This document shows positions 1 to 64,000 of a DNA stretch of 64,000 bases, piece by piece. The position numbers and the translations under genes were made by a program. The stretch is taken from contig NZ_QMIE01000002.1 in NCBI RefSeq assembly GCF_007625075.1, positions 311,873 through 375,872 of the forward strand, read 5' to 3'. The notes beneath the pieces were generated by a model that had not been told where the DNA came from, ran no database searches, and was given only the letters and a program-made list of their open reading frames with translations. This DNA is from Oceanidesulfovibrio indonesiensis. GTDB taxonomy: Bacteria; Desulfobacterota; Desulfovibrionia; Desulfovibrionales; Desulfovibrionaceae. The first letter of the stretch is position 1. Each line of letters begins with the position of its first letter.

Positions 1-3000
1 GCCGTGCTGCTGCTCAACCCGAAGGACACAGTGCCGTATGCGGTCCGGCTTGCCTCGCCCGGAGCGCGTGTGGATGTGGAACGATTCGAAGTCGTTGCTG
101 CGTGGCCGCTCGCCGTGGAGGTGCAGGGCATGCGGGTGCGCGGTGAGGACGGGGCCGAACTGTTCTCGGTAGAGCGCTCCACAATCGAGACCGATCCGGC
201 CGCCGGCTGGACGCACGGCCTGTGGATTCGCCGTATGGAGCTCCACGGCCCGCGGGCTGTCATCCACTCCACCCCGGCAGGAGATGGCGGCGCGACCGGC
301 GTCGGTGCCGCGTGGGAGCCGGATGCTTTGCGCGGGCTCTTTTTCTATAAGGAAATCAGCTGTGTGGACGGCTCGTTCACCATACGATCAGGCAGCCGTA
401 CTGTCGAAGTGCGCGACCTTTCCTTCAGACTGAAGCCGGAGAACGGCCCGGTCGGCGCAGAGAGAGCGGACCCGACGCTGCGCACGGCGGCGCTCGCAGC
501 CGAGGTTCGCGGGATCGAAGACGGAAAGATCGTGGCCGAGGCGCATATACGAGGCGACGGTGAGATTCGGGCCGATCGGTTCGCCATGGAGATTCATGCG
601 GAGAACAGCCGGGTGGACATGGCCATGCCGTCTTTCGTGCTTGCAGGCGAGCTCGGGGCGCACGCCGACGTTGTCCTGACGCCTGAAACGCTCGAAATCT
701 CGCGATTTGTCATGGAATTCATCCCATCGGCGGAATTGCAGAAACAGATGGGCCATGAAGAGATCAATCAGGAACAAGTCAACGTCAGCGACTCGATCCA
801 TTTTGCATTTGGCGGCAGGCTCTTTCTGGATACGAACAGTTATGAGCTGTCGACCCTGGAGGCGGAGTTGCCGGGAATCCTCTCCGTCCAGGGCAATGCC
901 GCGGGCTCGCTGGATGCGCTGCCTTCCGTGGCCGTGCTGTCGGCAGAAGCGCCATCGCTTGGCAGGGTTCTGGAGCTGGCGCGCCGGCACGTTCCCGCGC
1001 TGGAATCCGTTCAGGTCGGAGACGGCGGAGCCAGCGCAACGCTTCGCCTGGACGATGCGCAGGCATCGCTGAAGCTTCGCACCGAGGGCGCCGTTTTCGA
1101 ATACGGGGCAAACGGTGCGCGAGTGGCCGGGCGTTCCGCGGCAATCGACGCGTCCTTATCCCCCAGGTCGGCGGTGGACGCGTTTGTGCGCGAGAAAGGC
1201 AGTCGTGAGGATCTGGAGCTGGCGGGGAACCTCGTCGCTGTGGTGGATGCGGCAGCCCTCGGCTGGGCTGTGGAGCGTGCCGAGCTGTACATGCCGCTTG
1301 CGGGCACGCTGGAAGAACCGGCGGTGACGAACGCCACGGTGCGGCTTCCGGCGCGATCCCTGTTCAAGGATGGTAAGGCGGTGCAGGCCGGGGCCACGGC
1401 CGTGCTGTGCGACGCCGCCTGGACCGGTGAGGCGCTGGAGGTTTCCCGCCTGGAGGTCGATGCCGAAGGCGTAGGCACTATCCTGGGACATGGCGCATGG
1501 TCGCCAGCGTCGGAGAAAGAGACATCGATCGAGTTTTCCGGGACAAATCTTCGCGTCGCCGAATTGTCCAGGATTGTAGACTCAGTTGCTGCTGTGGGCG
1601 TGGCGGCGTGGTCGCCGTCCGGCACCCTGGATGTGGCTGGCGAAGTTGGCCTGAATGGTCCGGATCCGGCGTATCAGGTGCAGGTGTCCGGCCGGTCCAT
1701 GGCGTTCGCCTCGGAGGATGGGGAGAACCTTGGCGAGAAGGTGGCCTGGAGCCTGGATGCATCCGGAACCATGAAAGATGCAATTGGGTTCGATGCGACG
1801 TTAACCCTGAGCGCCGGGCAGTTGCTTCTGTCTCGATTCTTCCTGGATGCCGGCGCGAACCCAGTGCGCGTGAACGCCTCGGGGCGTTTTACCGGGGAGA
1901 GCGTGCTGGGACTTGATCTGAAGGCATCCATGGATGGTGTGGGCCGGACGTCCTATAACGGCCGGCTCGGCCTCGGTGGCTCTGGCGGAGTGTCGTACGA
2001 CGGCGCATTGGTCGTTGCCAGCGATGCCTTGGGCGAGTTGTATGTGAAAGGCGTTGAAGAACCGTTCGCTTCGGATCTGCCCGTGCTTGCGGACTACGCC
2101 GTCAGCGGGAGCATTAATCTTGACGTTCAGGTGCAGGGGCGGGGAGGGGATGCGCGCGCCGCAGGAATGTTGACCTTGTCCCGGGCCGGTTTTGAGTTCT
2201 CTGCTACAGGGCTGATGGCGAAGGACGTGGAGATCAGGTTGCCCGTGGCTTACGGCCGGGAACCTCTGGCCGGATCGACTCAGGGGGCAGTGCGCATCGG
2301 GTCGGCCCAGAGTCCTTTCGGAGCGGTGGACGACCTCATCCTCACGCTTGTATATTCGGATGGCGCGTTGCGCGTAGCGGAAGACGTGTCCCTGCCCGTG
2401 CTCGGCGGTTCGCTCCACGTCTCCGATATAGCCGTGGAAAATCCGTACTCGCCTGAATTCGTCGTCACCTGTCGTGCCCAGCTGGAGCGAGCGAGGTTCG
2501 AGGAGTTGGACCTTGGCGGCATGCAGGTGCAAGGGCATATTGCAGGGGACCTCGGAGAATTGCGGCTCACTCGGGAGCGCCTGGACATCCCGGGCGCGCT
2601 CGGCGGATCGTTTTTCGGCGGCGCGCTCGCCGTGCATGACATGGCCGTTGTAGACCCCCTGGCCGGCAACCGGCGGATTCTCGCCACCATCGGCATTGAG
2701 AAGCTGGACCTTGAACCGCTCAGCGAGGCGACAGGCATCGGCAGGATCACCGGCCGGCTCGACCTGGTAGTCGAGGATCTCGTCGTCGCATACGGCCAGC
2801 CCGCTGCGTTCACGCTCACCGCCATCTCCCGGAAGGTTTCGGGCGTTGATCAGAACATCAGCCTCAAGGCGGTCAACTCCATCACCGTGCTCGGCACGGG
2901 CTCCAGCATAGGCGATGCCGGGGTTGGCGTATTCGGGAGTTTTTTCAAGGAGTTTTCTTACGGCGAGATCGGCGTGCAACTTTCCCTGCACAACGACGTT

Positions 3001-3219
3001 TTCAGAGTGAGAGGCTTGATAGAAGAAGGAGGAGTGGAGTATCTCATTAAAAAACCGCCTCTTTTCGGCATCAACGTTATCAACAGAACACCCGGCAAGC
3101 GGGTGAGCTTTTCCGACATGCTGGAGCGGTTGTCCCGCATTACGGCCGGCGGCGCCGGACCGGAAACACAGACCGAATTCGGCGCTTCGGGTATGTCGGA
3201 CGAAACACAAGGAGATTAG
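1..3219 (+). CDS. YdbH-like AsmA-family intermembrane lipid transport protein (5' partial)
   Basis: The reading frame is already open at the first base, so the N-terminus, including any membrane anchor, lies outside the window; about 1072 residues are visible. The protein is rich in short beta-strand patterns without catalytic motifs, as expected of the long hydrophobic-groove proteins of the AsmA/YdbH type that bridge inner and outer membranes. The C-terminal part contains an isoleucine/leucine/valine-rich strand region followed by a lysine/arginine-containing tail. The strongest support is context: three bases downstream lies a gene combining the two known YdbH partners, YnbE and YdbL. In E. 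coli YdbH and YnbE form a phospholipid-transporting bridge and YdbL modulates it (family knowledge). The assignment to YdbH rather than another AsmA paralog is inferred mainly from this operon. Confidence 0.7.
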   Translation, partial: AVLLLNPKDTVPYAVRLASPGARVDVERFEVVAAWPLAVEVQGMRVRGEDGAELFSVERSTIETDPAAGWTHGLWIRRMELHGPRAVIHSTPAGDGGATGVGAAWEPDALRGLFFYKEISCVDGSFTIRSGSRTVEVRDLSFRLKPENGPVGAERADPTLRTAALAAEVRGIEDGKIVAEAHIRGDGEIRADRFAMEIHAENSRVDMAMPSFVLAGELGAHADVVLTPETLEISRFVMEFIPSAELQKQMGHEEINQEQVNVSDSIHFAFGGRLFLDTNSYELSTLEAELPGILSVQGNAAGSLDALPSVAVLSAEAPSLGRVLELARRHVPALESVQVGDGGASATLRLDDAQASLKLRTEGAVFEYGANGARVAGRSAAIDASLSPRSAVDAFVREKGSREDLELAGNLVAVVDAAALGWAVERAELYMPLAGTLEEPAVTNATVRLPARSLFKDGKAVQAGATAVLCDAAWTGEALEVSRLEVDAEGVGTILGHGAWSPASEKETSIEFSGTNLRVAELSRIVDSVAAVGVAAWSPSGTLDVAGEVGLNGPDPAYQVQVSGRSMAFASEDGENLGEKVAWSLDASGTMKDAIGFDATLTLSAGQLLLSRFFLDAGANPVRVNASGRFTGESVLGLDLKASMDGVGRTSYNGRLGLGGSGGVSYDGALVVASDALGELYVKGVEEPFASDLPVLADYAVSGSINLDVQVQGRGGDARAAGMLTLSRAGFEFSATGLMAKDVEIRLPVAYGREPLAGSTQGAVRIGSAQSPFGAVDDLILTLVYSDGALRVAEDVSLPVLGGSLHVSDIAVENPYSPEFVVTCRAQLERARFEELDLGGMQVQGHIAGDLGELRLTRERLDIPGALGGSFFGGALAVHDMAVVDPLAGNRRILATIGIEKLDLEPLSEATGIGRITGRLDLVVEDLVVAYGQPAAFTLTAISRKVSGVDQNISLKAVNSITVLGTGSSIGDAGVGVFGSFFKEFSYGEIGVQLSLHNDVFRVRGLIEEGGVEYLIKKPPLFGINVINRTPGKRVSFSDMLERLSRITAGGAGPETQTEFGASGMSDETQGD

Positions 3220-3222
3220 CCC

Positions 3223-3798
3223 ATGCGCATGTTCCGCAACGCCATGCTTTTCACGACGCTTTTCGCTGTGGCCGCCTGCGTCACGGTCAACATCTATTTC
3301 CCAACCCAACAAGTGGACAAAACCGCCGAGCAGATCGTGGACCAGGTATATGGCATAGAACAGCCGGAGGGCGGCAACGGGGACGTGCCGGAACAAAATG
3401 GCGGCAGCTCCAGCATACGCGATGCATTCCGAATGGTGGCAGGATATTTCGGTCCTGCCGTGGCCCACGCCCAGGATGCGACCACCGTGTCCAACCCGGC
3501 CATCCGGCAGCTGAAGAACCAGATCGCGGCGAACCACAACCAACTCAAGCCGTACTACGAAAAGGGCGCGGTGAAGATAGGCAAGGACGGTATGCTGGTC
3601 GTCGCGAACACCTCCGGGCTTTCCGTGGCCGAGCAGGCCGAACTCAAACGACTGGTGCGGGCGGACAACCAGGCCCGGTCTTCGCTGTACAACGAGGTGG
3701 CCAAGGCGCTGGACATCTCACAGTCCGAGGTCGGCAAGATCAAGGATATATTTGCCAAACACTGGCGGGAAAAAGCACCGGCGTCCTGGCTGCAGTAA
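3223..3798 (+). CDS. YnbE-YdbL fusion lipoprotein (DUF1318)
   Basis: This 191-residue protein begins with a lipoprotein signal whose lipobox is V16-A17-A18-C19, followed by the short hydrophobic beta motif VTVNIYFP and a TAEQIVDQVYG helix, the hallmark of YnbE-type lipoproteins. After a Gly/Asn/Ser linker comes a second hydrophobic stretch ending in AVAHAQDA, which looks like a decayed signal-peptidase site. From about residue 95 to the end it is a DUF1318/YdbL domain (NPAIRQLKNQ, then KIGKDGMLVV, ending in a tryptophan-containing tail). In E. coli YnbE and YdbL are separate proteins; here they are one chain. The ATG has an AGGAG at 3210-3214 and follows the YdbH-like stop codon by three bases, so the two genes form one operon. 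Probably anchored to the outer membrane by its lipid. Confidence 0.82.
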   Translation: MRMFRNAMLFTTLFAVAACVTVNIYFPTQQVDKTAEQIVDQVYGIEQPEGGNGDVPEQNGGSSSIRDAFRMVAGYFGPAVAHAQDATTVSNPAIRQLKNQIAANHNQLKPYYEKGAVKIGKDGMLVVANTSGLSVAEQAELKRLVRADNQARSSLYNEVAKALDISQSEVGKIKDIFAKHWREKAPASWLQ

Positions 3799-3866
3799 CC
3801 GGCGAAAAAGATGACCAGCGACCATGGCGAAGGCCGCTGGAGCATGCAGTTTGACTGCGTAATATT

Positions 3867-3900
3867 GCGGTCCGGTCCCCGAGCGGGGCCGGGCCGCTTT
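3867..3900 (+). terminator. Rho-independent-type hairpin after the YdbH operon
   Basis: A GC-rich stem of about 13 base pairs (GCGG at 3867 pairing to CCGC ending at 3897, with two G-T wobbles and a very short loop) is followed by CTTT. It lies 70 bases after the YdbL stop codon. The T tract is short, so efficiency is uncertain. Confidence 0.6.
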
Positions 3901-4012
3901 GCATGATGAGTGAACAGATATTTACCAAAGGAGCCGCAAAAAACATTGTTTGAGTTTAGTCCGTTAGATTGATTTGATGAATAAACGTACAGCTGTATGT
4001 GAAATTCGGCAC

Positions 4013-4039
4013 TTGACTGGACCCCTTGCCTTCTATAGT
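4013..4039 (+). promoter_or_regulatory. Putative sigma-70 promoter of the exporter gene
   Basis: TTGACT at 4013-4018 and TATAGT at 4034-4039 are separated by 15 bases, shorter than the preferred 17. They lie in the locally AT-richer stretch 3901-4088, which otherwise holds only the preceding hairpin and no plausible gene, and they end 50 bases before the exporter start codon. Confidence 0.4.
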
Positions 4040-4088
4040 CCGATGCTCATTCCGGGCATTAACATTCAACATTTTGAAAGGGGTTCTC

Positions 4089-5069
4089 ATGTTTCGTAAC
4101 ACACTCGAAAAATGGCATCTCTTCCTGGTGGGAGCGCTAGGGTTCGTACTTGCGAGCCCGGTTGGCGCAATGGCCCAGGAAGCGGCCGCGGCTGGAGCCA
4201 TTGACAACCATCCGTGGTGGTTCTGGCCGCTTATTCTTCTGTTCTTCTGTTTCATCCTCGGCATCGTGGCCGTGCTTGCCGGCGTTGGCGGCGGCGTGCT
4301 CTACGTGCCGCTGGTGAGTGGATTCTTCCCGTTCCATATCGACTTCGTGCGCGGCGCCGGCCTCATGGTTGCGCTCGCCGGCGCGCTGGCGGCCGGCCCC
4401 GGCCTGCTCAAGCGCAACATGGCGAGCCTGCGCCTGGCGTTGCCCATGGCGCTCATCGCGTCCACCTGCGCTATCATCGGCGCTGTTCTGGGTCTGTATC
4501 TGTCGGCTCTCGATCCCCGCATTGTCCAGGGCGCTCTGGGCGCGACCATCGTGTTCATCGCCGCTCTGCTGGCCTTCTCCAAGAACACGGAGCGGCCGGT
4601 GGTCACCAAGCAGGACGCCGTGGGCATGGCTCTCGGCATTCAGGGCATGTACCACGATGCGGGCTCCGGCGAAGACGTGCCGTGGAAGACGCACCGCACC
4701 CTCATTGGCATGCTTTTGTTCATCGTAATCGGCGTCATGGCGGGCATGTTCGGCCTCGGCGCGGGCTGGGCCAACGTCCCCGTCCTCAATCTGCTGATGG
4801 GCGCACCGCTCAAGGTGTCGGTTTCGACCTCCAAGTTCCTGCTTTCCATCACGGACACCTCGGCAGCCTGGATCTACCTGAACCAGGGCTGCGTCATTCC
4901 GCTCATGGCCATTCCGTCCATCATCGGGCTCATGCTGGGCTCCTTCGTGGGCGTGAAGCTCCTGGCCAAGGCGAAGCCGAAGTTCATCCGCTACATGGTC
5001 ATCGGCGTGCTGCTGTTTGCCGGGCTCAAGGCGATCGACAAGGCCCTCGGCATCGGCCTGCTGGGCTAA
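4089..5069 (+). CDS. TauE/SafE family anion (sulfite/sulfonate-type) exporter
   Basis: The product is a 326-residue polytopic inner-membrane protein of the TauE/SafE family. The ATG at 4089 is preceded by AAAGGGG (4077-4083); an upstream in-frame ATG at 4026 overlaps the putative promoter and lacks a ribosome site. The N-terminus has a signal-like hydrophobic segment ending near AMAQEA, followed by an unusually long periplasmic-looking spacer (AIDNHPWWFW), then at least seven further membrane helices in two repeats. The first repeat carries the glycine-rich LAGVGGGVLYVPLV pattern and the second GLGAGWANVPVLNLL, both characteristic of this family, which moves sulfite, sulfoacetate and related oxyanions. 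The substrate cannot be read from sequence; in a sulfate reducer sulfite or sulfate is plausible. It is followed after 24 bases by a membrane protein in the same operon. Confidence 0.82.
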   Translation: MFRNTLEKWHLFLVGALGFVLASPVGAMAQEAAAAGAIDNHPWWFWPLILLFFCFILGIVAVLAGVGGGVLYVPLVSGFFPFHIDFVRGAGLMVALAGALAAGPGLLKRNMASLRLALPMALIASTCAIIGAVLGLYLSALDPRIVQGALGATIVFIAALLAFSKNTERPVVTKQDAVGMALGIQGMYHDAGSGEDVPWKTHRTLIGMLLFIVIGVMAGMFGLGAGWANVPVLNLLMGAPLKVSVSTSKFLLSITDTSAAWIYLNQGCVIPLMAIPSIIGLMLGSFVGVKLLAKAKPKFIRYMVIGVLLFAGLKAIDKALGIGLLG

Positions 5070-5093
5070 CTCATAGATTTTACGAGGTGTAAT

Positions 5094-5630
5094 ATGGCTG
5101 ATATGACAAAGACCATGACCTGCGAGGCCCCGCCGGAGCAGATCAAATACGCCAACCTCCTGTTCTGGGGGTCGTGGCTCGGCATCTTTTTGATGATCAT
5201 CACGTACCTCATCTACATCACCGGTGTGCTGCAGCCCGCCGTGTCGATGCAGGACGTCACGTCCAACTGGACCCAGCCGCGCATCAAGGTGACATCCTAC
5301 GGACCGCACCACGAGATCGAGGAGTTCAAGATCTGCGGCAAGGAAGTGGAGTGCTCCATCAGCGACCCCGACGTCGTGGGGGGCGTGGCCGCGTACAGCA
5401 AGATCACCAACTCGCCCACCGGGTGGGACTGGGCCAAGCAGCTGGGCAAGGGAGATTTCCTTAACTTCCTGCCCATCGCTTTCCTCGCCGTGCTGACGAT
5501 TATCTGCTATTTCACGCTCATCCCGGCGTATTTCAGATGCAAGGAATATGTGTACGCCGGCATCGTCATTGCGGAGATCATCGTTCTGGCGGCAGCGGCC
5601 TCCGGCCTGGTCGGCGGCGGCGCCCACTAG
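5094..5630 (+). CDS. Small membrane protein paired with the TauE/SafE exporter
   Basis: This 178-residue protein is not recognised with confidence. It has one membrane helix near residues 22-46, a hydrophilic loop of about 80 residues with two cysteines (KICGKEVEC), and two further helices near 125-145 and 152-172. The start has GAGGTGT at 5083-5089. It lies 24 bases after the exporter gene and is followed directly by a strong terminator, so the two form a bicistronic unit. The extracytoplasmic loop with its cysteine pair suggests an accessory or sensory subunit for the exporter; that role is inference from operon structure only. Confidence 0.7.
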   Translation: MADMTKTMTCEAPPEQIKYANLLFWGSWLGIFLMIITYLIYITGVLQPAVSMQDVTSNWTQPRIKVTSYGPHHEIEEFKICGKEVECSISDPDVVGGVAAYSKITNSPTGWDWAKQLGKGDFLNFLPIAFLAVLTIICYFTLIPAYFRCKEYVYAGIVIAEIIVLAAAASGLVGGGAH

Positions 5631-5654
5631 CGACGCTTCCACTTCTGTTCACGA

Positions 5655-5696
5655 GCAAAAAGGCCGTGGAGCGTCTCGCTTCCCGGCCTTTTTTGC
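5655..5696 (+). terminator. Rho-independent terminator after the exporter operon
   Basis: GCAAAAAGGCCG (5655-5666) pairs with CGGCCTTTTTTGC (5684-5696), giving a 12-bp stem with the run of six T built into the descending arm. Because an A run mirrors the T run, it could work in both directions. It sits 25 bases after the stop codon of the small membrane protein. Confidence 0.88.
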
Positions 5697-5766
5697 ATTG
5701 TCCTCCTCTGGCGGAGGAATCCAATCCACGATACGATGCTGACACGAATCGCCCAAGGAGGTGCCC

Positions 5767-7416
5767 ATGCCCGAGGAAGATACGCTTCGCTACCCCGAGG
5801 AGCTCCGTGAGAATATTTGTCTTTGGGAGACCGAAGGCAGGGTGCGCATAGCCGCCGTAGGCACCGGGCCGGGGTTTCTTTCCCTGCTGGACATAATCTA
5901 CAACGAACGTTTTCAACAGTTTCTACCCGACATGGACCTTGTCGGGGTGGCCGAGCCCGGGCTCAACAGGGCAAAACTCGAGTACGCCAAGTCTTTGGGG
6001 ATTCCTATCTACGACACGCTGGAGGCCCTGCTCGAAGACTTCCCGGACGTGAACCTCGTGGTGGAGCATACAGGGCTCCGAAAAACCACAGCCAGGCTCC
6101 GCAAGCTGCTGCCGGACAATGTGTCGCTCATCGACAACACCGGCACAGTCTTCCTCTGCGGATTGCACGACCTCGCGCAGGCCAACGCGTATTGCCAGGT
6201 CACCCTGGACAGACACCGCACCCTGCTGCAAGCCATTATCGATGAAGTCCGCGAGGACATCCTGCTGCTGGATTCCCACGGCCGGGTGGTGGACTGCAAC
6301 CGGAACGTCCTGGAAAAGGCCGGCAAGCACAAGGAAGATTTCATCGGCAAGCAGTTCTTCGAGGCGGACATTCCTGAAGGTGGGATGTTCTGCAGCATCG
6401 AAGGCGATGAACACTGCGCCTATGTTCAGGCGCTGAAGACCGGCGAAAAGACCGAGGCCATGTTCACCCGCGTGGATGAGGAAGGAAACCTGAAGTATTA
6501 CCGCATCTACGCGTATCCCATCATGAGCGAAACGGGACGCATCAACCACGTGGTCGTCATGCGCCGGGACATAACGGAGCGCACGCGCCGCGAACGGATG
6601 CAACAGCAGGCCGAAAAACTCGCCGTGGTCGGCGAGATGTCAACCTATCTGGCTCATGAGATACGCAACCCGTTGTTCGCCATCGCCGGATTCACCAACT
6701 CCCTGCTCAAGTCGGACACCGCGACTCCGAAGGAACGCGAAAAGCTGGAGATCATCGCCAAGGAGACGGCGCGTCTCGAACACCTGCTCTCTTCCATCCT
6801 CAAGTTCTCCAGGCCCTCGGCCGCGGAGGTCGACAAGGTCAATCTCAATGACGTGGCGGACGAGACCGCAACTCTCATGCGTATGGGCTATGAACACCAG
6901 GGATATGTCATCGAATTTCGTCCCACGCAGACCATTCCGCTCATCAAGGCCGAGCCGGAGTTGGTCAAACAGTGCATCGTCAATCTCATCAAGAACAGTG
7001 TGGAGGCCATGCCCAGAGGAGGCAGTCTGCAGGTACGCACAGGCCGCGAAGGGGACATGGTGATTCTTGAAGTGATAGATAAAGGCCACGGCATGAGCGA
7101 GCTCCAGATGGATCAGGCCTTCAGCCCATTTTATACCACCAAGGAGCAGGGCTGCGGCCTGGGGCTTGCCATGATCCGCAAGATCGTGGACGAGTTCGGC
7201 GGCTCTGTCCGCCTCAAAAGCAAGGAAGGTGAAGGCACCACTGTCACGCTGTCCTTTCTGCCCGTGCTGGCGGAAGGGTTGGGGGAAGGCGCGGAATGGG
7301 TCCAGGGCGGGTCGAGCAAGGAGGGCGGGGCGGCGCCGCAGATAGTGTCCCGGGAGCACGACGGGAGGGGCAACGCCAAGGCCGAAGAGATCGGGTCGTC
7401 CACCAATCAGAATTGA
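5767..7416 (+). CDS. Orphan sensor histidine kinase with N-terminal Rossmann-like domain and PAS
   Basis: The protein has 549 residues and no membrane helix, so it should be cytoplasmic. Residues about 20-130 look like a Rossmann NAD(P)-type fold: VRIAAVGTGPGFLSLL gives a glycine-rich loop, then VGVAEPGLNRAKLEYAKSLG and DVNLVVEHTG resemble oxidoreductase N-domains. Residues about 150-270 are a PAS domain (ILLLDSHGRVVDCNRN). The HisKA domain carries the phospho-acceptor H297 in LAHEIRNPL, and the ATPase domain has N, G1 (DKGHGM) and G2 (GCGLGLAM) boxes. The last 50 residues are a low-complexity Gly/Ser tail. The ATG at 5767 has AAGGAG at 5755-5760; the GTG at 5761 abuts that site and is unlikely. 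No response regulator is adjacent. The kinase may read a nucleotide cofactor, which is inference. Confidence 0.85.
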   Translation: MPEEDTLRYPEELRENICLWETEGRVRIAAVGTGPGFLSLLDIIYNERFQQFLPDMDLVGVAEPGLNRAKLEYAKSLGIPIYDTLEALLEDFPDVNLVVEHTGLRKTTARLRKLLPDNVSLIDNTGTVFLCGLHDLAQANAYCQVTLDRHRTLLQAIIDEVREDILLLDSHGRVVDCNRNVLEKAGKHKEDFIGKQFFEADIPEGGMFCSIEGDEHCAYVQALKTGEKTEAMFTRVDEEGNLKYYRIYAYPIMSETGRINHVVVMRRDITERTRRERMQQQAEKLAVVGEMSTYLAHEIRNPLFAIAGFTNSLLKSDTATPKEREKLEIIAKETARLEHLLSSILKFSRPSAAEVDKVNLNDVADETATLMRMGYEHQGYVIEFRPTQTIPLIKAEPELVKQCIVNLIKNSVEAMPRGGSLQVRTGREGDMVILEVIDKGHGMSELQMDQAFSPFYTTKEQGCGLGLAMIRKIVDEFGGSVRLKSKEGEGTTVTLSFLPVLAEGLGEGAEWVQGGSSKEGGAAPQIVSREHDGRGNAKAEEIGSSTNQN

Positions 7417-7464
7417 GGTTCTGCTACAGGCCGATCAGAATCCATAAGTTTTTGATAATCCGAA

Positions 7465-8721
7465 TCAGCAGGGAATGGCGTCCATGTTCCTGAGGGACCA
7501 GCGCACAAGCCCCTGCGCGTCCATGAGTTCACGCCGTGCGTAGTCGTACGGTGGTTCGCCGATGATGGCGGCGATTCGCTCGTGCATGGCCAGGGCGCGG
7601 CTACGCCGGCCGCGAATGGCATCCACCTCAGCCGGATTCTCGGCAAAACACTCGATCTTCTGTGCGAATCGTTCCTCCACGGTCACCAGCCTGGGGCCGT
7701 ACACCAGCTTGTCCGCCAGGTAGACCACTGCGGATTCAGTAACCGGCTCATCCGCTTCGAGGGAGAAGTCGCGGTGCGTCTCGGCCACGGCAGCCACCTC
7801 GGGCAGCCCCAGCGCGCGCAGCACCCGTCCGCCTTCATGCTCGTGGTCCGGCGCTCCCTTGGCGATGTCGTGCAGGAGTCCGGCGGCCGTGACGAGATCC
7901 ACATCAAGCGCATTCGGCAGGTCGCTTCGAGACGATGCGTCGGACACACTGTTGATCCGGCACGCCAGCAGCTGCGCCACACGCGCCACGGCCGCGCCGT
8001 GGGCCACGGCCTGGGGCGGCAGGCGCCGCACGTCTTCCAGCAGGGCGAAACACTCCGCGGCCGTGGGGGAATGGAGCCGCCTGGCGGCGCGTTGCGCCCT
8101 GGCGTAGTCTTCGGGGGAGTCCATGTCCCAGGTCGAGTGGCGATCCCATACCGGCGCCTCCACGCATGGAAAGGGGGCGAGCGCGCCTCGCAACCCTTCG
8201 CGGCCGTCGTGGCCGAGCACTGCGGGAAAACGGCTGGCCGGGACGATAACGGGATGGCCGGTCAGGCCGCGATAGCTCGGCTTGATGATCGATTCCGGGA
8301 TGTCCGCATGCACTGCGAGCAGGTCGCGCACAATTGCGGGGCGGACGAGGCAGCAGTCCGTGGGCAGGATGGCCGCCGCGTCAGGGGAGATATTCCAGCG
8401 CTCAAGTTCCCGCAGTGCGGCGAGCACGGAAGAGAACATGCCCTCCTCGTAGCGCTCATTCAACAGTACGCGCGCTCCGGCGCGTTTCGCGAGCGGTGCG
8501 ATTTCGTCCGCGCGGTGTCCGAGCACTGTGAGGACAGCGCCGATGCCGGCCTGCTGCAGCAGAGTGACGGCGCGTTCAAGAACGGCCTGGCCGTGCAGCG
8601 GCAGCAACGGCTTGGGGCCCAGCTCACCCATGCGGCTGGAGATCCCGGCGGCGAGAACCACTCCGACCACACCGGGGCTGGCGGCGTGAGTAAAATTGGG
8701 GCCGGGCGCCGTCGAACTCAT
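7465..8721 (-). CDS. MobA/MocA-like nucleotidyltransferase fused to an HD phosphohydrolase domain
   Basis: The 418-residue protein has two parts. Residues about 18-205 form a MobA-like nucleotidyltransferase, with the signature VVLAAGISSRMG followed by KPLLPLHG and, later, ILPTDCCLVRP (the metal-binding aspartate) and TGHPVIVP. This group includes molybdopterin cytidylyl- and guanylyltransferases. Residues about 225-400 form an HD domain with HGAAVARV and LLHDIAKGAPDHEHEGG as metal-binding motifs. Such fusions suggest that one chain both attaches and removes a nucleotide or phosphate, but the substrate is not visible. It is the last gene of a possible minus-strand run that begins with the permease at 11315, although a hairpin precedes it. 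No clear ribosome site precedes the ATG at 8721. Confidence 0.8.
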   Translation of the reverse strand: MSSTAPGPNFTHAASPGVVGVVLAAGISSRMGELGPKPLLPLHGQAVLERAVTLLQQAGIGAVLTVLGHRADEIAPLAKRAGARVLLNERYEEGMFSSVLAALRELERWNISPDAAAILPTDCCLVRPAIVRDLLAVHADIPESIIKPSYRGLTGHPVIVPASRFPAVLGHDGREGLRGALAPFPCVEAPVWDRHSTWDMDSPEDYARAQRAARRLHSPTAAECFALLEDVRRLPPQAVAHGAAVARVAQLLACRINSVSDASSRSDLPNALDVDLVTAAGLLHDIAKGAPDHEHEGGRVLRALGLPEVAAVAETHRDFSLEADEPVTESAVVYLADKLVYGPRLVTVEERFAQKIECFAENPAEVDAIRGRRSRALAMHERIAAIIGEPPYDYARRELMDAQGLVRWSLRNMDAIPC

Positions 8722-8746
8722 TGTGGAGATGCGGAAAAGTAAGGAC

Positions 8747-8768
8747 GGGGCGCGGATGTCCGCGCCCC
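8747..8768 (-). terminator. GC-rich hairpin between dapA and the nucleotidyltransferase-HD gene
   Basis: GGGGCGCGGA and TCCGCGCCCC form a perfect inverted repeat with only two bases between them. On the minus strand it begins 12 bases after the dapA stop codon and is followed by a T-containing tract (CTTACTTTT) a few bases later. It could attenuate transcription into the next gene; the T tract is not adjacent, so this is tentative. Confidence 0.45.
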
Positions 8769-8779
8769 TGTGTGTTCTG

Positions 8780-9658
8780 CTAGATGAGACCCGCGTCGGC
8801 GAGCAGCTTCTTGAGTTTTTCTTCGTTTTCGGGTTGCAGCGGCACCATGGGCAGCCGGAATTCCATGGGAATCCTTCCCATCATGGAAAGCGCCGTCTTG
8901 GCCGGCGAAGGATTGGTTTCCAGGAAGCAGCCGCGCGAGAGGGGCTGGAGTTTGAAGTGGTACTCGCGAGCTTTTTCCAGGTCGCCTTCTTCGAACGCCT
9001 TGCACAAACCGGCCATCCACGCCGGAGCGATGTTGGAAACCACGGAGATGACGCCGCAGCCACCCACGGAAAGGAGCGGCAGCACGGTGAAATCGTCGCC
9101 GGACAGGAGCATGAAGTCTTTGCCGCACTGCTCGGCGATGTCCGAGACCTGGCGCAGGTTCGCGGTGGCGTCCTTGGTGCCCACTACCTGCGGGATGTCC
9201 CGGGCCATGCGGGCCAGGGTTTCCGGCAGAAGATTCACGCCGGTGCGGCCCGGCACGTTGTACACGATGAAGGGCAGGTCCACCTCGGCGGCAATGGCCT
9301 TGAAGTGCTGGTACAGACCTTCCTGCGTGGGTTTGTTGTAGTACGGCGTAATGAGCAGCAGTCCGTCCGCGCCCACATCGCGCGCGTCCTTGGCAAGCTC
9401 GATGGCTTCTTTGGTGTTGTTGGATCCGGCGCCGGCCAGCACGGGCACGCGACCTGCCACGTGCTCCACGCAGGTGCGCACCACCCGTTTGTGCTCCTCG
9501 TGGGAGAGCGTGGCGGACTCGCCCGTGGTGCCGCAGGGAACCACGCCGTCGATGCCTTGCTCGATCTGCCAGTCTATGAATGCGCGGTACGCCTCCTCGT
9601 CGAAGGCGCCGTTCCGGAAGGGAGTCACCAGAGCGGTGAGTGCGCCGCGAAATTGCAT
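8780..9658 (-). CDS. dapA: 4-hydroxy-tetrahydrodipicolinate synthase
   Basis: DapA condenses pyruvate with aspartate semialdehyde, the first committed step of lysine and meso-diaminopimelate synthesis. The 292-residue TIM-barrel protein has all expected catalytic residues: T44 and T45 in CGTTGE, Y133 and R138 in IVYNVPGRT, and the Schiff-base lysine K162 in VGTKDA. The start is fixed at 9658 by AGGAGG eight bases upstream; an in-frame ATG 34 codons earlier lacks support. The length matches the family (about 290). The gene lies 118 bases after a DUF6165-like gene on the same strand and 58 bases before the nucleotidyltransferase-HD gene. Confidence 0.96.
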   Translation of the reverse strand: MQFRGALTALVTPFRNGAFDEEAYRAFIDWQIEQGIDGVVPCGTTGESATLSHEEHKRVVRTCVEHVAGRVPVLAGAGSNNTKEAIELAKDARDVGADGLLLITPYYNKPTQEGLYQHFKAIAAEVDLPFIVYNVPGRTGVNLLPETLARMARDIPQVVGTKDATANLRQVSDIAEQCGKDFMLLSGDDFTVLPLLSVGGCGVISVVSNIAPAWMAGLCKAFEEGDLEKAREYHFKLQPLSRGCFLETNPSPAKTALSMMGRIPMEFRLPMVPLQPENEEKLKKLLADAGLI

Positions 9659-9776
9659 GGGTCGCCTCCTGTAGGCAAGGGAGGTTGTCTGGAAAAAGAA
9701 AAACGAGCCGTCCGTGTGCGGAAACCATAACGCAAGGCGGTTCGCGGGTCCAGCCGTCACGTGCTACATTCAGGAA

Positions 9777-10196
9777 TCAGTAGTGCTTATTTTCTCCGGC
9801 AACCCCCATGGCGTTGTCTATGGCGTTCTTGAGGGCTGCGCGACGTTCGTTTCCGGCAAGAATGTTTCTGGCAAGCTCGCAGAACCGGAAAAGATCCTTG
9901 TCGCGGGCATACTCGTCCAGAGCAAGGCGCGCCTGGCGGACGGCGGATTCCGTCTCCCAGAGCGAGGCGTTCACCGCGCGCAACTCGGCAAGGGATGCGC
10001 GCAATCGGTCGGCGATACCGCCGTGTTCATCCAGAATCGCATGCATGCGGGCAAGCTGGCGCGCTGCGGCGTCGCGCGATTCGCCGTCCGGCAGCCGCTC
10101 CGCCTTGAGCTCCTGTATGGTCAGCCGGTCCAGAAAGTCTCCCCAGCCAACCGGGAGCCGCAATTCGTCTCCCGTGTGTCCAGAAGAATCATTCAT
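9777..10196 (-). CDS. DUF6165-like small soluble protein
   Basis: This 139-residue protein shows no signal peptide or membrane helix and is predicted to be largely helical. The motifs GDFLDRLTIQELKAERL near the N-terminus, LWETESAVRQ in the middle and LARNILAGNERRAALKNAI near the end match my recollection of the DUF6165 family, whose function is unknown and which often sits near sugar or envelope genes. It is 39 bases downstream of the permease gene on the same strand and may be co-transcribed with it. No function is claimed. Confidence 0.7.
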   Translation of the reverse strand: MNDSSGHTGDELRLPVGWGDFLDRLTIQELKAERLPDGESRDAAARQLARMHAILDEHGGIADRLRASLAELRAVNASLWETESAVRQARLALDEYARDKDLFRFCELARNILAGNERRAALKNAIDNAMGVAGENKHY

Positions 10197-10235
10197 GCCG
10201 GGAGGATAGTGGATTCATAAGCCCCTGTAAACGGT

Positions 10236-11315
10236 TCAGCCGCAGGTCCCCCCGGAGCGTTTGCTGCGGAGTCCAAGGTACGCGAGCACCAAGAACGCGA
10301 GAGCGGTCAGATGCTCGAACAGGCCGGCCCCCTCCTCTATATCTCCGCCGGCCCAAACGCCGCCCATGTTTACGGATGCATAGATGGCGTCGGCTGCCAG
10401 ACCCATGAGCAGGGCGCAGATCACCAGGGCGGCGAGGTAGGCTGCGGTCTCCCGCTTGCCAAGGATGCGCGCCGTGACCATCAGGGAGGCAATGTTCGTA
10501 GCCGGTCCGGCCAGCAGGAAAACGAGCGCCGCTCCTGGAGAAAGCCCCTGCCAGGCCAATGCCGCGGCCAGTGGCGTGGATGCTGTGGCGCATACGTAGA
10601 TGGGCAGCGACAAGGCCAGGGCCAGCAGGTAGCCGCCCCAGCGTCCGCCTACATGGTCCTGAATGAACCCCGGCGGCAGGAAAACCGTCATGGCGCCGGC
10701 CACGGCCACCCCTATGAGAAACCACGGCCCCACATCTCCGGCAAGATCCACAAACCCATAACGCATGCCTTTTACGATCCTGGACTTGAGGCCCGGGCGG
10801 CTGACTGCCTGACCTTGCCCAGAGGGCTCAGCGACGGGTGGAGCCATGGGCAGCAGCGTGGGCTTCGGCGGATCGGGCCTCGCCGTCGCATTCACGGCCA
10901 GCCCGGCGGCGATGGCCGATACAACCGCAGCAACAGGCCGCAGCACGGCCATGAGCGGATCGAGCATGACCCACGTGACGGCCACCGAATCCACGCCGGT
11001 CTCCGGCGTGGCGGTGAGAAACGATGCGGCGGCGCCTTTGCTCGCCCCCTTGTCTCGCAAACCCGCGACCGCGGGCAAAGTGCTGCAGCTTCAAAGGGGA
11101 AGCGGCGCGCCGATGAGCGACGCGATAAGTACGGGGCGCGCGCCCCGGCCGCCGGCGCGGCCGCCAAGCAAGCGGCCAACAAGATCAGCAGGAATAAGCG
11201 CCTGCAGAAGCCCGGCGCCGAACATGCCCAGCAGCAGGTACGGCGCCGCCCGAGCTGTCATATCGAGGCAAGCGAGAAGCCACTCGATGAGAAAGAATGA
11301 ATTTAGTTGGAACAT
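10236..11315 (-). CDS. SO_0444/YraQ-like metal-type permease with in-frame TGA (putative selenocysteine)
   Basis: Read through a single TGA at 11091-11093, the frame encodes 359 residues of a polytopic membrane protein of the permease group that includes SO_0444 Cu/Zn efflux and ArsP/YraQ-like proteins. Family motifs lie on both sides in the same frame: LLGGRAGG, then SLIGAPLPL before the TGA, and SCSTLP with GASKGAAASFLTATPETGVDS after it. Family members normally read APLPLCSC here, so TGA (codon 75) replaces the first cysteine of the conserved CSC motif and C77 is retained. A hairpin with a GGUC apex follows at bacterial SECIS distance. Both halves are otherwise intact: further helices follow at about 205-350, and the cytoplasmic linker is Pro/Ala-rich. 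A plain nonsense mutation is the alternative. The ATG at 11315 has no ribosome site. Confidence 0.75.
11062..11075 (-). promoter_or_regulatory. SECIS-like hairpin downstream of the in-frame TGA
   Basis: On the minus strand CCCGC-GGTC-GCGGG forms a 5-bp GC stem with a GGUC apex, 15 bases after the TGA. Counting the U of UGA as 1, the apical G-U falls at positions 25-26; in the well-studied E. coli fdhF element the essential G-U is at 23-24 (known). A U-U pair at positions 16-17 precedes the stem, comparable to the bulged U17 of fdhF. It is a match in placement and loop; binding by SelB is not shown. Confidence 0.55.
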
Positions 11316-11324
11316 CAAACTAAA
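11302..11324 (-). promoter_or_regulatory. Inverted repeat overlapping the permease start codon
   Basis: TTTAGTT (11302-11308) and AACTAAA (11318-11324) are perfect 7-base arms with nine bases between them, and the permease ATG (11313-11315) lies in the spacer. As RNA it would hide the start codon; as DNA it could be an operator. A TATAGT on the minus strand (11324-11329) abuts it. No Shine-Dalgarno sequence is present. Confidence 0.4.
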
Positions 11325-11698
11325 CTATACCAAAAAAATGCCGAAGGGAATGGGGAGTAACGGAGCACGCAAAAATAGGGGATTTGAATCAGTGTTCGAC
11401 AGGAGGGCCAGCTGGTTCTTGCGGTTTTTGCGAATCGAACAGCACGAAACGACAACCTTTTTCGTGTGGTTCGGCGTGAATTTGTGAACTGAAAACAATT
11501 GCGTGATAATATCATTTTGCGATATGAACCAAGCGAAGCGGGGTGTCCGCCTCATACATCTTCATGTCTGGGGCGGCGTGCGGAAATGAACGGGCCAAGC
11601 GGTGGCCCAAGGCTGGGAGACTTGGCAAACCAAGCATCACCTGATCGGTTGGGATTTAATCTGGGGGAGCCATCGGGTAGAGACTCAGGGGGTTTTTC
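11325..11698 (+). other. Intergenic region with a structured leader before the chemoreceptor gene
   Basis: About 374 bases separate the divergent permease and chemoreceptor genes. The left half is AT-richer than its surroundings and shows no convincing gene. The right half can fold as RNA: GGGCCA/TGGCCC (11592-11608, 5-base loop), CTTGG/CCAAG around CAAA (11621-11634), and GGCT/AGCC (11611-11614 with 11668-11671) enclosing the latter. ATATC/GATAT (11509-11525) is a further inverted repeat. No known riboswitch consensus fits. Confidence 0.35.
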
Positions 11699-13852
11699 GT
11701 GCTGAAAAACATGAATCTGACCGTACGGATGATTTTGGGGTTTCTTGCGGTGACCGTCGTCGCCGTGGGTGCAGTAACCCTCGCGACCTTCTTTTCCACG
11801 CGCACGTCCCTCATCGACGATGGCAAAGAGTCGATTCTGGCCCAGCTCGATATTCTGGATGTTTCTCTCAGCGCGCTGTACGAATCCACCCAGGGCAGGG
11901 TCAACTCGGACCTTCAATTGCTTACAGGCGAGATAGAATCCCTGGGTCTGGCGTCGCTGGATCGCTCGCGAACCATCGACATGACCATCGTCAACCAGGT
12001 CACCCAGGACAAAGAGCAGGTCTCCATACCTTCTCTCAAGTTCGGCAACGTGGTCATGAACGGGGACACGGCATTCGTCGACCGTGTCAAGCAGTTGGCG
12101 GGCGGCGGCACCGTGACCATATTCCAGGTGCTGCCTGGCAAGCTGCTGCGGGTTTCCACCAACGTGCTCAAGCTGGACGGCGAGCGCGCCACCGGCACGT
12201 ACATTCCTTCCAGCTCCCCGGTCTACAAGACCGTGATGAACGGCGAGGTCTTCCGCGGCAAGGCGTATGTGGTCAACGCATGGTACTCCACGGCGTACGC
12301 GCCTGTGCGCGACGTCAGCGGCAACATCATTGCCGCGGTCTACGTGGGCCGGCAGATCGTCAACAACCAGGCGCGTCAGGTATTGAGCCAGGCCAAGCTG
12401 TATGGCAGGGGGTACGGGTTCATCTTCGATGAAAAGGGAGAGCTCGTGTACCATCCCAACGCTGAGTTGGAGCGCAAGACCCTGGCCGAGCTCGGATTGG
12501 CGCAGGCCGAGTTCCTGGCCGCCAGGGATGAGATTGTTACATACAGATTCGAGGGTGAGGAAAAATTCGCCGCCGTGAACTTTCTGGACGAGGATCTCGG
12601 ATGGCGCGTGGGCCTGACTCTATCCCAGGAGGACCTGCTCCACGGTCTGGACAAGCGTCTTCTGCGTGGATCGATGTTCGCTGCTGCCGGAGCCTTTGTC
12701 GTCATCATCATATTCGCGGTGCTCTTCACCAGGGCGCTCGTCAAGCCTATCAAACGATTGCAGACTTACGCCGATGAAGTCGCGTCCGGAAATCTCGAAG
12801 CCAAATCAGGAATCGACCGCGGCGACGAGATCGGCATGCTCACCAAGTCGATCCGGCATATGGTCGACACCCTCAAGACTTCGCTGAAACAGGCGGACGA
12901 GGCGCAGGCGGAGGCCAGGGAGCAGGCGCGGCTCGCAGACCAGAAAGCCGAGGAAGCCGACCGCGCAAAGAAACAAGCCGAGCAGGCCAAGGTCGTCGGC
13001 ATGCGCGAGGCGGCGGAGCGCATCGAATCCATCGTTGCCAGCGTCACCTCGGCCACGGAGCAGCTTTCGGCGCAGGTGGAGGAGTCCAGCCAGGGCGCGA
13101 ATATCCAGAAGCAACGCGCCGGCGAGACCGCCACGGCCATGGAGGAAATGAACGCCACCGTGCTCGAAGTCGCGCGCAACGCATCCGAAGCGGCGCATAA
13201 CGCCGACGGCGCCAAAGAGAAAGCCCAGGACGGCGCGACCATCGTGCAATCCGTCGTCAAAGCCATCAACGAAGTGCAGAAGCGCACCGACGAACTCAAG
13301 GCCAATCTGGGCGAGCTCGGCGAGCATGCCGAGGGCATCGGGCGCGTCATGACGGTCATTACCGACATTGCCGACCAGACTAACCTGCTGGCCCTCAACG
13401 CTGCCATCGAGGCGGCGCGGGCCGGAGAGGCGGGACGCGGCTTCGCCGTGGTGGCCGACGAGGTGCGCAAACTGGCCGAGAAGACCATGACAGCGACCAA
13501 GGAAGTCGGCGAGGCCATCAAGTCCATCCAGACAGGCACCCAACGCTCTATCGCGGAGATGGATGACGCCTCCCAGGCCGTAGGCCGCTCCACCGAGCTG
13601 GCAGGGGATTCCGGCAAGTCGCTCGGCGAGATCCTCGCCATGTCCGAATCCACCTCGGAGCAGGTGCGTTCCATCGCCACGGCCGCGGAGCAGCAGTCCT
13701 CCGCCGTGGAGCAGGTGGGCCGCTCCACCGAGGAAATCAACCGCATCTCCATCGAGACCGCGGACACCATGGAACAGGCCGCGCAGGCTCTGTCCGAGGT
13801 TGCCCGACTCGCGTCCGAGCTGAACGCGATCGTCCAGGAGATGAAGGAGTAA
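11699..13852 (+). CDS. Methyl-accepting chemotaxis protein with periplasmic Cache domain
   Basis: The 717-residue transducer has a membrane helix at about 8-32, a periplasmic region of about 290 residues matching a Cache_3-Cache_2-type sensor ([20 protein letters not shown], then YAPVRD and [10 protein letters not shown]), and a second helix at about 322-345. A HAMP domain follows, then a long coiled coil, and the cytoplasmic signalling tip [19 protein letters not shown] that contacts CheA and CheW. No C-terminal CheR-binding pentapeptide is seen. The start is GTG at 11699, supported by AGGGGG at 11687-11692. The gene is monocistronic, with its own terminator. The ligand is unknown; small organic acids are typical of such Cache domains. 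Confidence 0.92.
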
Positions 13853-13887
13853 GGCGTCGAACCGCGCAATGAATAATCCGCGACCAC

Positions 13888-13927
13888 AACGCCCGGTCCC
13901 TCCGCAGGGGGCCGGGCGTTTCTGTTT
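13888..13927 (+). terminator. Rho-independent terminator of the chemoreceptor gene
   Basis: AACGCCCGG-T-CCC (13888-13900) pairs with GGGGGCCGGGCGTT (13907-13920), followed by TCTGTTT. It begins 36 bases after the chemoreceptor stop codon. Confidence 0.82.
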
Positions 13928-13988
13928 GGGAGATGGTCCTTTCTCGGGAGACTGGACAAAAGAGCGTTCGGGCAGAGATCAGCAGCTT

Positions 13989-14018
13989 TTGTGCGCGATG
14001 CTTGAAGTATGCTATGCT
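13989..14018 (+). promoter_or_regulatory. Putative promoter of the CopB-type ATPase gene
   Basis: TTGTGC (13989-13994) and TATGCT (14013-14018) are spaced by 18 bases and lie 40 bases before the ATPase start codon, after the upstream terminator. The -35 match is weak. Confidence 0.4.
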
Positions 14019-14058
14019 CGACCGACGTGCGGACAGAAAATACATCCCGAGGATCGAC

Positions 14059-16110
14059 ATGACAGCAGACACAGCACACGAGGAACATCCGGACCAGCAG
14101 CACGAGAGCCACGACCATGATCGCGGCGACGGTCACGAGTCCCACCATGCCCAGATGGCGCAGGACTTCAAACGCCGCTTCATAGTCTCCACGGCGCTCA
14201 CCGTTCCCATCGCCTACCTCTCGCCCATGCTCCGCTCTCTGCTGGGGTTGGGCGAACCGGAATGGGTGCCCGGGCGGATGTACGTTCTCTTCGCGCTCGC
14301 CACCATCATCTTTTTTTACGGCGGCATGCCGTTCCTGCGCCACGCCTGGATGGAGCTGAAGAAGCGGCAGCCAGGCATGATGACGCTCATATCCCTGGCC
14401 GTCATCGTGGCCTACGGCTACTCAGCGGCGGTCACATTCGGCCTGCCCGGAAAAGTATTCTACTGGGAACTCGCCAGCCTCATCGACATCATGCTGCTGG
14501 GCCACTACATTGAGATGCGGTCCGTGATGAGCGCCCACGGCGCCATGGAAGAACTGGCCAGGCTCGTGCCCAGCAAGGCGCACCGTCTCAAGGATGACGG
14601 CTCTACCGAGGACGTGCCGGTGAGTGAGCTGCAACCGGACGACAGGGTTCTGGTGAAACCTGGCGAGAAGGTCCCGGCCGACGGCGAGGTGGTGGACGGC
14701 CGCTCTTCGGTCAATGAGTCTCTGCTCACAGGAGAGTCCAAACCCGTAGACAAGCAGGAGGGCGAGGAGGTCATCGGCGGCTCCGTGAACGGCGAGGGCT
14801 CCCTGACCGTGCAGGTGCGGAAGACGGGCAAGGACTCCTTCCTCAACCAGGTCATGGATATGGTCTCCAAGGCGCAGGAATCCAAGTCCCGGGCGCAGTC
14901 CCTGGCGGACAAGGCCGCCATGTGGCTCACCTTTGTGGCCATTGGTTCCGGCGCAGTCACGCTCGTCCTGTGGCTCGCGCTCTCGGGCAGGGAGTTCGTC
15001 TTCGCCCTGGAACGCACGGTCACGGTGATGATCATCACCTGTCCGCATGCGCTGGGGCTTGCCATTCCGCTCGTTGTCGCCGTGTCAACGGCCATTGCCG
15101 CCAAGCAGGGCTTTCTCATTCGCAACCGCAGCCCATTTGAAATGGCCAGGAACATTCAGGCCGTGATCTTCGACAAGACCGGGACCTTGACCCAAGGCAC
15201 TTTCGCCGTGAGCGACGTCGTGTCCATGGGCGAGTTGGGCGAAGACGAACTCCTCGAACTCGCAGGCGCTGTGGAGGCCAAAAGCGAACACCCCATCGCC
15301 AAGGCCATTGCCGAATCCGCGCGTGAAAAGCTGGGGAGCCTGCCGGACGCAGGGGAGTTCGATTCCATTCCGGGACGCGGCGCCAAGGCGACGGTGGACG
15401 GCCGCGAGGTCAAGACCATCAGCCTGCGCTACGCACGGGAGGAGGGCTACGAACTCGACAAGGACGCGCTCGTTCCGTTGCTGGACGAGGGCAAGACCGT
15501 CATCGCCGTCATCGTGGATGACCGGGCCGCCGGCGTCATCGCGCTGGACGACGTGCTTTGCGAGACATCCAGGGACGCCGTAGCCAGGCTCAAGGATATG
15601 GGTCTGCAGGTGATGATGCTGACCGGCGACAATGAGAAGGTCGCTGGCCGCGTTGCCAAGGATCTGGGACTGGACGACGTGTTCGCCGACGTGGTGCCGG
15701 ACGAGAAGGCCGAGAAGGTGAAGGAAGTGCAGCAACGCGGCCTGGTGACCGCCATGGTGGGCGACGGCGTGAACGATGCGCCGGCCCTGGCCCAGGCCGA
15801 CGTTGGATTCGCAATAGGGGCGGGCACGGACGTGGCCGTGGAGACGGCGGATGTGGTCCTGGTGAAATCCAACCCCATGGACGTGGTGGAAGTGGTCATG
15901 CTTTCCAAGGAGGTTCGCCGCAAAACCGTGCAGAATCTGTTCTGGGCCACGGGCTACAACGTTGTGGCCATACCGCTGGCCGCCGGCGTGCTTGCATGGG
16001 CCGGCATCATCCTGAGCCCGGCCGTTGGCGCCATCGTCATGTCCCTGTCCACGGTCATTGTGGCTGTGAACGCCCGGCTCATGTCCGCTCCGGAGGCGGT
16101 GCAGGGATGA
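14059..16110 (+). CDS. copB: CopB-type (P1B-3) heavy-metal translocating P-type ATPase
   Basis: The 683-residue inner-membrane pump exports copper or silver ions using ATP. The ATG at 14059 has GAGGA at 14049-14053; the frame is open further upstream but without a ribosome site. The N-terminus is histidine-rich (HEEHPDQQHESHDHDRGDGH) and lacks CXXC metal domains. The channel motif is C328-P329-H330 (TCPHALGLAIP), which defines the P1B-3/CopB subgroup rather than CPC-type CopA. The remaining signatures are complete: LTGES in the actuator domain, D372 in DKTGTLT, SEHPIAKAI for nucleotide binding, MLTGDN and VGDGVNDAPAL. Eight membrane helices are expected. No copper regulator or chaperone is adjacent; the gene has its own putative promoter. 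Confidence 0.92.
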   Translation: MTADTAHEEHPDQQHESHDHDRGDGHESHHAQMAQDFKRRFIVSTALTVPIAYLSPMLRSLLGLGEPEWVPGRMYVLFALATIIFFYGGMPFLRHAWMELKKRQPGMMTLISLAVIVAYGYSAAVTFGLPGKVFYWELASLIDIMLLGHYIEMRSVMSAHGAMEELARLVPSKAHRLKDDGSTEDVPVSELQPDDRVLVKPGEKVPADGEVVDGRSSVNESLLTGESKPVDKQEGEEVIGGSVNGEGSLTVQVRKTGKDSFLNQVMDMVSKAQESKSRAQSLADKAAMWLTFVAIGSGAVTLVLWLALSGREFVFALERTVTVMIITCPHALGLAIPLVVAVSTAIAAKQGFLIRNRSPFEMARNIQAVIFDKTGTLTQGTFAVSDVVSMGELGEDELLELAGAVEAKSEHPIAKAIAESAREKLGSLPDAGEFDSIPGRGAKATVDGREVKTISLRYAREEGYELDKDALVPLLDEGKTVIAVIVDDRAAGVIALDDVLCETSRDAVARLKDMGLQVMMLTGDNEKVAGRVAKDLGLDDVFADVVPDEKAEKVKEVQQRGLVTAMVGDGVNDAPALAQADVGFAIGAGTDVAVETADVVLVKSNPMDVVEVVMLSKEVRRKTVQNLFWATGYNVVAIPLAAGVLAWAGIILSPAVGAIVMSLSTVIVAVNARLMSAPEAVQG

Positions 16111-16264
16111 TAATCGACTCTTAACCCCGGGCAACTATTGCAACTTCGAATCATTGCGGGTAGATGTCGAGTGCGCGGCAATCAAAGAGCTTCGCATGCC
16201 CGGACTGGTTCCAGGTGGGCATGCGGTTGCGGACATTTCCTGGACCTGGCGCGCCATATACCGA

Positions 16265-18037
16265 ATGATCACCAAGCTCAAACACGCTCATCTCTGGCAC
16301 ATCACACTGGCGCTGGCGGTACTGCTCATTGCTGTCTCGAGCATCGTCTATCTGCAGCAGAAGGCATCCTACGAATCCATTCGGCGGGAAAATGTCTCGA
16401 ACATCGCCGCACAGTTCGCCATGCTCATGGACAACCCGGCGGTGGCCGCGGACCATGACAGTCTCCGGACCATTTCGGATACACTCATCCGGAAATGGCG
16501 CATCGAACGCATCGAGATCAGAAGCAGCGATGGTGATGCGGTTTTCAGCCGTGGTCGCATAGAAGGCAAGCCGGAGATTCTGTCCATCCCGCTGCCCATC
16601 CCGCTGTCCGATGCGCCCGGCTCGCTGGCTCCCGGCGGCACGCTGGATGTGGCGTACGACGATTCCGAATTCTCCACGCACCTCGCCCGCTTGGCGGGAC
16701 TGCTCTTTCTCGGCAACGGCTTTCTGCTGCTCATCTTCCACGGTCTGGCGCGGCTGCTCCAGCGTCGGCAGCACAAGGCCGAGTCTTTGCTCGAACTACA
16801 GGAGGAACGGCTGCGGCTGGCCCTGGAAGCGTCTTCCGACGGCATCTGGGAGCACAACATCCTGGAAGGCGCGCATTTCCTCAGCGACCGCATGTACACC
16901 ATGCTCGGCTTCGAACCCGGCAACCCTGAGGACGGCTGGCGTTTCCTTTACGAGCGGGTGCATCTGGAGGACAGGGAAAAGGTTTCCAGGGCGCGCAATC
17001 TCATGGAGGAAGGGCTCCGCGACACGCTGGTTTCCAGGTTCCGCATGCAGCGTAGGGACGGGGAATGGCGGCACATCCTCTGCAGGGCCAAGGTCGTGGC
17101 CGTAGACATGGAAGGGAATCCGGCGCGCATCGCCGGCACGTTTACGGACGTCACACCCCTTGTGGACGCAGAGGAGGCCCTGGCCACGCTCAACCGCGAG
17201 CTTGAAGAGCGAGTGGAGCAGCGGACCACGGATCTGGCCCGGAAGGCCGAGGAGCTGGTCGAGGCCAACCGACAGCTCCGGGAGCTCGATCAGCTCAAGT
17301 CGAGCTTCCTGTCGTCCGTGTCCCATGAACTGCGCACGCCCCTGACCTCCATCCTGGGCTTTGCCCGTCTCATCAGCAAAGAATTCGCCGCGCACTTCCG
17401 GGGCAAGGCCGCAAGCGAACGTGAGGAGCGCGCCGGACGGCGCATAGAAGACAATCTCCGGATTATCGCCACTCAGGGCGAGCGGCTCTCCCGGCTGGTG
17501 AACGACGTGCTCGACCTGAACAAGATCGAATCCGGCATGATGGAGTGGCGCGACGAAACCATCGCTCCGGAAGACGTGGTGAGGCGCGCGGTGGAGGCGA
17601 CCAGACCGCTGCTGGAGGAGAATCCGAATGTTGAATTCATTGCGGATGTGCGCCCGGATATTCCGCGTATCACCATAGATCCGGACCGGCTTGAGCAGGT
17701 GCTCATCAACCTGCTTCACAATGCAGTCAAGTTCACCCGGCAGGGCCATGTGCGTCTCGTGGCTGAGCGCGGCAAGTCCGGGGATCTGCGCATCTGCGTG
17801 GAAGACACCGGCGTCGGCATTCCCGGGCACGCCCTGGAAGCCGTGTTTGACAAGTTTCATCAGCAACCCGCGGACGCCCTGCACGGAAAACCCAAAGGTA
17901 CGGGGCTGGGGCTGTTCATATCCCGCGAGATAGTGCGCCATTATGGCGGCGCGCTCCGGGTGGATTCGGGGGAAGGCCGCGGGAGTGTGTTCGAAGTTCT
18001 GTTGCCCGGGGCGGGAAAGGTCGCGGTCGACACCTGA
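16265..18037 (+). CDS. Membrane-bound PAS sensor histidine kinase (orphan)
   Basis: About 590 residues from the chosen ATG. A membrane helix near 10-30 is followed by a periplasmic sensor of about 110 residues, a second helix near 145-168 (LLFLGNGFLLLIFHGLA), a PAS domain (about 185-305) with WRHILCRAKV as its last strand, a coiled coil, and a HisKA domain with H354 in VSHELRTPL. The ATPase domain ends with GKPKGTGLGLFISREIV. The start is uncertain: ATG 16196 and TTG 16154 are in frame but would add a hydrophilic stretch, and none of the three has a good ribosome site. The kinase half is closely similar to that of the gene at 25182. No response regulator is adjacent. Confidence 0.82.
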   Translation: MITKLKHAHLWHITLALAVLLIAVSSIVYLQQKASYESIRRENVSNIAAQFAMLMDNPAVAADHDSLRTISDTLIRKWRIERIEIRSSDGDAVFSRGRIEGKPEILSIPLPIPLSDAPGSLAPGGTLDVAYDDSEFSTHLARLAGLLFLGNGFLLLIFHGLARLLQRRQHKAESLLELQEERLRLALEASSDGIWEHNILEGAHFLSDRMYTMLGFEPGNPEDGWRFLYERVHLEDREKVSRARNLMEEGLRDTLVSRFRMQRRDGEWRHILCRAKVVAVDMEGNPARIAGTFTDVTPLVDAEEALATLNRELEERVEQRTTDLARKAEELVEANRQLRELDQLKSSFLSSVSHELRTPLTSILGFARLISKEFAAHFRGKAASEREERAGRRIEDNLRIIATQGERLSRLVNDVLDLNKIESGMMEWRDETIAPEDVVRRAVEATRPLLEENPNVEFIADVRPDIPRITIDPDRLEQVLINLLHNAVKFTRQGHVRLVAERGKSGDLRICVEDTGVGIPGHALEAVFDKFHQQPADALHGKPKGTGLGLFISREIVRHYGGALRVDSGEGRGSVFEVLLPGAGKVAVDT

Positions 18038-18098
18038 GCCGAATACGGGTTACGACAGGGAGCACCTCCAGAACACTACACCCCTGCCGGGAGGCTCC

Positions 18099-19763
18099 AT
18101 GCGCGTTCTGCTGATCAATCCAGCCTCGCCCTATTCGTTCTGGTCCTTCGATGAAATCTGCCGCATGTCCGGACGTCGATCGCTTATCCCTCCACTGGGA
18201 CTGCTCACGGCCGCGGCGCTGTTGCCCCGTCGCTGGGAACTGCGTCTTGCGGACATGAGCGCCCGCCCTGTGGCCGAAGCCGACTGGCAGTTCGCCGAGG
18301 TAGTCTTCCTCACCGGGATGCTGCTCCAGAAAAAATCGCTCCTGGAGCTGGTGGTCGAGGCCAAACGGCGCGGCAAGACCGTGGTCGTCGGCGGTCCGTT
18401 TGTGACCTCGCTGCCCGAAGAAGTGAGAGCCGCCGGCGCGGACGTCATAGTGCAGGGAGAGGGCGAGGAAACAATCCCCGTCCTGGCCGTGGACCTGGAG
18501 CAGGGCGCGGCGCGAAGGCTCTACAGGGCCGAGGGTAGACCGGCAATGGCCGCCTCGCCCGTGCCGCGTTTCGATCTGCTGCGCATGGGCGACTACGCGA
18601 CCATGTCCGTGCAGACATCCCGCGGCTGCCCGCACGACTGCGAGTTCTGCGACATCGTCAACCTGTACGGCAAGAAGCCCCGCTACAAGAGTCCGGGGCA
18701 GGTCGTGGCCGAGCTCGACGAGCTTTACCGTCTGGGCTGGCGCAACGAAGTCTTTTTCTGCGACGACAACTTCATAGGCAACAAGCGGCACGCGCGTGAC
18801 CTTCTCGATGCGCTCATACCCTGGATGCAGGAGCGAAGCGAGCCCTTCGGCTTCTGGACGCAGGCCTCGGTGGATCTGGGCCAGGACACGGAACTCATGG
18901 ACCGCATGACCGCGGCGAACTTCTCCACGGTGTTCATCGGCGTGGAATCGCCGGATCCAGCCATTCTGGAACGCAACCACAAGCTCCAGAACGTGAAAAA
19001 TCCGCTGGCCGAATCCCTGCGCGCCATCAACGAGAACGGGCTGTCCATCATCGCGAGCTTCATCATGGGCTTCGACGGCGAGGAGCCCGGAGCCGGGGAC
19101 CGCATCGTGGAGTTCGTGGAGGAAGTGGGACTGCCCCAGGCCATGATCAACCTCATGCAGGTACTGCCCAACACCCGGCTGTGGACGCGCATGGAAGAGG
19201 AAGGCCGCCTGCGCAAGGGTGTGACCACTGGCGACACGGTGGGACTGCCGCTCAATTACGAGCCTCTGCGGGATACTTCGGAGCTGTTGCGGGAGTACCA
19301 GGACGCATGGCGCAGGCTGTACGATCCGGCTGCCTTCCTCGGCCGTCTGGAGCGCTATTACACGCGAATGCGGCCTACGCGTTCAGCCATGCCTGCCAAT
19401 GACAGCCAGTCCACGAGCGCCTCGCGGGGTGCGCTTTCTGCGCACGCGCACGCGCCGGCCCATCCCAGGCGCGTGCGTCCGCTTTCCAACTACGGCGGAC
19501 TCCACAGGCGCAATCCGATCAGGCATCTGTATTTCGACGTCCTGGCATTCCTGCGGTTTTTCTGGACTTTCGGCGTCTTGTCCGAAGCGCGCAAGGTCTG
19601 CTGGGCGGGCATGGGGCGCATCTGGCGAACCAATGGCAGCCGGCTCGTGCCGTACTTCCACGGTCTGGCGCTGGGCTATAACACCACGTGCTACGTTCGT
19701 GCTCTGGAACACCGGCTGGAAGAGTACCTGGCCCGAGTGGGTGAGCCGCCGTCAGTCCGCTAG
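18099..19763 (+). CDS. B12-binding radical SAM protein (DUF4070, HpnP-like)
   Basis: The 554-residue protein has an N-terminal cobalamin-binding-type domain (about 1-150; MRVLLINPASPYSFWS, VVVGGPFVTS, VIVQGEGEE) and a radical SAM core with C177, C181 and C184 in SRGCPHDCEFC, binding a 4Fe-4S cluster. The C-terminal region, with DDNFIGNKRHARDLL, VFIGVESPD and IASFIMGFDGEE, matches the group containing the hopanoid C2 methylase HpnP and DUF4070 proteins. Such enzymes often methylate unactivated carbons. No hopanoid cyclase gene is nearby, so the substrate is unknown. The start has GGGAGG at 18089-18094. A hydrophobic patch occurs near the C-terminus (YFDVLAFLRFFWTFGVL), suggesting membrane association. 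Confidence 0.85.
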   Translation: MRVLLINPASPYSFWSFDEICRMSGRRSLIPPLGLLTAAALLPRRWELRLADMSARPVAEADWQFAEVVFLTGMLLQKKSLLELVVEAKRRGKTVVVGGPFVTSLPEEVRAAGADVIVQGEGEETIPVLAVDLEQGAARRLYRAEGRPAMAASPVPRFDLLRMGDYATMSVQTSRGCPHDCEFCDIVNLYGKKPRYKSPGQVVAELDELYRLGWRNEVFFCDDNFIGNKRHARDLLDALIPWMQERSEPFGFWTQASVDLGQDTELMDRMTAANFSTVFIGVESPDPAILERNHKLQNVKNPLAESLRAINENGLSIIASFIMGFDGEEPGAGDRIVEFVEEVGLPQAMINLMQVLPNTRLWTRMEEEGRLRKGVTTGDTVGLPLNYEPLRDTSELLREYQDAWRRLYDPAAFLGRLERYYTRMRPTRSAMPANDSQSTSASRGALSAHAHAPAHPRRVRPLSNYGGLHRRNPIRHLYFDVLAFLRFFWTFGVLSEARKVCWAGMGRIWRTNGSRLVPYFHGLALGYNTTCYVRALEHRLEEYLARVGEPPSVR

Positions 19764-19859
19764 CCTTTCGGCTTTATTCCTGAAATGCGCATGCAGAGAC
19801 GGCGCGCACGCGAAGACAGGCTGGTGCTGGCCGGATGCATAGAGGGGGGTGGTGCTGTC

Positions 19860-19894
19860 AAAAAAAGGCCCCTCCCGGAGCGGGAAGGGCCTTT
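19860..19894 (-). terminator. Terminator of the cold-shock gene
   Basis: On the minus strand GGCCCTTCCCG and CGGGAGGGGCC form a stem of about 11 bp (19867-19891) around CTC, followed by seven T (19860-19866). In the plus direction the stem is followed by TTT only, so it may also weakly stop the convergent radical SAM transcript. Confidence 0.88.
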
Positions 19895-19923
19895 GTCATG
19901 TCAGAAGCTGTGGAAGCGAAGGG

Positions 19924-20127
19924 CTACACGACTTCGACGTTCGCGGCGCGGTATCCCTTGTCGCTGTTCTCGATCTCGAAGCGAACGGAATCGCCTTCGC
20001 GCAAGGACTTGAAACCATTCCCCTGGATTGCGGAGAAATGGACGAACACGTCCTCGCCGCCGTTGTACTCGATGAAACCAAAACCCTTGGAGTCGTTAAA
20101 CCACTTCACTTTACCTTCGTACGTCAT
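19924..20127 (-). CDS. Cold-shock protein (CspA family)
   Basis: A 67-residue single cold-shock domain that binds single-stranded RNA or DNA. Both nucleic-acid motifs are intact: KGFGFIEY (RNP1) and VFVHFSAI (RNP2), and the protein starts [11 protein letters not shown] as is typical. GAAGGA lies about nine bases before the ATG at 20127. Its terminator is the hairpin at 19860-19894, 30 bases after the stop codon, so it appears monocistronic. Confidence 0.95.
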
Positions 20128-20209
20128 GTACTTTGATCCTTCTTTCTGATGTTTCTGGTGTGGGATAGCGGCTGCGGACAACACGCCCGAACCGCAACAT
20201 AGAATCCCG

Positions 20210-20632
20210 CTAGGCGACGTTGACGAGCTCGACCTCGAAATTGAGGGTCTTGCCGGCCAGAGGATGGTTGCCATCCAGAGTCGCGTTGCCGTCCGCTATA
20301 TCAATGACCGAGAGCAGGGCCGTCTGGCCGTCCGGAGTTGTGGAGCGCAGCACGGCGCCGACTTCGACGCCCTCGGGCAGCTCATTCTCCGGGACCTTGA
20401 CGATCATGTCCTCACGGTATTCGCCGAATCCTTCCTCCGGTGGGATGGCCAGGTTTTTCTTGTCGCCTGCGCTCATGCCCACGAGGGCGTTCTCCACAAC
20501 GGGGAACACTTTGTTTTCGCCGATGACAAAGGTCACAGGCTCCTTGTCCGTGGACGTGTCGACGACGGTGCCGTCCTCGAGCGTCCCGGTGTAATGGATG
20601 GTTACTTCAGAACCGGTCTGTGCGGTACTCAT
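20210..20632 (-). CDS. FKBP-type peptidyl-prolyl isomerase (SlyD-like)
   Basis: This 140-residue protein begins with the FKBP strand [20 protein letters not shown] and contains the insert-in-flap region [21 protein letters not shown], the layout of SlyD-type isomerase/chaperones. The C-terminus ends with [17 protein letters not shown] and lacks the histidine-rich metal-binding tail of E. coli SlyD, so a role in nickel insertion is less likely. It should assist protein folding in the cytoplasm. GGGAGG is placed correctly before the ATG at 20632. It lies 29 bases after the upstream flavoprotein gene, suggesting co-transcription. Confidence 0.93.
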
Positions 20633-20661
20633 GACTTGCCTCCCGGTGTTTGCGTCGTTCA

Positions 20662-21792
20662 TTAGGGGAGGACCGCCTCAATGGGGAGGTCCTCGCCGAC
20701 CGTCGTTGCGTCTGCGGCCGGTCTGCTTTGCTCGTATTCATCCTGCAAGCTTTTCATCAGGGTTTCCACAGGCACAATGGACTTGATGCGGTGCGCATTG
20801 GCGCCGGCGAACACAAGGCCATGCTTCATGGAGCCTTTACGCGCATTCAGCAACGCGAGTGCAATGCAGTATGGACTGTTTTTGTGCTCGCACGTCTGTA
20901 TACAATGAAAAGGGCAGGAAAAGGGTATCTTGGCTCCGTTCTCCACGGCGTCAAGGAACTCGTTGCGTATGGCCCGGCCCGGCATGCCGACAGGGCTCTT
21001 GACGATGGTAAGGCTCTTTTCGTCTGCGTTGACGAACGCCTGTTTGAAGGCGTCGTCGGCGTCGCATTCATCCGTAGCCACGAATCGCGTGCCCATCTGG
21101 ACGCCGCTGGCCCCCAGATCGAGAAATTTGCGGATGTCCGCGCCGGTGTATACGCCGCCCGCAGCGATGATCGGGATTCGTTGTCCGGATTCCTCCTCGA
21201 ACGGCGCCACGACCTTGACGACTTCGGGGACGAGTTGCTCCAGGGAAAAGGCCTCGTCGTCCAGGCACTCCGGCTTGAAGCCGAGGTGTCCCCCGGCTTT
21301 GGGACCTTCGACCACAAACGCGTCGGGAAGCCGGTTATATCGCGAAAGCCACTTGCGGCAGAGAATTTTGGCTGCGCGGGCCGAGGAAACGATGGGCACA
21401 AGTCTGGTGGACGATGTCTTGTCCACATATTCAGGCAGATTGAGCGGCAAACCCGCTCCGGAAAAAATGATGTCGATGCGTTCTTCCACGGCGGCGCGGA
21501 CCAGTTGGGCGAAGTTCGTGAGCACCACCATGATGTTCACGCCAATGATGCCCTTGGTCTTCTCCTTGGCTGCGCGGATCTGCTTGCGCAGAGCCCGGGT
21601 GTTGGCGGCTACGTAATCGCTGTGGAAATCAGGTTCCTGCCAGCCGATGCCCGGAGTGGCAATGACGCCGATGCCGCCGGCATTGGCTACGGCGGAGGCC
21701 AGTCCTGACAGGGAAACACCCACGCCCATGCCGCCCTGGATGATGGGCAGGCGCGCGGTGAGTGAGCCGATGGATAGTGAAGGAAGCGGCAT
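20662..21792 (-). CDS. Nitronate monooxygenase-type flavoprotein (2-nitropropane dioxygenase family)
   Basis: The 376-residue TIM-barrel flavoprotein has the family hallmarks: LPIIQGGMGVGVSLSGLASAVANAGGIG at the N-terminus, GKIGVN-like IIGVNIMV, VEGPKAGGHLG for FMN phosphate binding and IPIIAAGGVYTGADI. Family members oxidise nitronates or act as enoyl-ACP reductases (FabK). A cysteine-rich stretch near the end (SCPFHCIQTCEHKNSPYC) has four cysteines that might bind a metal cluster, an uncommon feature. The start at 21792 has GGGGAG about ten bases upstream. The real substrate is unknown. Confidence 0.85.
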   Translation of the reverse strand: MPLPSLSIGSLTARLPIIQGGMGVGVSLSGLASAVANAGGIGVIATPGIGWQEPDFHSDYVAANTRALRKQIRAAKEKTKGIIGVNIMVVLTNFAQLVRAAVEERIDIIFSGAGLPLNLPEYVDKTSSTRLVPIVSSARAAKILCRKWLSRYNRLPDAFVVEGPKAGGHLGFKPECLDDEAFSLEQLVPEVVKVVAPFEEESGQRIPIIAAGGVYTGADIRKFLDLGASGVQMGTRFVATDECDADDAFKQAFVNADEKSLTIVKSPVGMPGRAIRNEFLDAVENGAKIPFSCPFHCIQTCEHKNSPYCIALALLNARKGSMKHGLVFAGANAHRIKSIVPVETLMKSLQDEYEQSRPAADATTVGEDLPIEAVLP

Positions 21793-22156
21793 AATGTCAT
21801 ACTCCCCGGATCGTGGCGCAGACCTGTGCCGCAGCCGGTCCTTCCAGGAAAACGGAAGGGCGCGGGGAGAACTCACGAAAACGAAGTTCGCACGTGTCCG
21901 CTGCGCGACTACACTGCCGACGGCGTTCCAACAGGGACGCCGGGGCACACGCGACAAGCCAGAATGTGTGGATGGGTGGGTGATCTGCCTGCAATGACAA
22001 GTACTTTCAGTCCTGCTCAAAACTCATATGGCTGCACAAGACCGAAAGGAAACCTGAAGAAAGGTGATTCAGATGGTCGATGCGTGCCTTGCAGGGAAAC
22101 CTCTAGCAGGGAACCGGACGCTATGCAAGCATTGTATGCCAAGGAGGCGCAGATTA
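21793..22156 (+). other. Intergenic region upstream of the flavoprotein gene
   Basis: About 360 bases without a recognisable gene, separating the minus-strand flavoprotein from the plus-strand candidate small gene. An ATG at 22073 is in frame with that small gene but has a weaker ribosome site. No tRNA, terminator or clear promoter was found. Confidence 0.4.
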
Positions 22157-22303
22157 ATGAGTGCCTATCGAAAATTTGTTATGGAGCGGAAGAAAATGAT
22201 GCACCGTCTGGCCGACGTTCTTCCCGCAGGAGCAGACCGCTCGGCTCATCGATCGGCCCGGTTTGTTAGAGGGCTTGAAAAAAGGCCCGCGGCCGAATGC
22301 TGA
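22157..22303 (+). CDS. Candidate small basic protein (48 residues)
   Basis: The ATG at 22157 follows a near-perfect AAGGAGG (22141-22147) by nine bases, the main reason for listing it. The encoded peptide starts MSAYRKFVMERKKMMHRLAD, is rich in Arg and Lys, and has a single cysteine as its last residue. An extension to ATG 22073 would add 28 residues containing CKHC. No homolog is recognised. Its 3' end overlaps the terminator of the convergent HPF-type gene, which argues for some caution. It may be an unannotated small protein or a chance reading frame. Confidence 0.35.
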   Translation: MSAYRKFVMERKKMMHRLADVLPAGADRSAHRSARFVRGLEKRPAAEC

Positions 22304-22312
22304 CCACGGGCC
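22278..22312 (-). terminator. Terminator of the HPF-cold-shock gene
   Basis: On the minus strand GGCCCGTGG pairs with CCGCGGGCC (one G-T pair, 11-base loop), followed by six T at 22278-22283. It lies 59 bases after the stop codon of the HPF-CSD gene. Confidence 0.85.
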
Positions 22313-22370
22313 CCGTTTTGTAGTCCCCGTAATCCCGGGGCGTGCTGTTTCAGTCCGCTGCGCTCAGGGC

Positions 22371-22940
22371 TTACATGGACGGCATGTCCACCACCTGAAC
22401 GGATGTGGCCTGCAGGCCCTTGTCGCCCTGCTCGATGGCTGCGACCACTCCGGCGCCTTTGCGCAGGTCGTCGAAGCTGCGGCCGACCACGGCGTTCTTG
22501 TGGAAGTAGACGTCGCGCTCGTCCAGAGTGCGCAGGAAACCGTAGTCCTCGCCCGGAAATAACTTGGCGATCACAGCGTTGGCCTCCTGCATGGGGTGGG
22601 ATTTCACCTCTCCGCGTTGCTTCTCGGTGATTTTTTGCAGCTTGCGGCGCGCTGCGTCGAAAGCTTCGCGGATAGTAGGGAGTATCTCATTGACCACAGG
22701 CGGGGCTACGCCTTCGCGCTCGATGGCGAACTCGTTGCCGGGCTTGACGTTCAGGTTGAGCCGGACGCGGTAGGGGTTGCCGCCGCGCTGGTTCTTGTCT
22801 TCCATCTCCACGGCCACGCGCAGCGAGGTGATGTGGTCGCAGACCTGCTCCAGCTTTTCGCTCTTTGAGCGCACGAGATCATTGATGGTTCCGCCACGGT
22901 CTTCGATACCGTCGATCGATATTTCGATGGGGACGTCCAT
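22371..22940 (-). CDS. HPF/RaiA ribosome-hibernation domain fused to a cold-shock domain
   Basis: The 189-residue protein joins two RNA-related domains. Residues 1-110 match the HPF/RaiA fold that blocks the ribosomal decoding site in stationary phase (VPIEISIDGIE, then a long helix and RVRLNLNVKPGNEF). Residues about 118-186 are a cold-shock domain with DYGFLRT and DVYFHKNAV as RNP1 and RNP2 equivalents. GGAGGTGC precedes the ATG at 22940. Proteins with this architecture are known in several bacteria, and a role in ribosome protection under stress is probable. It has its own terminator at 22278-22312. Confidence 0.85.
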   Translation of the reverse strand: MDVPIEISIDGIEDRGGTINDLVRSKSEKLEQVCDHITSLRVAVEMEDKNQRGGNPYRVRLNLNVKPGNEFAIEREGVAPPVVNEILPTIREAFDAARRKLQKITEKQRGEVKSHPMQEANAVIAKLFPGEDYGFLRTLDERDVYFHKNAVVGRSFDDLRKGAGVVAAIEQGDKGLQATSVQVVDMPSM

Positions 22941-23367
22941 TCAACGCACCTCCATATGGGGTTTGCATGGGTTGGTTGACGAACTGCCGTGTCCTCAATC
23001 GCGATCCCTGCCCTGTCCGCTTTCCTGCCCGGAGCAAGGCGCAAGGGCGCCGCGTGTCTCCATGGGGAAAAGGGCATGGGATTCGATTTCAGCGTACCAC
23101 CTTCCGCGGCGTTCGCCCACCTCTGTGGGATGAAAAATCATCAAAAAAATAGCGGGAGGAGTGAGGGCATTCCATGTCGATTCGTAAGGAGCAAGTGCCG
23201 GCAAATCGTGATCGTGTCCGGATGACACCTGCCGCTGCGGGCTCGATCCGCCAGCCCTGCCCGCATGGCGTGTCCACGCGCTCGCCATGGAGCTGATCTC
23301 ATATGTTAATGGAGGGGCGGTTTGTCAAAACTACCCAAAGGGCTAACCCAAACGGCCAAAACGAAGA
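22941..23367 (-). other. Gene-poor region between the HPF-CSD gene and tRNA-Pro
   Basis: About 430 bases. It contains the ribosome site of the HPF-CSD gene at its left edge. Frames here are short, lack ribosome sites and show no family resemblance; I see nothing else in it. Confidence 0.4.
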
Positions 23368-23400
23368 AAGCGGCTACCCAAAAATACAAGGTAGCCGCTT
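23368..23400 (-). terminator. Hairpin terminator downstream of tRNA-Pro
   Basis: AAGCGGCTACC (23368-23378) and GGTAGCCGCTT (23390-23400) form a perfect 11-bp stem with an 11-base loop, followed on the minus strand by TCTTCGTTTT. It begins 11 bases after the tRNA 3' end. Confidence 0.75.
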
Positions 23401-23410
23401 GTTCTTATTA

Positions 23411-23487
23411 TGGTCGGGGCGGTCCGATTTGAACGGACGACCCCCTGCTCCCAAGGCAGGTGCGCTGCCAGGCTGCGCTACGCCCCG
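23411..23487 (-). tRNA. tRNA-Pro (anticodon TGG), CCA encoded
   Basis: The 77-base sequence folds as a standard cloverleaf: acceptor CGGGGCG/CGCCCCG with A73, D arm GCGC...GCGC, anticodon stem CCTGC/GCAGG around loop CTTGGGA (anticodon TGG), five-base variable region, and T arm GTCCG/CGGAC around TTCAAAT. The 3' CCA is encoded. UGG can read all four proline codons with modification. Confidence 0.97.
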
Positions 23488-23500
23488 ACTGTGATGGGAT

Positions 23501-23529
23501 GGGTTAACGGACTTGGCCTCCAGATGCAA
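23501..23529 (-). promoter_or_regulatory. Putative promoter of tRNA-Pro
   Basis: On the minus strand TTGCAT (23524-23529) and TAACCC (23501-23506) are separated by 17 bases and lie 13 bases before the tRNA 5' end. The -10 element is a weak match. Confidence 0.4.
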
Positions 23530-23739
23530 GGGCTACTCGACGAGAAAAAAAACGGTGCGCGACGCATGGCTTGGGAGGTCTTCCGATCTACCGTGGTTTC
23601 AGGTACATTGGCCCCGGCTTGCATATGATTCAAGAATCTCCGGAAGTCGGCCGGCGGCATTGCTGTAATGTAAACCATACCTGGACATCTCGGGCAACGC
23701 ATGCATTTTCTTCCCTTCCGAGGCGATAGCCAAAGGCGC

Positions 23740-25185
23740 ATGAGCCGGCGGGGTTTTCTGAGGCAATGCGCCGCAGGCGCTGCCGGAATGGCCGGCCTGG
23801 GCGCCGGGCTGTCCATGCCGTTGCGCGCCTTCGGGCAGCTGAGCCTGTCCAGTTACGTTTCCAGGATGACGGAGGATCAACGGAGGTTTCTGGGGGAGGC
23901 CGGCCGCCGCTACTCCGGGACCACGCTCCGGCTCATCACCGAAGACACGCCGCCCAGCCGGGCCTATCGGGACATAGCGCTTCGGGAGTTCCCCGCACTC
24001 ACGGGCATCGGCGTAAGCTGGGAGCTGCTGCCGCTGGATCGGATCATCGCCAACATCGTTCAGGATTCGAGCAGCAAATCCGGCCGCTACGACCTGTATT
24101 ATCTCGATCACTCCTGGCTGGCGTCCATGGCCGACCATGTCTACTCCCCGGCGCGGCTCCTGATGCATCCGGACATCGCCTACCCGGGGTTCGACTTTCC
24201 TGATTTCATCGATACGCTGGTGGAGAACGTGGCGTCCCTGGATGGGCGCCTGCTCGGCATACCGTTCGACATCCCCATTCTCATCATGGTCTACCGCAAG
24301 GACGTGCTGGAAGAGCTCGGCCTGAAACCTCCGTCCACCCTCCCGGAGTATCTGCATGTCGCCAGGGCTGTGCAGGAGTCCATGGCGCCCCGGGTTTTCG
24401 GAACCGTGGGCCAGTGGAAAGCCGGTCATTACGCGCTGGTCTGCGACATGAGCGCCTGGCTCTGGGGGCACGGCGGCTCGTTCTTCAGGAATAACAGTAT
24501 CCCCGGCTTCCTGGACGTGGAAGCAGCCGAAGCTCTGCACTATATGCTGGAGCTGGGCACGTGCATGCCGCCGGGAGCCACGGCGTGGGACTGGGACGGA
24601 CAGGCGCGATGCTTCGCCCAGGGCAACGCCGCCATCGCCATTGTCTGGAGCGAGCACTTTCCCATGTTCGACGATCCGGCGGTTTCTTCCATTGTCGGCC
24701 TGGCAGAGCCTGCTCCATGCCCCAGGGAGATTGCTCTGCGTCCGCCTTCGCAGACGTCCTTCGGCGAGAAGCCTGGGATATCGCATCAGGGGGGCAGCTG
24801 CCTGGCGATATCCCGCTACGGCAGGAATCTCATCCCCGCGTGGGTGTTCCTGCAATGGCTCACGAGCAAGGACGTGAGCGTCCGGGCGAGCCTTCTGGGC
24901 GGCGGTGCGAGCCTGGTGCGCAATTGCTGCTACCTGGACCAGCGCATCGAAGAGCAAAAGCGTGTGGTTCCGGGCACCACGAGGCATTACGACGTGACGC
25001 TGGACGCCATCCGGAACCGTCTGGGTTCCGGGCCGAACCTGCGCAACTGGCATACTCTGGCGGAGCGCAGCTTCGCCGTGGAACTGGGGCGGCTGGTAAC
25101 CGGCCAGCAGGACGTCATGCAAACGTTACGCGCCATGCAGACCGCTGCCTCGGCCCACGTGAGCAAGTTCGGAGGCAGTGTGTGA
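23740..25185 (+). CDS. Tat-exported extracellular solute-binding protein (sugar-type family 1)
   Basis: The 481-residue protein starts with a twin-arginine signal, SRRGFLRQ followed by an alanine/glycine-rich hydrophobic segment and a cleavage site near RAFGQ. The rest resembles ABC sugar-binding proteins: TLRLITEDTPPSRAYRD, GIPFDIPILIMVYRKDVLEELGL with a proline-rich hinge, and FAQGNAAIAIVWSEHF. Thus it should bind a ligand in the periplasm. No ABC permease or ATPase accompanies it. Instead its stop codon overlaps the GTG start of a large sensor kinase, implying a sensing role. The ATG at 23740 places the Tat motif normally; ATG 23701 is an alternative that would add 13 residues. Neither has a strong ribosome site. 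Confidence 0.82.
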   Translation: MSRRGFLRQCAAGAAGMAGLGAGLSMPLRAFGQLSLSSYVSRMTEDQRRFLGEAGRRYSGTTLRLITEDTPPSRAYRDIALREFPALTGIGVSWELLPLDRIIANIVQDSSSKSGRYDLYYLDHSWLASMADHVYSPARLLMHPDIAYPGFDFPDFIDTLVENVASLDGRLLGIPFDIPILIMVYRKDVLEELGLKPPSTLPEYLHVARAVQESMAPRVFGTVGQWKAGHYALVCDMSAWLWGHGGSFFRNNSIPGFLDVEAAEALHYMLELGTCMPPGATAWDWDGQARCFAQGNAAIAIVWSEHFPMFDDPAVSSIVGLAEPAPCPREIALRPPSQTSFGEKPGISHQGGSCLAISRYGRNLIPAWVFLQWLTSKDVSVRASLLGGGASLVRNCCYLDQRIEEQKRVVPGTTRHYDVTLDAIRNRLGSGPNLRNWHTLAERSFAVELGRLVTGQQDVMQTLRAMQTAASAHVSKFGGSV

Positions 25186-28100
25186 CAGACGAGCAACGCC
25201 GTTTGCATCAGAACCGCTGGGGCAATGGGGTTATCCGTTTCATGCGCGCCGTCGTCGCCGGCTCCATGCGCACGAAGCTGCTGGTGGCCTTTCTGATCGT
25301 GTCGCTCGTGCCGCTGCTGGCGTTCGCGTACATCAACCACCGCTCAACGCTCGAGGCGTTGAACAATGCGGCATACCACTCTCTGGCAGCCGCGGCGCAG
25401 CAGTCCGCCTCCAGGCTGTCCGGGTTCGTGGAAGCGAACATCGAGATCATCGGAGCGGAGGCGCGGTTGCCCGCGCTGGCCGATTTTCTCAGCATGCCCC
25501 GGGTTCTGTCATCCTTCGCGCCTTTGCATGAGGAGTGCCGAAGGATATTGAACTCCTTTGCCGAGAAGAACTCCGTCTTTATCAATTCCTACGGACTCAT
25601 CGGCACGGACGGCACTGTGCTCGTGGATACGCGCAGAGTAAAGGAGGGCTGGAGCGAAGCCCGGCAGGAGTACTTCGAGCAGGCAATGAACACGGGCCTT
25701 CCATGCGTTTCCGGGGTTGATTACATACCAGAATACGGCCAGGCATTCATCCATTTTGCAAGCCCCGTGCTTGATAAACAGGGCAAGGCGCTCGGCGTGC
25801 TGCGGTCCTCATACAGCATCGCAATTTTTCAACAGATGCTCGCCCAGGATGCGGGTATAGCTGGAGATTATTCCGCACCGCTGCTCGTGGACGCCCGGGG
25901 GCGCATCCTGGCGTTCGGCCGGCTCTCCCACACCGGCCTGGCCGAATATTTGCTCAAGCCGGTACATACGCTGACATCCGGAGGGCAGGACGGAGAAAAC
26001 TCCATACGCAACGCGTTGGAATCGATCCCGACTGCCGCGAGGTACTTCACTACGCACCTCAAGCTCGGCGACGAGGGGCCGGAAGCCGTGGCCATGACCG
26101 AGGTGCCCAGCATGGACTGGCGCGTCTTCTTTCTGCAGCCGGAGGGCGTATTCCTGGCGCCGGCGCACAAGCAGACGCAATGGCTCGGCGGCCTTGCGGC
26201 GGCCATATCCTTTGTCGCCATTTTCGCTGCCGCCATCACCTCGCGCGTCATGACGCGGCCCATCACCAAACTCACCGAAGCCACACGGCGCGTGACCAGG
26301 GGGGACCTCCGGGTCAAGGCGCCGGTGTACTCCGAAGACGAGATAGGTTCGCTGGCCCGAGCTTTCAACGCCATGACCGGAGAGCTCGAACGACGAATCG
26401 AAACGGAAAACACCCTGGCGGACATCTCTCGCGAGTTCATCAACGTCCCGGCTAACGCCATGGCCGAGGCCATGCACTGGGCGTTGACGCGCCTGGCCAC
26501 GTTTCTGGGCCTGGATATGGGCATGGTCCTGTTGTCTAGTGGGGACACGGGCGGACCGGGGCGTTTCTTCGAACTCAGGCACATATGGCATGCGCCGGGC
26601 CTGGAACCGGAGCATGACCACGAAACCCTGCGCGACAGCTCCCTGGACTGGCTGGAGGAGCGCCTTCGAACAGAGGGGGCGTTCCACATCCCGAACATCG
26701 ACGACTTGCCGGAAGAGGCCGAGAGCATACGCAGGGCTTTTGCCGAGGAGGGCGTGCGTTCTCTGGCAGTGCTTCCATTTTTCTGCGGCGGCGAGTTCCG
26801 CGGCATGCTCTGCCTGGCCACGCTGGGCGAACGCGAGTTCGAGTTTTCCGAAGAGCACATGCGGCTTATCCGCCTGGTGAGCGAGATATTCGGCAATACG
26901 CTCGAACGGCAGGAGTCCCAGGAAGCCCTGCGGCAGAGCGAGGAACGCTACGCCCTGGCGCAGAAAGCGGCGAACATCGGCAGCTGGGAATGGGACATCA
27001 CCACGGGCAGGCTCTACTGGTCCGACGCGCTGGAACCGCTGTTCGGCTACGAAAACGGAGAGTTCCAGGGCACGTACAAGGCGTTTCTCGACAGGGTGCA
27101 CCCGGATGACCGCAAGATGGTCCTCGACGCCGCCGGCGCATCCTTTCGCCGCGGGGCCTCCTACAATGTGGAGCACCGTATTCTTCGCAAGGACGGCGAG
27201 GAACGCTGGGTGGCGGAAGTGGGCGAGGTGGTGCTCGACGCCGAAGGCCGGCCCCAGCGCATGCGGGGCATTCTGCAGGACATCACGGAACGCAAGTGGG
27301 CCGAGGATCTTCTGTCCAGGCTGAACCGCCAGCTCGAACAACTCGTGGAGGCGCGCACAAAAGACCTGGAAAACAAGGCGCACGAGCTGGAGGAGGCCAA
27401 CAAGCGGCTCCTGGCATTGGACGAGATGAAATCCACCTTCCTCACTTCGGTTTCGCATGAACTGCGAACGCCGCTCACTTCCGTGCTCGGCTTCACCCGG
27501 ATCATCATGCGGGATTTCAGGCGCATGTTTCTTCCCATCGCCAGACAGGAGGGCGGTGTGATCCACAAGCGCTCTGAACGCATCCTGGAAAATCTCGCGA
27601 TCATCGCGGACGAAGGCGACCGACTCACCAGAATGGTGAACGACGTGCTCGATCTTTCCAAGATCGAATCCGGGCGCATGGTCTGGCGCGACCGCGAAAT
27701 AGACCTCAAGGCCGCCATCAACCAGGCTATCCGGTCCGTGGGCGGCCAGTTGCGCGGCAAGCCGGAAGTCTCGCTGAAAGTGCAGGTGGAGGAGGGCATG
27801 CCCAGAATTCAGATGGACCCGGACCGGCTCTCCCAGCTGCTTCTGAACATCGTGGGCAACGCCGTGAAGTTCACCGAGCACGGCAAGGTGGTGGTGCAGG
27901 CCTGCGCGCCGACTCAAGATGCCGTTCAGGTGCGGGTGAAGGACTCGGGATCAGGCATAGAGCGCGAGGAACTGGGCAAGATATTCGACAAATTTCACCA
28001 GGCCGCGCGACGGGACAAGGTGGGCGACAAACCACCCGGCACGGGACTGGGACTTTCCATCTGCCAGCAGATCGTGGAATACTACGGCGGAATCCTGTGG

Positions 28101-28199
28101 GTGGAATCGGAACCGGGCAAAGGGTCCACGTTCGTCTTCGAGCTTCCAGTGCACAATGAAGAGTCCGTATCCGGCGCCGCTTCAGTCCACGCTGTCTGA
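25182..28199 (+). CDS. Multi-domain sensor histidine kinase coupled to a solute-binding protein
   Basis: The 1005-residue kinase has a membrane helix at about 32-51, a periplasmic dCache-like domain (about 55-330; YGLIGTDGTVLVDTR, then DYIPEYGQAFIHFASPV), a second helix near 338-360, HAMP, a GAF-like domain (about 425-575), a PAS domain (about 590-715), a coiled coil, HisKA with H759 in VSHELRTPL, and an ATPase domain ending GTGLGLSICQQIV. The start is GTG 25182, which overlaps the upstream TGA by four bases (GTGA) and has GGAGG at 25171-25175, so translation is coupled to the binding protein. The C-terminal half is highly similar to that of the kinase at 16265. No response regulator is adjacent. 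Confidence 0.88.
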   Translation: MTDEQRRLHQNRWGNGVIRFMRAVVAGSMRTKLLVAFLIVSLVPLLAFAYINHRSTLEALNNAAYHSLAAAAQQSASRLSGFVEANIEIIGAEARLPALADFLSMPRVLSSFAPLHEECRRILNSFAEKNSVFINSYGLIGTDGTVLVDTRRVKEGWSEARQEYFEQAMNTGLPCVSGVDYIPEYGQAFIHFASPVLDKQGKALGVLRSSYSIAIFQQMLAQDAGIAGDYSAPLLVDARGRILAFGRLSHTGLAEYLLKPVHTLTSGGQDGENSIRNALESIPTAARYFTTHLKLGDEGPEAVAMTEVPSMDWRVFFLQPEGVFLAPAHKQTQWLGGLAAAISFVAIFAAAITSRVMTRPITKLTEATRRVTRGDLRVKAPVYSEDEIGSLARAFNAMTGELERRIETENTLADISREFINVPANAMAEAMHWALTRLATFLGLDMGMVLLSSGDTGGPGRFFELRHIWHAPGLEPEHDHETLRDSSLDWLEERLRTEGAFHIPNIDDLPEEAESIRRAFAEEGVRSLAVLPFFCGGEFRGMLCLATLGEREFEFSEEHMRLIRLVSEIFGNTLERQESQEALRQSEERYALAQKAANIGSWEWDITTGRLYWSDALEPLFGYENGEFQGTYKAFLDRVHPDDRKMVLDAAGASFRRGASYNVEHRILRKDGEERWVAEVGEVVLDAEGRPQRMRGILQDITERKWAEDLLSRLNRQLEQLVEARTKDLENKAHELEEANKRLLALDEMKSTFLTSVSHELRTPLTSVLGFTRIIMRDFRRMFLPIARQEGGVIHKRSERILENLAIIADEGDRLTRMVNDVLDLSKIESGRMVWRDREIDLKAAINQAIRSVGGQLRGKPEVSLKVQVEEGMPRIQMDPDRLSQLLLNIVGNAVKFTEHGKVVVQACAPTQDAVQVRVKDSGSGIEREELGKIFDKFHQAARRDKVGDKPPGTGLGLSICQQIVEYYGGILWVESEPGKGSTFVFELPVHNEESVSGAASVHAV

Positions 28200-28299
28200 C
28201 GCGCCCCGGCCCCCCACAGCAGTCGGAACGTTCGGCCTGTTTCCTCACAATCTCCGGCCATGGTCACCGGCCGGCGCCATACACAAAGGAGTCTGTACC

Positions 28300-28815
28300 G
28301 TGGCAGTCGCACTCTCTCCCATCGGCGTCATCCGTTCGCCGCACACAACGCCGCAGGGTATGCCTATCCAGCCCAGCGGAGCGCGCGGCGTGCGGGGCTC
28401 CATCGAGCTCGATCCGCAATACGTAGAAGGGCTTGCCGATATCGAAGGGTTCTCCCATATCATCGTGCTGTATCACTTCCACGCCTCCGGCGAAGCCAAA
28501 CTCACGGTCACGCCGTATCTGGACAAGACCGCGCACGGCGTGTTCGCCACACGCGCGCCGTCCAGGCCCAACCCGCTGGGGCTGTCCGTGGTCAGGCTGA
28601 TCGGAGTCGAAGGCCCGGTGTTGGAACTGGAGGACGTGGACATCCTTGATGGCACGCCCGTGCTGGACATCAAACCCTACGTGCCGGCGTTCGACGCCCC
28701 GCATGGCGAAATCCGCGCGGGATGGCTGGAAGACAAGGACGACGATGCCGGGGCGGCGCGTGCGGACGAGCGATTCCATGCCGACGCCCTGCCGAAAGCG
28801 AACGGGAGCGGGTGA
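28300..28815 (+). CDS. TrmO-like tRNA t6A37 N6-methyltransferase family protein
   Basis: The 171-residue protein belongs to the TrmO/TsaA (UPF0066) family, a beta-barrel SAM-dependent methyltransferase that acts on t6A37 of tRNA in E. coli. Recognisable motifs are LSPIGVIRSPH, the central IVLYHFHAS and the invariant-looking ATRAPSRPNPLGLSVVRL. It lacks the C-terminal extension of the E. coli enzyme, like archaeal and many deltaproteobacterial members, for which other substrates are possible. GTG 28300 is chosen because AAAGGAG (28285-28291) lies at ideal distance. Two bases separate its stop codon from the ABC ATPase start, so they form an operon. Confidence 0.85.
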   Translation: MAVALSPIGVIRSPHTTPQGMPIQPSGARGVRGSIELDPQYVEGLADIEGFSHIIVLYHFHASGEAKLTVTPYLDKTAHGVFATRAPSRPNPLGLSVVRLIGVEGPVLELEDVDILDGTPVLDIKPYVPAFDAPHGEIRAGWLEDKDDDAGAARADERFHADALPKANGSG

Positions 28816-28817
28816 TC

Positions 28818-29609
28818 ATGCGCCTTCAGATGGACATATCAAAACGGCTGCACAGCCGCGGCCGGACCTTTGATCTGCGCAGCTGTTTTTCCACGGGCGA
28901 CCGCCATGTTGTGTTGTTCGGACCATCCGGGTCGGGCAAATCGCTCACGCTGCAGGCCCTGGCCGGACTGCTGACGCCGGATGAAGGGTCTATCATGGTG
29001 GATGGCGCGACATTTTTCGATTCGTCCAGAAAAGTAGACATGCCGGCGCGAAAGCGCCAGGTCGGCTACGTATTCCAGGACTATGCGCTTTTCCCTCACC
29101 TGACCGTGCGCAGGAATGTGGCATTCGGTCTGAAAGGGCTGGGCAGGTCGCTGAGTTCGCAGCAGCGCGACGACGTCGAAGAAATGCTCTCCCTGCTGGG
29201 GCTGGCGGAGATAGCCGGCAACCTGCCGTCCGAGATATCCGGCGGCCAGCGCCAGCGTACCGCGCTGGCGCGGGCGCTGGTCACAAGGCCGCGACTGCTT
29301 CTGCTGGACGAGCCATTCTCCGCCCTGGACGAGCCGCTGCGCATGGCCATGCGGCGGGAGGTGCTGCGCATTCTTGAGTATTTCGACATGCCCCTGGTGC
29401 TGGTGACCCACGACCCGGCAGACGTGGCCCTGTTCGGCAGCACCGTGGTCATGTCCAGGGACGGCGAGGTGCAGGAGACCGTGACCCTGGCCCAGCTGGA
29501 AGCGCGTGGGTCGAGTCTCCAGGCGGCCTTGAGCGCGTGGTTCGAGAGATCTGCCGCTACATCTCCACTCCGGGCTGAGCTGGTAAACCCGCCTGCGCCG
29601 GATGCTTGA
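28818..29609 (+). CDS. Molybdate/tungstate-type ABC transporter ATPase (orphan)
   Basis: The 263-residue protein has a full ABC ATPase set: Walker A GPSGSGKS (35-42), Q-loop VFQDYALFPHLTV, signature SGGQRQR, Walker B LLLLDEPFSALDEP and the switch histidine in VTHD. The short N-terminus, MRLQMDISKRL, and overall sequence resemble ModC/WtpC-type importers; the C-terminal TOBE domain of full-length ModC is missing. No permease or binding-protein gene is next to it; the only operon partner is the TrmO-like gene two bases upstream. Its 3' end overlaps the convergent cobO gene by 53 bases. The transported ion is inferred weakly. Confidence 0.85.
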   Translation: MRLQMDISKRLHSRGRTFDLRSCFSTGDRHVVLFGPSGSGKSLTLQALAGLLTPDEGSIMVDGATFFDSSRKVDMPARKRQVGYVFQDYALFPHLTVRRNVAFGLKGLGRSLSSQQRDDVEEMLSLLGLAEIAGNLPSEISGGQRQRTALARALVTRPRLLLLDEPFSALDEPLRMAMRREVLRILEYFDMPLVLVTHDPADVALFGSTVVMSRDGEVQETVTLAQLEARGSSLQAALSAWFERSAATSPLRAELVNPPAPDA

Positions 29610-30123
29610 TATCGCGCATTTCGGTGACGAGATCGGCGCGTTCGGCCAGCCAGGGCGGCAGGCCCCGGCCTGTGAGCACGATGTGTGGCGGGTTGGCGCG
29701 TTTTTCCACGATCGTGCCTGAGTGGCCGATGAGCCGTTCCACTTCTTCGCGCGTTACCAGTTCCGATCCGAGAGCGTAGAGGATTTCATCGAGCACCAGC
29801 AGGTCCACGGGCCGGCGCCGTGCCATGCCGGTGCCTTCCTGTTCCGGCGTGGGCGGCAGGAGACGCGCTTCGGCCCATTCCAGCACGGCCAGCGCCGCGG
29901 CGCGGTGTTTGTCGTATGTGTCGGGGTTGCGGTAGAAGCCCAGTCCGCCGGCCAGGAAATCATCCCCCAGCTCGACCTCCAGAAAACGTTGCTCCCCGGC
30001 AGCGCCCGGCCGCTTGAGGAACTGGCCGAACGCCACGGCGAGGCCCCCGCCGATGCCGCGAACCGCCTGGCCCACGGCGGCCGTGGTCTTGCCCTTGCCT
30101 TCTCCGGTGTAGACTATGATCAT
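29557..30123 (-). CDS. cobO: Cob(I)yrinic acid a,c-diamide adenosyltransferase
   Basis: The 188-residue enzyme transfers the adenosyl group from ATP to the cobalt of corrinoids, making adenosylcobalamin. The N-terminal P-loop GEGKGKTTAA (7-16) is the unusual form typical of CobO/CobA. Further motifs are GGLGFYRNPDTYDKHRA, DLLVLDEILYALG and HIVLTGRGLPPWL. The ATG overlaps the amrS stop codon (ATGA), so the two genes are translationally coupled. Length and order are normal for the family. No other cobalamin genes lie in the window, although a B12-dependent radical SAM protein occurs at 18099. Confidence 0.93.
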   Translation of the reverse strand: MIIVYTGEGKGKTTAAVGQAVRGIGGGLAVAFGQFLKRPGAAGEQRFLEVELGDDFLAGGLGFYRNPDTYDKHRAAALAVLEWAEARLLPPTPEQEGTGMARRRPVDLLVLDEILYALGSELVTREEVERLIGHSGTIVEKRANPPHIVLTGRGLPPWLAERADLVTEMRDIKHPAQAGLPAQPGVEM

Positions 30124-31154
30124 CCTGCGTATCGGTCCTCGAGAGCGTTCATGGCCACGCCGTGCACCGGTCTGCCGCACGACGCGCATTTGGAAAGATC
30201 CGCCTTGACGATGCGGAAGCCCTGGCGGTGCACAGCCACGGCGTTGCAATCCGGACAATAGGTGTTGTTGCCGGGATGCCCCGGCACGTTGCCCACATAC
30301 ACATACAGGAGGCCGGCCTTCTTGCCAATGTCGTAGGCCATCTCCAGCGTTTCTGTGGGCGTGGAGTCGCGGTCCGTGAGCTTGTACGTGGGGTGGAAGC
30401 GGGAGATGTGCCAGGGCACCTCCGGGCCGAGTTCGTCCGCGATGAAGCGGGCCAGCCTGGCGAGCTCATCGCGGCTGTCGTTGGCGCCGGGGATCACCAG
30501 GGTGGTTATCTCCAGCCACCAGGGACTCTTGGCGATGCGCTTCAGGTTGTTCTTCACCGGAGCCAGCTTGGCGCCGCAGTAGACCTCGTAGAAATCTTCC
30601 GAAAAGGCCTTGAGGTCGATGTTGGCGGCGTCGATGTGCAGCCCCAGCTCGTCCAGACACTGGGGACTCATGAAGCCGTTGGACACGAGCACGTTCTTCA
30701 GGCCCCGTTCGTGCGCCAGTTTGGCCGTAGGCAGCACCAGTTCAAAGAAAATAGTGGGTTCGGAATACGTGTAGGATATGGAGTGCGCACCGGATCGTTC
30801 AGCCGCGTCCACGATCTGTATGGGGGAATACTTTTGCCCCTCCACGTCGCGTCCCTGCTTGGGCGGAAAGGAGAGCGAGTAATTCTGGCAAAAGGAGCAG
30901 GACAGGTTGCACCCCATGGTGCCTACGGAGAAGCTGGTGGTGCCGGGGTAGAAGTGATACAGGGGCTTCTTCTCGATGGGGTCCACGTTTGCCGCGGCCA
31001 CGCGATCCGCCACCAGGGTGTAGAGCTCGCCTTCGCGGTTCACGCGGACGCCGCATTTGCCGCGCTCGCCCGGGGGGATGCGGCAGAAATGGCTGCACAG
31101 CTGGCACAGTACGATGTCGTCATCCTGTTTCTTCCAGAGAAGAGCGGGTTGCAT
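30120..31154 (-). CDS. amrS: AmmeMemoRadiSam system radical SAM enzyme
   Basis: The 344-residue protein is a PflA-like radical SAM enzyme with the cluster motif C82-X3-C86-X2-C89 (TMGCNLSCSFCQNYSLS). It also has an N-terminal cysteine set (C17, C20, C24, C34) and a C-terminal zinc-ribbon-like set (YCPDCNAV, CASCGRPVHG), the arrangement of AmrS. AmrS proteins are normally linked to AmrA (AMMECR1) and AmrB (Memo); neither is in this window. The biological product remains unclear in the family. AGGAGG lies correctly before the ATG. Its stop overlaps the cobO start. Confidence 0.92.
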   Translation of the reverse strand: MQPALLWKKQDDDIVLCQLCSHFCRIPPGERGKCGVRVNREGELYTLVADRVAAANVDPIEKKPLYHFYPGTTSFSVGTMGCNLSCSFCQNYSLSFPPKQGRDVEGQKYSPIQIVDAAERSGAHSISYTYSEPTIFFELVLPTAKLAHERGLKNVLVSNGFMSPQCLDELGLHIDAANIDLKAFSEDFYEVYCGAKLAPVKNNLKRIAKSPWWLEITTLVIPGANDSRDELARLARFIADELGPEVPWHISRFHPTYKLTDRDSTPTETLEMAYDIGKKAGLLYVYVGNVPGHPGNNTYCPDCNAVAVHRQGFRIVKADLSKCASCGRPVHGVAMNALEDRYAG

Positions 31155-31315
31155 CTCGAAAACCTCCTGACGAGCCGTTGGAAAAGTGATTGTTGCAGAT
31201 TGTACAACAATGTTGGGGGCAGGTCGGGAAAAAGGTCAAAGCCGAAGCGTGCTTCCAGTACATGGGGTGGCCTTTTTTTAAGCAACGCAGCCCTCGGACG
31301 TTTTTCAGCAGTCTC

Positions 31316-31588
31316 CTAAGGCTTGGGTCTGGGCGGGCCGACGCGCACCTCGGGGACGATAATGAGCGGGTACTCCCGGGTCCGGTTTTCCTCCTTGGGA
31401 GCAGGCCGAGACTGGATCACCGTATCCTGCCCGGGGCCGCTCTCGATGACCATGGAGCCGGAGTCCGGAAAGGTTCCCATGTACCGGTCGCGCCGGGGAG
31501 CTTCCGGCGTGGCGTTTTGCGCGAGGGACGAGCCGGCGGGGAGCAGCAGGACCGCCAGGACAAATGTCGAAGTAATGATCGTTCGCAT
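31316..31588 (-). CDS. Small secreted proline-rich protein
   Basis: A 90-residue protein with a Sec signal peptide (MRTIITSTFVLAVLLLPAGS, cleavage near SLAQNA) and a short, polar mature part rich in proline and arginine, ending in PEVRVGPPRPKP. No family is recognised. GGGAGA precedes the ATG. Its start codon coincides with the -35 element of the divergent purM promoter, so transcription of the two is likely to interfere. The gene is probably real because of the signal peptide and ribosome site; its role is unknown. Confidence 0.7.
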   Translation of the reverse strand: MRTIITSTFVLAVLLLPAGSSLAQNATPEAPRRDRYMGTFPDSGSMVIESGPGQDTVIQSRPAPKEENRTREYPLIIVPEVRVGPPRPKP

Positions 31589-31616
31589 TGCGGGTGTCTC
31601 CCGGAGACGCTATAAT
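31588..31616 (+). promoter_or_regulatory. Sigma-70 promoter of purM
   Basis: TTGCGG (31588-31593) and a perfect TATAAT (31611-31616) are separated by exactly 17 bases. Transcription would begin near 31623, giving a leader of about 97 bases before purM. No purine riboswitch or clear PurR site is seen in the leader. Confidence 0.7.
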
Positions 31617-31719
31617 ATTGTCTTCCAAAATACGCGGGGGAGGGCTGGATGAAAACCCTTCCTCAAAGAAAATACCCAAACACTTTCCGTTCTCAGCGGT
31701 AAAAAATGGAGCAACAAGC

Positions 31720-32778
<1,059 letters not shown>

Positions 32779-32809
32779 GCGACGGACAATCGACACGACG
32801 TACATCAAG

Positions 32810-32845
32810 CGGGCGAGAGAAGCATCCTCTCGTCCGTTTCTTTTT
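32810..32845 (+). terminator. Rho-independent terminator of purM
   Basis: CGGGCGAGAG (32810-32819) pairs with CTCTCGTCCG (32827-32836, one G-T pair) around a seven-base loop, followed by TTTCTTTTT. Confidence 0.85.
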
Positions 32846-32946
32846 GGCAATGATAGAATCTTCCGATGTGTGGCATGGTTTTCGCTTGGCGTGCTCCATA
32901 CAGCCTTTTGGCAATTCGCATCCGCCATGGAGCAAGGAGAGACGTC

Positions 32947-33807
32947 ATGCTGCTGCAATGCCCCTCGTGTCGCTTGAACGCCCACATACCGAACCGTCTG
33001 GAAGGGAAGGCCGTGGAGTGCCCCCGTTGCAAAACCGTGGGCTACGCCGGCCGCCGACCCGGCGGGCTGGCGAACCTCAAGCCCCTGCCCGAACCGGCCG
33101 AAACCGCAACACTCGACGGCTATCTGGACCATATCGAAAGGGAGCTGACCGGCCCTTTTTCGGAGGATCTGTGTGGCGAGACGCCGCGTGACGTCGCGTT
33201 CTACAACCTGCCCGGAGAACCACTCTACGAGGACATGCTCCGGATGGAGCTGGCTGCGCTCGTCAAAAAAACGGCGTCATTTTCGGAGAACCGTCGCCCG
33301 GCATGCGAGATGGAACAGGTTCGACGCGACACCGGCCTTGCTGCGGTCAATGAACTCATCGCCGCTGCAGAAATCGGGCAGAATACAGCCGTAACGTGTG
33401 CCGGAATACGGAATGCCGGGTATGCCGAACGCCGGGCGTGTCCCCGCATGGATGCGGCTGACATTGCCATTGAGATCGGGAATGGCGGTAGTCGCTTCGC
33501 CCTCGAAAATATCAGTGTTTCCGGTGCGTTTGTTGTGGGTGGACAAGGCGGACTGCACAAGGGCGACCGAGTGCGGTTTCGACTGGTGCACGTTCGCGAG
33601 GAAACTGCGCACGTGTCGGCCGGATTTCTGCACGATCTGGGCTCCATGGAGGCTCGTGTCGTGCGCGCGGACGAGGCCGGCGCAGGGCTCGCCTTCGAGA
33701 ACCTCACCGGCTTTGGGACCCGTCGTCTTGCCGGGCTGGTGGCCAGGCTGGCCAGGCAGCGTAACGAAGCGAATATCCCGAACATGCAGGAAGCGCAGGG
33801 CTTCTGA
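32947..33807 (+). CDS. Zinc-ribbon and PilZ domain protein
   Basis: The 286-residue protein starts with a zinc ribbon (C5-X2-C8 and C25-X2-C28, LLQCPSCRLNAHIPNRL). A helical middle region follows, and the C-terminal part from about residue 160 is a PilZ domain. The PilZ signatures for c-di-GMP are present: R163-X3-R167 (RACPR) and NISVSGAFV as the second motif. It probably responds to c-di-GMP in the cytoplasm; the zinc ribbon may bind a partner or nucleic acid. AGGAGA precedes the ATG at 32947. The gene lies downstream of the purM terminator. Confidence 0.8.
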   Translation: MLLQCPSCRLNAHIPNRLEGKAVECPRCKTVGYAGRRPGGLANLKPLPEPAETATLDGYLDHIERELTGPFSEDLCGETPRDVAFYNLPGEPLYEDMLRMELAALVKKTASFSENRRPACEMEQVRRDTGLAAVNELIAAAEIGQNTAVTCAGIRNAGYAERRACPRMDAADIAIEIGNGGSRFALENISVSGAFVVGGQGGLHKGDRVRFRLVHVREETAHVSAGFLHDLGSMEARVVRADEAGAGLAFENLTGFGTRRLAGLVARLARQRNEANIPNMQEAQGF

Positions 33808-33821
33808 GTCATGCCGGTTCG

Positions 33822-35141
33822 CTAGGCGTCGTTCTTCTCCGATTCGGCCGGTTTCGCGCGGTTGCGCACATCCGGGTTGAAATATCCGAACTCCAGCCAG
33901 GGGCAACGCTTCTTCAAACGCTTGCGGAAATTGATGAACCCCATGCTGGGGCCGAGCCCGCCGCTTTCGGCCAGGGCCTCGTGCGCCACGCCCACGTAGA
34001 GTTCGGGGTCAAGGTTCAGGTTGCGCATCTGGATGAAGTCCACGCGGTGGCGCTCCACCAGGTCACCAAGCGCCTCGAATTCGTCTTCGGTATCGCTCAC
34101 ACCCGGGAAAAACAGAAAGTTCAGGGAGATGAACAGGCCGTGCGCACGCGCCCGGGCTATGGATTCCTTCACGTCGTCCAGGGTATAACCTCTGGGACGG
34201 TAATACGCGCTGTACAGGGCAGGCCGCACGCTGTTCAGGCTCACGCGGATGGAGTCGATGCCGGCCTGGGCCAGCGTATCCACGGCGTCCGGGAGGCTGG
34301 CGTTCGTATTCACGTTCACCGTGCCCACGCCGCCGGCCTCGCGGTAGCGGCGCACGGCCTCGGCTATGGTGTCCGCCTCGGTGAGCGGCTCGCCTTCGCA
34401 GCCCTGGCCGAAGGAGTGTATGGGCTTTTTGGCGCGGGTGTCGTGATGGGACATGACCTCGAATATCTCGTCCGCCGTGGGGGTGAAGTCCAGTCGATCC
34501 TGCGTTGCCGGAAAGCCTGAGTCTTCGGCCTGCAGGGAGATGCAGCCGATGCAGCGGGCGTTGCACCGTCGCGACGTGGGCAGAGGCGCCTCGAAGCGGC
34601 CCAGGGCGAGGTTCCGCGCGGCCGGGCAGCAGGTTTCCAGCGCGCAGCCCGCCAGGTGGCGCACCAGCCGGTTCCTGGGAAACTTTTTGATGAGCGCCTG
34701 CGCGCCCTGGGTGATGCGGCTGTCCCGGATGCCGGAGAATATCTGCCGGCGGTCAGTGTCCACCTGCTTGGCGGCCACGTAAAACCGGCCGTTGGCGTAG
34801 CCCACGGAGGCGTACGAGAACATGGGCAGCGGCGGTGCCGGTGCGTCGTCTTCGCCGTAAGCCCAGGCGGCAATGCCCGTGACGGTATAGCCGGGACAGA
34901 CGAACGCGGCCACGGCGGTTTCGTCCGTGGCCTCCATGCCGCCTTCGGGATCCAGGCCCAATGCATGCCGGCCGGGCAGGAGATACAGCCGGCTCTCGTC
35001 CGGCAGAGGGGTCAACTCGTCCGGACGGGGTAGAGTGAACTCCTCGCCGCGGCGGCAGAGCATGAGCAGATCGGGATGGTCGTAGATGTTGCCGTCCTCG
35101 TCCGCGAAAACGAGCTGGGGGCGTATGTGTTTGGCAGCCAT
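33822..35141 (-). CDS. Radical SAM protein of unknown substrate
   Basis: The 439-residue protein has an N-terminal region of about 185 residues with no recognised domain and a cysteine group C166/C171/C172 (GCALETCCPAARN). The radical SAM core follows with C193-X3-C197-X2-C200 (RRCNARCIGC). Further core motifs are FGQGCEGEPLTE, TVNVNTNASLPDAVD and SIRVSLNSVRP. The extra cysteines may bind an auxiliary cluster. No peptide precursor or other maturation genes are adjacent. The next gene on the left is a convergent PilZ gene 15 bases away. The function is not assigned. Confidence 0.82.
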   Translation of the reverse strand: MAAKHIRPQLVFADEDGNIYDHPDLLMLCRRGEEFTLPRPDELTPLPDESRLYLLPGRHALGLDPEGGMEATDETAVAAFVCPGYTVTGIAAWAYGEDDAPAPPLPMFSYASVGYANGRFYVAAKQVDTDRRQIFSGIRDSRITQGAQALIKKFPRNRLVRHLAGCALETCCPAARNLALGRFEAPLPTSRRCNARCIGCISLQAEDSGFPATQDRLDFTPTADEIFEVMSHHDTRAKKPIHSFGQGCEGEPLTEADTIAEAVRRYREAGGVGTVNVNTNASLPDAVDTLAQAGIDSIRVSLNSVRPALYSAYYRPRGYTLDDVKESIARARAHGLFISLNFLFFPGVSDTEDEFEALGDLVERHRVDFIQMRNLNLDPELYVGVAHEALAESGGLGPSMGFINFRKRLKKRCPWLEFGYFNPDVRNRAKPAESEKNDA

Positions 35142-35244
35142 TTTGCTTTGCTTTCTATGTGCTTTATGTTAAGGAGCTTAGGGAGTTGAAAGGCATATCG
35201 GGACACGGCCCGAGCTTCCCCTCCACCTCACCGGACGAGAGCCC

Positions 35245-37914
35245 ATGGATTTTTCCTCAATACTCGCACAAAGCGAAGTTGTCGTACTCGTATTTTTGCT
35301 CCTGTGTTTCGTGGGCCTGCTGCTGATCTTCTACATAACGTATCGCGCATTGAGCAACCTCCGCGAGGAGCTCCAGAACCAGCTTGATATCGCATCGGCA
35401 CGGCTGGAGCGACTCGAACGAGCGATGAACGCGAGCGCAGCGGCGGCATTGAGCGAGACTCAGGGTGCGCAGTCTCTGGGCGAGCTTCTGGATGACGAAG
35501 CGCCGGAGCCCGCGCCCGAACCGCGCCAGGAAACTGAGCCGCGCGGGGCACCGAAAGCCGTGGGCTCAGAGGTGTGCGCCGAGCCTGTATCAGAACGGGC
35601 TGAGAGTCCGCGTCAAAAACACATCGATACAGAAGAACTCGCCCTGCTGGAAGCCGAAGCGTTGTCCGGCCAACTTCGGGAAGGCATCTTCGCCGCCTCC
35701 GCAACCGGCGCTGTAAGCGCTCGGACCGCTTGGGATGAAGAAGAGGATGCGGAGGCCTCCACCCCTGCGGCGCCCCCCATCCCCGAAGAGGAAACGGACT
35801 GGTCCGAGATCGATCTTTCCGAAACCGCAATCGAGTTCGACGATGCGGACCTGGAGGACGAGGAGGAACCTCCCGCGGGGACTGCGGCGCCGGAGCTCGA
35901 ATCCGAGGACGCTGATGCGCACGAACTGCTTCTCGACCTGAGCGAGGAGGGCGACGATGCCCGGCTCGGGTCCACGATGGATTTCGAGGAGGAAGGCGCC
36001 TTCGGTTCGTTGGATGAAAGCCTGGATTCTGATGAAATGGAAGGCGACGAGATCGCGGCAGCGAATGAGTGGAGCGAGCCTCTTGAAACGGAGGAAGAGC
36101 TTGCCTTCGACGGGACGATCGATTTCGAAGACATTTCCGAAGATGACATAGCCGTTGCCGGGGCAATGCAAGCTCCGGACTCCGGACAACGCGAAGTGCA
36201 GCTGACCTTGGACGAACCGGTCAGCGAATCGATGGTCGACGAGCTTTCATTGGGCGATGCACTGGTTCTCGATGAACTGGAGGAGCCTGGGCCTGCGCCC
36301 GAGTCCGCAGCAGAGGCCGGGGAGTTGGAAGGCGAGATGTCGCTGGACGAGGCCCTGATCTTCGAGGAATCCGACGAGCCGGCGTCAGCGGCGCCGTCCC
36401 CTGCGCCCGAGTCCGCAGCAGAGGCCGGGGAGTTGGAGGGCGCAATATCGCTGGACGAGGACCTGATCTTCGAGGAATCCGACGAGCCGGCGTCAGCGGC
36501 GCCGTCCCCTGCGCCCGAGTCCGCAGCAGAGGGCGGGGAGTTGGAAGGCGAGATATCGCTGGACGAGGCCCTGATATTCGAGGAAGCCGACGAGCCGACG
36601 TCAGCGGCGCCGTCTCTCTCTACCGCAGAACCTGTTGTGAAAGGGGCGACGCGCGCCGGCCCTTTCACCATGTCCGGCGATGAGGACGACGATCTGGTAT
36701 TTGAAGGCTTGGACAAGGGGTTTGCTCCCGAGTCCGGGGAGTCGGAAGGCGCGGAACACAAGGAGCCTTCCCTTGCTGGGGCAATGCTCCTGGACGAGGA
36801 GGGGGGCGGAGAGGCGGAGTCGCCCGAGCTCGAGGACCGGGTCGAAGCTGCCGGCGGGGCCAAGCCGTCCAAACGGATAGTCTCCATCGAAGACGACGAC
36901 TACGAGTTCGACAACCCGAGCGAGACCATGATCCTTCTCGACGAGGACATGGGGCCGGCTCGTCGCGCCTTTGTGGAGGAAGAAGACGACGCCGAGGGCG
37001 AAGAAATCGGCGGACAGGCATTGTTCGAAGAGCTTGAGCGCGAGGGCGGACCGGCCGAAGAGTTTGCGGCAGCCTCCCCGGAAACGCTGTTCTGGACCGG
37101 CGATGATGACGCCCCGATCTACTTCGGCGACGAAGATGACGCAGAAACGATAGCCCAGCCCTTTGTCTCGCAGGCACAGGATGTCACTGCGGAGCACCCG
37201 GCACGGGAAACGGCCGGCAGCCTGGCGGTGGACGAAACGCCGGTCGAGTCCGAAGAGCCAGTCCAGCAGAGGCACCCCGTGCTGGATGAGACTGTGCCCG
37301 AGCCGGAAGCTGAAGGACTCGACCTTGATGTGGAAATGGCCCTGAACGAGACTTTTCTTGAGGAGGACCTGCTCTACCTGGAAGGGCTGATGAAAGACAC
37401 CCGGGAGGAGGCCGGCAACACCGGGGACGCGGTCCGGAAACCGGCGGCGTCCACGGCGTCTACCCGGGAGCCGGCCGGATACTCCGGTGGCGCGAAGTCC
37501 GCGGATCCTCTCGGAGACGATGATATCGTGTTCGAGGATATAGGCGAGCTCGACGCCGTCGATGTGGTGGAGCCTTTCGAGCCATCCGCGGGCGAAGGGT
37601 CGTTCGCGGACGAGGATTCAGAGGACTTCATGCTGGAGGAGGAGAACATCGAGTTCGGGATGCCCATTTCCCCGGGGTCGTCTGCGGCGCCATATCTGAG
37701 CGGCGATGACGACATCTTTTTCGAGGATGCGACAGAGGCCGAGGCCGTTCGCCCGCCGGTATCCTACGAAGCGAAAATCGAACCGTTGCACGGCGGCGAC
37801 GCCGGCACCGGCGGTAGCGAGGCGGACGACGACATGGTCATCGATTTCGAGCAGGACATCGCCGCACTGGAAGATATGCTGGACCAGACCAAGAAGAAAC
37901 CGAACGACGAATAG
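35245..37914 (+). CDS. Large acidic membrane-anchored protein with internal repeats
   Basis: The 889-residue protein has one membrane helix at about 11-33 (VVVLVFLLLCFVGLLLIFYI) followed by a short coiled coil (LREELQNQLDIASARLERLERAM). The remaining 820 residues are very rich in Glu, Asp, Ala, Ser and Pro and probably disordered. Short hydrophobic-acidic motifs of the type DDDIVFEDIGELD, LDEALIFEE and DDDIFFED recur through the chain. Three 36-residue units are nearly identical (bases 36292-36615). No catalytic domain is visible. The tail is predicted to be cytoplasmic. Such acidic linear motifs could be docking sites for a partner protein; this is inference. A terminator follows. Confidence 0.75.
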   Translation: MDFSSILAQSEVVVLVFLLLCFVGLLLIFYITYRALSNLREELQNQLDIASARLERLERAMNASAAAALSETQGAQSLGELLDDEAPEPAPEPRQETEPRGAPKAVGSEVCAEPVSERAESPRQKHIDTEELALLEAEALSGQLREGIFAASATGAVSARTAWDEEEDAEASTPAAPPIPEEETDWSEIDLSETAIEFDDADLEDEEEPPAGTAAPELESEDADAHELLLDLSEEGDDARLGSTMDFEEEGAFGSLDESLDSDEMEGDEIAAANEWSEPLETEEELAFDGTIDFEDISEDDIAVAGAMQAPDSGQREVQLTLDEPVSESMVDELSLGDALVLDELEEPGPAPESAAEAGELEGEMSLDEALIFEESDEPASAAPSPAPESAAEAGELEGAISLDEDLIFEESDEPASAAPSPAPESAAEGGELEGEISLDEALIFEEADEPTSAAPSLSTAEPVVKGATRAGPFTMSGDEDDDLVFEGLDKGFAPESGESEGAEHKEPSLAGAMLLDEEGGGEAESPELEDRVEAAGGAKPSKRIVSIEDDDYEFDNPSETMILLDEDMGPARRAFVEEEDDAEGEEIGGQALFEELEREGGPAEEFAAASPETLFWTGDDDAPIYFGDEDDAETIAQPFVSQAQDVTAEHPARETAGSLAVDETPVESEEPVQQRHPVLDETVPEPEAEGLDLDVEMALNETFLEEDLLYLEGLMKDTREEAGNTGDAVRKPAASTASTREPAGYSGGAKSADPLGDDDIVFEDIGELDAVDVVEPFEPSAGEGSFADEDSEDFMLEEENIEFGMPISPGSSAAPYLSGDDDIFFEDATEAEAVRPPVSYEAKIEPLHGGDAGTGGSEADDDMVIDFEQDIAALEDMLDQTKKKPNDE
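36292..36615 (+). repeat. Three tandem 108-bp repeats inside the acidic protein gene
   Basis: Units begin at 36292, 36400 and 36508, each 108 bases and in frame, encoding PAPESAAEAGELEGE followed by a LDEALIFEESDEP-type motif. The first two copies differ at few positions; the third has more changes near its end. The near-identity at DNA level implies recent duplication. Confidence 0.9.
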
Positions 37915-37981
37915 AAGCTGTTTCCGGGAGCAGAATACTCCTGCATTTTTGCTCCCCGGCTACATCGTGCATTGCATGCAG

Positions 37982-38013
37982 AAAGGGCGCCCCCGCGATG
38001 GAGGCGCCCTTTT
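37982..38013. terminator. Bidirectional-type terminator between convergent genes
   Basis: AAAGGGCGCC (37982-37991) pairs with GGCGCCCTTT (38003-38012) with flanking A and T runs, so it can serve the plus-strand acidic protein gene and the minus-strand gene ending at 38043. Confidence 0.85.
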
Positions 38014-38042
38014 ATACATAAGAGGATGCGCAGTCGTGCAGG

Positions 38043-38885
38043 TCAATAGTTCGTTATGGAGAGGGAGCCGTCATCCTTGGAATCCATGTCGAACCGTCTG
38101 GCCGGGCGCTGGGTTCCGTTGTCCCCGGTCTGGTCGCCGTTCTGCTGCTGAATGCGTACGGACCACTCCCCGGCGGCGAGCACCTGCAGAGAGTAGACGC
38201 CTTCTTCTTCCACGTCGATCCGCTTGGAGCCTGTGCTGTAGGTGAGCAGTTCGAACAGGAAGTCCAGGGGCTTGCCGTCTTCGTTGAGCAACTGCACGGT
38301 GATGGGGTCGCTGGGCGTATAGTACACGGAGAATCGCGCGGAACCCTCGAACAGCTTGAAGGAAACGGTGCCGCACTCGCCGCTGCCGGATACCTCCTTG
38401 CCGCGCAGGGTGTTTTCGATTCTGGAGCAGGCGTTGCGCTCCTGCAACGCGCCGGAGGGCGCGCCCTCTTCGTTCGTGTCATCCGCATTTGCCTCGGGCT
38501 CTTCGTCCTGTGGCTGCATTTCCACAGCGCCTTCCTCGGTGAACTCGAAGGTAAAGGAACCGGGATCGGCAGTGAATCGGCCGTAGCTGGCGTCTATTGG
38601 CTTGCGCTCGCCGGGGCTCATGGTGCCCAGATTCTGTCTGGTGGACCACAACGGGGCGCCGCTTTCCTCGCCGATGGCTGTGATGGTCACGCGCACATTG
38701 CGGCGTGTCCTGTTCTCGGTATTGACGATGAAGCCTGCGAGGTTGCGGTCCGCCGTGAGCTCGAAACCCTCGTAGCGAAACCCTCCGCCGGCGTCGCCGC
38801 TGAAAGCGCCGGCCGGTCCGGCAAATACGCACAACAGCAAAGCCGCTGCAATGGCAAGGGTGGAAAGTCCGGGACGCGTCGTCAT
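38043..38885 (-). CDS. Secreted protein of unknown function
   Basis: The 280-residue protein has a Sec signal peptide (TLAIAAALLLCVFAGPAGAFS). The mature part has a first domain with NLAGFIVNTENRTRRNVRVTIT, which resembles a beta-sandwich of the FxLYD type. An acidic linker (about 145-165) follows, and then a C-terminal beta-rich region with FSVYYTPSD and GVYSLQVLAAGEWSVRIQQ. The latter half resembles exported domains that carry a lipid- or ligand-binding jelly roll, but no family is assigned. GAGGAA precedes the ATG at 38885. It lies 125 bases after the lipoprotein gene on the same strand, with a hairpin (38973-39000) between them. Confidence 0.75.
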   Translation of the reverse strand: MTTRPGLSTLAIAAALLLCVFAGPAGAFSGDAGGGFRYEGFELTADRNLAGFIVNTENRTRRNVRVTITAIGEESGAPLWSTRQNLGTMSPGERKPIDASYGRFTADPGSFTFEFTEEGAVEMQPQDEEPEANADDTNEEGAPSGALQERNACSRIENTLRGKEVSGSGECGTVSFKLFEGSARFSVYYTPSDPITVQLLNEDGKPLDFLFELLTYSTGSKRIDVEEEGVYSLQVLAAGEWSVRIQQQNGDQTGDNGTQRPARRFDMDSKDDGSLSITNY

Positions 38886-39010
38886 GATGGTTCCTCGTGG
38901 AAATCTTGCGCGCATGGAGCGCGCCGGGCAATGCCGGGACGAGCCACCCAACGCGGCTGCATCCGTTTGGTGGGCTTTCCGGAGCAGGCGGCGGAAAGCC
39001 TGTCAACGAG

Positions 39011-39292
39011 CTAGAAGCTCATCATATCCTTGCTTTCCAGATAGCCGTAACCATCGAACGTGAGCACCATGTTCCGCTCCCTGGTGATAACTCCGGAAGC
39101 GGACCAGGTGCAGCTTTGGCCACCGTCTGAAAACTCCTGGCAGGCCAGAGGCTCTCCGTAGTCCTTCACCGCGTCTTCGTAGGTATACGAGCCCACGCGG
39201 GACTGCCAGTCGATCTCATTGGAAGAAAACCAACCGCACCCGGAAACGGAGAGGGCGGCGACAAGGACGAGGCACGGAAAAATGCGGCGCAT
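39011..39292 (-). CDS. Small lipoprotein
   Basis: A 93-residue lipoprotein with lipobox S16-V17-S18-G-C (LSVSGC) and a mature part of about 74 residues. The pattern DAVKDYGEPLACQEFSDGG followed by a W-S and a final NMVLTFDGYGYLES recalls the compact SmpA/BamE fold (helix then three strands), which is structural guesswork. Two cysteines in the mature part may form a disulfide. AAGGAG precedes the ATG. It follows the cysteine-rich protein gene by nine bases, so the two share an operon. Confidence 0.78.
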   Translation of the reverse strand: MRRIFPCLVLVAALSVSGCGWFSSNEIDWQSRVGSYTYEDAVKDYGEPLACQEFSDGGQSCTWSASGVITRERNMVLTFDGYGYLESKDMMSF

Positions 39293-39301
39293 TCAGGCTC
39301 C

Positions 39302-39646
39302 TTAATTGTGGCGCAGGCGGGCTTGCCGATTGCAGTAGAGGTTTACCTGCCGGGCGGCATTATTATCCGTTGCCGTGGGCATGTGTTTCTTGATGCAGTC
39401 GATTCGCTTTTCCGGCCAGCGGTAGCATTGGTTGCCGCCAGTGTCGTCTTCGGAGCACACGCAGGCGGCCTTCAGGGCGTTGCGCGCAAGGCGCGGTTGC
39501 CCTGTAAAGGTGTATTTCCCGATACACTGATCCACATCGGAGCTGAATGCCGTGGCTTTCCCGGGCCCCCACAGGAGCGCGGCAGCACAGACGACGAGCA
39601 TGAGAGCAAGAGATTTGCGCCTCAAAGAAAGCGAGTACTGATGCAT
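39302..39646 (-). CDS. Small secreted cysteine-rich protein
   Basis: The 114-residue protein has a signal peptide (SLALMLVVCAAALLWGPGKATA) and about 80 mature residues with six cysteines (DQC, AAC-V-C, NQC, DC, YC), consistent with up to three disulfides. No family is recognised. CGGAGAA precedes the ATG. It is the first gene of a pair with the small lipoprotein gene; both should act in the periplasm or at the outer membrane. Confidence 0.72.
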   Translation of the reverse strand: MHQYSLSLRRKSLALMLVVCAAALLWGPGKATAFSSDVDQCIGKYTFTGQPRLARNALKAACVCSEDDTGGNQCYRWPEKRIDCIKKHMPTATDNNAARQVNLYCNRQARLRHN

Positions 39647-39742
39647 TCATGTTCTCCGAAGTTTCCGCGTGTGAAGCCCAACTGCCGACATCGCTGTGAA
39701 AATAACAGGATGTGGCGGTGCGTGTCCAGCGTTGACAGACAC

Positions 39743-40234
39743 TTAGCGCTTCATGTTCACATACTGCAAGGGCAGGCCGAAGTCTTTCTGGTTGAGCAGC
39801 TGGATGACTTCCTGCAAATCGTCGATCTTCTTGCCGGTCACGCGGACCTGGTCGTCCTGTATCGCTGGCTGGACCTTGAGTTTGGTGGCCTTGATGGCCT
39901 TGACGATGGCCTGGGCTTTCTCCTTCTCAATGCCTTCCTGGATGACGGCTTCCTGCCTCAGGCGGCCGCCGGAGATTCCTTCCGGTTCTTTGAACTCCAG
40001 GCTTTTGGGCTCCACAGAGCGGCGAACGAGATGCGCGATGAGCATATCCTTCAGGGCCTTCAGCTTCATGTCGTCGCCGGTTTCCAGAACGACCTTCTTG
40101 TCCTTGCGGTTCAGTTCCACCGTGGTCTCCACGCCGCGGAAATCATACCGTGTGGCGATTTCCTTGGCCGTGTTGTTCACGGCGTTGTCCACTTCCTGCA
40201 AATCGACCTTGCTGACAACATCCATGGAGGGCAT
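39743..40234 (-). CDS. yajQ: YajQ family nucleotide-binding protein
   Basis: The 163-residue protein matches YajQ over its whole length: [21 protein letters not shown] at the N-terminus, [31 protein letters not shown] and the C-terminal [29 protein letters not shown]. YajQ proteins bind nucleotides; in Xanthomonas and Pseudomonas a homolog binds c-di-GMP and acts on transcription (family knowledge). AAAGGAG precedes the ATG. The gene is 18 bases downstream of the M48 protease gene on the same strand. Confidence 0.95.
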
Positions 40235-40252
40235 GGGCAGCTCCTTTAAATA

Positions 40253-42283
40253 TCAGATAGTTGTATGAACAGTTTGTCCGGGTAGCAGGGGGGGCATGGG
40301 AAGGTCAAGGCCTTCCGCCACCCCGCGCAGCACGATTCCCTGCCGCACCGCAACGATGCCGTCGGCCATGATGACGGCAGCCGACGCTTCCAGCAACTGC
40401 TTTTTCCATGGCGGCGTCAGAAGCTCAAGCTTGTTGAGGGCGCTGTCCAGCGCGACGAGGGTGCAGTCTTCATGGGGCAGTAGTTGTATGCCGGAAATGT
40501 CCAGGAGCTCCAACCCCTTGTCAAAGGAGTGTTGAGTGGCGGCGCGGCGTTTGTCCGGGTCCTCGATGCGACGGCCCAGGTGCGCGAGGCAGGACAGCAG
40601 GACCTCCACATAGCGGATGACCGGCGCGAATCCCACCACCTTCATCGGCACATCCCTATTGGCGTCGAAGAACGGCGCGATGCGTCTGATGAGAACGCGG
40701 TGGATCATCCATTCCGTGAGGTCCACGCGCCGATCCGCGTTGATGAGCATGGTGACCGCTTCCTTGAACACGGCGTAGGTCTCACGCGGCATGCGGCGCA
40801 GCGCCGGAACGGCCATATCCAGCAGGAGCTGGCGCAGCGCCGGAACGTGGATATCCCCGGCTTCAAAGAATTCCACGACCTGATCGTGGCAGCGGATGTC
40901 CGTGAGCAGCAGCAGTCCGTCCAACTGGCGTGCGCGGACGGCATCGTCCGAGGAAAGAAGCAGTGCGAACACCAGGCTGCGGGCGTGCTCCGGATTGCGA
41001 GTCGTCTGGAGGAGCCACGGAGGCAGACTGGCCATCAGCGTGCGGGCGTAGTCCAGACAGGCCGCTTCCAGAGAGCCCACCTCGCGGGAAACGGCCTCGG
41101 GTTCCGAGCCGTCGCCGCCGCAGCGTTCGCCGGTTTCAGAAGAATCGGCTTGAGGCTGAACGTGCGCGCCGAGGGCGAGCAGGCCAGGAACCTCCCGCCT
41201 GCTGGCCATGGCCAGCGACCGTCTGGTTTCTTCGTCCACCACTGGGAAAGCGCCGTCCCAGGCAGGGTCCAGCCGGCGGATGCGTTGCTCCAGGGTGGGA
41301 TGCGTGGCGAACAGCCGGCGGAAAATGGTGCTACGGGCCTGACCGATAAAGAGGTGGCTCGCCTCCTCGGCCCGGCTGCTTTCCAGTTGGGAGCCGATGG
41401 ACCATCCGCCCATTTTTTTGAGCGCGCCGATGATGGCGGACGGATTGCGGGTGAATTGCACGGCCGAGGCGTCCGCAAGGTATTCACGCTGACGGCAGAT
41501 GGAGGCTTTGAGCAGGCTGCCGATGAACGTGCCGGCGGCGCCCACGACCATGAGCGCGAGGCCGCCCAGCACACCGGGAAAAAAGGACCGGCCGTCGCGC
41601 ACCCTGCGTGAAACGAGGCCGCCGTACCCCAACGAGCGCAGGAAGATGCGGCGGCCGAAAACGCCCATGACGGTGACGCCGTGGATCAGCCCGATGAGCC
41701 GGATGTTCAGGCGCATGTCGCCGTAGAGCACGTGGGACAGTTCGTGGGCGATGACGCCTTGCAGTTCATCGCGATCCAGCAATTCCGCCGCGCCCTTGGT
41801 CACGCCGATGACGGCGGTTTGCGGTCTGTACCCGGCGGCAAAAGCGTTGATGCCTTCCTCGTGTCCAAGAATGTAGACGGGCGGAGAGGGGATGCCGGCG
41901 GCTATGGCCGTCTCCTCCGTCACGTTGAGGATTTTGCGATACGTGGGATCGGTGGTGTCAACGGGAATGAGCGTGCCGCCAAGCATGCTGGCCAGGGAGT
42001 CGCCCCCGCCGCGGCGCAACTCGTTGATTCTGGCCAGGGAGAGGCCGAGAGTGACCGTGCCGGTAACAAATGCGGTGACCGCCATGATCTTGTTGAAGTC
42101 GCGAACTATCCAGTACTGTCCGTCATTTGGGAGAAAGCCGGAGATGATCGCGATGGCCGCGGCCACGATGAGGCAGACCATGGCCACGATGCCGAATCCG
42201 GCGATGACGAAATAGAACACCAGGCTTCCGGTGTTGCGCCGGGCCTGTTCCTGACGGGCAAAGAAATCCATGGCCTTCGACAT
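40253..42283 (-). CDS. M48 family (HtpX-like) membrane protease with C-terminal extension
   Basis: The 676-residue protein has two membrane helices at about 20-50 and 65-85, then an M48 zinc metalloprotease domain with H180-E181-L-S-H184 and the downstream zinc ligand in CRQREYLADASA. A further membrane segment lies near 235-260. After residue 350 comes an extension of about 320 residues that HtpX lacks. It has helical repeats and near its end resembles a TerB-like bundle (AVTMLINADRRVDLTEWM, AAVIMADGIVAVRQG). The gene sits 20 bases from a lemA gene; LemA-M48 pairing is common. It probably performs envelope protein quality control. AAGGAC precedes the ATG at 42283. Confidence 0.88.
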   Translation of the reverse strand: MSKAMDFFARQEQARRNTGSLVFYFVIAGFGIVAMVCLIVAAAIAIISGFLPNDGQYWIVRDFNKIMAVTAFVTGTVTLGLSLARINELRRGGGDSLASMLGGTLIPVDTTDPTYRKILNVTEETAIAAGIPSPPVYILGHEEGINAFAAGYRPQTAVIGVTKGAAELLDRDELQGVIAHELSHVLYGDMRLNIRLIGLIHGVTVMGVFGRRIFLRSLGYGGLVSRRVRDGRSFFPGVLGGLALMVVGAAGTFIGSLLKASICRQREYLADASAVQFTRNPSAIIGALKKMGGWSIGSQLESSRAEEASHLFIGQARSTIFRRLFATHPTLEQRIRRLDPAWDGAFPVVDEETRRSLAMASRREVPGLLALGAHVQPQADSSETGERCGGDGSEPEAVSREVGSLEAACLDYARTLMASLPPWLLQTTRNPEHARSLVFALLLSSDDAVRARQLDGLLLLTDIRCHDQVVEFFEAGDIHVPALRQLLLDMAVPALRRMPRETYAVFKEAVTMLINADRRVDLTEWMIHRVLIRRIAPFFDANRDVPMKVVGFAPVIRYVEVLLSCLAHLGRRIEDPDKRRAATQHSFDKGLELLDISGIQLLPHEDCTLVALDSALNKLELLTPPWKKQLLEASAAVIMADGIVAVRQGIVLRGVAEGLDLPMPPLLPGQTVHTTI

Positions 42284-42303
42284 AGGTGTCCTTGGCTGTG
42301 TCC

Positions 42304-42912
42304 TCAGGCATTCACGGCACGGGAGACTTCCAACGGCGCCGCAACGGACCGTTCGGCGAACTCCAGATAGGCCGCTTTCGAGAAACCGAGCATCCCGGCG
42401 ACGAGCAGGGCCGGGAACGACTCGCACACGGCATTGTACTGCATTGCGGAGTCGTTGTAATGTTGCCTGGCGAAGGCAATGCGGTTTTCCGCCGAAACGA
42501 GCTCTTCCATGAGCCGACCGGTGTGTTCCGCGCCCTTGAGCTCCGGGTACGCTTCCACCACGCCCACGAATTGCGACAGCGAAGCGGTGAGCGCTGATTC
42601 CGCATGTCCCAATGCGATGACGCCGGCGGCGTCATCCCAGCCGGGCAGGCCGACAAGCAGGCGGGAGGCCTCGGCTCGGGCATGGGCCACCTCTTCCAGC
42701 AGGCCGCGCTCGTGGCTCAGATATCCTTGCACCGTGGCCACGAGGTTCGGAATGAGATTGTGCCGCCGGGTGAGCTGGATGTCTATCTGCGACAGCGCGT
42801 TTTCCACACGCTGGCGCAGCGCCACGAAGCGATTGTAGGCGTATGCGGTGTAGAACGCCAGCGCGAGGAGCAGCGCTGCAAGCAGAGCCAGGGCGAGTGT
42901 GGGGCCGTCCAT
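42304..42912 (-). CDS. LemA family protein (second copy)
   Basis: The 202-residue protein has one N-terminal membrane helix (LALALLAALLLALAFYTAY) and a helical LemA domain: NRFVALRQRVENALSQIDIQLTRRHNLIPNLVATVQGYLSHE, then EAYPELKGAEHTGRLMEELVSAENRIAFARQHYND. LemA proteins have an external N-terminus and a cytoplasmic helical bundle; their function is poorly known. It lies between the DUF2207 gene (20 bases upstream) and the M48 gene (20 bases downstream). It is more diverged than the copy at 44925. Confidence 0.9.
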   Translation of the reverse strand: MDGPTLALALLAALLLALAFYTAYAYNRFVALRQRVENALSQIDIQLTRRHNLIPNLVATVQGYLSHERGLLEEVAHARAEASRLLVGLPGWDDAAGVIALGHAESALTASLSQFVGVVEAYPELKGAEHTGRLMEELVSAENRIAFARQHYNDSAMQYNAVCESFPALLVAGMLGFSKAAYLEFAERSVAAPLEVSRAVNA

Positions 42913-42932
42913 GGAAATCCTGTCGGGGCGGA

Positions 42933-44882
42933 TTACCAGCCCCCGCCTCCTCCTCCGCCCCCACCGCCTCCGGAAGATCCGCCGCCGCCCGAACCCGAAG
43001 ACGAGCTCGACGACGCCACGGCGTTTGTGAAGGCGCCGGAAAAGGAACTGGCGAAAGCTCCAGCGCTCAGGCCGCGCATGCCGCCCGAGCCGTGGTACCA
43101 GTGGGGCGAGTAGGTGGAGGACGGCTGACCCATGCGCTCCAGCTGGCTTTCAAACCTCTGGGACCATTTGTTTTCCACATCCAGCGCCATGGCGTATGGC
43201 AAATGCTTCTCGAAGACCTCGGGCGTCACGTCCGGCGGGTTCATAATGTTCAGCCGGTCCTTCTCCGTGGTTTCCAGAAAGAGCTTGTAGCCCTCGATCT
43301 CGTCCATGATGGTGCGGCCCTCGATGGTGGGCGCCTTGAGCAGGAAGTAGAACAGGCCATTGAGCAGGAAAAGCATAATGATGCCTGCTGTGGCCGGCAT
43401 GGAGGTGACCTGCGAGTAGGCGAACAATCCGAACAGTTCGCCAGCGACAAAGGGTATGGCGAACAGGGAAGAGAACAACCCGGCCGCGATGCTGCCGGAT
43501 CGGAACAGCCTGTACGCCGTGAGGAGCAGGAAGGTGACGCCCGTGGTCCAGCCCGCCAGCCAGAGGGACAGGAAGCCGGCTACGGGAGGCTGGCGACTGG
43601 CAAGGGCGAGGGCGACCAGGGTAAAGAGCGTGATGGCGATGCCGGGGATGAGCCATTGCTTGTTGGTGAGGAAGTGGACCTTCTCGTGCTCCAGCTCCAG
43701 AAAAGTGGACAGCCGTTTGGCGGCCCTGCGGATGTTGATGCGGTTGGACCGGGATATCCCGGCAATGTCCGAGCCGGCGAAGAGCGCGTCGGCGGCGAGT
43801 TTTTCGCCCCTGGAGAGGTTGCACTCCCGCGCCGTCTTGCCTGTGCGCGTGAGGGTGAACGACGTGCTGCCGAGCAACGCTTTTTCCTGGGATATCTCCA
43901 CGTATCCTTTTACCGCCATGTTCACCACGGCGGCTGCAAATGCCTTGTTGTCGTATCCCATGCGCATGATGGTCCGCGCTCCGGCCGGCGAGACCCCATG
44001 GGGCGGGCGGAAGCGGGGGAACGGCGTTCCCTTTTCCGGGTCGCGCCCCACCTTGAACCAGGCGACGTAATAATAAAGGAACAGGACGGTCGCAGCCAGC
44101 AGGACGATGACCGAAGACATATTGGCGCGCAGGCCCTGCATGAACTTTTCGGTGTCCGTGGGCTCGGCCACGATGCCCTTGGGCCAGGCCACGGCGACGG
44201 TCAGCCCGTGGCTCGGCGGCAGTGGAGCCGTGGTCTCGAAGTGCGGATCGCCCTGATCGTCGAATCCGGCGATGTAGTTTGTCCCTTTGGCTCCTGCAGG
44301 GCCGGTGTAGGCGGCCACCTGCAGAACGGAGGCGCCGTTCGGCAGCCGGATGGTGCAGGATGCGCGTTCGATGGCGAACGTCCAGAAGTTGCCGGTGACG
44401 TTCCAGTACAGTTCGTCGTAAGCGTCGAAGTAGCCGACCTGGCCGGTGGAACGATACACCAGGGTGAAGGTGTGTTCGCCTGGTTCGAGGAAGACGTTCT
44501 GCTGGCCGATGTAGACGCGCACGCCGTTGCTGATGGACTCGGTATGGTATTGCTCCGGCTCGCCGTCGCGCTCCACTGCCAGGACCTCGAAGCCCCGGAC
44601 CTCGCGTTCGCCGTACGCGCCGCTGTATTCCGTTGGAAAGTCCCGGTAGATGCCGCGCTGAATATCCCTGCCCCGGCTGACCACGGTAATCGTTTCGGTT
44701 ACGGTGATGGACGCATCCTCCTTCACCTCCACGACGCTCTCGAAGTCGAGGATGCGCTCGGGGCCCTCCACCGCTGCGGATGCAGCCGGGCAGAATCCCA
44801 GGGCGGCGACGGCGGCAAGCAGGGCACAGGCGTACAGAACAACTACGCAGCGCGTAGCAGAGCCGGAACGGCGGGTCATCAT
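42933..44882 (-). CDS. DUF2207 family membrane protein
   Basis: The 649-residue protein has a signal peptide (VVVLYACALLAAVAALGF), an extracytoplasmic DUF2207 domain with EVKEDASITVTETITVVSRGRDIQRGIYRDFP, a membrane helix near 245-265, a cytoplasmic winged-helix-like stretch, further helices near 420-515, and the typical glycine-rich tail ending in a poly-G run and W. Such proteins commonly occur with LemA. The second of two adjacent ATG codons (44879) is better spaced from the AGGAG, so the true protein may be one residue shorter. The biochemical function is unknown. Confidence 0.9.
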   Translation of the reverse strand: MMTRRSGSATRCVVVLYACALLAAVAALGFCPAASAAVEGPERILDFESVVEVKEDASITVTETITVVSRGRDIQRGIYRDFPTEYSGAYGEREVRGFEVLAVERDGEPEQYHTESISNGVRVYIGQQNVFLEPGEHTFTLVYRSTGQVGYFDAYDELYWNVTGNFWTFAIERASCTIRLPNGASVLQVAAYTGPAGAKGTNYIAGFDDQGDPHFETTAPLPPSHGLTVAVAWPKGIVAEPTDTEKFMQGLRANMSSVIVLLAATVLFLYYYVAWFKVGRDPEKGTPFPRFRPPHGVSPAGARTIMRMGYDNKAFAAAVVNMAVKGYVEISQEKALLGSTSFTLTRTGKTARECNLSRGEKLAADALFAGSDIAGISRSNRINIRRAAKRLSTFLELEHEKVHFLTNKQWLIPGIAITLFTLVALALASRQPPVAGFLSLWLAGWTTGVTFLLLTAYRLFRSGSIAAGLFSSLFAIPFVAGELFGLFAYSQVTSMPATAGIIMLFLLNGLFYFLLKAPTIEGRTIMDEIEGYKLFLETTEKDRLNIMNPPDVTPEVFEKHLPYAMALDVENKWSQRFESQLERMGQPSSTYSPHWYHGSGGMRGLSAGAFASSFSGAFTNAVASSSSSSGSGGGGSSGGGGGGGGGGGW

Positions 44883-44924
44883 GCGCTCCTCGCGTTTCGG
44901 TTATGGTTCCTCTGCTCCGGTCGA

Positions 44925-45488
44925 TCAGAAGGAAACCTGCGGCACGTCGCGGTCCGACTCGGCCTCCAGTTCGAAGTATTCTTCCTTGCGGAAGCCGAAG
45001 GCGTTGGCAACCAGGTTGCTGGGGAACGATTCTACAGCGATGTTCAGGTTTCGCACGGTGCCGTTGTAGTAGCGGCGGGCAAGCTGGATGTCGTTTTCCA
45101 CCTGGGCGAGCTGCGACTGGAGATCCAGGAAGTTCTGGTTGGCCTTGAGCTCGGGATAGCTCTCGGCCACGGCGAAGAGCCGTCCCAGGGCTTGTCCAAG
45201 CAGGCCCTCGGACCTGGCGCGTTGGGCCACGTCGCCCTGTTCGCCGGCGCGCTGCGCCTCGGCCCTGTAGCGCGTGACCTGCTCCAGCACTTCGCGCTCG
45301 TGCTCCATGTACCCCTTCACCGTGTTCACCAGGTTGGGAATGAGGTCCGTGCGTTTCTTCAGCTGCACGTCTATGCCGCTGAACGCCTCCTGCACGAGAT
45401 TCCGCTTGCGGACGAGGCCGTTGTAGATGCCGACGACATACAGGGCCAGGGCCGCCAGGACGGCAAGCGCGAGAATGATCGGGAGCAT
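44925..45488 (-). CDS. LemA family protein (first copy)
   Basis: The 187-residue protein has an N-terminal membrane helix (IILALAVLAALALYVVGIYN) and the canonical LemA sequence: YNGLVRKRNLVQEAFSGIDVQLKKRTDLIPNLVNTVKGYMEHE, AVAESYPELKANQNFLDLQ, RRYYNGTVRNLN and FPSNLVANAFGFRKEEYFE. It opens the run lemA-DUF2207-lemA-M48-yajQ on the minus strand; 42 bases separate it from the DUF2207 gene. AAGGAC lies about nine bases before the ATG. Confidence 0.94.
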   Translation of the reverse strand: MLPIILALAVLAALALYVVGIYNGLVRKRNLVQEAFSGIDVQLKKRTDLIPNLVNTVKGYMEHEREVLEQVTRYRAEAQRAGEQGDVAQRARSEGLLGQALGRLFAVAESYPELKANQNFLDLQSQLAQVENDIQLARRYYNGTVRNLNIAVESFPSNLVANAFGFRKEEYFELEAESDRDVPQVSF

Positions 45489-45559
45489 GGCCGTGTCCTT
45501 TTTTTGTGAAGAAGTAAGGGAGGAAAGTTTCCGACACCTACCCTTCTTGAACAGGAAAT

Positions 45560-48397
45560 TCAAGGACGCAGGCGGCTGCCGGAGGACAACGGCAGGCGGA
45601 TCACGAAAGTGGCGCCGTGGCCCGGGCTCGACTCCACGAATATCTCGCCGCCGTGGTTTTGCGCGATGATGAAGTATGAGACGGAGAGGCCGAAGCCGGT
45701 TCCCTCGCCCACCTCCTTGGTGGTGAAGAAAGGTTCGAAGATGCGCTGGGCCGTGGCGCGGTCCATGCCCGGGCCGTTGTCGGCTATCTCGATGCGCACG
45801 GCGTCTTCTTCCAGGCGGGTGCGCATGACGATGCGCGGCGGGTTGCCGTCCGTTCCGCGCTGGCCGGAAAAGAGTGCCTGCGCCGCATTCTTCAGGAGAT
45901 TCAGCAGCACCTGCTCGATCTCGGACGGCGAGCACGGCGCCGTGTCCACGTTCTCGTCGTAGGCGCGTTCGATCTCGATTGCTTTGAAATCCCAACGTTT
46001 CTTCAGATCGTAGTCACTGGCGGCCAGAGACAGGGCTTTTTCCAGGAGATCGTGGATTGGGACGTGCTCGCGCACGGAGGTGCTGGTGCGGCTGAACTCC
46101 AGCATGTTCGCAACGATACGGGATGCGCGTTCACCGGATTCCCGAATGCTCTCGATGAACCCGACAATGCCACGGTCCTCCAGGTAGCAGGCCAGGGATT
46201 CACGATCCAGGTTGCACGCTTCGGCGGCGCGGTGGTTTGCCGGCAGGTCTTCCAGAAGCCGGCGGCGCACGTTCTGCACGCCCTGGATGACGCCCCCCAG
46301 GGGGTTGTTTATCTCGTGCGCCATGCCCGCAGCCAGCCCGCCTACCGACATCATCTTCTCGGTCTGGGCGAGTATCTCTTGCATGCGCACGCGTTGCGTC
46401 ACGTCATCCACCCGAACCACTGCGCCTTCCACATCCGTGATGACGAGTGGGTAGATCAGCATCTCGTAATGCCGTTGTTCGTCCGCGCTGTGTTGCTCTA
46501 TGTGGTGGATGGTTTCCGGAGTGCGTTCGGCAAGGGCTTTGTCAACGAGATCGGCGTTTTGTTTGAGAAGTTCCCAGAGCGTGTCGAATCGGCGGCCAAG
46601 GGCGTGGTCGAGGTCCACGCCCGTGACCTTCTCGGCCTCAGCGTTCCACTGGGTGATGTTGCCCTGCACATCTGTGGAGAAGATGACCGAGGGCATGGAG
46701 TCGATCATTGAACGGACATAGTTGCGGGCCCGGCGCATCTCTTCCTCGGCGGTCTTGGCTTCGGTGACGTCGGCAATCAGCACCGCCATGGTGTTTTCAT
46801 CAGGCCGGTAGGCCGCCACGTTGAAGAACTTTCCGAGATCCGGGGAGTAGTCGCTGAAGCTTGCCGGCAGTTCGTATCCCGCAAGACGGCGGTAGAGCCC
46901 GAGCCAGTAGGGCGCGATTTGCCCGGTCAGGTCGGAAACCCGTCTGTCCAGAGTCCGGGAAGGATCCGAATCTATCATTCTGGCAAAGGCCGGGTTCATC
47001 TCCACGAACCTGAAGTCCGTCGGCGCATGGGAAAGTGGTCCGGGAACATCCATGCGCGGAGGCGTCAGCTCATGTAGCGCGAAGGCGTCCTGCATGGATT
47101 CGAACAGCATCCTGTAGCGCTTCTCGCTCTTTTCCAGGGCGCGGGCCACGGCTACCCGCTCGTTGATCTCGCTGCGCAGGTCTTCTTCGTATGTCTGCAT
47201 GCGCATCATGAACAGATTGAAGAAGCGGGCGAGCTGGCCGGCCTCGTCTCTGGCTTCGCGGTGGATTCGCACGGAGAGGTCGCCGCGGCCGCCTTCCGTG
47301 AATCCCTGCATGATTTCCCGCAGAGGCCGGGTGATGGAGCTGGCGATGGCGGCCGAGACCAGCAGCATGATTGCGAGGAACGGCGCCGCGCCCACCAGCA
47401 GGATTGCGCGGAGTTGTTGCAGCGGGGCGTTGTACTCTTCCAGGTACGCGGTGGCTGCAACCCGCCAGTTCAGCAGCGGCAACGTGCGGAAGACCATGAT
47501 TTTTTCGCGCGGTTCTTCCTCGCCAGGATTCCTCCACATATAACGGAACGAACCGGACGAGTTGCCGGTGAGTTCGTCGATCACCAAGCTGTTGCTCGCC
47601 GAGATGGCTGAAAACTCCTGCGCCGAGATCTTCGGGTGGATGAGCATGGCGTCTTTGTCATCGAGCAGCAGGGCGTATCCGCTTTCCCCGAAACGCACGT
47701 CCAGGATGTCCTTGCGGAAATCCTCGGCCGAGATGAGCGATGCGAACTCCTCGCGATAGCTGGACACGGAGATGATCCAGTCCCAGGGCTCGTAGTAGGA
47801 CATGAACAAAGCCTTGGCGCGTGGGGTCGGCTCGTCCGGATTGCGCCACATGTATTCCACATATCCCTCGCGGCGGTTCATCTGGTCGCGGACAAAGGCG
47901 AACTGGGAGACGTTCTCGCCGGCTACTTTCGGCACGGGGTGGAAGAGGACGTCGCCGACGGAGTCGATGACGTACAGGTAGCCGGTCTCGCCGATGCGCT
48001 GGCCGGAAAAAGCCTCCTGCGCCCGGGCCATCGCTTCGACCTCGCTCATCAGTCCGCGCTGCGCCATGTCGTGATAATAGGCTGCGATCTCTTTGTTTTT
48101 CTCGGCAATGCCCCGCAGTCTGTTTTTCATGGATACTTCCAGCGCGGTGTTGACCATGTTGGCCAGCAGGGTCACCGAGTTTTCGAGCTCAGCCACGGCC
48201 TGGCGCTCCACCATGTCCTCCAGAAGAGGAAAGGCGAGCTTCCACCCGGCCACTGCGCCGAGCAGGATGAGCGCCGCGGCGCCCAGGAAGAATTTGGTGC
48301 GGATTTTCAGATTGGAAAAGGGGCGTCCGATACGCACGGCCTTGCCGGAGCGGGGGGCGTGTCTGCCCGTGGGGGATGGCTGCGGAGATGCCGTCAT
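45560..48397 (-). CDS. Double-Cache, double-PAS sensor histidine kinase (orphan)
   Basis: The 945-residue kinase has a membrane helix at about 34-58 and a periplasmic region of about 290 residues with two tandem Cache units. Each contains a GETGY/GESGY motif and a YMWRNP strand (IGETGYLYVID...YMWRNPDEP and FGESGYALLLD...YMWRNPGEE). A second helix (about 350-375), HAMP, two PAS-type domains (about 435-555 and 575-680), HisKA with H694 in MAHEINNPLGG, and an ATPase domain (NLLKNAAQAL, DNGPGM, GTGFGLSVS) follow. The long insertion between the two HisKA helices is notable. No clear ribosome site precedes the ATG. It lies 72 bases upstream of lemA on the same strand; there is no adjacent response regulator. 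Confidence 0.88.
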   Translation of the reverse strand: MTASPQPSPTGRHAPRSGKAVRIGRPFSNLKIRTKFFLGAAALILLGAVAGWKLAFPLLEDMVERQAVAELENSVTLLANMVNTALEVSMKNRLRGIAEKNKEIAAYYHDMAQRGLMSEVEAMARAQEAFSGQRIGETGYLYVIDSVGDVLFHPVPKVAGENVSQFAFVRDQMNRREGYVEYMWRNPDEPTPRAKALFMSYYEPWDWIISVSSYREEFASLISAEDFRKDILDVRFGESGYALLLDDKDAMLIHPKISAQEFSAISASNSLVIDELTGNSSGSFRYMWRNPGEEEPREKIMVFRTLPLLNWRVAATAYLEEYNAPLQQLRAILLVGAAPFLAIMLLVSAAIASSITRPLREIMQGFTEGGRGDLSVRIHREARDEAGQLARFFNLFMMRMQTYEEDLRSEINERVAVARALEKSEKRYRMLFESMQDAFALHELTPPRMDVPGPLSHAPTDFRFVEMNPAFARMIDSDPSRTLDRRVSDLTGQIAPYWLGLYRRLAGYELPASFSDYSPDLGKFFNVAAYRPDENTMAVLIADVTEAKTAEEEMRRARNYVRSMIDSMPSVIFSTDVQGNITQWNAEAEKVTGVDLDHALGRRFDTLWELLKQNADLVDKALAERTPETIHHIEQHSADEQRHYEMLIYPLVITDVEGAVVRVDDVTQRVRMQEILAQTEKMMSVGGLAAGMAHEINNPLGGVIQGVQNVRRRLLEDLPANHRAAEACNLDRESLACYLEDRGIVGFIESIRESGERASRIVANMLEFSRTSTSVREHVPIHDLLEKALSLAASDYDLKKRWDFKAIEIERAYDENVDTAPCSPSEIEQVLLNLLKNAAQALFSGQRGTDGNPPRIVMRTRLEEDAVRIEIADNGPGMDRATAQRIFEPFFTTKEVGEGTGFGLSVSYFIIAQNHGGEIFVESSPGHGATFVIRLPLSSGSRLRP

Positions 48398-48520
48398 GGA
48401 GGGTTTTCCCGTCTACGGCGGATCATGGAAGGTGCCGCGGAGTCTGTCAAGCATGTCTGCGCCGGGCGGGGGGCGGAAGCGCGGATTGGGGATTCCGTGT
48501 CGCTTCCGAACAGCAAGGAT

Positions 48521-49636
48521 CTACAGGCCCAGCGCGCGTCGCGAGACGGGGAAGTACACGGCGGCGCGGTCCCGCATGGTTCCGGCGCGGGCCGCGGCTT
48601 TCTCGCCGAATCCCGTAAAGAAATCCAGGTGATTGCCGTCCATGGTGCCGGTGTCCTGGGCGGTGACCATGCCGTGCAATACCGTGGGCTCCAGTCCCGG
48701 AGCTTCCGGCAGCTGCGCCACAAGCGCCATGGGCAGCCCGTTGGGGATGAAGCTTCGGTCCGAGGCCACGCTCACATACGGGGTGAGCTTGGCGCCGCTT
48801 GCGCCAAAGGGGCCGTCGTCCGCGAGGCGGAAGAAGATGTATTTGGGGTTGTGGGCCAGCCAGCCCCGCACGCGCTCCGGATGCTCGGCAAAGAGAGCGC
48901 GTATCTTCTGCATGCTCATCTCTTCCTTGCTGGACCAGCCCTCCTCAACGAGCACCTTGCCCACGCTCACGTATGGGTGCTTGTTCGTGCCGGCGTAAAG
49001 CACGTTGCGGTACGCGCCGTCCGGCAGAATGATGCGGCCCGAGCCCTGGACATGGAGGAAAAAGATGTCGGTGAGGTCGTCGCACCAGGCTATTTCCAGT
49101 CCTCGGCCGGCGAGGGCGTCGCCATGGTCGATTGCGTCGCGGTGGGGCATGGCCGCGCCCTGGTCCACCTCGGGGGGCTTCCCGTACAGGGGGTGGGGAT
49201 AGCCCGGCCGCGGGGTGAGCGAACAGCGCAGGAGCGGTTCGTAGTATCCGGTGAGCAGGGTGCCGGGCTGGATGCGGAACCAGGCGAAATGCCTGGCGAG
49301 AATGGCCGGATCGGCGTCGGCGTATGGCAGGGCGGCGATGAGCTCTTCGAGGGTCATGACCAGCTGGCCCCAGGTGAGCCGCAGCCACGGCCGGGAGAAG
49401 CACGTTTCCGTCGGCGGTCTGGTCCGCGCGTAACGCAGGCTCGCTTCGTAGGCCGGGATGTACTCCTGCCAGGAGGTGAATCCCTGGGCCGCCGGATCGA
49501 TGGAGCGAACCAGCTCTTCGGCGCGTTCGTTGGAAACGAGACCAGGCGGTTCTTCCGGCAGGCGGTAGCCGATGGCGGCGCAGCCGGCCATGACGGTTGC
49601 GACGAGCACGAAGAACAAGAAATTGCGTATGGTCAT
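48521..49636 (-). CDS. mltA: Membrane-bound lytic murein transglycosylase A
   Basis: The 371-residue lipoprotein (lipobox VMAGC, C19) cleaves peptidoglycan glycan strands to 1,6-anhydromuropeptides at the outer membrane. It matches MltA: FAWFRIQPGTLLTGYYEPLL, DDLTDIFFLHVQGSGRI, YAGTNKHPYVSVGK and the C-terminal 3D domain with the catalytic aspartates in AQDTGTMDGNHLDFFTGFG. The length is typical. No Shine-Dalgarno sequence is obvious before the ATG. A divergent intergenic region of 480 bases lies upstream, followed by a binding-protein gene and a NagZ-like gene. Confidence 0.94.
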   Translation of the reverse strand: MTIRNFLFFVLVATVMAGCAAIGYRLPEEPPGLVSNERAEELVRSIDPAAQGFTSWQEYIPAYEASLRYARTRPPTETCFSRPWLRLTWGQLVMTLEELIAALPYADADPAILARHFAWFRIQPGTLLTGYYEPLLRCSLTPRPGYPHPLYGKPPEVDQGAAMPHRDAIDHGDALAGRGLEIAWCDDLTDIFFLHVQGSGRIILPDGAYRNVLYAGTNKHPYVSVGKVLVEEGWSSKEEMSMQKIRALFAEHPERVRGWLAHNPKYIFFRLADDGPFGASGAKLTPYVSVASDRSFIPNGLPMALVAQLPEAPGLEPTVLHGMVTAQDTGTMDGNHLDFFTGFGEKAAARAGTMRDRAAVYFPVSRRALGL

Positions 49637-50116
49637 GTATGTGGCGGAAGTTTCGTTGATTCAGGGTGTTGTCTGGAGCGCAGTGTTTTCCACTGAGCGC
49701 TTTAGCGGCAATAGCCGCGTTGGGTGCCGAAACGTGGACATACTTATAATTGTCGATCGGAATGACAAGAGTTTTCTGCCCCAGATGAAAGCTTCGAGCG
49801 GGATCCGTTTTTTCCGTCAGGGATCAAGCCGCGGGTGCGTTTTGTACGGACGGCGTCGTTTCGCGGGGAATAACTGGCCGTTAAGAAAGTCATTTTCGCA
49901 GGCAGTTCAATTTATGTTCGAGTGCAGAGAGCGAAAAAAGGTCAAGGCTGAAGAGTATTTCCAGCAGGCGGGAGGGATATTTATCGAAGCGGCGCAACGA
50001 TGGGACGTTCTGGAACCGCCTGCTGTAAGCGGCGAATGCGACGAACGCTCTTGGCAATGCGCATCAGGCGCGATATCGTGCGTTGCGGACGTGCCTGCAA
50101 AACGTGCGAAACGCCC
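49637..50116. other. Divergent intergenic region between mltA and the binding-protein gene
   Basis: A 480-base region, AT-richer than its flanks, that should hold the divergent promoters. Frames here are short and unconvincing. The stretch 49934-49963 (GAAAAAAGGTCAAGGCTGAA and following) resembles 31229-31258 upstream of amrS. I see no RNA gene or terminator. Confidence 0.35.
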
Positions 50117-51394
50117 ATGCCCATACTGCGAAAACGACTGTCGACACTGCTCCTGAGCATTTCCATTCTCCTGGCCGTTGTGGGCGGCGCTTTTTCTGTC
50201 AAAGCCGAAACCCAAGCGCCGGCGTCTGTTCCTGCGTTTCGGGGAGAGTTGCTGCTCGGCATGTCGGCCGCCTTCACCGGCCAGAGCCGGAACCTGGGAA
50301 TCGAACTCTATCGCGGCTCCATGGCGTATTTCCGATACATCAACGCGCATGGCGGCGTGAACGGACGGCGCATCGTGCTGCGCACCCTGGACGACGGCTA
50401 CAACCCCGATCCGGCCATGGAAAACACCATCCGGCTCATCGAGGACGACTCTGTCATAGCCTTGTTCAATTATGTGGGCACGCCGACGGTCACCAGAATT
50501 CTGCCCCTGCTCATGCTCAAGCGCGATCGGTCGCGTTACCTGTTTTTTCCGTTCACCGGCAGCCAGCCCCAGCGCGAGCCGCCCTACGACGAATACGTCT
50601 TCAACCTCCGCGCCTCGTACATAGAGGAAACGGCCGGCCTCGTTTCCAGATTGCTGGAGATAGGCCGGTCCCGTATAGCCGTGTTCTACCAGGCGGATGC
50701 GTATGGCCGCAGCGGCTGGGACGGCGTGCGGCGGGCGCTCCGGGAAAACGGCCTGGAAATCGCGGGCGAGGCTTCCTACCGGCGGGGCGCATCGTTCAAG
50801 GATTCCATGAGCGCGCAGGCGGCGATCATCAAGGACGCCCAGCCGGACGCCGTTGTCTCCGTGGGGTCCTACGAGGCCTGCGCAGCGTTCATCCGCGATG
50901 CCCGGGCCGCCGGCCTGGACGCGCCCATTGCCAATCTTTCCTTCGTGGGCAGCGAAAGCATGCTGGGCCTGCTCATGCGGGAGGGGGGGGCCGAGCTCAC
51001 CCGCGACCTCATCAACAGCCAGGTGGTGCCTTCCTACGAGGACACGAGCCTGCCTGCGGTCCGCGAATATCGGCGCATCATGGACGAATACGCTCCCGGT
51101 CCGCCCGAGGGGTTCGGCGATGAGTCATACGCTTCTCCGCGCTACGGCTTCGTGAGTTTCGAAGGATTTCTGAACGCAAAGGTCATGGTGCATGTACTCC
51201 AGCGCCTGGGGGAGAATGCGCGGGCCGCCGATATCCGCCGCGCGGCGGAAACTCTGAACAATCTGGACATCGGCATCGACGTGCCGGTGGGATTTTCCAG
51301 AAACGATCATCAGGGCCTGGTAAAGATTTACTACACAACGGTTTCGGAAGGGGCGTTCGTCCCTGTTCAGGACTGGAGCAGATGGGAAAAATAA
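50117..51394 (+). CDS. Branched-chain amino acid-type periplasmic binding protein
   Basis: The 425-residue protein has a signal peptide (LSTLLLSISILLAVVGGAFSVKA) and a type I periplasmic-binding fold of the LivJ/Peripla_BP_6 type: LLLGMSAAFTGQSRNLGIELYRGSMAYF, VNGRRIVLRTLDDGYNPDPAMEN, IAVFYQADAYGRSGWDG and PDAVVSVGSYEACAAFIRDAR. It should bind a small ligand in the periplasm. No LivHMGF transport genes follow; instead the gene overlaps a NagZ-like gene by 13 bases, so it may serve as a sensor or a scavenger. The start is uncertain: ATG 50117 gives a normal signal peptide, and no ribosome site is clear. Confidence 0.82.
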   Translation: MPILRKRLSTLLLSISILLAVVGGAFSVKAETQAPASVPAFRGELLLGMSAAFTGQSRNLGIELYRGSMAYFRYINAHGGVNGRRIVLRTLDDGYNPDPAMENTIRLIEDDSVIALFNYVGTPTVTRILPLLMLKRDRSRYLFFPFTGSQPQREPPYDEYVFNLRASYIEETAGLVSRLLEIGRSRIAVFYQADAYGRSGWDGVRRALRENGLEIAGEASYRRGASFKDSMSAQAAIIKDAQPDAVVSVGSYEACAAFIRDARAAGLDAPIANLSFVGSESMLGLLMREGGAELTRDLINSQVVPSYEDTSLPAVREYRRIMDEYAPGPPEGFGDESYASPRYGFVSFEGFLNAKVMVHVLQRLGENARAADIRRAAETLNNLDIGIDVPVGFSRNDHQGLVKIYYTTVSEGAFVPVQDWSRWEK

Positions 51395-52506
51395 TTCGCA
51401 GTCTGATGGCAGTGGTCGTTGCTGCATGCCTGGCGGCGCCTGCTGTCGCCGGCGAGCCAGCAGCGGAAGAGGCCTCCCTTGAAACGATGATCGGGCAGAT
51501 GGTCATGGTGGGGTTTCGCGGTCTGCACCCCGACCCTGAAAGCGCCATCGGCCAGGATATCCGCGCCGGCAGGGTGGGCGGGGTCATCCTCTTCGACTAC
51601 GACGTGGCCCTGAAATCCAGACCCCGGAACATCGAAAGCCCCGCGCAGGTGCAGGCGCTCGTACGGGGGCTCCAGGCCATGACACCGGATACTCTGTTCG
51701 TGGGGGTGGACCAGGAGGGCGGCAAGGTCATGCGGCTCAAGCCGCGCTACGGCTTTCCGGACGCGCCTTCGGCCGGGGCGCTGGGCGCGGCGGGCGACTC
51801 CGCAGCAGCCCGGGATGCAGGCGCAGCCATTGGACAAACCCTCTCGGCCGTGGGAATCAACCTGAACTTCGCGCCCGTGGTGGATGTGGACGTGAACCCG
51901 GACAATCCGGTCATCGGCGGGCTGGACCGATCCTTTTCCAGCGACCCCGAGGAAGTGACCCGGCTGGCGGCGGCGTTCATAGAAGGAATGCACTCACACG
52001 GCGTGCTCTCCTGTCTCAAGCATTTTCCGGGTCACGGCAGTTCCACCGAGGATTCCCACCTGGGCCTTACGGACGTGACCAGAACGTGGCGCGAACTTGA
52101 GCTCGTACCGTACCGCCGGCTCATGGCCGCGGGCCTGGCCGACATGGTGATGACGGCGCATATCGTGAACCGGACGCTCGATCCGGAACTGCCCGCCTCT
52201 CTTTCGCAGCGCATCATCACCGGCATACTGCGTCATGACCTGGGCTATGAAGGCGTCGTCGTCTCGGACGATCTGCAAATGGGCGCGATAATTCATGAGT
52301 ACGGGGCGGAGGAAGCAGCGTCGTTGGCTGTGCAGGCAGGCGTGGACATCCTGCTTTTCGGCAATAATCTCCGGTACGAGCCGGACGTGGCCCGCCGCGT
52401 GGTGGCGCATCTGGCGCAGGAGGTCCGAGCCGGGCGCATTGACGATGCGCGCATCCGGGAATCGTATGATCGCATCCGCGCGCTGAAAGCCACGCTCGCT
52501 CGCTGA
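51382..52506 (+). CDS. Secreted glycoside hydrolase family 3 (NagZ-like beta-N-acetylhexosaminidase)
   Basis: The 374-residue protein has a signal peptide (SLMAVVVAACLAAPAVAGE) and a GH3 TIM barrel: IGQMVMVGFRG, LFVGVDQEGGKVMRL, NLNFAPVVDVDVNPDNPVIG and the NagZ-type catalytic loop KHFPGHGSSTEDSH (H214 in the dyad region), with the nucleophile in VVSDDLQMGA (D296). NagZ removes GlcNAc from peptidoglycan fragments; the E. coli enzyme is cytoplasmic, whereas this one is exported, so it should act on wall fragments in the periplasm. It overlaps the binding-protein gene by 13 bases. MltA, which makes such fragments, is encoded divergently nearby. Confidence 0.9.
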   Translation: MGKIIRSLMAVVVAACLAAPAVAGEPAAEEASLETMIGQMVMVGFRGLHPDPESAIGQDIRAGRVGGVILFDYDVALKSRPRNIESPAQVQALVRGLQAMTPDTLFVGVDQEGGKVMRLKPRYGFPDAPSAGALGAAGDSAAARDAGAAIGQTLSAVGINLNFAPVVDVDVNPDNPVIGGLDRSFSSDPEEVTRLAAAFIEGMHSHGVLSCLKHFPGHGSSTEDSHLGLTDVTRTWRELELVPYRRLMAAGLADMVMTAHIVNRTLDPELPASLSQRIITGILRHDLGYEGVVVSDDLQMGAIIHEYGAEEAASLAVQAGVDILLFGNNLRYEPDVARRVVAHLAQEVRAGRIDDARIRESYDRIRALKATLAR

Positions 52507-52617
52507 CGTTTCGCCAGCGGCTGCGTTATTCGCATGCGGCAACCTTGCTTCCGTGGCAAGTGCTTGCTACGTACGTTGTGGGGGCGAAACAGTCTGCAGG
52601 ACTGCAGGGAGGGCTTC

Positions 52618-53910
52618 ATGGAAGCACAGTCCGGGCGCAGCAGCATCTTCATTCTCGACTCCGATCCTTTCCGAGCGGACAAGCTCGTCCGCTATTTCGA
52701 AAGCGCCGGCGGGGTGCACGAATCATCGCCCGCCAATGCCTTCAAAGCCATCATGCAGCAACGGCCGCGGTTGCTCGTGGCCAGGATGTCCCTGGTAGCG
52801 GGCAAGGATTTCGCTTTCCTGCGCGCCTTGCGCAGAAACAGCGCGACAGCCGGACTGCCTGTGCTCGTGGTTGCAAATAAGGACGAAAGCGCGCTCATCC
52901 AGGCTGCGCAGCAGGCCGGAGCCACTCAGGTTCTTGTAGGAGCGGACGTGCAGGCGGCAATAGACGCCGCGTGCGAACTGCTGCCGCAGGGTCCGTGCCC
53001 GGACGATTATGAGGAAAAGTCGCCGGACAGTCTCAAGGACCTGTACGCCCGGGCATGCAGGCGCATTCGCAACGAACGCTACGTCGAAGCCGCCGCCGAT
53101 CTCAAAGCCATCCTGCAGAAGAAGCCCCATGCGCCGGAGGTGCTGGTGAGCCTGGCCGTGGCCCTGCGGCATATGGGCAAGCGGGATGCGGCCGTCAAGA
53201 GCCTCAACCGCGCTGCTCTGCTGTTCGCAGCGACCGGCAAGGACGCCAAGGCCAAGGATATCTACGAGCAGCTCTCAAAAAGCGATCCGGCTGCTAAGAA
53301 CCCTTATATGGTCCTGGCCGAACGGAAAATCGAGGAAGACAGGCCGTTCCAGGCCATGAAGCTTTACGAGCGCGCTGCCGACCTCTGGCCGCGGGACATC
53401 AGGATAAAGACCCGGCTGGTCGAGGTTTACGAAGATCTGGCCAGGACGGATCTCAAGTACGAATCTCTGGCCGCAGTCCTTCGCATGGAGGTCAATGCGC
53501 TGCGGGGTATTTCTTCGGACCACGAAGAAAAAGAGTGGCTGGAGGACGAGGACGAGACCCTTGGCGACGGGGCCATGCAGTTCGTGGATGAGGTTTCCGA
53601 AAGCAAGACGCCGGAGGAGCGCCGGCGTTCTCCCCGTGTTCCCTTGGTGACGCACAGTTTGAGCCTCGACAAGCACAAGGACCCCCTGCCGGCGGTGGAC
53701 GTGAGCATGACGGGCATAGGATTCAAGCCCCTGGACGAGAAATTCGAGGTGGGCCAGGTCTTCCATTTCGACCTGTTGTCCATGGGCGAGGTGCAGATCA
53801 AGAAGCTGACGGCCAGGGTGATGCGCGTAACCAGGGGAGTGGTGGGGGCTCAATTCGAAAAATTGAGTTCCAGGCAGAGCAAGCGGCTGCAGGATCTCTG
53901 CGAGAGCTGA
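52618..53910 (+). CDS. Degenerate receiver-TPR-PilZ protein
   Basis: The 430-residue protein has three parts. Residues 1-120 have a receiver fold (IFILDSDPFRADKLVRYF) but the phospho-acceptor position in LLVARMSLVAGKDF has no aspartate, so it is probably not phosphorylated there. Residues about 140-290 are TPR-like helices (YVEAAADLKAILQKKPHAPEVL and AMKLYERAADLWP). Residues about 335-430 are a PilZ domain with R336-X3-R340 (RRSPR) and VDVSMTGIGF, both c-di-GMP-binding motifs. GGGAGG precedes the ATG at 52618. It likely links a c-di-GMP signal to a protein partner through the TPRs. No membrane helix is seen. Confidence 0.85.
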   Translation: MEAQSGRSSIFILDSDPFRADKLVRYFESAGGVHESSPANAFKAIMQQRPRLLVARMSLVAGKDFAFLRALRRNSATAGLPVLVVANKDESALIQAAQQAGATQVLVGADVQAAIDAACELLPQGPCPDDYEEKSPDSLKDLYARACRRIRNERYVEAAADLKAILQKKPHAPEVLVSLAVALRHMGKRDAAVKSLNRAALLFAATGKDAKAKDIYEQLSKSDPAAKNPYMVLAERKIEEDRPFQAMKLYERAADLWPRDIRIKTRLVEVYEDLARTDLKYESLAAVLRMEVNALRGISSDHEEKEWLEDEDETLGDGAMQFVDEVSESKTPEERRRSPRVPLVTHSLSLDKHKDPLPAVDVSMTGIGFKPLDEKFEVGQVFHFDLLSMGEVQIKKLTARVMRVTRGVVGAQFEKLSSRQSKRLQDLCES

Positions 53911-53981
53911 GGCGGGGCATGGTCGAGACCCCGCGGCGCAGCCCGTGATCCTTTGTCGCGCAAGATGGCTTGCAGGCGTTC

Positions 53982-54542
53982 TTATACGCCCGGAGAGACG
54001 GTAACGATGAGCAGAGAAGTCTTGTCCGGTCCGCTGTTCGTGCAGGTATAGCCCATGTCCGGTCGGATGTGGAACGCATCGCCCATGGCAAGCCTGTGCT
54101 CCAGTTCGTCCGAGCCGAGCGAAAGCACGCCGGAAAGCACGTACCCGAGGGTTTCGCCCTCGCGCAAAAAGCCGTTGCTGAACGCGGCGCCGGGGGGCAC
54201 TTCGAGCACGTAGGCGTCCAGGAACCGGCGGGACATGGCCGGAATCAGCCTGGCAGCCTCGATGCCGGAGCCGTTGTTGCCGTGCATTGCCTCACGATCG
54301 GTGCTCCGGATCACCATGCAGGGGTGCGAGTCCTCGCAAAGCAACGTGGAAACCCTGGTGTCCAGGGCTCTGGCGATGTTGCGGAGCGTGGGCAGAGACG
54401 GCGTGACCTTGCCGTTCTCGATCTTCGAGAGCATGCTCTCGGAGCAGCCGGCGGAGTCGGACAAATCGCTCAGGCGCAGTCCCTGCTGCTTGCGGACCTG
54501 GCGGATCCTGCCACCGATGAGACGCAGATCGTTCTCCAACAT
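53982..54542 (-). CDS. XRE-family regulator with C-terminal cupin domain
   Basis: The 186-residue protein has an N-terminal helix-turn-helix (GGRIRQVRKQQGLRLSDLSDSAGCSESMLSKIENGKVTPSLPTLRNIARAL) and a C-terminal cupin barrel (about 110-186; PPGAAFSNGFLREGETLGYVLSGVLSLG and GDAFHIRPDMGYTCTNSG). Such regulators often sense a small molecule in the cupin, as in PuuR-type control of amine use. GAGAGGTGT precedes the ATG. A palindrome over its own promoter (54573-54607) suggests autoregulation. Its targets are not evident from neighbours. Confidence 0.9.
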   Translation of the reverse strand: MLENDLRLIGGRIRQVRKQQGLRLSDLSDSAGCSESMLSKIENGKVTPSLPTLRNIARALDTRVSTLLCEDSHPCMVIRSTDREAMHGNNGSGIEAARLIPAMSRRFLDAYVLEVPPGAAFSNGFLREGETLGYVLSGVLSLGSDELEHRLAMGDAFHIRPDMGYTCTNSGPDKTSLLIVTVSPGV

Positions 54543-54887
54543 ACACCTCTCGGACGGATAAGGGATTGACTAATACAATGTATATGCGGGGAACGGCATG
54601 AAGGCAAGTCGCTCTCGCCATATGGTTATATTTCGGGGACAGGAAGGTACAACTCACGGAAATAACTGATATGTTCTCACAGACAAGAAGAGATATTACG
54701 GTAAGCAGGAAATTATTGTATTTACGCTTTCCGTCATAAAAGACGGCTACCTCGCCCGCTGAGCTGCTCTTTCCTCTTTGCCGTGAATGGGCGTTCCTGC
54801 TACACAAGGTGGTGGGCGGCGAGAATGCGCTGCATGGCCCAACCTGAGGCTCGCGCCAGGATCAGACAGCTCCGAGAGGAAGACGCA
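54543..54887. other. AT-rich divergent region between the XRE-cupin and STAS genes
   Basis: About 345 bases that hold the XRE-cupin promoter on the left. The rest is markedly AT-richer than the coding DNA. Open frames upstream of the STAS gene (ATG 54783, ATG 54834) are in frame with it but not like STAS sequences. No RNA gene seen. Confidence 0.4.
54573..54607 (-). promoter_or_regulatory. Promoter and palindromic operator of the XRE-cupin gene
   Basis: On the minus strand TTGCCT (54602-54607) and TATACA (54579-54584) are spaced by 17 bases. A palindrome, ATACA-A-TGTAT (54573-54583, plus-strand reading), overlaps the -10 element, 31 bases before the start codon. This is the usual place for an autorepressor. 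Confidence 0.55.
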
Positions 54888-55232
54888 TTGCAATTGGAAG
54901 CGACCAGTACGGATGGTGTGACCGTGGTCCGGATGCAGGCCCGGGAGCTCGCATTCGCCGTGTGCGAGGAGTTCCAGAAGGGGATGGAAAAGCTGATGGA
55001 GTCCGGCAACACAATGCTGCTCATTGATTTCGAAACCATCGAGTTCATGGACTCCATGGGCATCGGCACGCTCATCGCCCTGCGGAACAAAGCCCATGAG
55101 CGCGGCGGCGAGCTCGGTCTGGCGCGGATAGCCGATCCTGTTCACAAGGTTCTGCGCATCACCCAGCTGCACAAGGTGTTCCCCATCTACGACGATCTGG
55201 AGTCCGGCGTTCAGGCCCTCCGGAATCGCTGA
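54888..55232 (+). CDS. STAS-domain anti-sigma factor antagonist (TTG start)
   Basis: The 114-residue protein is a single STAS domain: ATSTDGVTVVRMQARELAF, the strand MLLIDFETIEFMDSMGIGTLIALRNKA with the serine that is phosphorylated in SpoIIAA-type proteins, and DPVHKVLRITQLHKVFPIYDDLESG at the end. It should bind and control an anti-sigma factor or a partner-switching kinase. TTG 54888 is chosen as the start because GAGAGGA (54874-54880) is seven bases upstream and the family begins there; in-frame ATGs upstream add unrelated residues. The LolC/E gene starts 34 bases later. Confidence 0.88.
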   Translation: MQLEATSTDGVTVVRMQARELAFAVCEEFQKGMEKLMESGNTMLLIDFETIEFMDSMGIGTLIALRNKAHERGGELGLARIADPVHKVLRITQLHKVFPIYDDLESGVQALRNR

Positions 55233-55265
55233 CATTTTCTCCGAACCCATCACTAGTATCCGCAA

Positions 55266-56519
55266 ATGACATTCGAGCTTTTCGTCGCCCTGCGCAATCT
55301 CCTGTCCCGGCGCAAGCACGCCTTTATTTCATTCATCTCGTTTATCTCGGTGGCCGGGGTCGCCCTGGGCGTGGCAACGCTCATCGTGGTCTTCGGCATC
55401 ATGAACGGCCTGAGCGACGACCTGAAAAAGCGAATCCTGGGCGTCAATGCGCATGTGCTCGTGCTCTCCATGAGCCAGACCGTGAACGACTACGAGGACG
55501 TGGTGAACCGGCTGAACGGCGTGGAAGGAGTGACGGCGGCGGTGCCGTTCATCTACTCGGAGGTCATGGTTTCAGGGCTGGCCGGTGTGAAGGGAGCGGT
55601 GCTGCGCGGCGTTGAGCCGGAAAGCCTGGCCGAGGTACTGGCCCTGGAAGAGGCCGCCGCTGGCGGAGCCGCTGCCAGAACGCGCGAGGCGTTCGATGGT
55701 CTGAAAGGCAACGGGCTGCCCGGGGTCATGATCGGTTGGGAGCTGGCAAAGACTCTGCAAGCCGAACCGGGCGACCGTCTGTATCTCATGGGTCAGTGGA
55801 GCGGCGGCACCGGCCTGGATACCGGCAGCTTCGCCCCGCGGGTGCGGATATTCGAGCTGGCCGGCACCTTCCGCACCGGCCTGTACGACTACGATTCCTC
55901 GGTAGCCTACATCGGTCTGGAGCAGGCGGCGAGGCTTCTGGGCTACCCGCCGGACCGCGTCACCGGCATCGAGGTGCGCGTGGACGACGTGTACAATGCC
56001 GACGTGATCGCCCAGCGCGTAAGCAGGGAGCTCGGTCCGCCGTATTACACCCGGAATTGGATGGAGCTGAACACGGATCTCTTCGCCACGCTCAAACTGG
56101 AGAAGGCGGGGATGATGCTCGTGCTCATCGTCATCATCCTGCTCGCGGCGTTCTCCATCGTGACCACGCTCGTGCTGCTTGTCATGGAGAAGGGCAGGGA
56201 CATCGCCGTGCTCATGGCGTTGGGGGCGCGCCGCAACTCCATCGGCCGGATCTTCGTATATCAGGGCGCGCTCATCGGCGTCATCGGCACGGTCATCGGC
56301 TTCGCCGTCGGCGTGAGCCTGGCCCTGCTGCTCAAGCGATACCAGTTCGTCCAGTTGCCGGAGGGCGTCTACACGTCGGACACCATTCCTGTTCTGCTGG
56401 ACTGGCTGGACCTGACCATCGTGGGACTGGCGCCGCTCGTGTTCTGCTTCCTGGCCACGCTGTACCCGGCGCGCAAAGCTTCCGCCCTGGATCCGAGCGA
56501 ACGGCTTCGCGGACGCTGA
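55266..56519 (+). CDS. LolC/LolE family lipoprotein-releasing ABC permease
   Basis: The 417-residue inner-membrane protein has the LolC/E layout: FELFVALRNLLSRRKHAFISFISFISVAGVALGVATLIVV as the first helix region, a periplasmic domain of about 230 residues (FIYSEVMVSG, YIGLEQAARLLGYPPDRVTGIEVRV), then three C-terminal helices with MEKGRDIAVLMALGARRNSIGRIFVYQG and a final LYPARKASALDPSERLRG. It extracts outer-membrane lipoproteins together with the ATPase LolD and the carrier LolA. No LolD gene follows, which is unusual. No strong ribosome site precedes the ATG. Which of LolC, LolE or the single LolF-type protein it is cannot be decided. Confidence 0.92.
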   Translation: MTFELFVALRNLLSRRKHAFISFISFISVAGVALGVATLIVVFGIMNGLSDDLKKRILGVNAHVLVLSMSQTVNDYEDVVNRLNGVEGVTAAVPFIYSEVMVSGLAGVKGAVLRGVEPESLAEVLALEEAAAGGAAARTREAFDGLKGNGLPGVMIGWELAKTLQAEPGDRLYLMGQWSGGTGLDTGSFAPRVRIFELAGTFRTGLYDYDSSVAYIGLEQAARLLGYPPDRVTGIEVRVDDVYNADVIAQRVSRELGPPYYTRNWMELNTDLFATLKLEKAGMMLVLIVIILLAAFSIVTTLVLLVMEKGRDIAVLMALGARRNSIGRIFVYQGALIGVIGTVIGFAVGVSLALLLKRYQFVQLPEGVYTSDTIPVLLDWLDLTIVGLAPLVFCFLATLYPARKASALDPSERLRGR

Positions 56520-56600
56520 TTCCCGGTTTTCTTTGACGCCGCCATGCGCTTGCCGCTAGAATGCATCACAAGGGGGGAACGCATCTTAACAGGGAGTTGC

Positions 56601-57047
56601 ATGATGAAACGATATCTCGGCTGTATCCGTTCCGGATGGGGCGCTGCTGTTTCGATGCTCCTGCTCGCCGGCGTGCTGACATTCTTCGCCTCGGGCATTG
56701 CCTGCGCTCAGGACGCCTCCGCACTGGACGACAACGCATACGTTCATTTCTTCGTGGTGCCGACCACGGCTGCCAAAGGCAACACCTTCCACGAGGAGAT
56801 CATCTCCCTCAAGAAGATGCTCATAGACAGGGCCGGCGGCTTCACCGAGCTCGGTCCCTCCCACGGCGGCCATTTGCGTGCGGATGGCAACATCAACCGC
56901 CAGGACAACATATCCTTTGTCGTTGCAGCCGACGAAGACCTGCGCGACGAGCTCGTGCCATACATCCACGAGCACTTCGGCCAGGAGAAGCCGTTCGTGC
57001 TGGTCATGCGCGGGTGGTGCAGCCTCTACGCGAAGCCGTCCGAGTAG
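56601..57047 (+). CDS. Small exported protein of unknown function
   Basis: About 148 residues with a signal peptide (VSMLLLAGVLTFFASGIACA, cleavage near AQDA). The mature part of about 110 residues has strands around VHFFVVPTTAA, NISFVVAADEDLRDELVPY and PFVLVMRGWCSLY, perhaps a ferredoxin-like fold similar to DUF3574 proteins, which is a weak impression. AGGGAG (56591-56596) supports the start; the second of two adjacent ATGs (56604) has better spacing. It lies 81 bases after the LolC/E gene on the same strand. Confidence 0.72.
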   Translation: MMKRYLGCIRSGWGAAVSMLLLAGVLTFFASGIACAQDASALDDNAYVHFFVVPTTAAKGNTFHEEIISLKKMLIDRAGGFTELGPSHGGHLRADGNINRQDNISFVVAADEDLRDELVPYIHEHFGQEKPFVLVMRGWCSLYAKPSE

Positions 57048-57180
57048 AAGCCAGCTCGAAAATGCCCGTGTGTTCCGTGGCGGCGTCGGTTTCGTTCCGT
57101 CCGGAATTTCGAGCCTCGTTGACCATGCTCATTCCGTGCGGCAGCGCCGATGTTGGAAGAAAGAGCTTCAGGACACCGCA

Positions 57181-57777
57181 TCACCGCAGCCGGGTGACGA
57201 GGAAGAGCCGCTTGGCGTCCGGTATGTTGGCCATGCCGTACTCCATGGCCTTGTACGGCGGCGCGGCAAGGCTGGCGCACCATTCCCGCACGGCTGCGAG
57301 CTCCTTGGCGCCGCCGGGGTGGGCAGGATAGGCCACGATGCTTACCAGGCCGCCGGGCGCAAGCACAGATAGGGCGGCGGCCAGCGCAGCCCGGGTGGTT
57401 TCCGGCCTGGTGACAACGTTCTTGTCCGAGCCGGGCAGGTACCCCAGATTGAACATCACCGCCCGCACCCGTCCCTGGGCATCGGCCGGAAGCAACTCGG
57501 CCATGCGTTCGTGGCCGGCGTGCAGCAGCGTCACCCGCTGTTCCATGCCGGCCTTTGTCAGCCGCTGCCAGGCGATATCAAGCCCGCGTCGCTGCACATC
57601 AAACCCGTAGACGCGCCCCCCTTCGCCCACATGGTGGGCCAGTAAGAGCGTGTCGCGGCCGTTGCCCACGGTTGCGTCCACGGCCAGGAGCGCGCCGGAA
57701 TCGTCGTCACTCGCTCGGCGCAGTGCGCGGGACACTGCCTCGCGCGTCAGACAGAGGACATCGAAATACGTTTCCAT
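57181..57777 (-). CDS. YtqB/MnmM-like SAM-dependent tRNA methyltransferase
   Basis: The 198-residue Rossmann methyltransferase has the SAM loop DATVGNGRDTLLLAHHVG, GRVYGFDVQRRGLDIA, VMFNLGYLPGSDKNVVTRPETT and VSIVAYPAHPGGAKELAAV. This matches the YtqB group, recently assigned as MnmM, which methylates nm5-type U34 in tRNA (family knowledge). The orthologous role here is likely but not certain. It lies 69 bases downstream of the 919-residue gene on the same strand; nothing suggests they work together. No clear ribosome site. Confidence 0.85.
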   Translation of the reverse strand: METYFDVLCLTREAVSRALRRASDDDSGALLAVDATVGNGRDTLLLAHHVGEGGRVYGFDVQRRGLDIAWQRLTKAGMEQRVTLLHAGHERMAELLPADAQGRVRAVMFNLGYLPGSDKNVVTRPETTRAALAAALSVLAPGGLVSIVAYPAHPGGAKELAAVREWCASLAAPPYKAMEYGMANIPDAKRLFLVTRLR

Positions 57778-57846
57778 GAGGAACTCGTGATAGCAGATCG
57801 TTCCTGCGGGCGCATGGTCTCTGTAACATGCCGCAATAATAACGGT

Positions 57847-60606
57847 CTATGGTTGCGATGGCTGCCTGCGCAGGCAGCACCAGGGCCGGAGCACGGCGCA
57901 GTCGTACCCCTGGGCGCCGGCGCTGGATTCTATGATGTTCAGGATGCCGGCCACGTCCAGCTGCACGGCCTCGTTTTCCAGACCGGGAACCCAGACCCGG
58001 CCGCGGGCGAGCAGGGCCACAGGGTGTCGGCCGGATAGTGTATCGCTCTCCGACGGCTTGCGAAATGTGGTTTCCACCACGAGGTGACTCAGCCTGTCCA
58101 CAGCGCGGCTGGTCAGCTCGTCATCGGCGGATTCCTCCCATTCCGGAACGCCGACGCCGGCGTTCTTCGTGGTCAGTTTCAGGGAGGCCTGGTCGCCGGG
58201 GATGTCCGGATCTTGGGGGTGGTAGGTCACGTCGCAACCCAGTGCCGCTTCCTGCATGGCTTCGTCCGTGAACATGAGGTTGCTGTCGTACGGGATTTCC
58301 CATCCACCGGCGGCGGAGTACGACACATCCCCCCCGGCTTCCTGCCCGCCGGTCAGGGTGAACGATCCGGGCAGCGGCCTGGTCACGGCCAGTGGCCTGG
58401 CATCCACCGGCGTTATTTCGTGTTCGTGGGAAACGACATCCCGCGGCTCGGCCGCCGGCCGGGAACTTGTCAACGCGTATGAGGGCGGAACGTACCCGGT
58501 TTGAACGCCGATGGTGACGCACTCGCACGTATCCTCGGCAACGGTGACGTCGTGGCACTCGCAGTGGTTCCGGAACTGCTCCGAATGGTACCGCATGAGC
58601 GAGCAATCCGTATGGAAGATGTGCCATTGAGGGAAGATCTCGTCCGAGCCGTATTGTCGGTCCGGATACCAGGGGCAATGGTGCAGGGCGACCTGGTCCC
58701 CTGTTTCGGCGATGAAGTCGTCCACCGCCTCGCTGCAATGCGCAGGCCCGTCGCAACCGCAGTATGCGGCCCATGTCAAGCCGGTGAGGGATGAGTACCA
58801 TTCCGGCATTCGGTAGCGGCATATCTCGCGCGTTTCCGTATAGCCCTCCTGGGTCATGATGCATTCCTGGACCAGCTCCCGGGGATCGTGCACGGCATAC
58901 GCTGTGAGCGTGGCCGGTGCGGTGTCGTCTGAACGCAAGGCCGGCGCGAGCACCGCCGCGAAGCCCGCCATGTTTTTTGCCAGGGCGAGCCGGGAGCCGT
59001 CCGGCAGGAGAATGTTCTCCTGGTGGGTCGGGGCGACGAGTTCGTGCCCCACGGCGACATGGTTGCTGTAGGATGGCAGGTCCGGACAGCGTGCGCCGTC
59101 GCTCCGGGCGATGAGCTTGCGCCAGCGCGTTGCCGAGAAACAGTCCTCCATCTCCAGATGTTCAGCCGCCGGATCGGCGATTTTTTCCACGGAACCATCG
59201 TCCCACACGCGGATGTATATTTTCTCGTAGCAGGATTCGTACGTGGGCATGCAGTAGGCGGCCACGTACGCGTCCATGGACGGATCGTTCGCGATATGGT
59301 CCCCGCGCGAGATGTGCGAGGACCAGGAGGACGGCTGCCAGCCGTAGCTCTCGTCGAATCCGCCCGTAGCCACGGCGAGATCGCCGTACAGACACGAGAA
59401 TTTCTCCACGAGAAAGCAGAGCACAGTGGAGCGGCGGACGTCGCAGGGACGGACACCATCCGCGAATCCGACCACGACCCGCTCCATGGTGTGGGCAATG
59501 CGCAGCACCAATACGATGTCTTCCGGCAGAAACGCGGCAGCGCCGCCGGCAGTGCTGCCCTCCGGCGAACACCGGTAGTGCACGGGCACGTGGGAGACGC
59601 GGTCCTCACCCTCCACGTGGATGTCCAGGCGGTCCGCCTCCGCATTCACGGCCAGCACATGGGCGGTTTCCAGGCACATACCCAGCAGCCGCCGCATATC
59701 TTCGCTCCGGAAGGAGAGCGCGTACTCGCCGAAAGCGCCCGATACGGCATGGTCCAGCATTTGGACTGGCGCGATGATGCCCGACGAGGGCGGTGCGGTC
59801 TCGCCTTTCTCGGCAGGACAACGCTCGGTTCTGTCGCAGGCGCGGCAGCCGGCCCCGGTGTCCAGCACACTCACCCATTCGCCAATGGCGTAGGCGGTGT
59901 TGTCCGTGGCCCGGCAGGGGGTATCCTGTCCCTGGCAGCGTACGATGTATGCCGCTTCCGGCGTGCCGGGCGAGCCGTGTACGGCCCGCACGTATCCACC
60001 CGTAAGACAGCAGGTGCGAAACCATTGCATCGCAGCCGGAGTGTCCCAGACGTTCGTGCTGTCCACGGTCCGCCACATGGACCAGGCCATCTCGCCGGGC
60101 GCCAGCTCCAGACGGTTCATCGCAAAGATGGTGTCGTCAGGCGCCTTTGGCCTGGCGTCGATGGCGGGGGGCAGCGTATCCGCAGCATGGACGGAGTAGC
60201 CCAACGCACGCGGCGGCGCAGCGCCGTCCGGCGAGGCGGCGAGGTAGGTGCGCTCCCACTGGCAATGGTCCGGGTGGGAGACTCGTGCTTCCAGATGGTT
60301 GAGGATGAGTTCGTCCACCTCGTAGTAGGCGTCCTCCTGGCGCTGATCCGCGGCTGTGCCTCCGGGAGCCAGGGCGGCGCGCGTCAGGGTGAGCCGTGCA
60401 GAGTGCCGGCACAGCAGCTGGCTGCCATGCGGCATGAGTTTGAGCACGAGCCGGCGCGGGGTGGCTGGGCCCGAGACCGGAGCCATGGGCAGCGAGACCG
60501 TATCGCCGGATCTGGTGAGCCTGGTGCGGGCGGTGTACGCTTCGAGGGTTTCGAGCTCTGCGCCGTTGTCCCCTTCCGGACAGATGTAGATGCGCACTCG
60601 GGGCAT
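57847..60606 (-). CDS. Large cysteine-rich protein of unknown function in a phage-like module
   Basis: The 919-residue protein is not recognised. It has no signal peptide or membrane helix. It contains many cysteines in paired arrangements (CRACDRTERCPAEK, YCGCDGPAHC, NHCECHDVTVAEDTCECV) and many tryptophans and histidines, as in metal- or disulfide-stabilised extracellular or virion proteins. Sections such as WERTYLAASPDG and WSMWRTVDSTNVWDTPAAM suggest beta-rich repeats. It starts two bases after the Dam-type methylase stop codon, and the upstream genes overlap one another, so it ends a tightly packed operon. A structural or receptor-binding phage protein is a reasonable guess only. Confidence 0.6.
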   Translation of the reverse strand: MPRVRIYICPEGDNGAELETLEAYTARTRLTRSGDTVSLPMAPVSGPATPRRLVLKLMPHGSQLLCRHSARLTLTRAALAPGGTAADQRQEDAYYEVDELILNHLEARVSHPDHCQWERTYLAASPDGAAPPRALGYSVHAADTLPPAIDARPKAPDDTIFAMNRLELAPGEMAWSMWRTVDSTNVWDTPAAMQWFRTCCLTGGYVRAVHGSPGTPEAAYIVRCQGQDTPCRATDNTAYAIGEWVSVLDTGAGCRACDRTERCPAEKGETAPPSSGIIAPVQMLDHAVSGAFGEYALSFRSEDMRRLLGMCLETAHVLAVNAEADRLDIHVEGEDRVSHVPVHYRCSPEGSTAGGAAAFLPEDIVLVLRIAHTMERVVVGFADGVRPCDVRRSTVLCFLVEKFSCLYGDLAVATGGFDESYGWQPSSWSSHISRGDHIANDPSMDAYVAAYCMPTYESCYEKIYIRVWDDGSVEKIADPAAEHLEMEDCFSATRWRKLIARSDGARCPDLPSYSNHVAVGHELVAPTHQENILLPDGSRLALAKNMAGFAAVLAPALRSDDTAPATLTAYAVHDPRELVQECIMTQEGYTETREICRYRMPEWYSSLTGLTWAAYCGCDGPAHCSEAVDDFIAETGDQVALHHCPWYPDRQYGSDEIFPQWHIFHTDCSLMRYHSEQFRNHCECHDVTVAEDTCECVTIGVQTGYVPPSYALTSSRPAAEPRDVVSHEHEITPVDARPLAVTRPLPGSFTLTGGQEAGGDVSYSAAGGWEIPYDSNLMFTDEAMQEAALGCDVTYHPQDPDIPGDQASLKLTTKNAGVGVPEWEESADDELTSRAVDRLSHLVVETTFRKPSESDTLSGRHPVALLARGRVWVPGLENEAVQLDVAGILNIIESSAGAQGYDCAVLRPWCCLRRQPSQP

Positions 60607-60608
60607 GA

Positions 60609-61457
60609 CTATGCCGCCTCTATCCGGCGCAGGGCCTGGTATGCGCTGGGGGAGAGCCAGATGCCTTCAGTCCTGCGGCGCGCGCCGTCCGCCCAGGCCG
60701 TTCGGGTCACACGATGCCAGCCGGCATACAGTCTGTCGTACAAGGCCGAGGGATAGGAGGAGAGCACCACCATGCCGCGCGCCGCGTGCAGGCATTCCGC
60801 CAGTTCCTCGTGCGCGGCGTTGTCCATGTCGTGCGCGTAGGACCGCTTGGGCGCGGCCTTGTGCCGGGTCTCGTGGGGGTAGGGCGGGTCCACGTAGAAT
60901 AGCGTTTCCGCCGAGTCCTGAGCGCGAATCACCTCCACGGCGGGCTTGTGCTCCACCACCACGCCCTGGAGCCTGTCGGTGAAGAGCAGGATGTTGTCCG
61001 GGTAGGATATCCATTCTCCGGCGTATCCCAGGCGGCGGGTTCGCGATGAGGCGCGGAAGCTCGTGCGGAATCCGGGATTGCAGGACGCCGAACCGAAACC
61101 CATGAGCGAGCGGACGATGAGCCGCCGCGCCCGTTCCACGGGGGCGTCCGCGTGGTCGTAGGCAGCCAGGAACTCCGAGCGGGCGAACGGTGTGAGCCGT
61201 ATGGCGCGTTCCAGTTCCCGCGCCGCGGCCGGGTCCCGCAGCACGGCAAAGAGGTTGACCACTTCGCCGTCCAGGTCGTTGATGAGCTCGAAGGCCGAGC
61301 GGGTCTTGCGCAAAAGAACCGAACCGGCGCCGCAGAACGGTTCCACATAGCGGTCGTGATTGGGGAAATGGTCGATGATCCAGGAGGCCAGCCGCCATTT
61401 GCCGCCATGGTAGTTGAGAGCCGGGCGCGTGGGCGTGGGGTGTTCGTTCGTGGTCAT
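60609..61457 (-). CDS. Dam-type (D12 class) DNA adenine N6-methyltransferase
   Basis: The 282-residue enzyme matches D12-class adenine methylases: LNYHGGKWRLASWIIDHFP as the SAM-binding start, VEPFCGAGSVLL (motif I), INDLDGEVVNLFAVLRD, and the catalytic DPPY at 190-193 (FYVDPPYPHET). This class methylates GATC or other sites. It sits inside the putative phage-like operon: its ATG overlaps the preceding stop codon (ATGA), and two bases separate it from the 919-residue gene. No endonuclease is adjacent, so it is likely a phage-encoded solitary methylase that protects DNA from host restriction, which is inference. Confidence 0.9.
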   Translation of the reverse strand: MTTNEHPTPTRPALNYHGGKWRLASWIIDHFPNHDRYVEPFCGAGSVLLRKTRSAFELINDLDGEVVNLFAVLRDPAAARELERAIRLTPFARSEFLAAYDHADAPVERARRLIVRSLMGFGSASCNPGFRTSFRASSRTRRLGYAGEWISYPDNILLFTDRLQGVVVEHKPAVEVIRAQDSAETLFYVDPPYPHETRHKAAPKRSYAHDMDNAAHEELAECLHAARGMVVLSSYPSALYDRLYAGWHRVTRTAWADGARRRTEGIWLSPSAYQALRRIEAA

Positions 61458-62212
61458 ATGGTGAACCGCTCGTTGTCCAGGGTGTCTTTGTTCGTGTCGA
61501 TGTAGCCGGCTTTTGCCGCGCGTATGGAATGGCTTCCGGACCGGACTCCTCGGAAAACCGCTTCACCCTCGGAGTTGGTGCGCAAGTGCGCGCCGTCCAA
61601 CCAGACGTCCGCACCGGCCACGGTAGCGCCGCTGCAGTAGTTCACCACTCGCACGGTGATGTCCGAGGCCTCGTCCTTTTCGTCCCAATCCTCGTGGGAC
61701 CAGTTGCCGGAGATCGCTTCGATCCACCCGGCTTCCACGGGCAGCTTTGGATCGAGGAGCAGAGATGTCTGCGCATCGCCCAGCGTGGCCACAACCGCGA
61801 CGGGGTGCGGGGTTTGCACTTCCCAGCGGTCGAAGCAGGTAATGTACTGGACTTCCAGTACGCCCACGGTTTCGGATTCCAGCCAGGCCTGCGTTCCGCC
61901 GGCGCCGGGGAAGATCACGGACGGCCCCTGGTTGCCGAGCCAGCGGTGGCGCAGTTGACCGGCAAGGGGGTAGCGCAGGCGTTCCATGCGCGAGCCGTCA
62001 AACACGAGCAACTCGCGGACGCGCATGATGTCCTGCGCGGCGGTGCGGCGGGGCGTGCTGTGGCTGCTGCGGAGCGCATAGTTGCGGGACGAGGCGTAGA
62101 CGCGGAAGACGCCGGGCGCCGCGTCCTCTACCTTTTCCAGTGACAGGAACGGCGTGCGCGACTCGTCCGGGCCGATGAACTCTATGAGCGTATTGCGTGC
62201 GGGATCAGTCAT
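61454..62212 (-). CDS. Protein with carboxypeptidase-regulatory-like domain (phage-like module)
   Basis: The 252-residue protein is unrecognised in its first 165 residues. The C-terminal 70 residues form an immunoglobulin-like carboxypeptidase-regulatory or PEGA-type domain: DITVRVVNYCSGATVAGADVWLDGAHLRTNSEGEAVFRGVRSGSHSIRAAKAGYI. Such domains occur on phage tail proteins and on cell-surface proteins. Both ends overlap neighbours (8 bases upstream, 4 downstream), typical of phage gene packing. The start at 62212 is set by the overlap; no signal peptide is seen. Confidence 0.65.
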   Translation of the reverse strand: MTDPARNTLIEFIGPDESRTPFLSLEKVEDAAPGVFRVYASSRNYALRSSHSTPRRTAAQDIMRVRELLVFDGSRMERLRYPLAGQLRHRWLGNQGPSVIFPGAGGTQAWLESETVGVLEVQYITCFDRWEVQTPHPVAVVATLGDAQTSLLLDPKLPVEAGWIEAISGNWSHEDWDEKDEASDITVRVVNYCSGATVAGADVWLDGAHLRTNSEGEAVFRGVRSGSHSIRAAKAGYIDTNKDTLDNERFTI

Positions 62213-62459
62213 GGATGCGTACCTCCAGCGGTGCGGCGCTTCGCGAGCCGAGCGGGTTGAGCAGGACCGGACCGTGGTCTGTGCCGGCGAGCAGGGCGCG
62301 GTCTCCAGGCGTGTAGACGACGCCTTCCGAGCCGCGGGCAATGGTCTCGCGGCCGCCGGCGCGGACGCGGTAGCGCCCTTCGGGCAACAGTTCCATGATT
62401 TCCGCCGTTGTCATCGCGCCGGCTTCGCCGGCCGGGGTTATGCGCGTCAGTCTGTCCAT
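62205..62459 (-). CDS. Small protein of a phage-like module
   Basis: An 84-residue protein with strands ELLPEGRYRVRAGG, ETIARGSEGVVYTPGDRALLAG and GPVLLNP, resembling a small OB-like barrel such as those in phage baseplate or spike proteins. This is a structural impression. It overlaps the upstream gene by 13 bases and the downstream one by 8. Confidence 0.6.
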   Translation of the reverse strand: MDRLTRITPAGEAGAMTTAEIMELLPEGRYRVRAGGRETIARGSEGVVYTPGDRALLAGTDHGPVLLNPLGSRSAAPLEVRIHD

Positions 62460-64000
62460 TGGACGAGCTCCAGATGGTGTAGAAGTTTAGGCCCGCGGGC
62501 TTCCAGACGCACCGCGCGGACCAGGCAGGGGCCGGCGATGTCGTGCTCGCCGTGATCCAGGGCGATGACCGCTCCTGGAGCGAGTCCGGAGGTGTACGGC
62601 AGGGTCACTGTACGAATGCGCCTGGGCCTGCTGCGCCAGGCAAGGTGCGATCTGCCCCGCGCCACGGCGCCGGCTTGGTCCGTGATCAGCGGCTCTTCAA
62701 TGGTTTCGTCTTCCTCCCTGGCCGCGATACTGCCATGGATGACGCGGACGCCTGTGCGGTCCGGAACGCTGGCCGCCACGAGGAAAACCAGGGCCGGAAC
62801 GTCGTGTCCGGAGAGCAGGAACCGCTGCACGCGGATGGCGTAGTCGAGCAGGGCGACGCCGCTACGGCCGGATTCGCACAGCAGCTGCGTGCTGCCCGGG
62901 CTGAGGCGTACTGAGCCGGCCGATGCGCCGATCCATTGGACGCGTTCCAGCCGGATGGGCGACTCACCCAGATCGGCCCGCCCCATGACAAACGTTGTGA
63001 GCACGCGCCTGCGCCAGAGGATGGCTTCGCCCAGGGAGGCGACGCTGCCGTGGGAGGCCCAGGTCCAGGTTGCGGCGGAGCGGCCGGCGGGCCAGTGCGC
63101 GAGCACGGTAGCCGGAACGCCCCGCAGATGACCTGCCAGGCCTCCGGGCGGGGGCTCCACCTCCAGCCGGGGCAGGTGGATATCGACAGCATGGCCGAGC
63201 ACCGTGACGGCGTTTCGACCCGTGCCATGCTCGGTACTTTCGTTCGCGTCGAGCACTGGCTTGTCCGTGAAGTCCAGAATGTCGGACCGACTCGTGATGC
63301 TGCGATGTGGCTCCTTGACTGCAAGCGACTGCCGCAGGCCATCCCAGCGGAGGAATGCTCCCACGGCGCCGGCAAGGCTGTGCAGGCTCTCCATGGGCGG
63401 CCCTGAACCGAGCCAGGTTTCCGGCAGCAGCCAATCATGCGTTTCCCATATGATGTCCAGATCGCAGGATTCCGCCAGCACTTGCGCCGCTTGCGAGGCG
63501 AGCACGCCGCCTCCCAGGGTGATGCTGGTCGCGTAGAGCGGTTCGGCAAGTGCGGATGGCGAACGTCCGGCCAGTCGGATGGTTCGCGCGCGTTCATCGC
63601 GTTTTTCCAGAAGAAAGACGTGGGCCTCGCCGTCGATGTCGAGGCGCAGCCGCGGCGTTGCGGCGGAGCCCGTGGGGCGATGCCGATCCAGAATCGCGTC
63701 CGTGTTCGACCTGCCTCTGCCTGCCACGAGGGCTACGGAATCGTGCGGCGAGTCGAGGTCCATGTCGAGATTGCATTCCAGGACCGCTGCCGTGATCTCG
63801 TCCTCATCCAGAAACACGTGGACGCTGTGAGAGCGGCGGTGCGTGCGCGTATCGGTCAGGTCCAGGGCGGACCAGGCCAAGTGGCCGGCAGCGCCGGCAA
63901 GGGAGGATGGGTGCCGGACGGCGAAGGCGCGGCCCGTGCCCGTGAGCGGCGCGACGTGCCGGGCGATTGTCCTCCTGCCTGCGCCGCCGAGCACAAGGGG
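62447..64000 (-). CDS. Phage tail/baseplate hub-like protein (5' partial)
   Basis: The reading frame runs off the right edge; about 517 residues are visible and a GTG at 63994 is not necessarily the start. Features recalling tail hub proteins are LRLDIDGEAHVFLLEKRDERARTIRLAGRSPSALAEPLYA, the stretch DLDIIWETHDWLLPETWLG and AVGAFLRWDGLRQSLAVKEPHR. The second half has a set of strands ending VLLAHWPAGRSAATWTW-like sequence and ALDHGEHDIAGPCLVRAVRL. These match, from memory, proteins of phage tail operons; the match is not decisive. The gene heads the operon with four downstream genes that overlap it or one another. Confidence 0.55.
   Translation of the reverse strand, partial: PLVLGGAGRRTIARHVAPLTGTGRAFAVRHPSSLAGAAGHLAWSALDLTDTRTHRRSHSVHVFLDEDEITAAVLECNLDMDLDSPHDSVALVAGRGRSNTDAILDRHRPTGSAATPRLRLDIDGEAHVFLLEKRDERARTIRLAGRSPSALAEPLYATSITLGGGVLASQAAQVLAESCDLDIIWETHDWLLPETWLGSGPPMESLHSLAGAVGAFLRWDGLRQSLAVKEPHRSITSRSDILDFTDKPVLDANESTEHGTGRNAVTVLGHAVDIHLPRLEVEPPPGGLAGHLRGVPATVLAHWPAGRSAATWTWASHGSVASLGEAILWRRRVLTTFVMGRADLGESPIRLERVQWIGASAGSVRLSPGSTQLLCESGRSGVALLDYAIRVQRFLLSGHDVPALVFLVAASVPDRTGVRVIHGSIAAREEDETIEEPLITDQAGAVARGRSHLAWRSRPRRIRTVTLPYTSGLAPGAVIALDHGEHDIAGPCLVRAVRLEARGPKLLHHLELVQWTD

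Follow-up and report, generated by a model that had tools for sequence, protein, structure and literature searches.

A permease gene of Oceanidesulfovibrio indonesiensis is interrupted once, in frame, by TGA, which raises the question of whether this locus holds a broken gene or an intact selenoprotein gene. The window analysed in this study is a stretch of 64,000 nucleotides (contig NZ_QMIE01000002.1, positions 311,873 to 375,872), in which the gene occupies positions 10236-11315 of the minus strand, from an ATG at 11315-11313 to a terminal TGA at 10238-10236. When the UGA at 11091-11093 was read through, a protein of 359 amino acids was obtained, in which, by the translation and the homologue column, codon 75 is the UGA, read as selenocysteine (Sec), the first residue of a U-S-C motif. 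The original prediction had described a single TGA at 11091-11093 with family motifs on both sides in one frame; the translation confirmed both points (SLIGAPLPL before codon 75; SCSTLP and GASKGAAASF after it; a single internal TGA) and placed the gene on the minus strand, the prediction having given none. The read-through product scored 332.4 bits with the NCBIfam profile NF033936 (SO_0444 family Cu/Zn efflux; cut-off 300) and 129.7 bits with the Pfam profile ArsP_1 (PF03773; cut-off 32.3). Moreover, Cys77 (codon at 11085-11087, minus strand), the second Cys of the C/U-S-C motif, was identified from the translation and a 16-sequence alignment, and Cys242 (10590-10592, minus strand), located in YVCATASTP of the second half, was invariant in that alignment. 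The PxYxCA-type pattern around Cys242 was present in 100 of 103 homologues, and one of the remaining three had Cys with a different neighbour. On the sequence evidence, the UGA almost certainly encodes Sec, and we are highly confident of the fuller reading, in which the gene encodes an intact selenoprotein of the SO_0444 transporter family, its UGA is decoded by SelA, SelB and tRNA-Sec, and Sec75 has a putative role with soft metals.

At the start of the gene, no clear Shine-Dalgarno sequence was found before the ATG (positions 11316-11345), and TATAGTTTAG lies directly 5' of the ATG at 11315. Because of these two features, the permease transcript might be leaderless.

The codon was then considered across the family. 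In the original prediction, the TGA had been placed at the first conserved cysteine, and a search for other in-frame TGAs at this column had been proposed. The column (hereafter the CSC site) was found to be Cys in 85 and TGA in 18 of 103 distinct homologues, namely the window gene and 17 others, proportions that do not represent a frequency since TGA had been a requirement of the scan that contributed seven of the 18. The 103 were obtained from 106 parsed loci by removal of three duplicates (L081, L083 and L091, the same proteins as L067, L066 and L064 over the compared stretch), and one locus (L101) that was the window gene again had been dropped before the counts; L066 runs off the edge of its locus and is complete in L083. 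Instead of being scattered over unrelated positions, the TGA recurred at this column in a congener (L019), in a second genus of the same family (L022) and, elsewhere in the phylum, in other families. A further 48 loci, parsed later from another order, three of them repeats (L151, L152 and L172, identical to L084, L085 and L086) and with L182 not parsable, had Cys at the CSC site throughout. When all 154 parsed loci were read from codon -40 to codon +235 around the CSC site, the only further in-frame stops were TGAs of the loop that joins the two halves of the protein.

These TGAs came from several searches. Among the 67 best listed matches (E < 1e-60) from 288 genomes of the same family, at least five were flagged with TGA. 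In three of them (from the host, from its congener G215 and from G004, which belongs to a different genus) the TGA occupies the first Cys position; in L040 it lies in the loop, and in L034 it is the terminal stop. The flag in L034, and likewise those in the distant ArsP-like homologues L048-L051, marked terminal rather than internal TGAs, and these candidates were rejected. A genome-wide scan over 84,980 species, each represented by a single genome, with TGA fixed at the CSC column and PETG..D 26 residues further on, returned seven contigs, all metagenome-assembled genomes reading P-x-P-L-U-S-C-G, the record titles of which name sulfate-reducer or deltaproteobacterial lineages. Furthermore, 395 genomes of the phylum were searched. 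The loci obtained and 40 further stretches, though not every row, were parsed and added TGA-bearing loci, three of which repeat scan matches. The window gene itself reads U-S-C-S, and most of its relatives read U-S-C-G.

The recurrence bears directly on the possibility that the TGA is a sequencing or assembly error for TGC. The host assembly is indeed a draft of 330 contigs; a one-off error is nevertheless disfavoured because TGA recurs in the congener, in another genus and in other families of the phylum. The TGA column was present in many independent assemblies, including the single-contig genome G215, and the hairpin described below was stronger in TGA than in TGY genes, so that an error is given next to no probability.

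A recent nonsense mutation, with the TGA as a true stop in a decaying pseudogene, deserves only slightly more credit. Under translation table 11 the frame indeed stops after codon 74, the hairpin of the window gene taken by itself was not significant (p 0.136), and another Sec gene, L116, looks broken near its end. Against such decay, the same TGA is shared with another genus and with the congener, whose protein is 69% identical, and the codons downstream of it were constrained like the upstream ones: amino-acid identity between the window gene and the congener was 0.69 downstream and 0.64 upstream of the TGA, and downstream differences at the three codon positions were 0.25/0.14/0.48. The downstream part is thus conserved like the upstream part at the sequence level. 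In addition, the 18 Sec genes had no further stop from codon -40 to codon +235 except for the loop TGA of L067, and the stops of L116 begin at +236. In that gene (G290:C318, from a genome 84% complete), the Sec-form frame breaks at +236 codons, about 50 codons before the usual end, with several further stops, which may reflect a frameshift, an error or decay.

Selenocysteine appears to have been exchanged with cysteine repeatedly. In a tree of the 103 sequences, in which the letter of the Sec/Cys trait was made equal and the bootstrap had not settled, the state at the CSC site needed at least nine changes, and the starred branches force five changes for the 17 rows with Sec at the CSC site alone. 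One clade (support 94/90) united the window gene with L019 and L022. In a search for a link between Sec at the CSC site and loss of loop cysteines, no loop cysteines were found in the three Sec genes of this clade; over a fixed stretch of 48 loop residues, Cys was lacking in 5 of 18 Sec genes and 7 of 85 Cys genes.

A selenoprotein is expected to carry a SECIS element, and a SECIS-like hairpin, GCCCGC-GGUC-GCGGGU, was found at 11061-11076 (minus strand), 14-29 nt downstream of the UGA, with six pairs, an apical loop at 11070-11067 and 20 nt from the UGA to the loop. Four of the six pairs are forced by the codons of Pro-Ala-x-Ala-Gly, and on this ground the CSC-site hairpin is regarded as partly a by-product of the coding sequence; for the same reason, Cys homologues and synonymous-codon shuffles served as controls. 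In each gene, the best hairpin having a G as its first or second loop base was taken, the loop G being a condition of the test and not its outcome. The median of the best hairpins was -11.0 kcal/mol in the 18 Sec genes versus -2.8 in the 85 Cys homologues (p 4.8e-9), a level of -7 kcal/mol or lower was reached by 17 of 18 Sec and 16 of 85 Cys genes, and the shuffle-corrected median z was -1.85 versus 0.18 (p 1.1e-8); these p-values overstate independence, the Sec rows being related and partly drawn from the TGA-specific scan. Among genes having the four forced pairs, both coding-free pairs were formed by 7 of 10 Sec genes as against 4 of 24 Cys genes (p 0.005), and the first coding-free pair alone gave p 0.07.

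For the window gene alone, the hairpin was not exceptional against synonymous shuffles, as the p value given above indicates, and a plain fold of the 51 nt from the UGA was no better than shuffles (z 0.38), its minimum-energy structure differing from the hairpin. The evidence for the element comes from the group. In alignment A3, which holds the eight of 18 Sec genes chosen by the register of the window gene, a choice that favours pairing, all 48 of 48 cells paired, two-sided changes occurred at three of six pairs (reached by 13 of 500 shuffles), and the covariation score was 0.500 compared with 0.148 in shuffled alignments (reached by 0 of 500). In L065, for example, U-A replaces C-G and the stem is kept through two amino-acid changes (PVVTG instead of PAxAG). 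In Sec genes of other registers, the distance from UGA to loop was 17, 23 or 27 nt, and the apical loops of the 18 Sec genes were GGUC in six, GGC in six, AGUU in three and others in three. As a group, the Sec genes thus have the SECIS-like hairpin, with covariation, that is expected of selenoproteins.

The decoding machinery of the host was also sought, as the original prediction had proposed for selA, selB, selC and selD. In the host genome, tRNA-Sec (81.6 bits; anticodon TCA, by ARAGORN), selB (375.4 bits) and selA (613.5 bits) were present, and two FdhA (formate dehydrogenase) genes, each with one in-frame TGA, served as a positive control; selD was not found in the host assembly (G000). 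A second tRNA-Sec-like match of the host (47.1 bits) proved to be tRNA-Ser. The presence of selA failed to discriminate Sec from Cys forms, the gene being found in 69 of 71 carriers of the permease family that were tested. In relatives, selD was present in six of six tested, each time with one in-frame TGA. A 10.8-kb stretch of the congener around selD had no match in the host assembly beyond three stretches of 39-92 bases, and the conserved congener block rplQ-rpoA-lysR-selD-typA (names rplQ, rpoA, lysR and typA assigned by the reading frames of the congener) was without counterpart in the assembly, the stated completeness of which is 99.74%. A bacterium lacking rpoA is not expected. Because the whole flanking block, including rpoA, is missing together with selD, the absence of selD from this draft is most simply read as an assembly gap. 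Taken together, the original claim that a UGA in place of a functional Cys marks a selenoprotein was supported by tRNA-Sec, selA and selB, by the recurrence of the TGA and by the covarying hairpin.

A functional but selenium-free reading would have the UGA read by a near-cognate tRNA, such as that for Trp, or would have two proteins made by re-initiation downstream, for instance at the TTG at 11078, where a frame of 280 amino acids does start. This reading is very improbable, if a shade less so than a pseudogene, since the CSC site was Cys or TGA in all 103 distinct homologues parsed, a SECIS-like element is present, and the downstream fragment would be without the first helices of the structural model. 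Insertion of Sec remains the preferred reading.

The inter-half loop proved to hold a second TGA position. Within the phylum sample it occurred in four genomes (L084-L087), as GCGU-P, and a search of 136 genomes of the order to which these belong gave at least 16 rows flagged with TGA among the matches listed (down to E 1e-70). Fifteen of the 16 were parsed, the sixteenth being L182, and in all of them the TGA lay in the inter-half loop as GCGU-P or GCGU-G; they came from 14 genomes, with two copies in one of them. The GCGU loop permeases are L084-L087, L153, L154, L157, L160, L161, L163, L168, L175, L179, L180 and L181, and two further loci (L166 and L173) read GCGC-P at this place. A hairpin 18-19 nt after the loop UGA was kept, though the protein sequence there is poorly conserved. 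In alignment A2, which omits L040 and L067, 92.9% of cells paired, two-sided changes were found at five of seven pairs (reached by 21 of 500 shuffles), and the covariation score was 0.582 versus 0.316 in shuffled alignments (reached by 0 of 500) and at most 0.305 when the structure was slid; the GU of the apical loop was invariant. The median of these hairpins was -10.7 versus -0.1 for the sequence following CGC in 40 Cys loops (p 2.9e-7), and the shuffle-corrected median z was -1.69, with p values of single genes from 0.008 to 0.218.

One gene, L067 (2922-4022; the same protein as L081), carries two candidate Sec codons, a TGA at the CSC site and a second in the loop, the latter followed by a hairpin of eight pairs. 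In L040 (1462-2565), a loop TGA stands in GGGUGCKGSC with a weak hairpin (-4.0, p 0.57); it may be Sec, an error or decay. The window permease has no Cys in its central loop. These sequence patterns make it likely that SO_0444 transporters gained Sec at two places, at the CSC site (18 genes, the window gene among them) and, separately, in the GCGU loop with a SECIS of its own, L067 having both.

The possible function of Sec75 was considered on a structural model of the window permease. The model (pLDDT 84.2) comprised 360 residues, the last of which is false because the reference sequences of alignment A1 include terminal TGA stops, which were read as Cys at the end of some rows. Helix breaks were seen at residues 70-75 (APLPLU) and 240-242 (YVC). 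In VIA-align, ArsB (10tp) ranked first with Z 14.0 over 285 residues at 5.2 A and 10% sequence identity, a score to be read with the caveat that chance alone can give helical models a Z near 14. Below ArsB came AbgT, NaS1, CNT, VcINDY and TRAP proteins, most with Z of at least 8, and rows at or below 4.4 were mainly unrelated receptors. A sequence search of the PDB with the window permease gave no homologue, and Foldseek on the model gave no match at E 0.001. By analogy with these folds, the window permease may be an elevator-type transporter of the IT superfamily with an ArsB/CNT/VcINDY-like fold.

The following mechanism is proposed. SelA, SelB and tRNA-Sec would decode the UGA as Sec under the direction of the hairpin downstream of it, and the product would be a membrane transporter of two halves with Sec75 in place of the first Cys of CSC. 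In the model, the CSC motif is placed at the helix break of the first half and Cys242 at that of the second half, and, as in elevator-type folds, the two breaks could be hairpin tips that meet around the substrate. Sec75, Cys77 and Cys242 would then most likely form a transient soft-metal site, and the candidate substrate, Cu(I) or possibly Zn/Cd or a trivalent arsenical, would be moved out of the cell. By general chemistry, Cu(I) and other soft ions would be held more tightly by a selenolate than by a thiolate.

Among relatives, Shewanella SO_0444 is reported to be needed for growth under Zn or Cu stress, with Cu/Zn efflux inferred from mutant fitness (PMC3219624), and a Nitratiruptor member of the SO_0444 family is reported to be induced by Cd and Cu (PMC10092412). 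The window permease probably expels copper or zinc. A redox role is the less likely alternative, though it is the most probable of the competing explanations: a selenenylsulfide of U-S-C would gate or protect the pump instead of binding metal. A review holds a redox function to be likely for the majority of uncharacterised selenoproteins and includes a thioredoxin-like selenoprotein with UxC (PMC13188914); on the other side, U/C75, C77 and C242 are situated where the helices of a transporter-like model break, and Cu/Zn responses are reported for relatives. A metal-binding Sec75 is the favoured, if conjectural, role.

The neighbourhood of the gene was also inspected. On one side of the permease lie a 139-amino-acid frame without family match and dapA, and on the other a methyl-accepting chemotaxis protein followed, on the plus strand, by a copper-translocating P-type ATPase (13933-16110; TIGR01511, 612.6 bits), which is given as genomic context. 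This ATPase has a His-rich N-terminus and lies 2.6 kb from the permease on the opposite strand, with the chemotaxis receptor between them. The order dapA-frame-permease-chemotaxis gene was kept in the congener (L019) and was not found around L022 within 1.5 kb on either side. In a search of the window with Rfam, a tRNA alone matched.

Most known selenoproteins are considered to be redox proteins. A family that repeatedly swaps Cys for Sec at a likely metal site offers a natural experiment on selenium in metal handling, and the Sec and Cys versions of the permease can be compared, which opens the role of selenium in metal handling to testing. Ordinary gene finding stops at UGA, so Sec permeases are easily missed. 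The loop site would widen the SO_0444 selenoprotein family further; if the two Sec sites are true, the family includes a metal pump with selenolate ligands in two places, a loop that collects metal and the transport path itself.

With respect to known systems, the hairpins of the Sec permeases resemble the SECIS of Escherichia coli fdhF in following soon after the UGA and in the GGU-type apical loop, and L063, L067 and L069 contain GCCGCAGGUCUGCGGC. Unlike in fdhF, the distance from UGA to loop is 20 nt in the window gene, 27 nt in L063, L067 and L069, and 17 or 23 nt in others. The modelled fold is like that of ArsB and the elevator transporters of the IT superfamily overall, at the low identity given above and with no PDB sequence match. 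The ArsP_1 permeases have their Pfam domain in common with the window permease, and SaoE is more distant, its profile (NF040736) giving 126.8 bits, far below the cut-off of 325. Shewanella oneidensis SO_0444 is placed in one family with the window gene by the name of the profile NF033936.

The original prediction had known of no described selenoprotein in this permease family, a view that is now out of date. Table 1 of PMC13188914 (May 2026) lists an SO_0444 family Cu/Zn efflux transporter (NF033936; WP_014809615.1) as UxC with one Sec and as 'GenBank annotated', and its text counts the family among transporters predicted to contain Sec. No other paper joining the SO_0444 family with selenium was found in the literature searched, and no mention of the loop CGU form was found there, preprints and most subscription papers being outside the scope of both searches. 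The listed protein and the window gene agree in family, in UxC and in having one Sec. The listed form is a GenBank-annotated entry, for which no SECIS, distribution or structure is given in the parts of PMC13188914 covered here, and the GCGU loop form does not appear in that table. A Sec form of the SO_0444 family has therefore been listed before; the window gene is a well-supported further Sec member of the family, and the loop site is the newer result.
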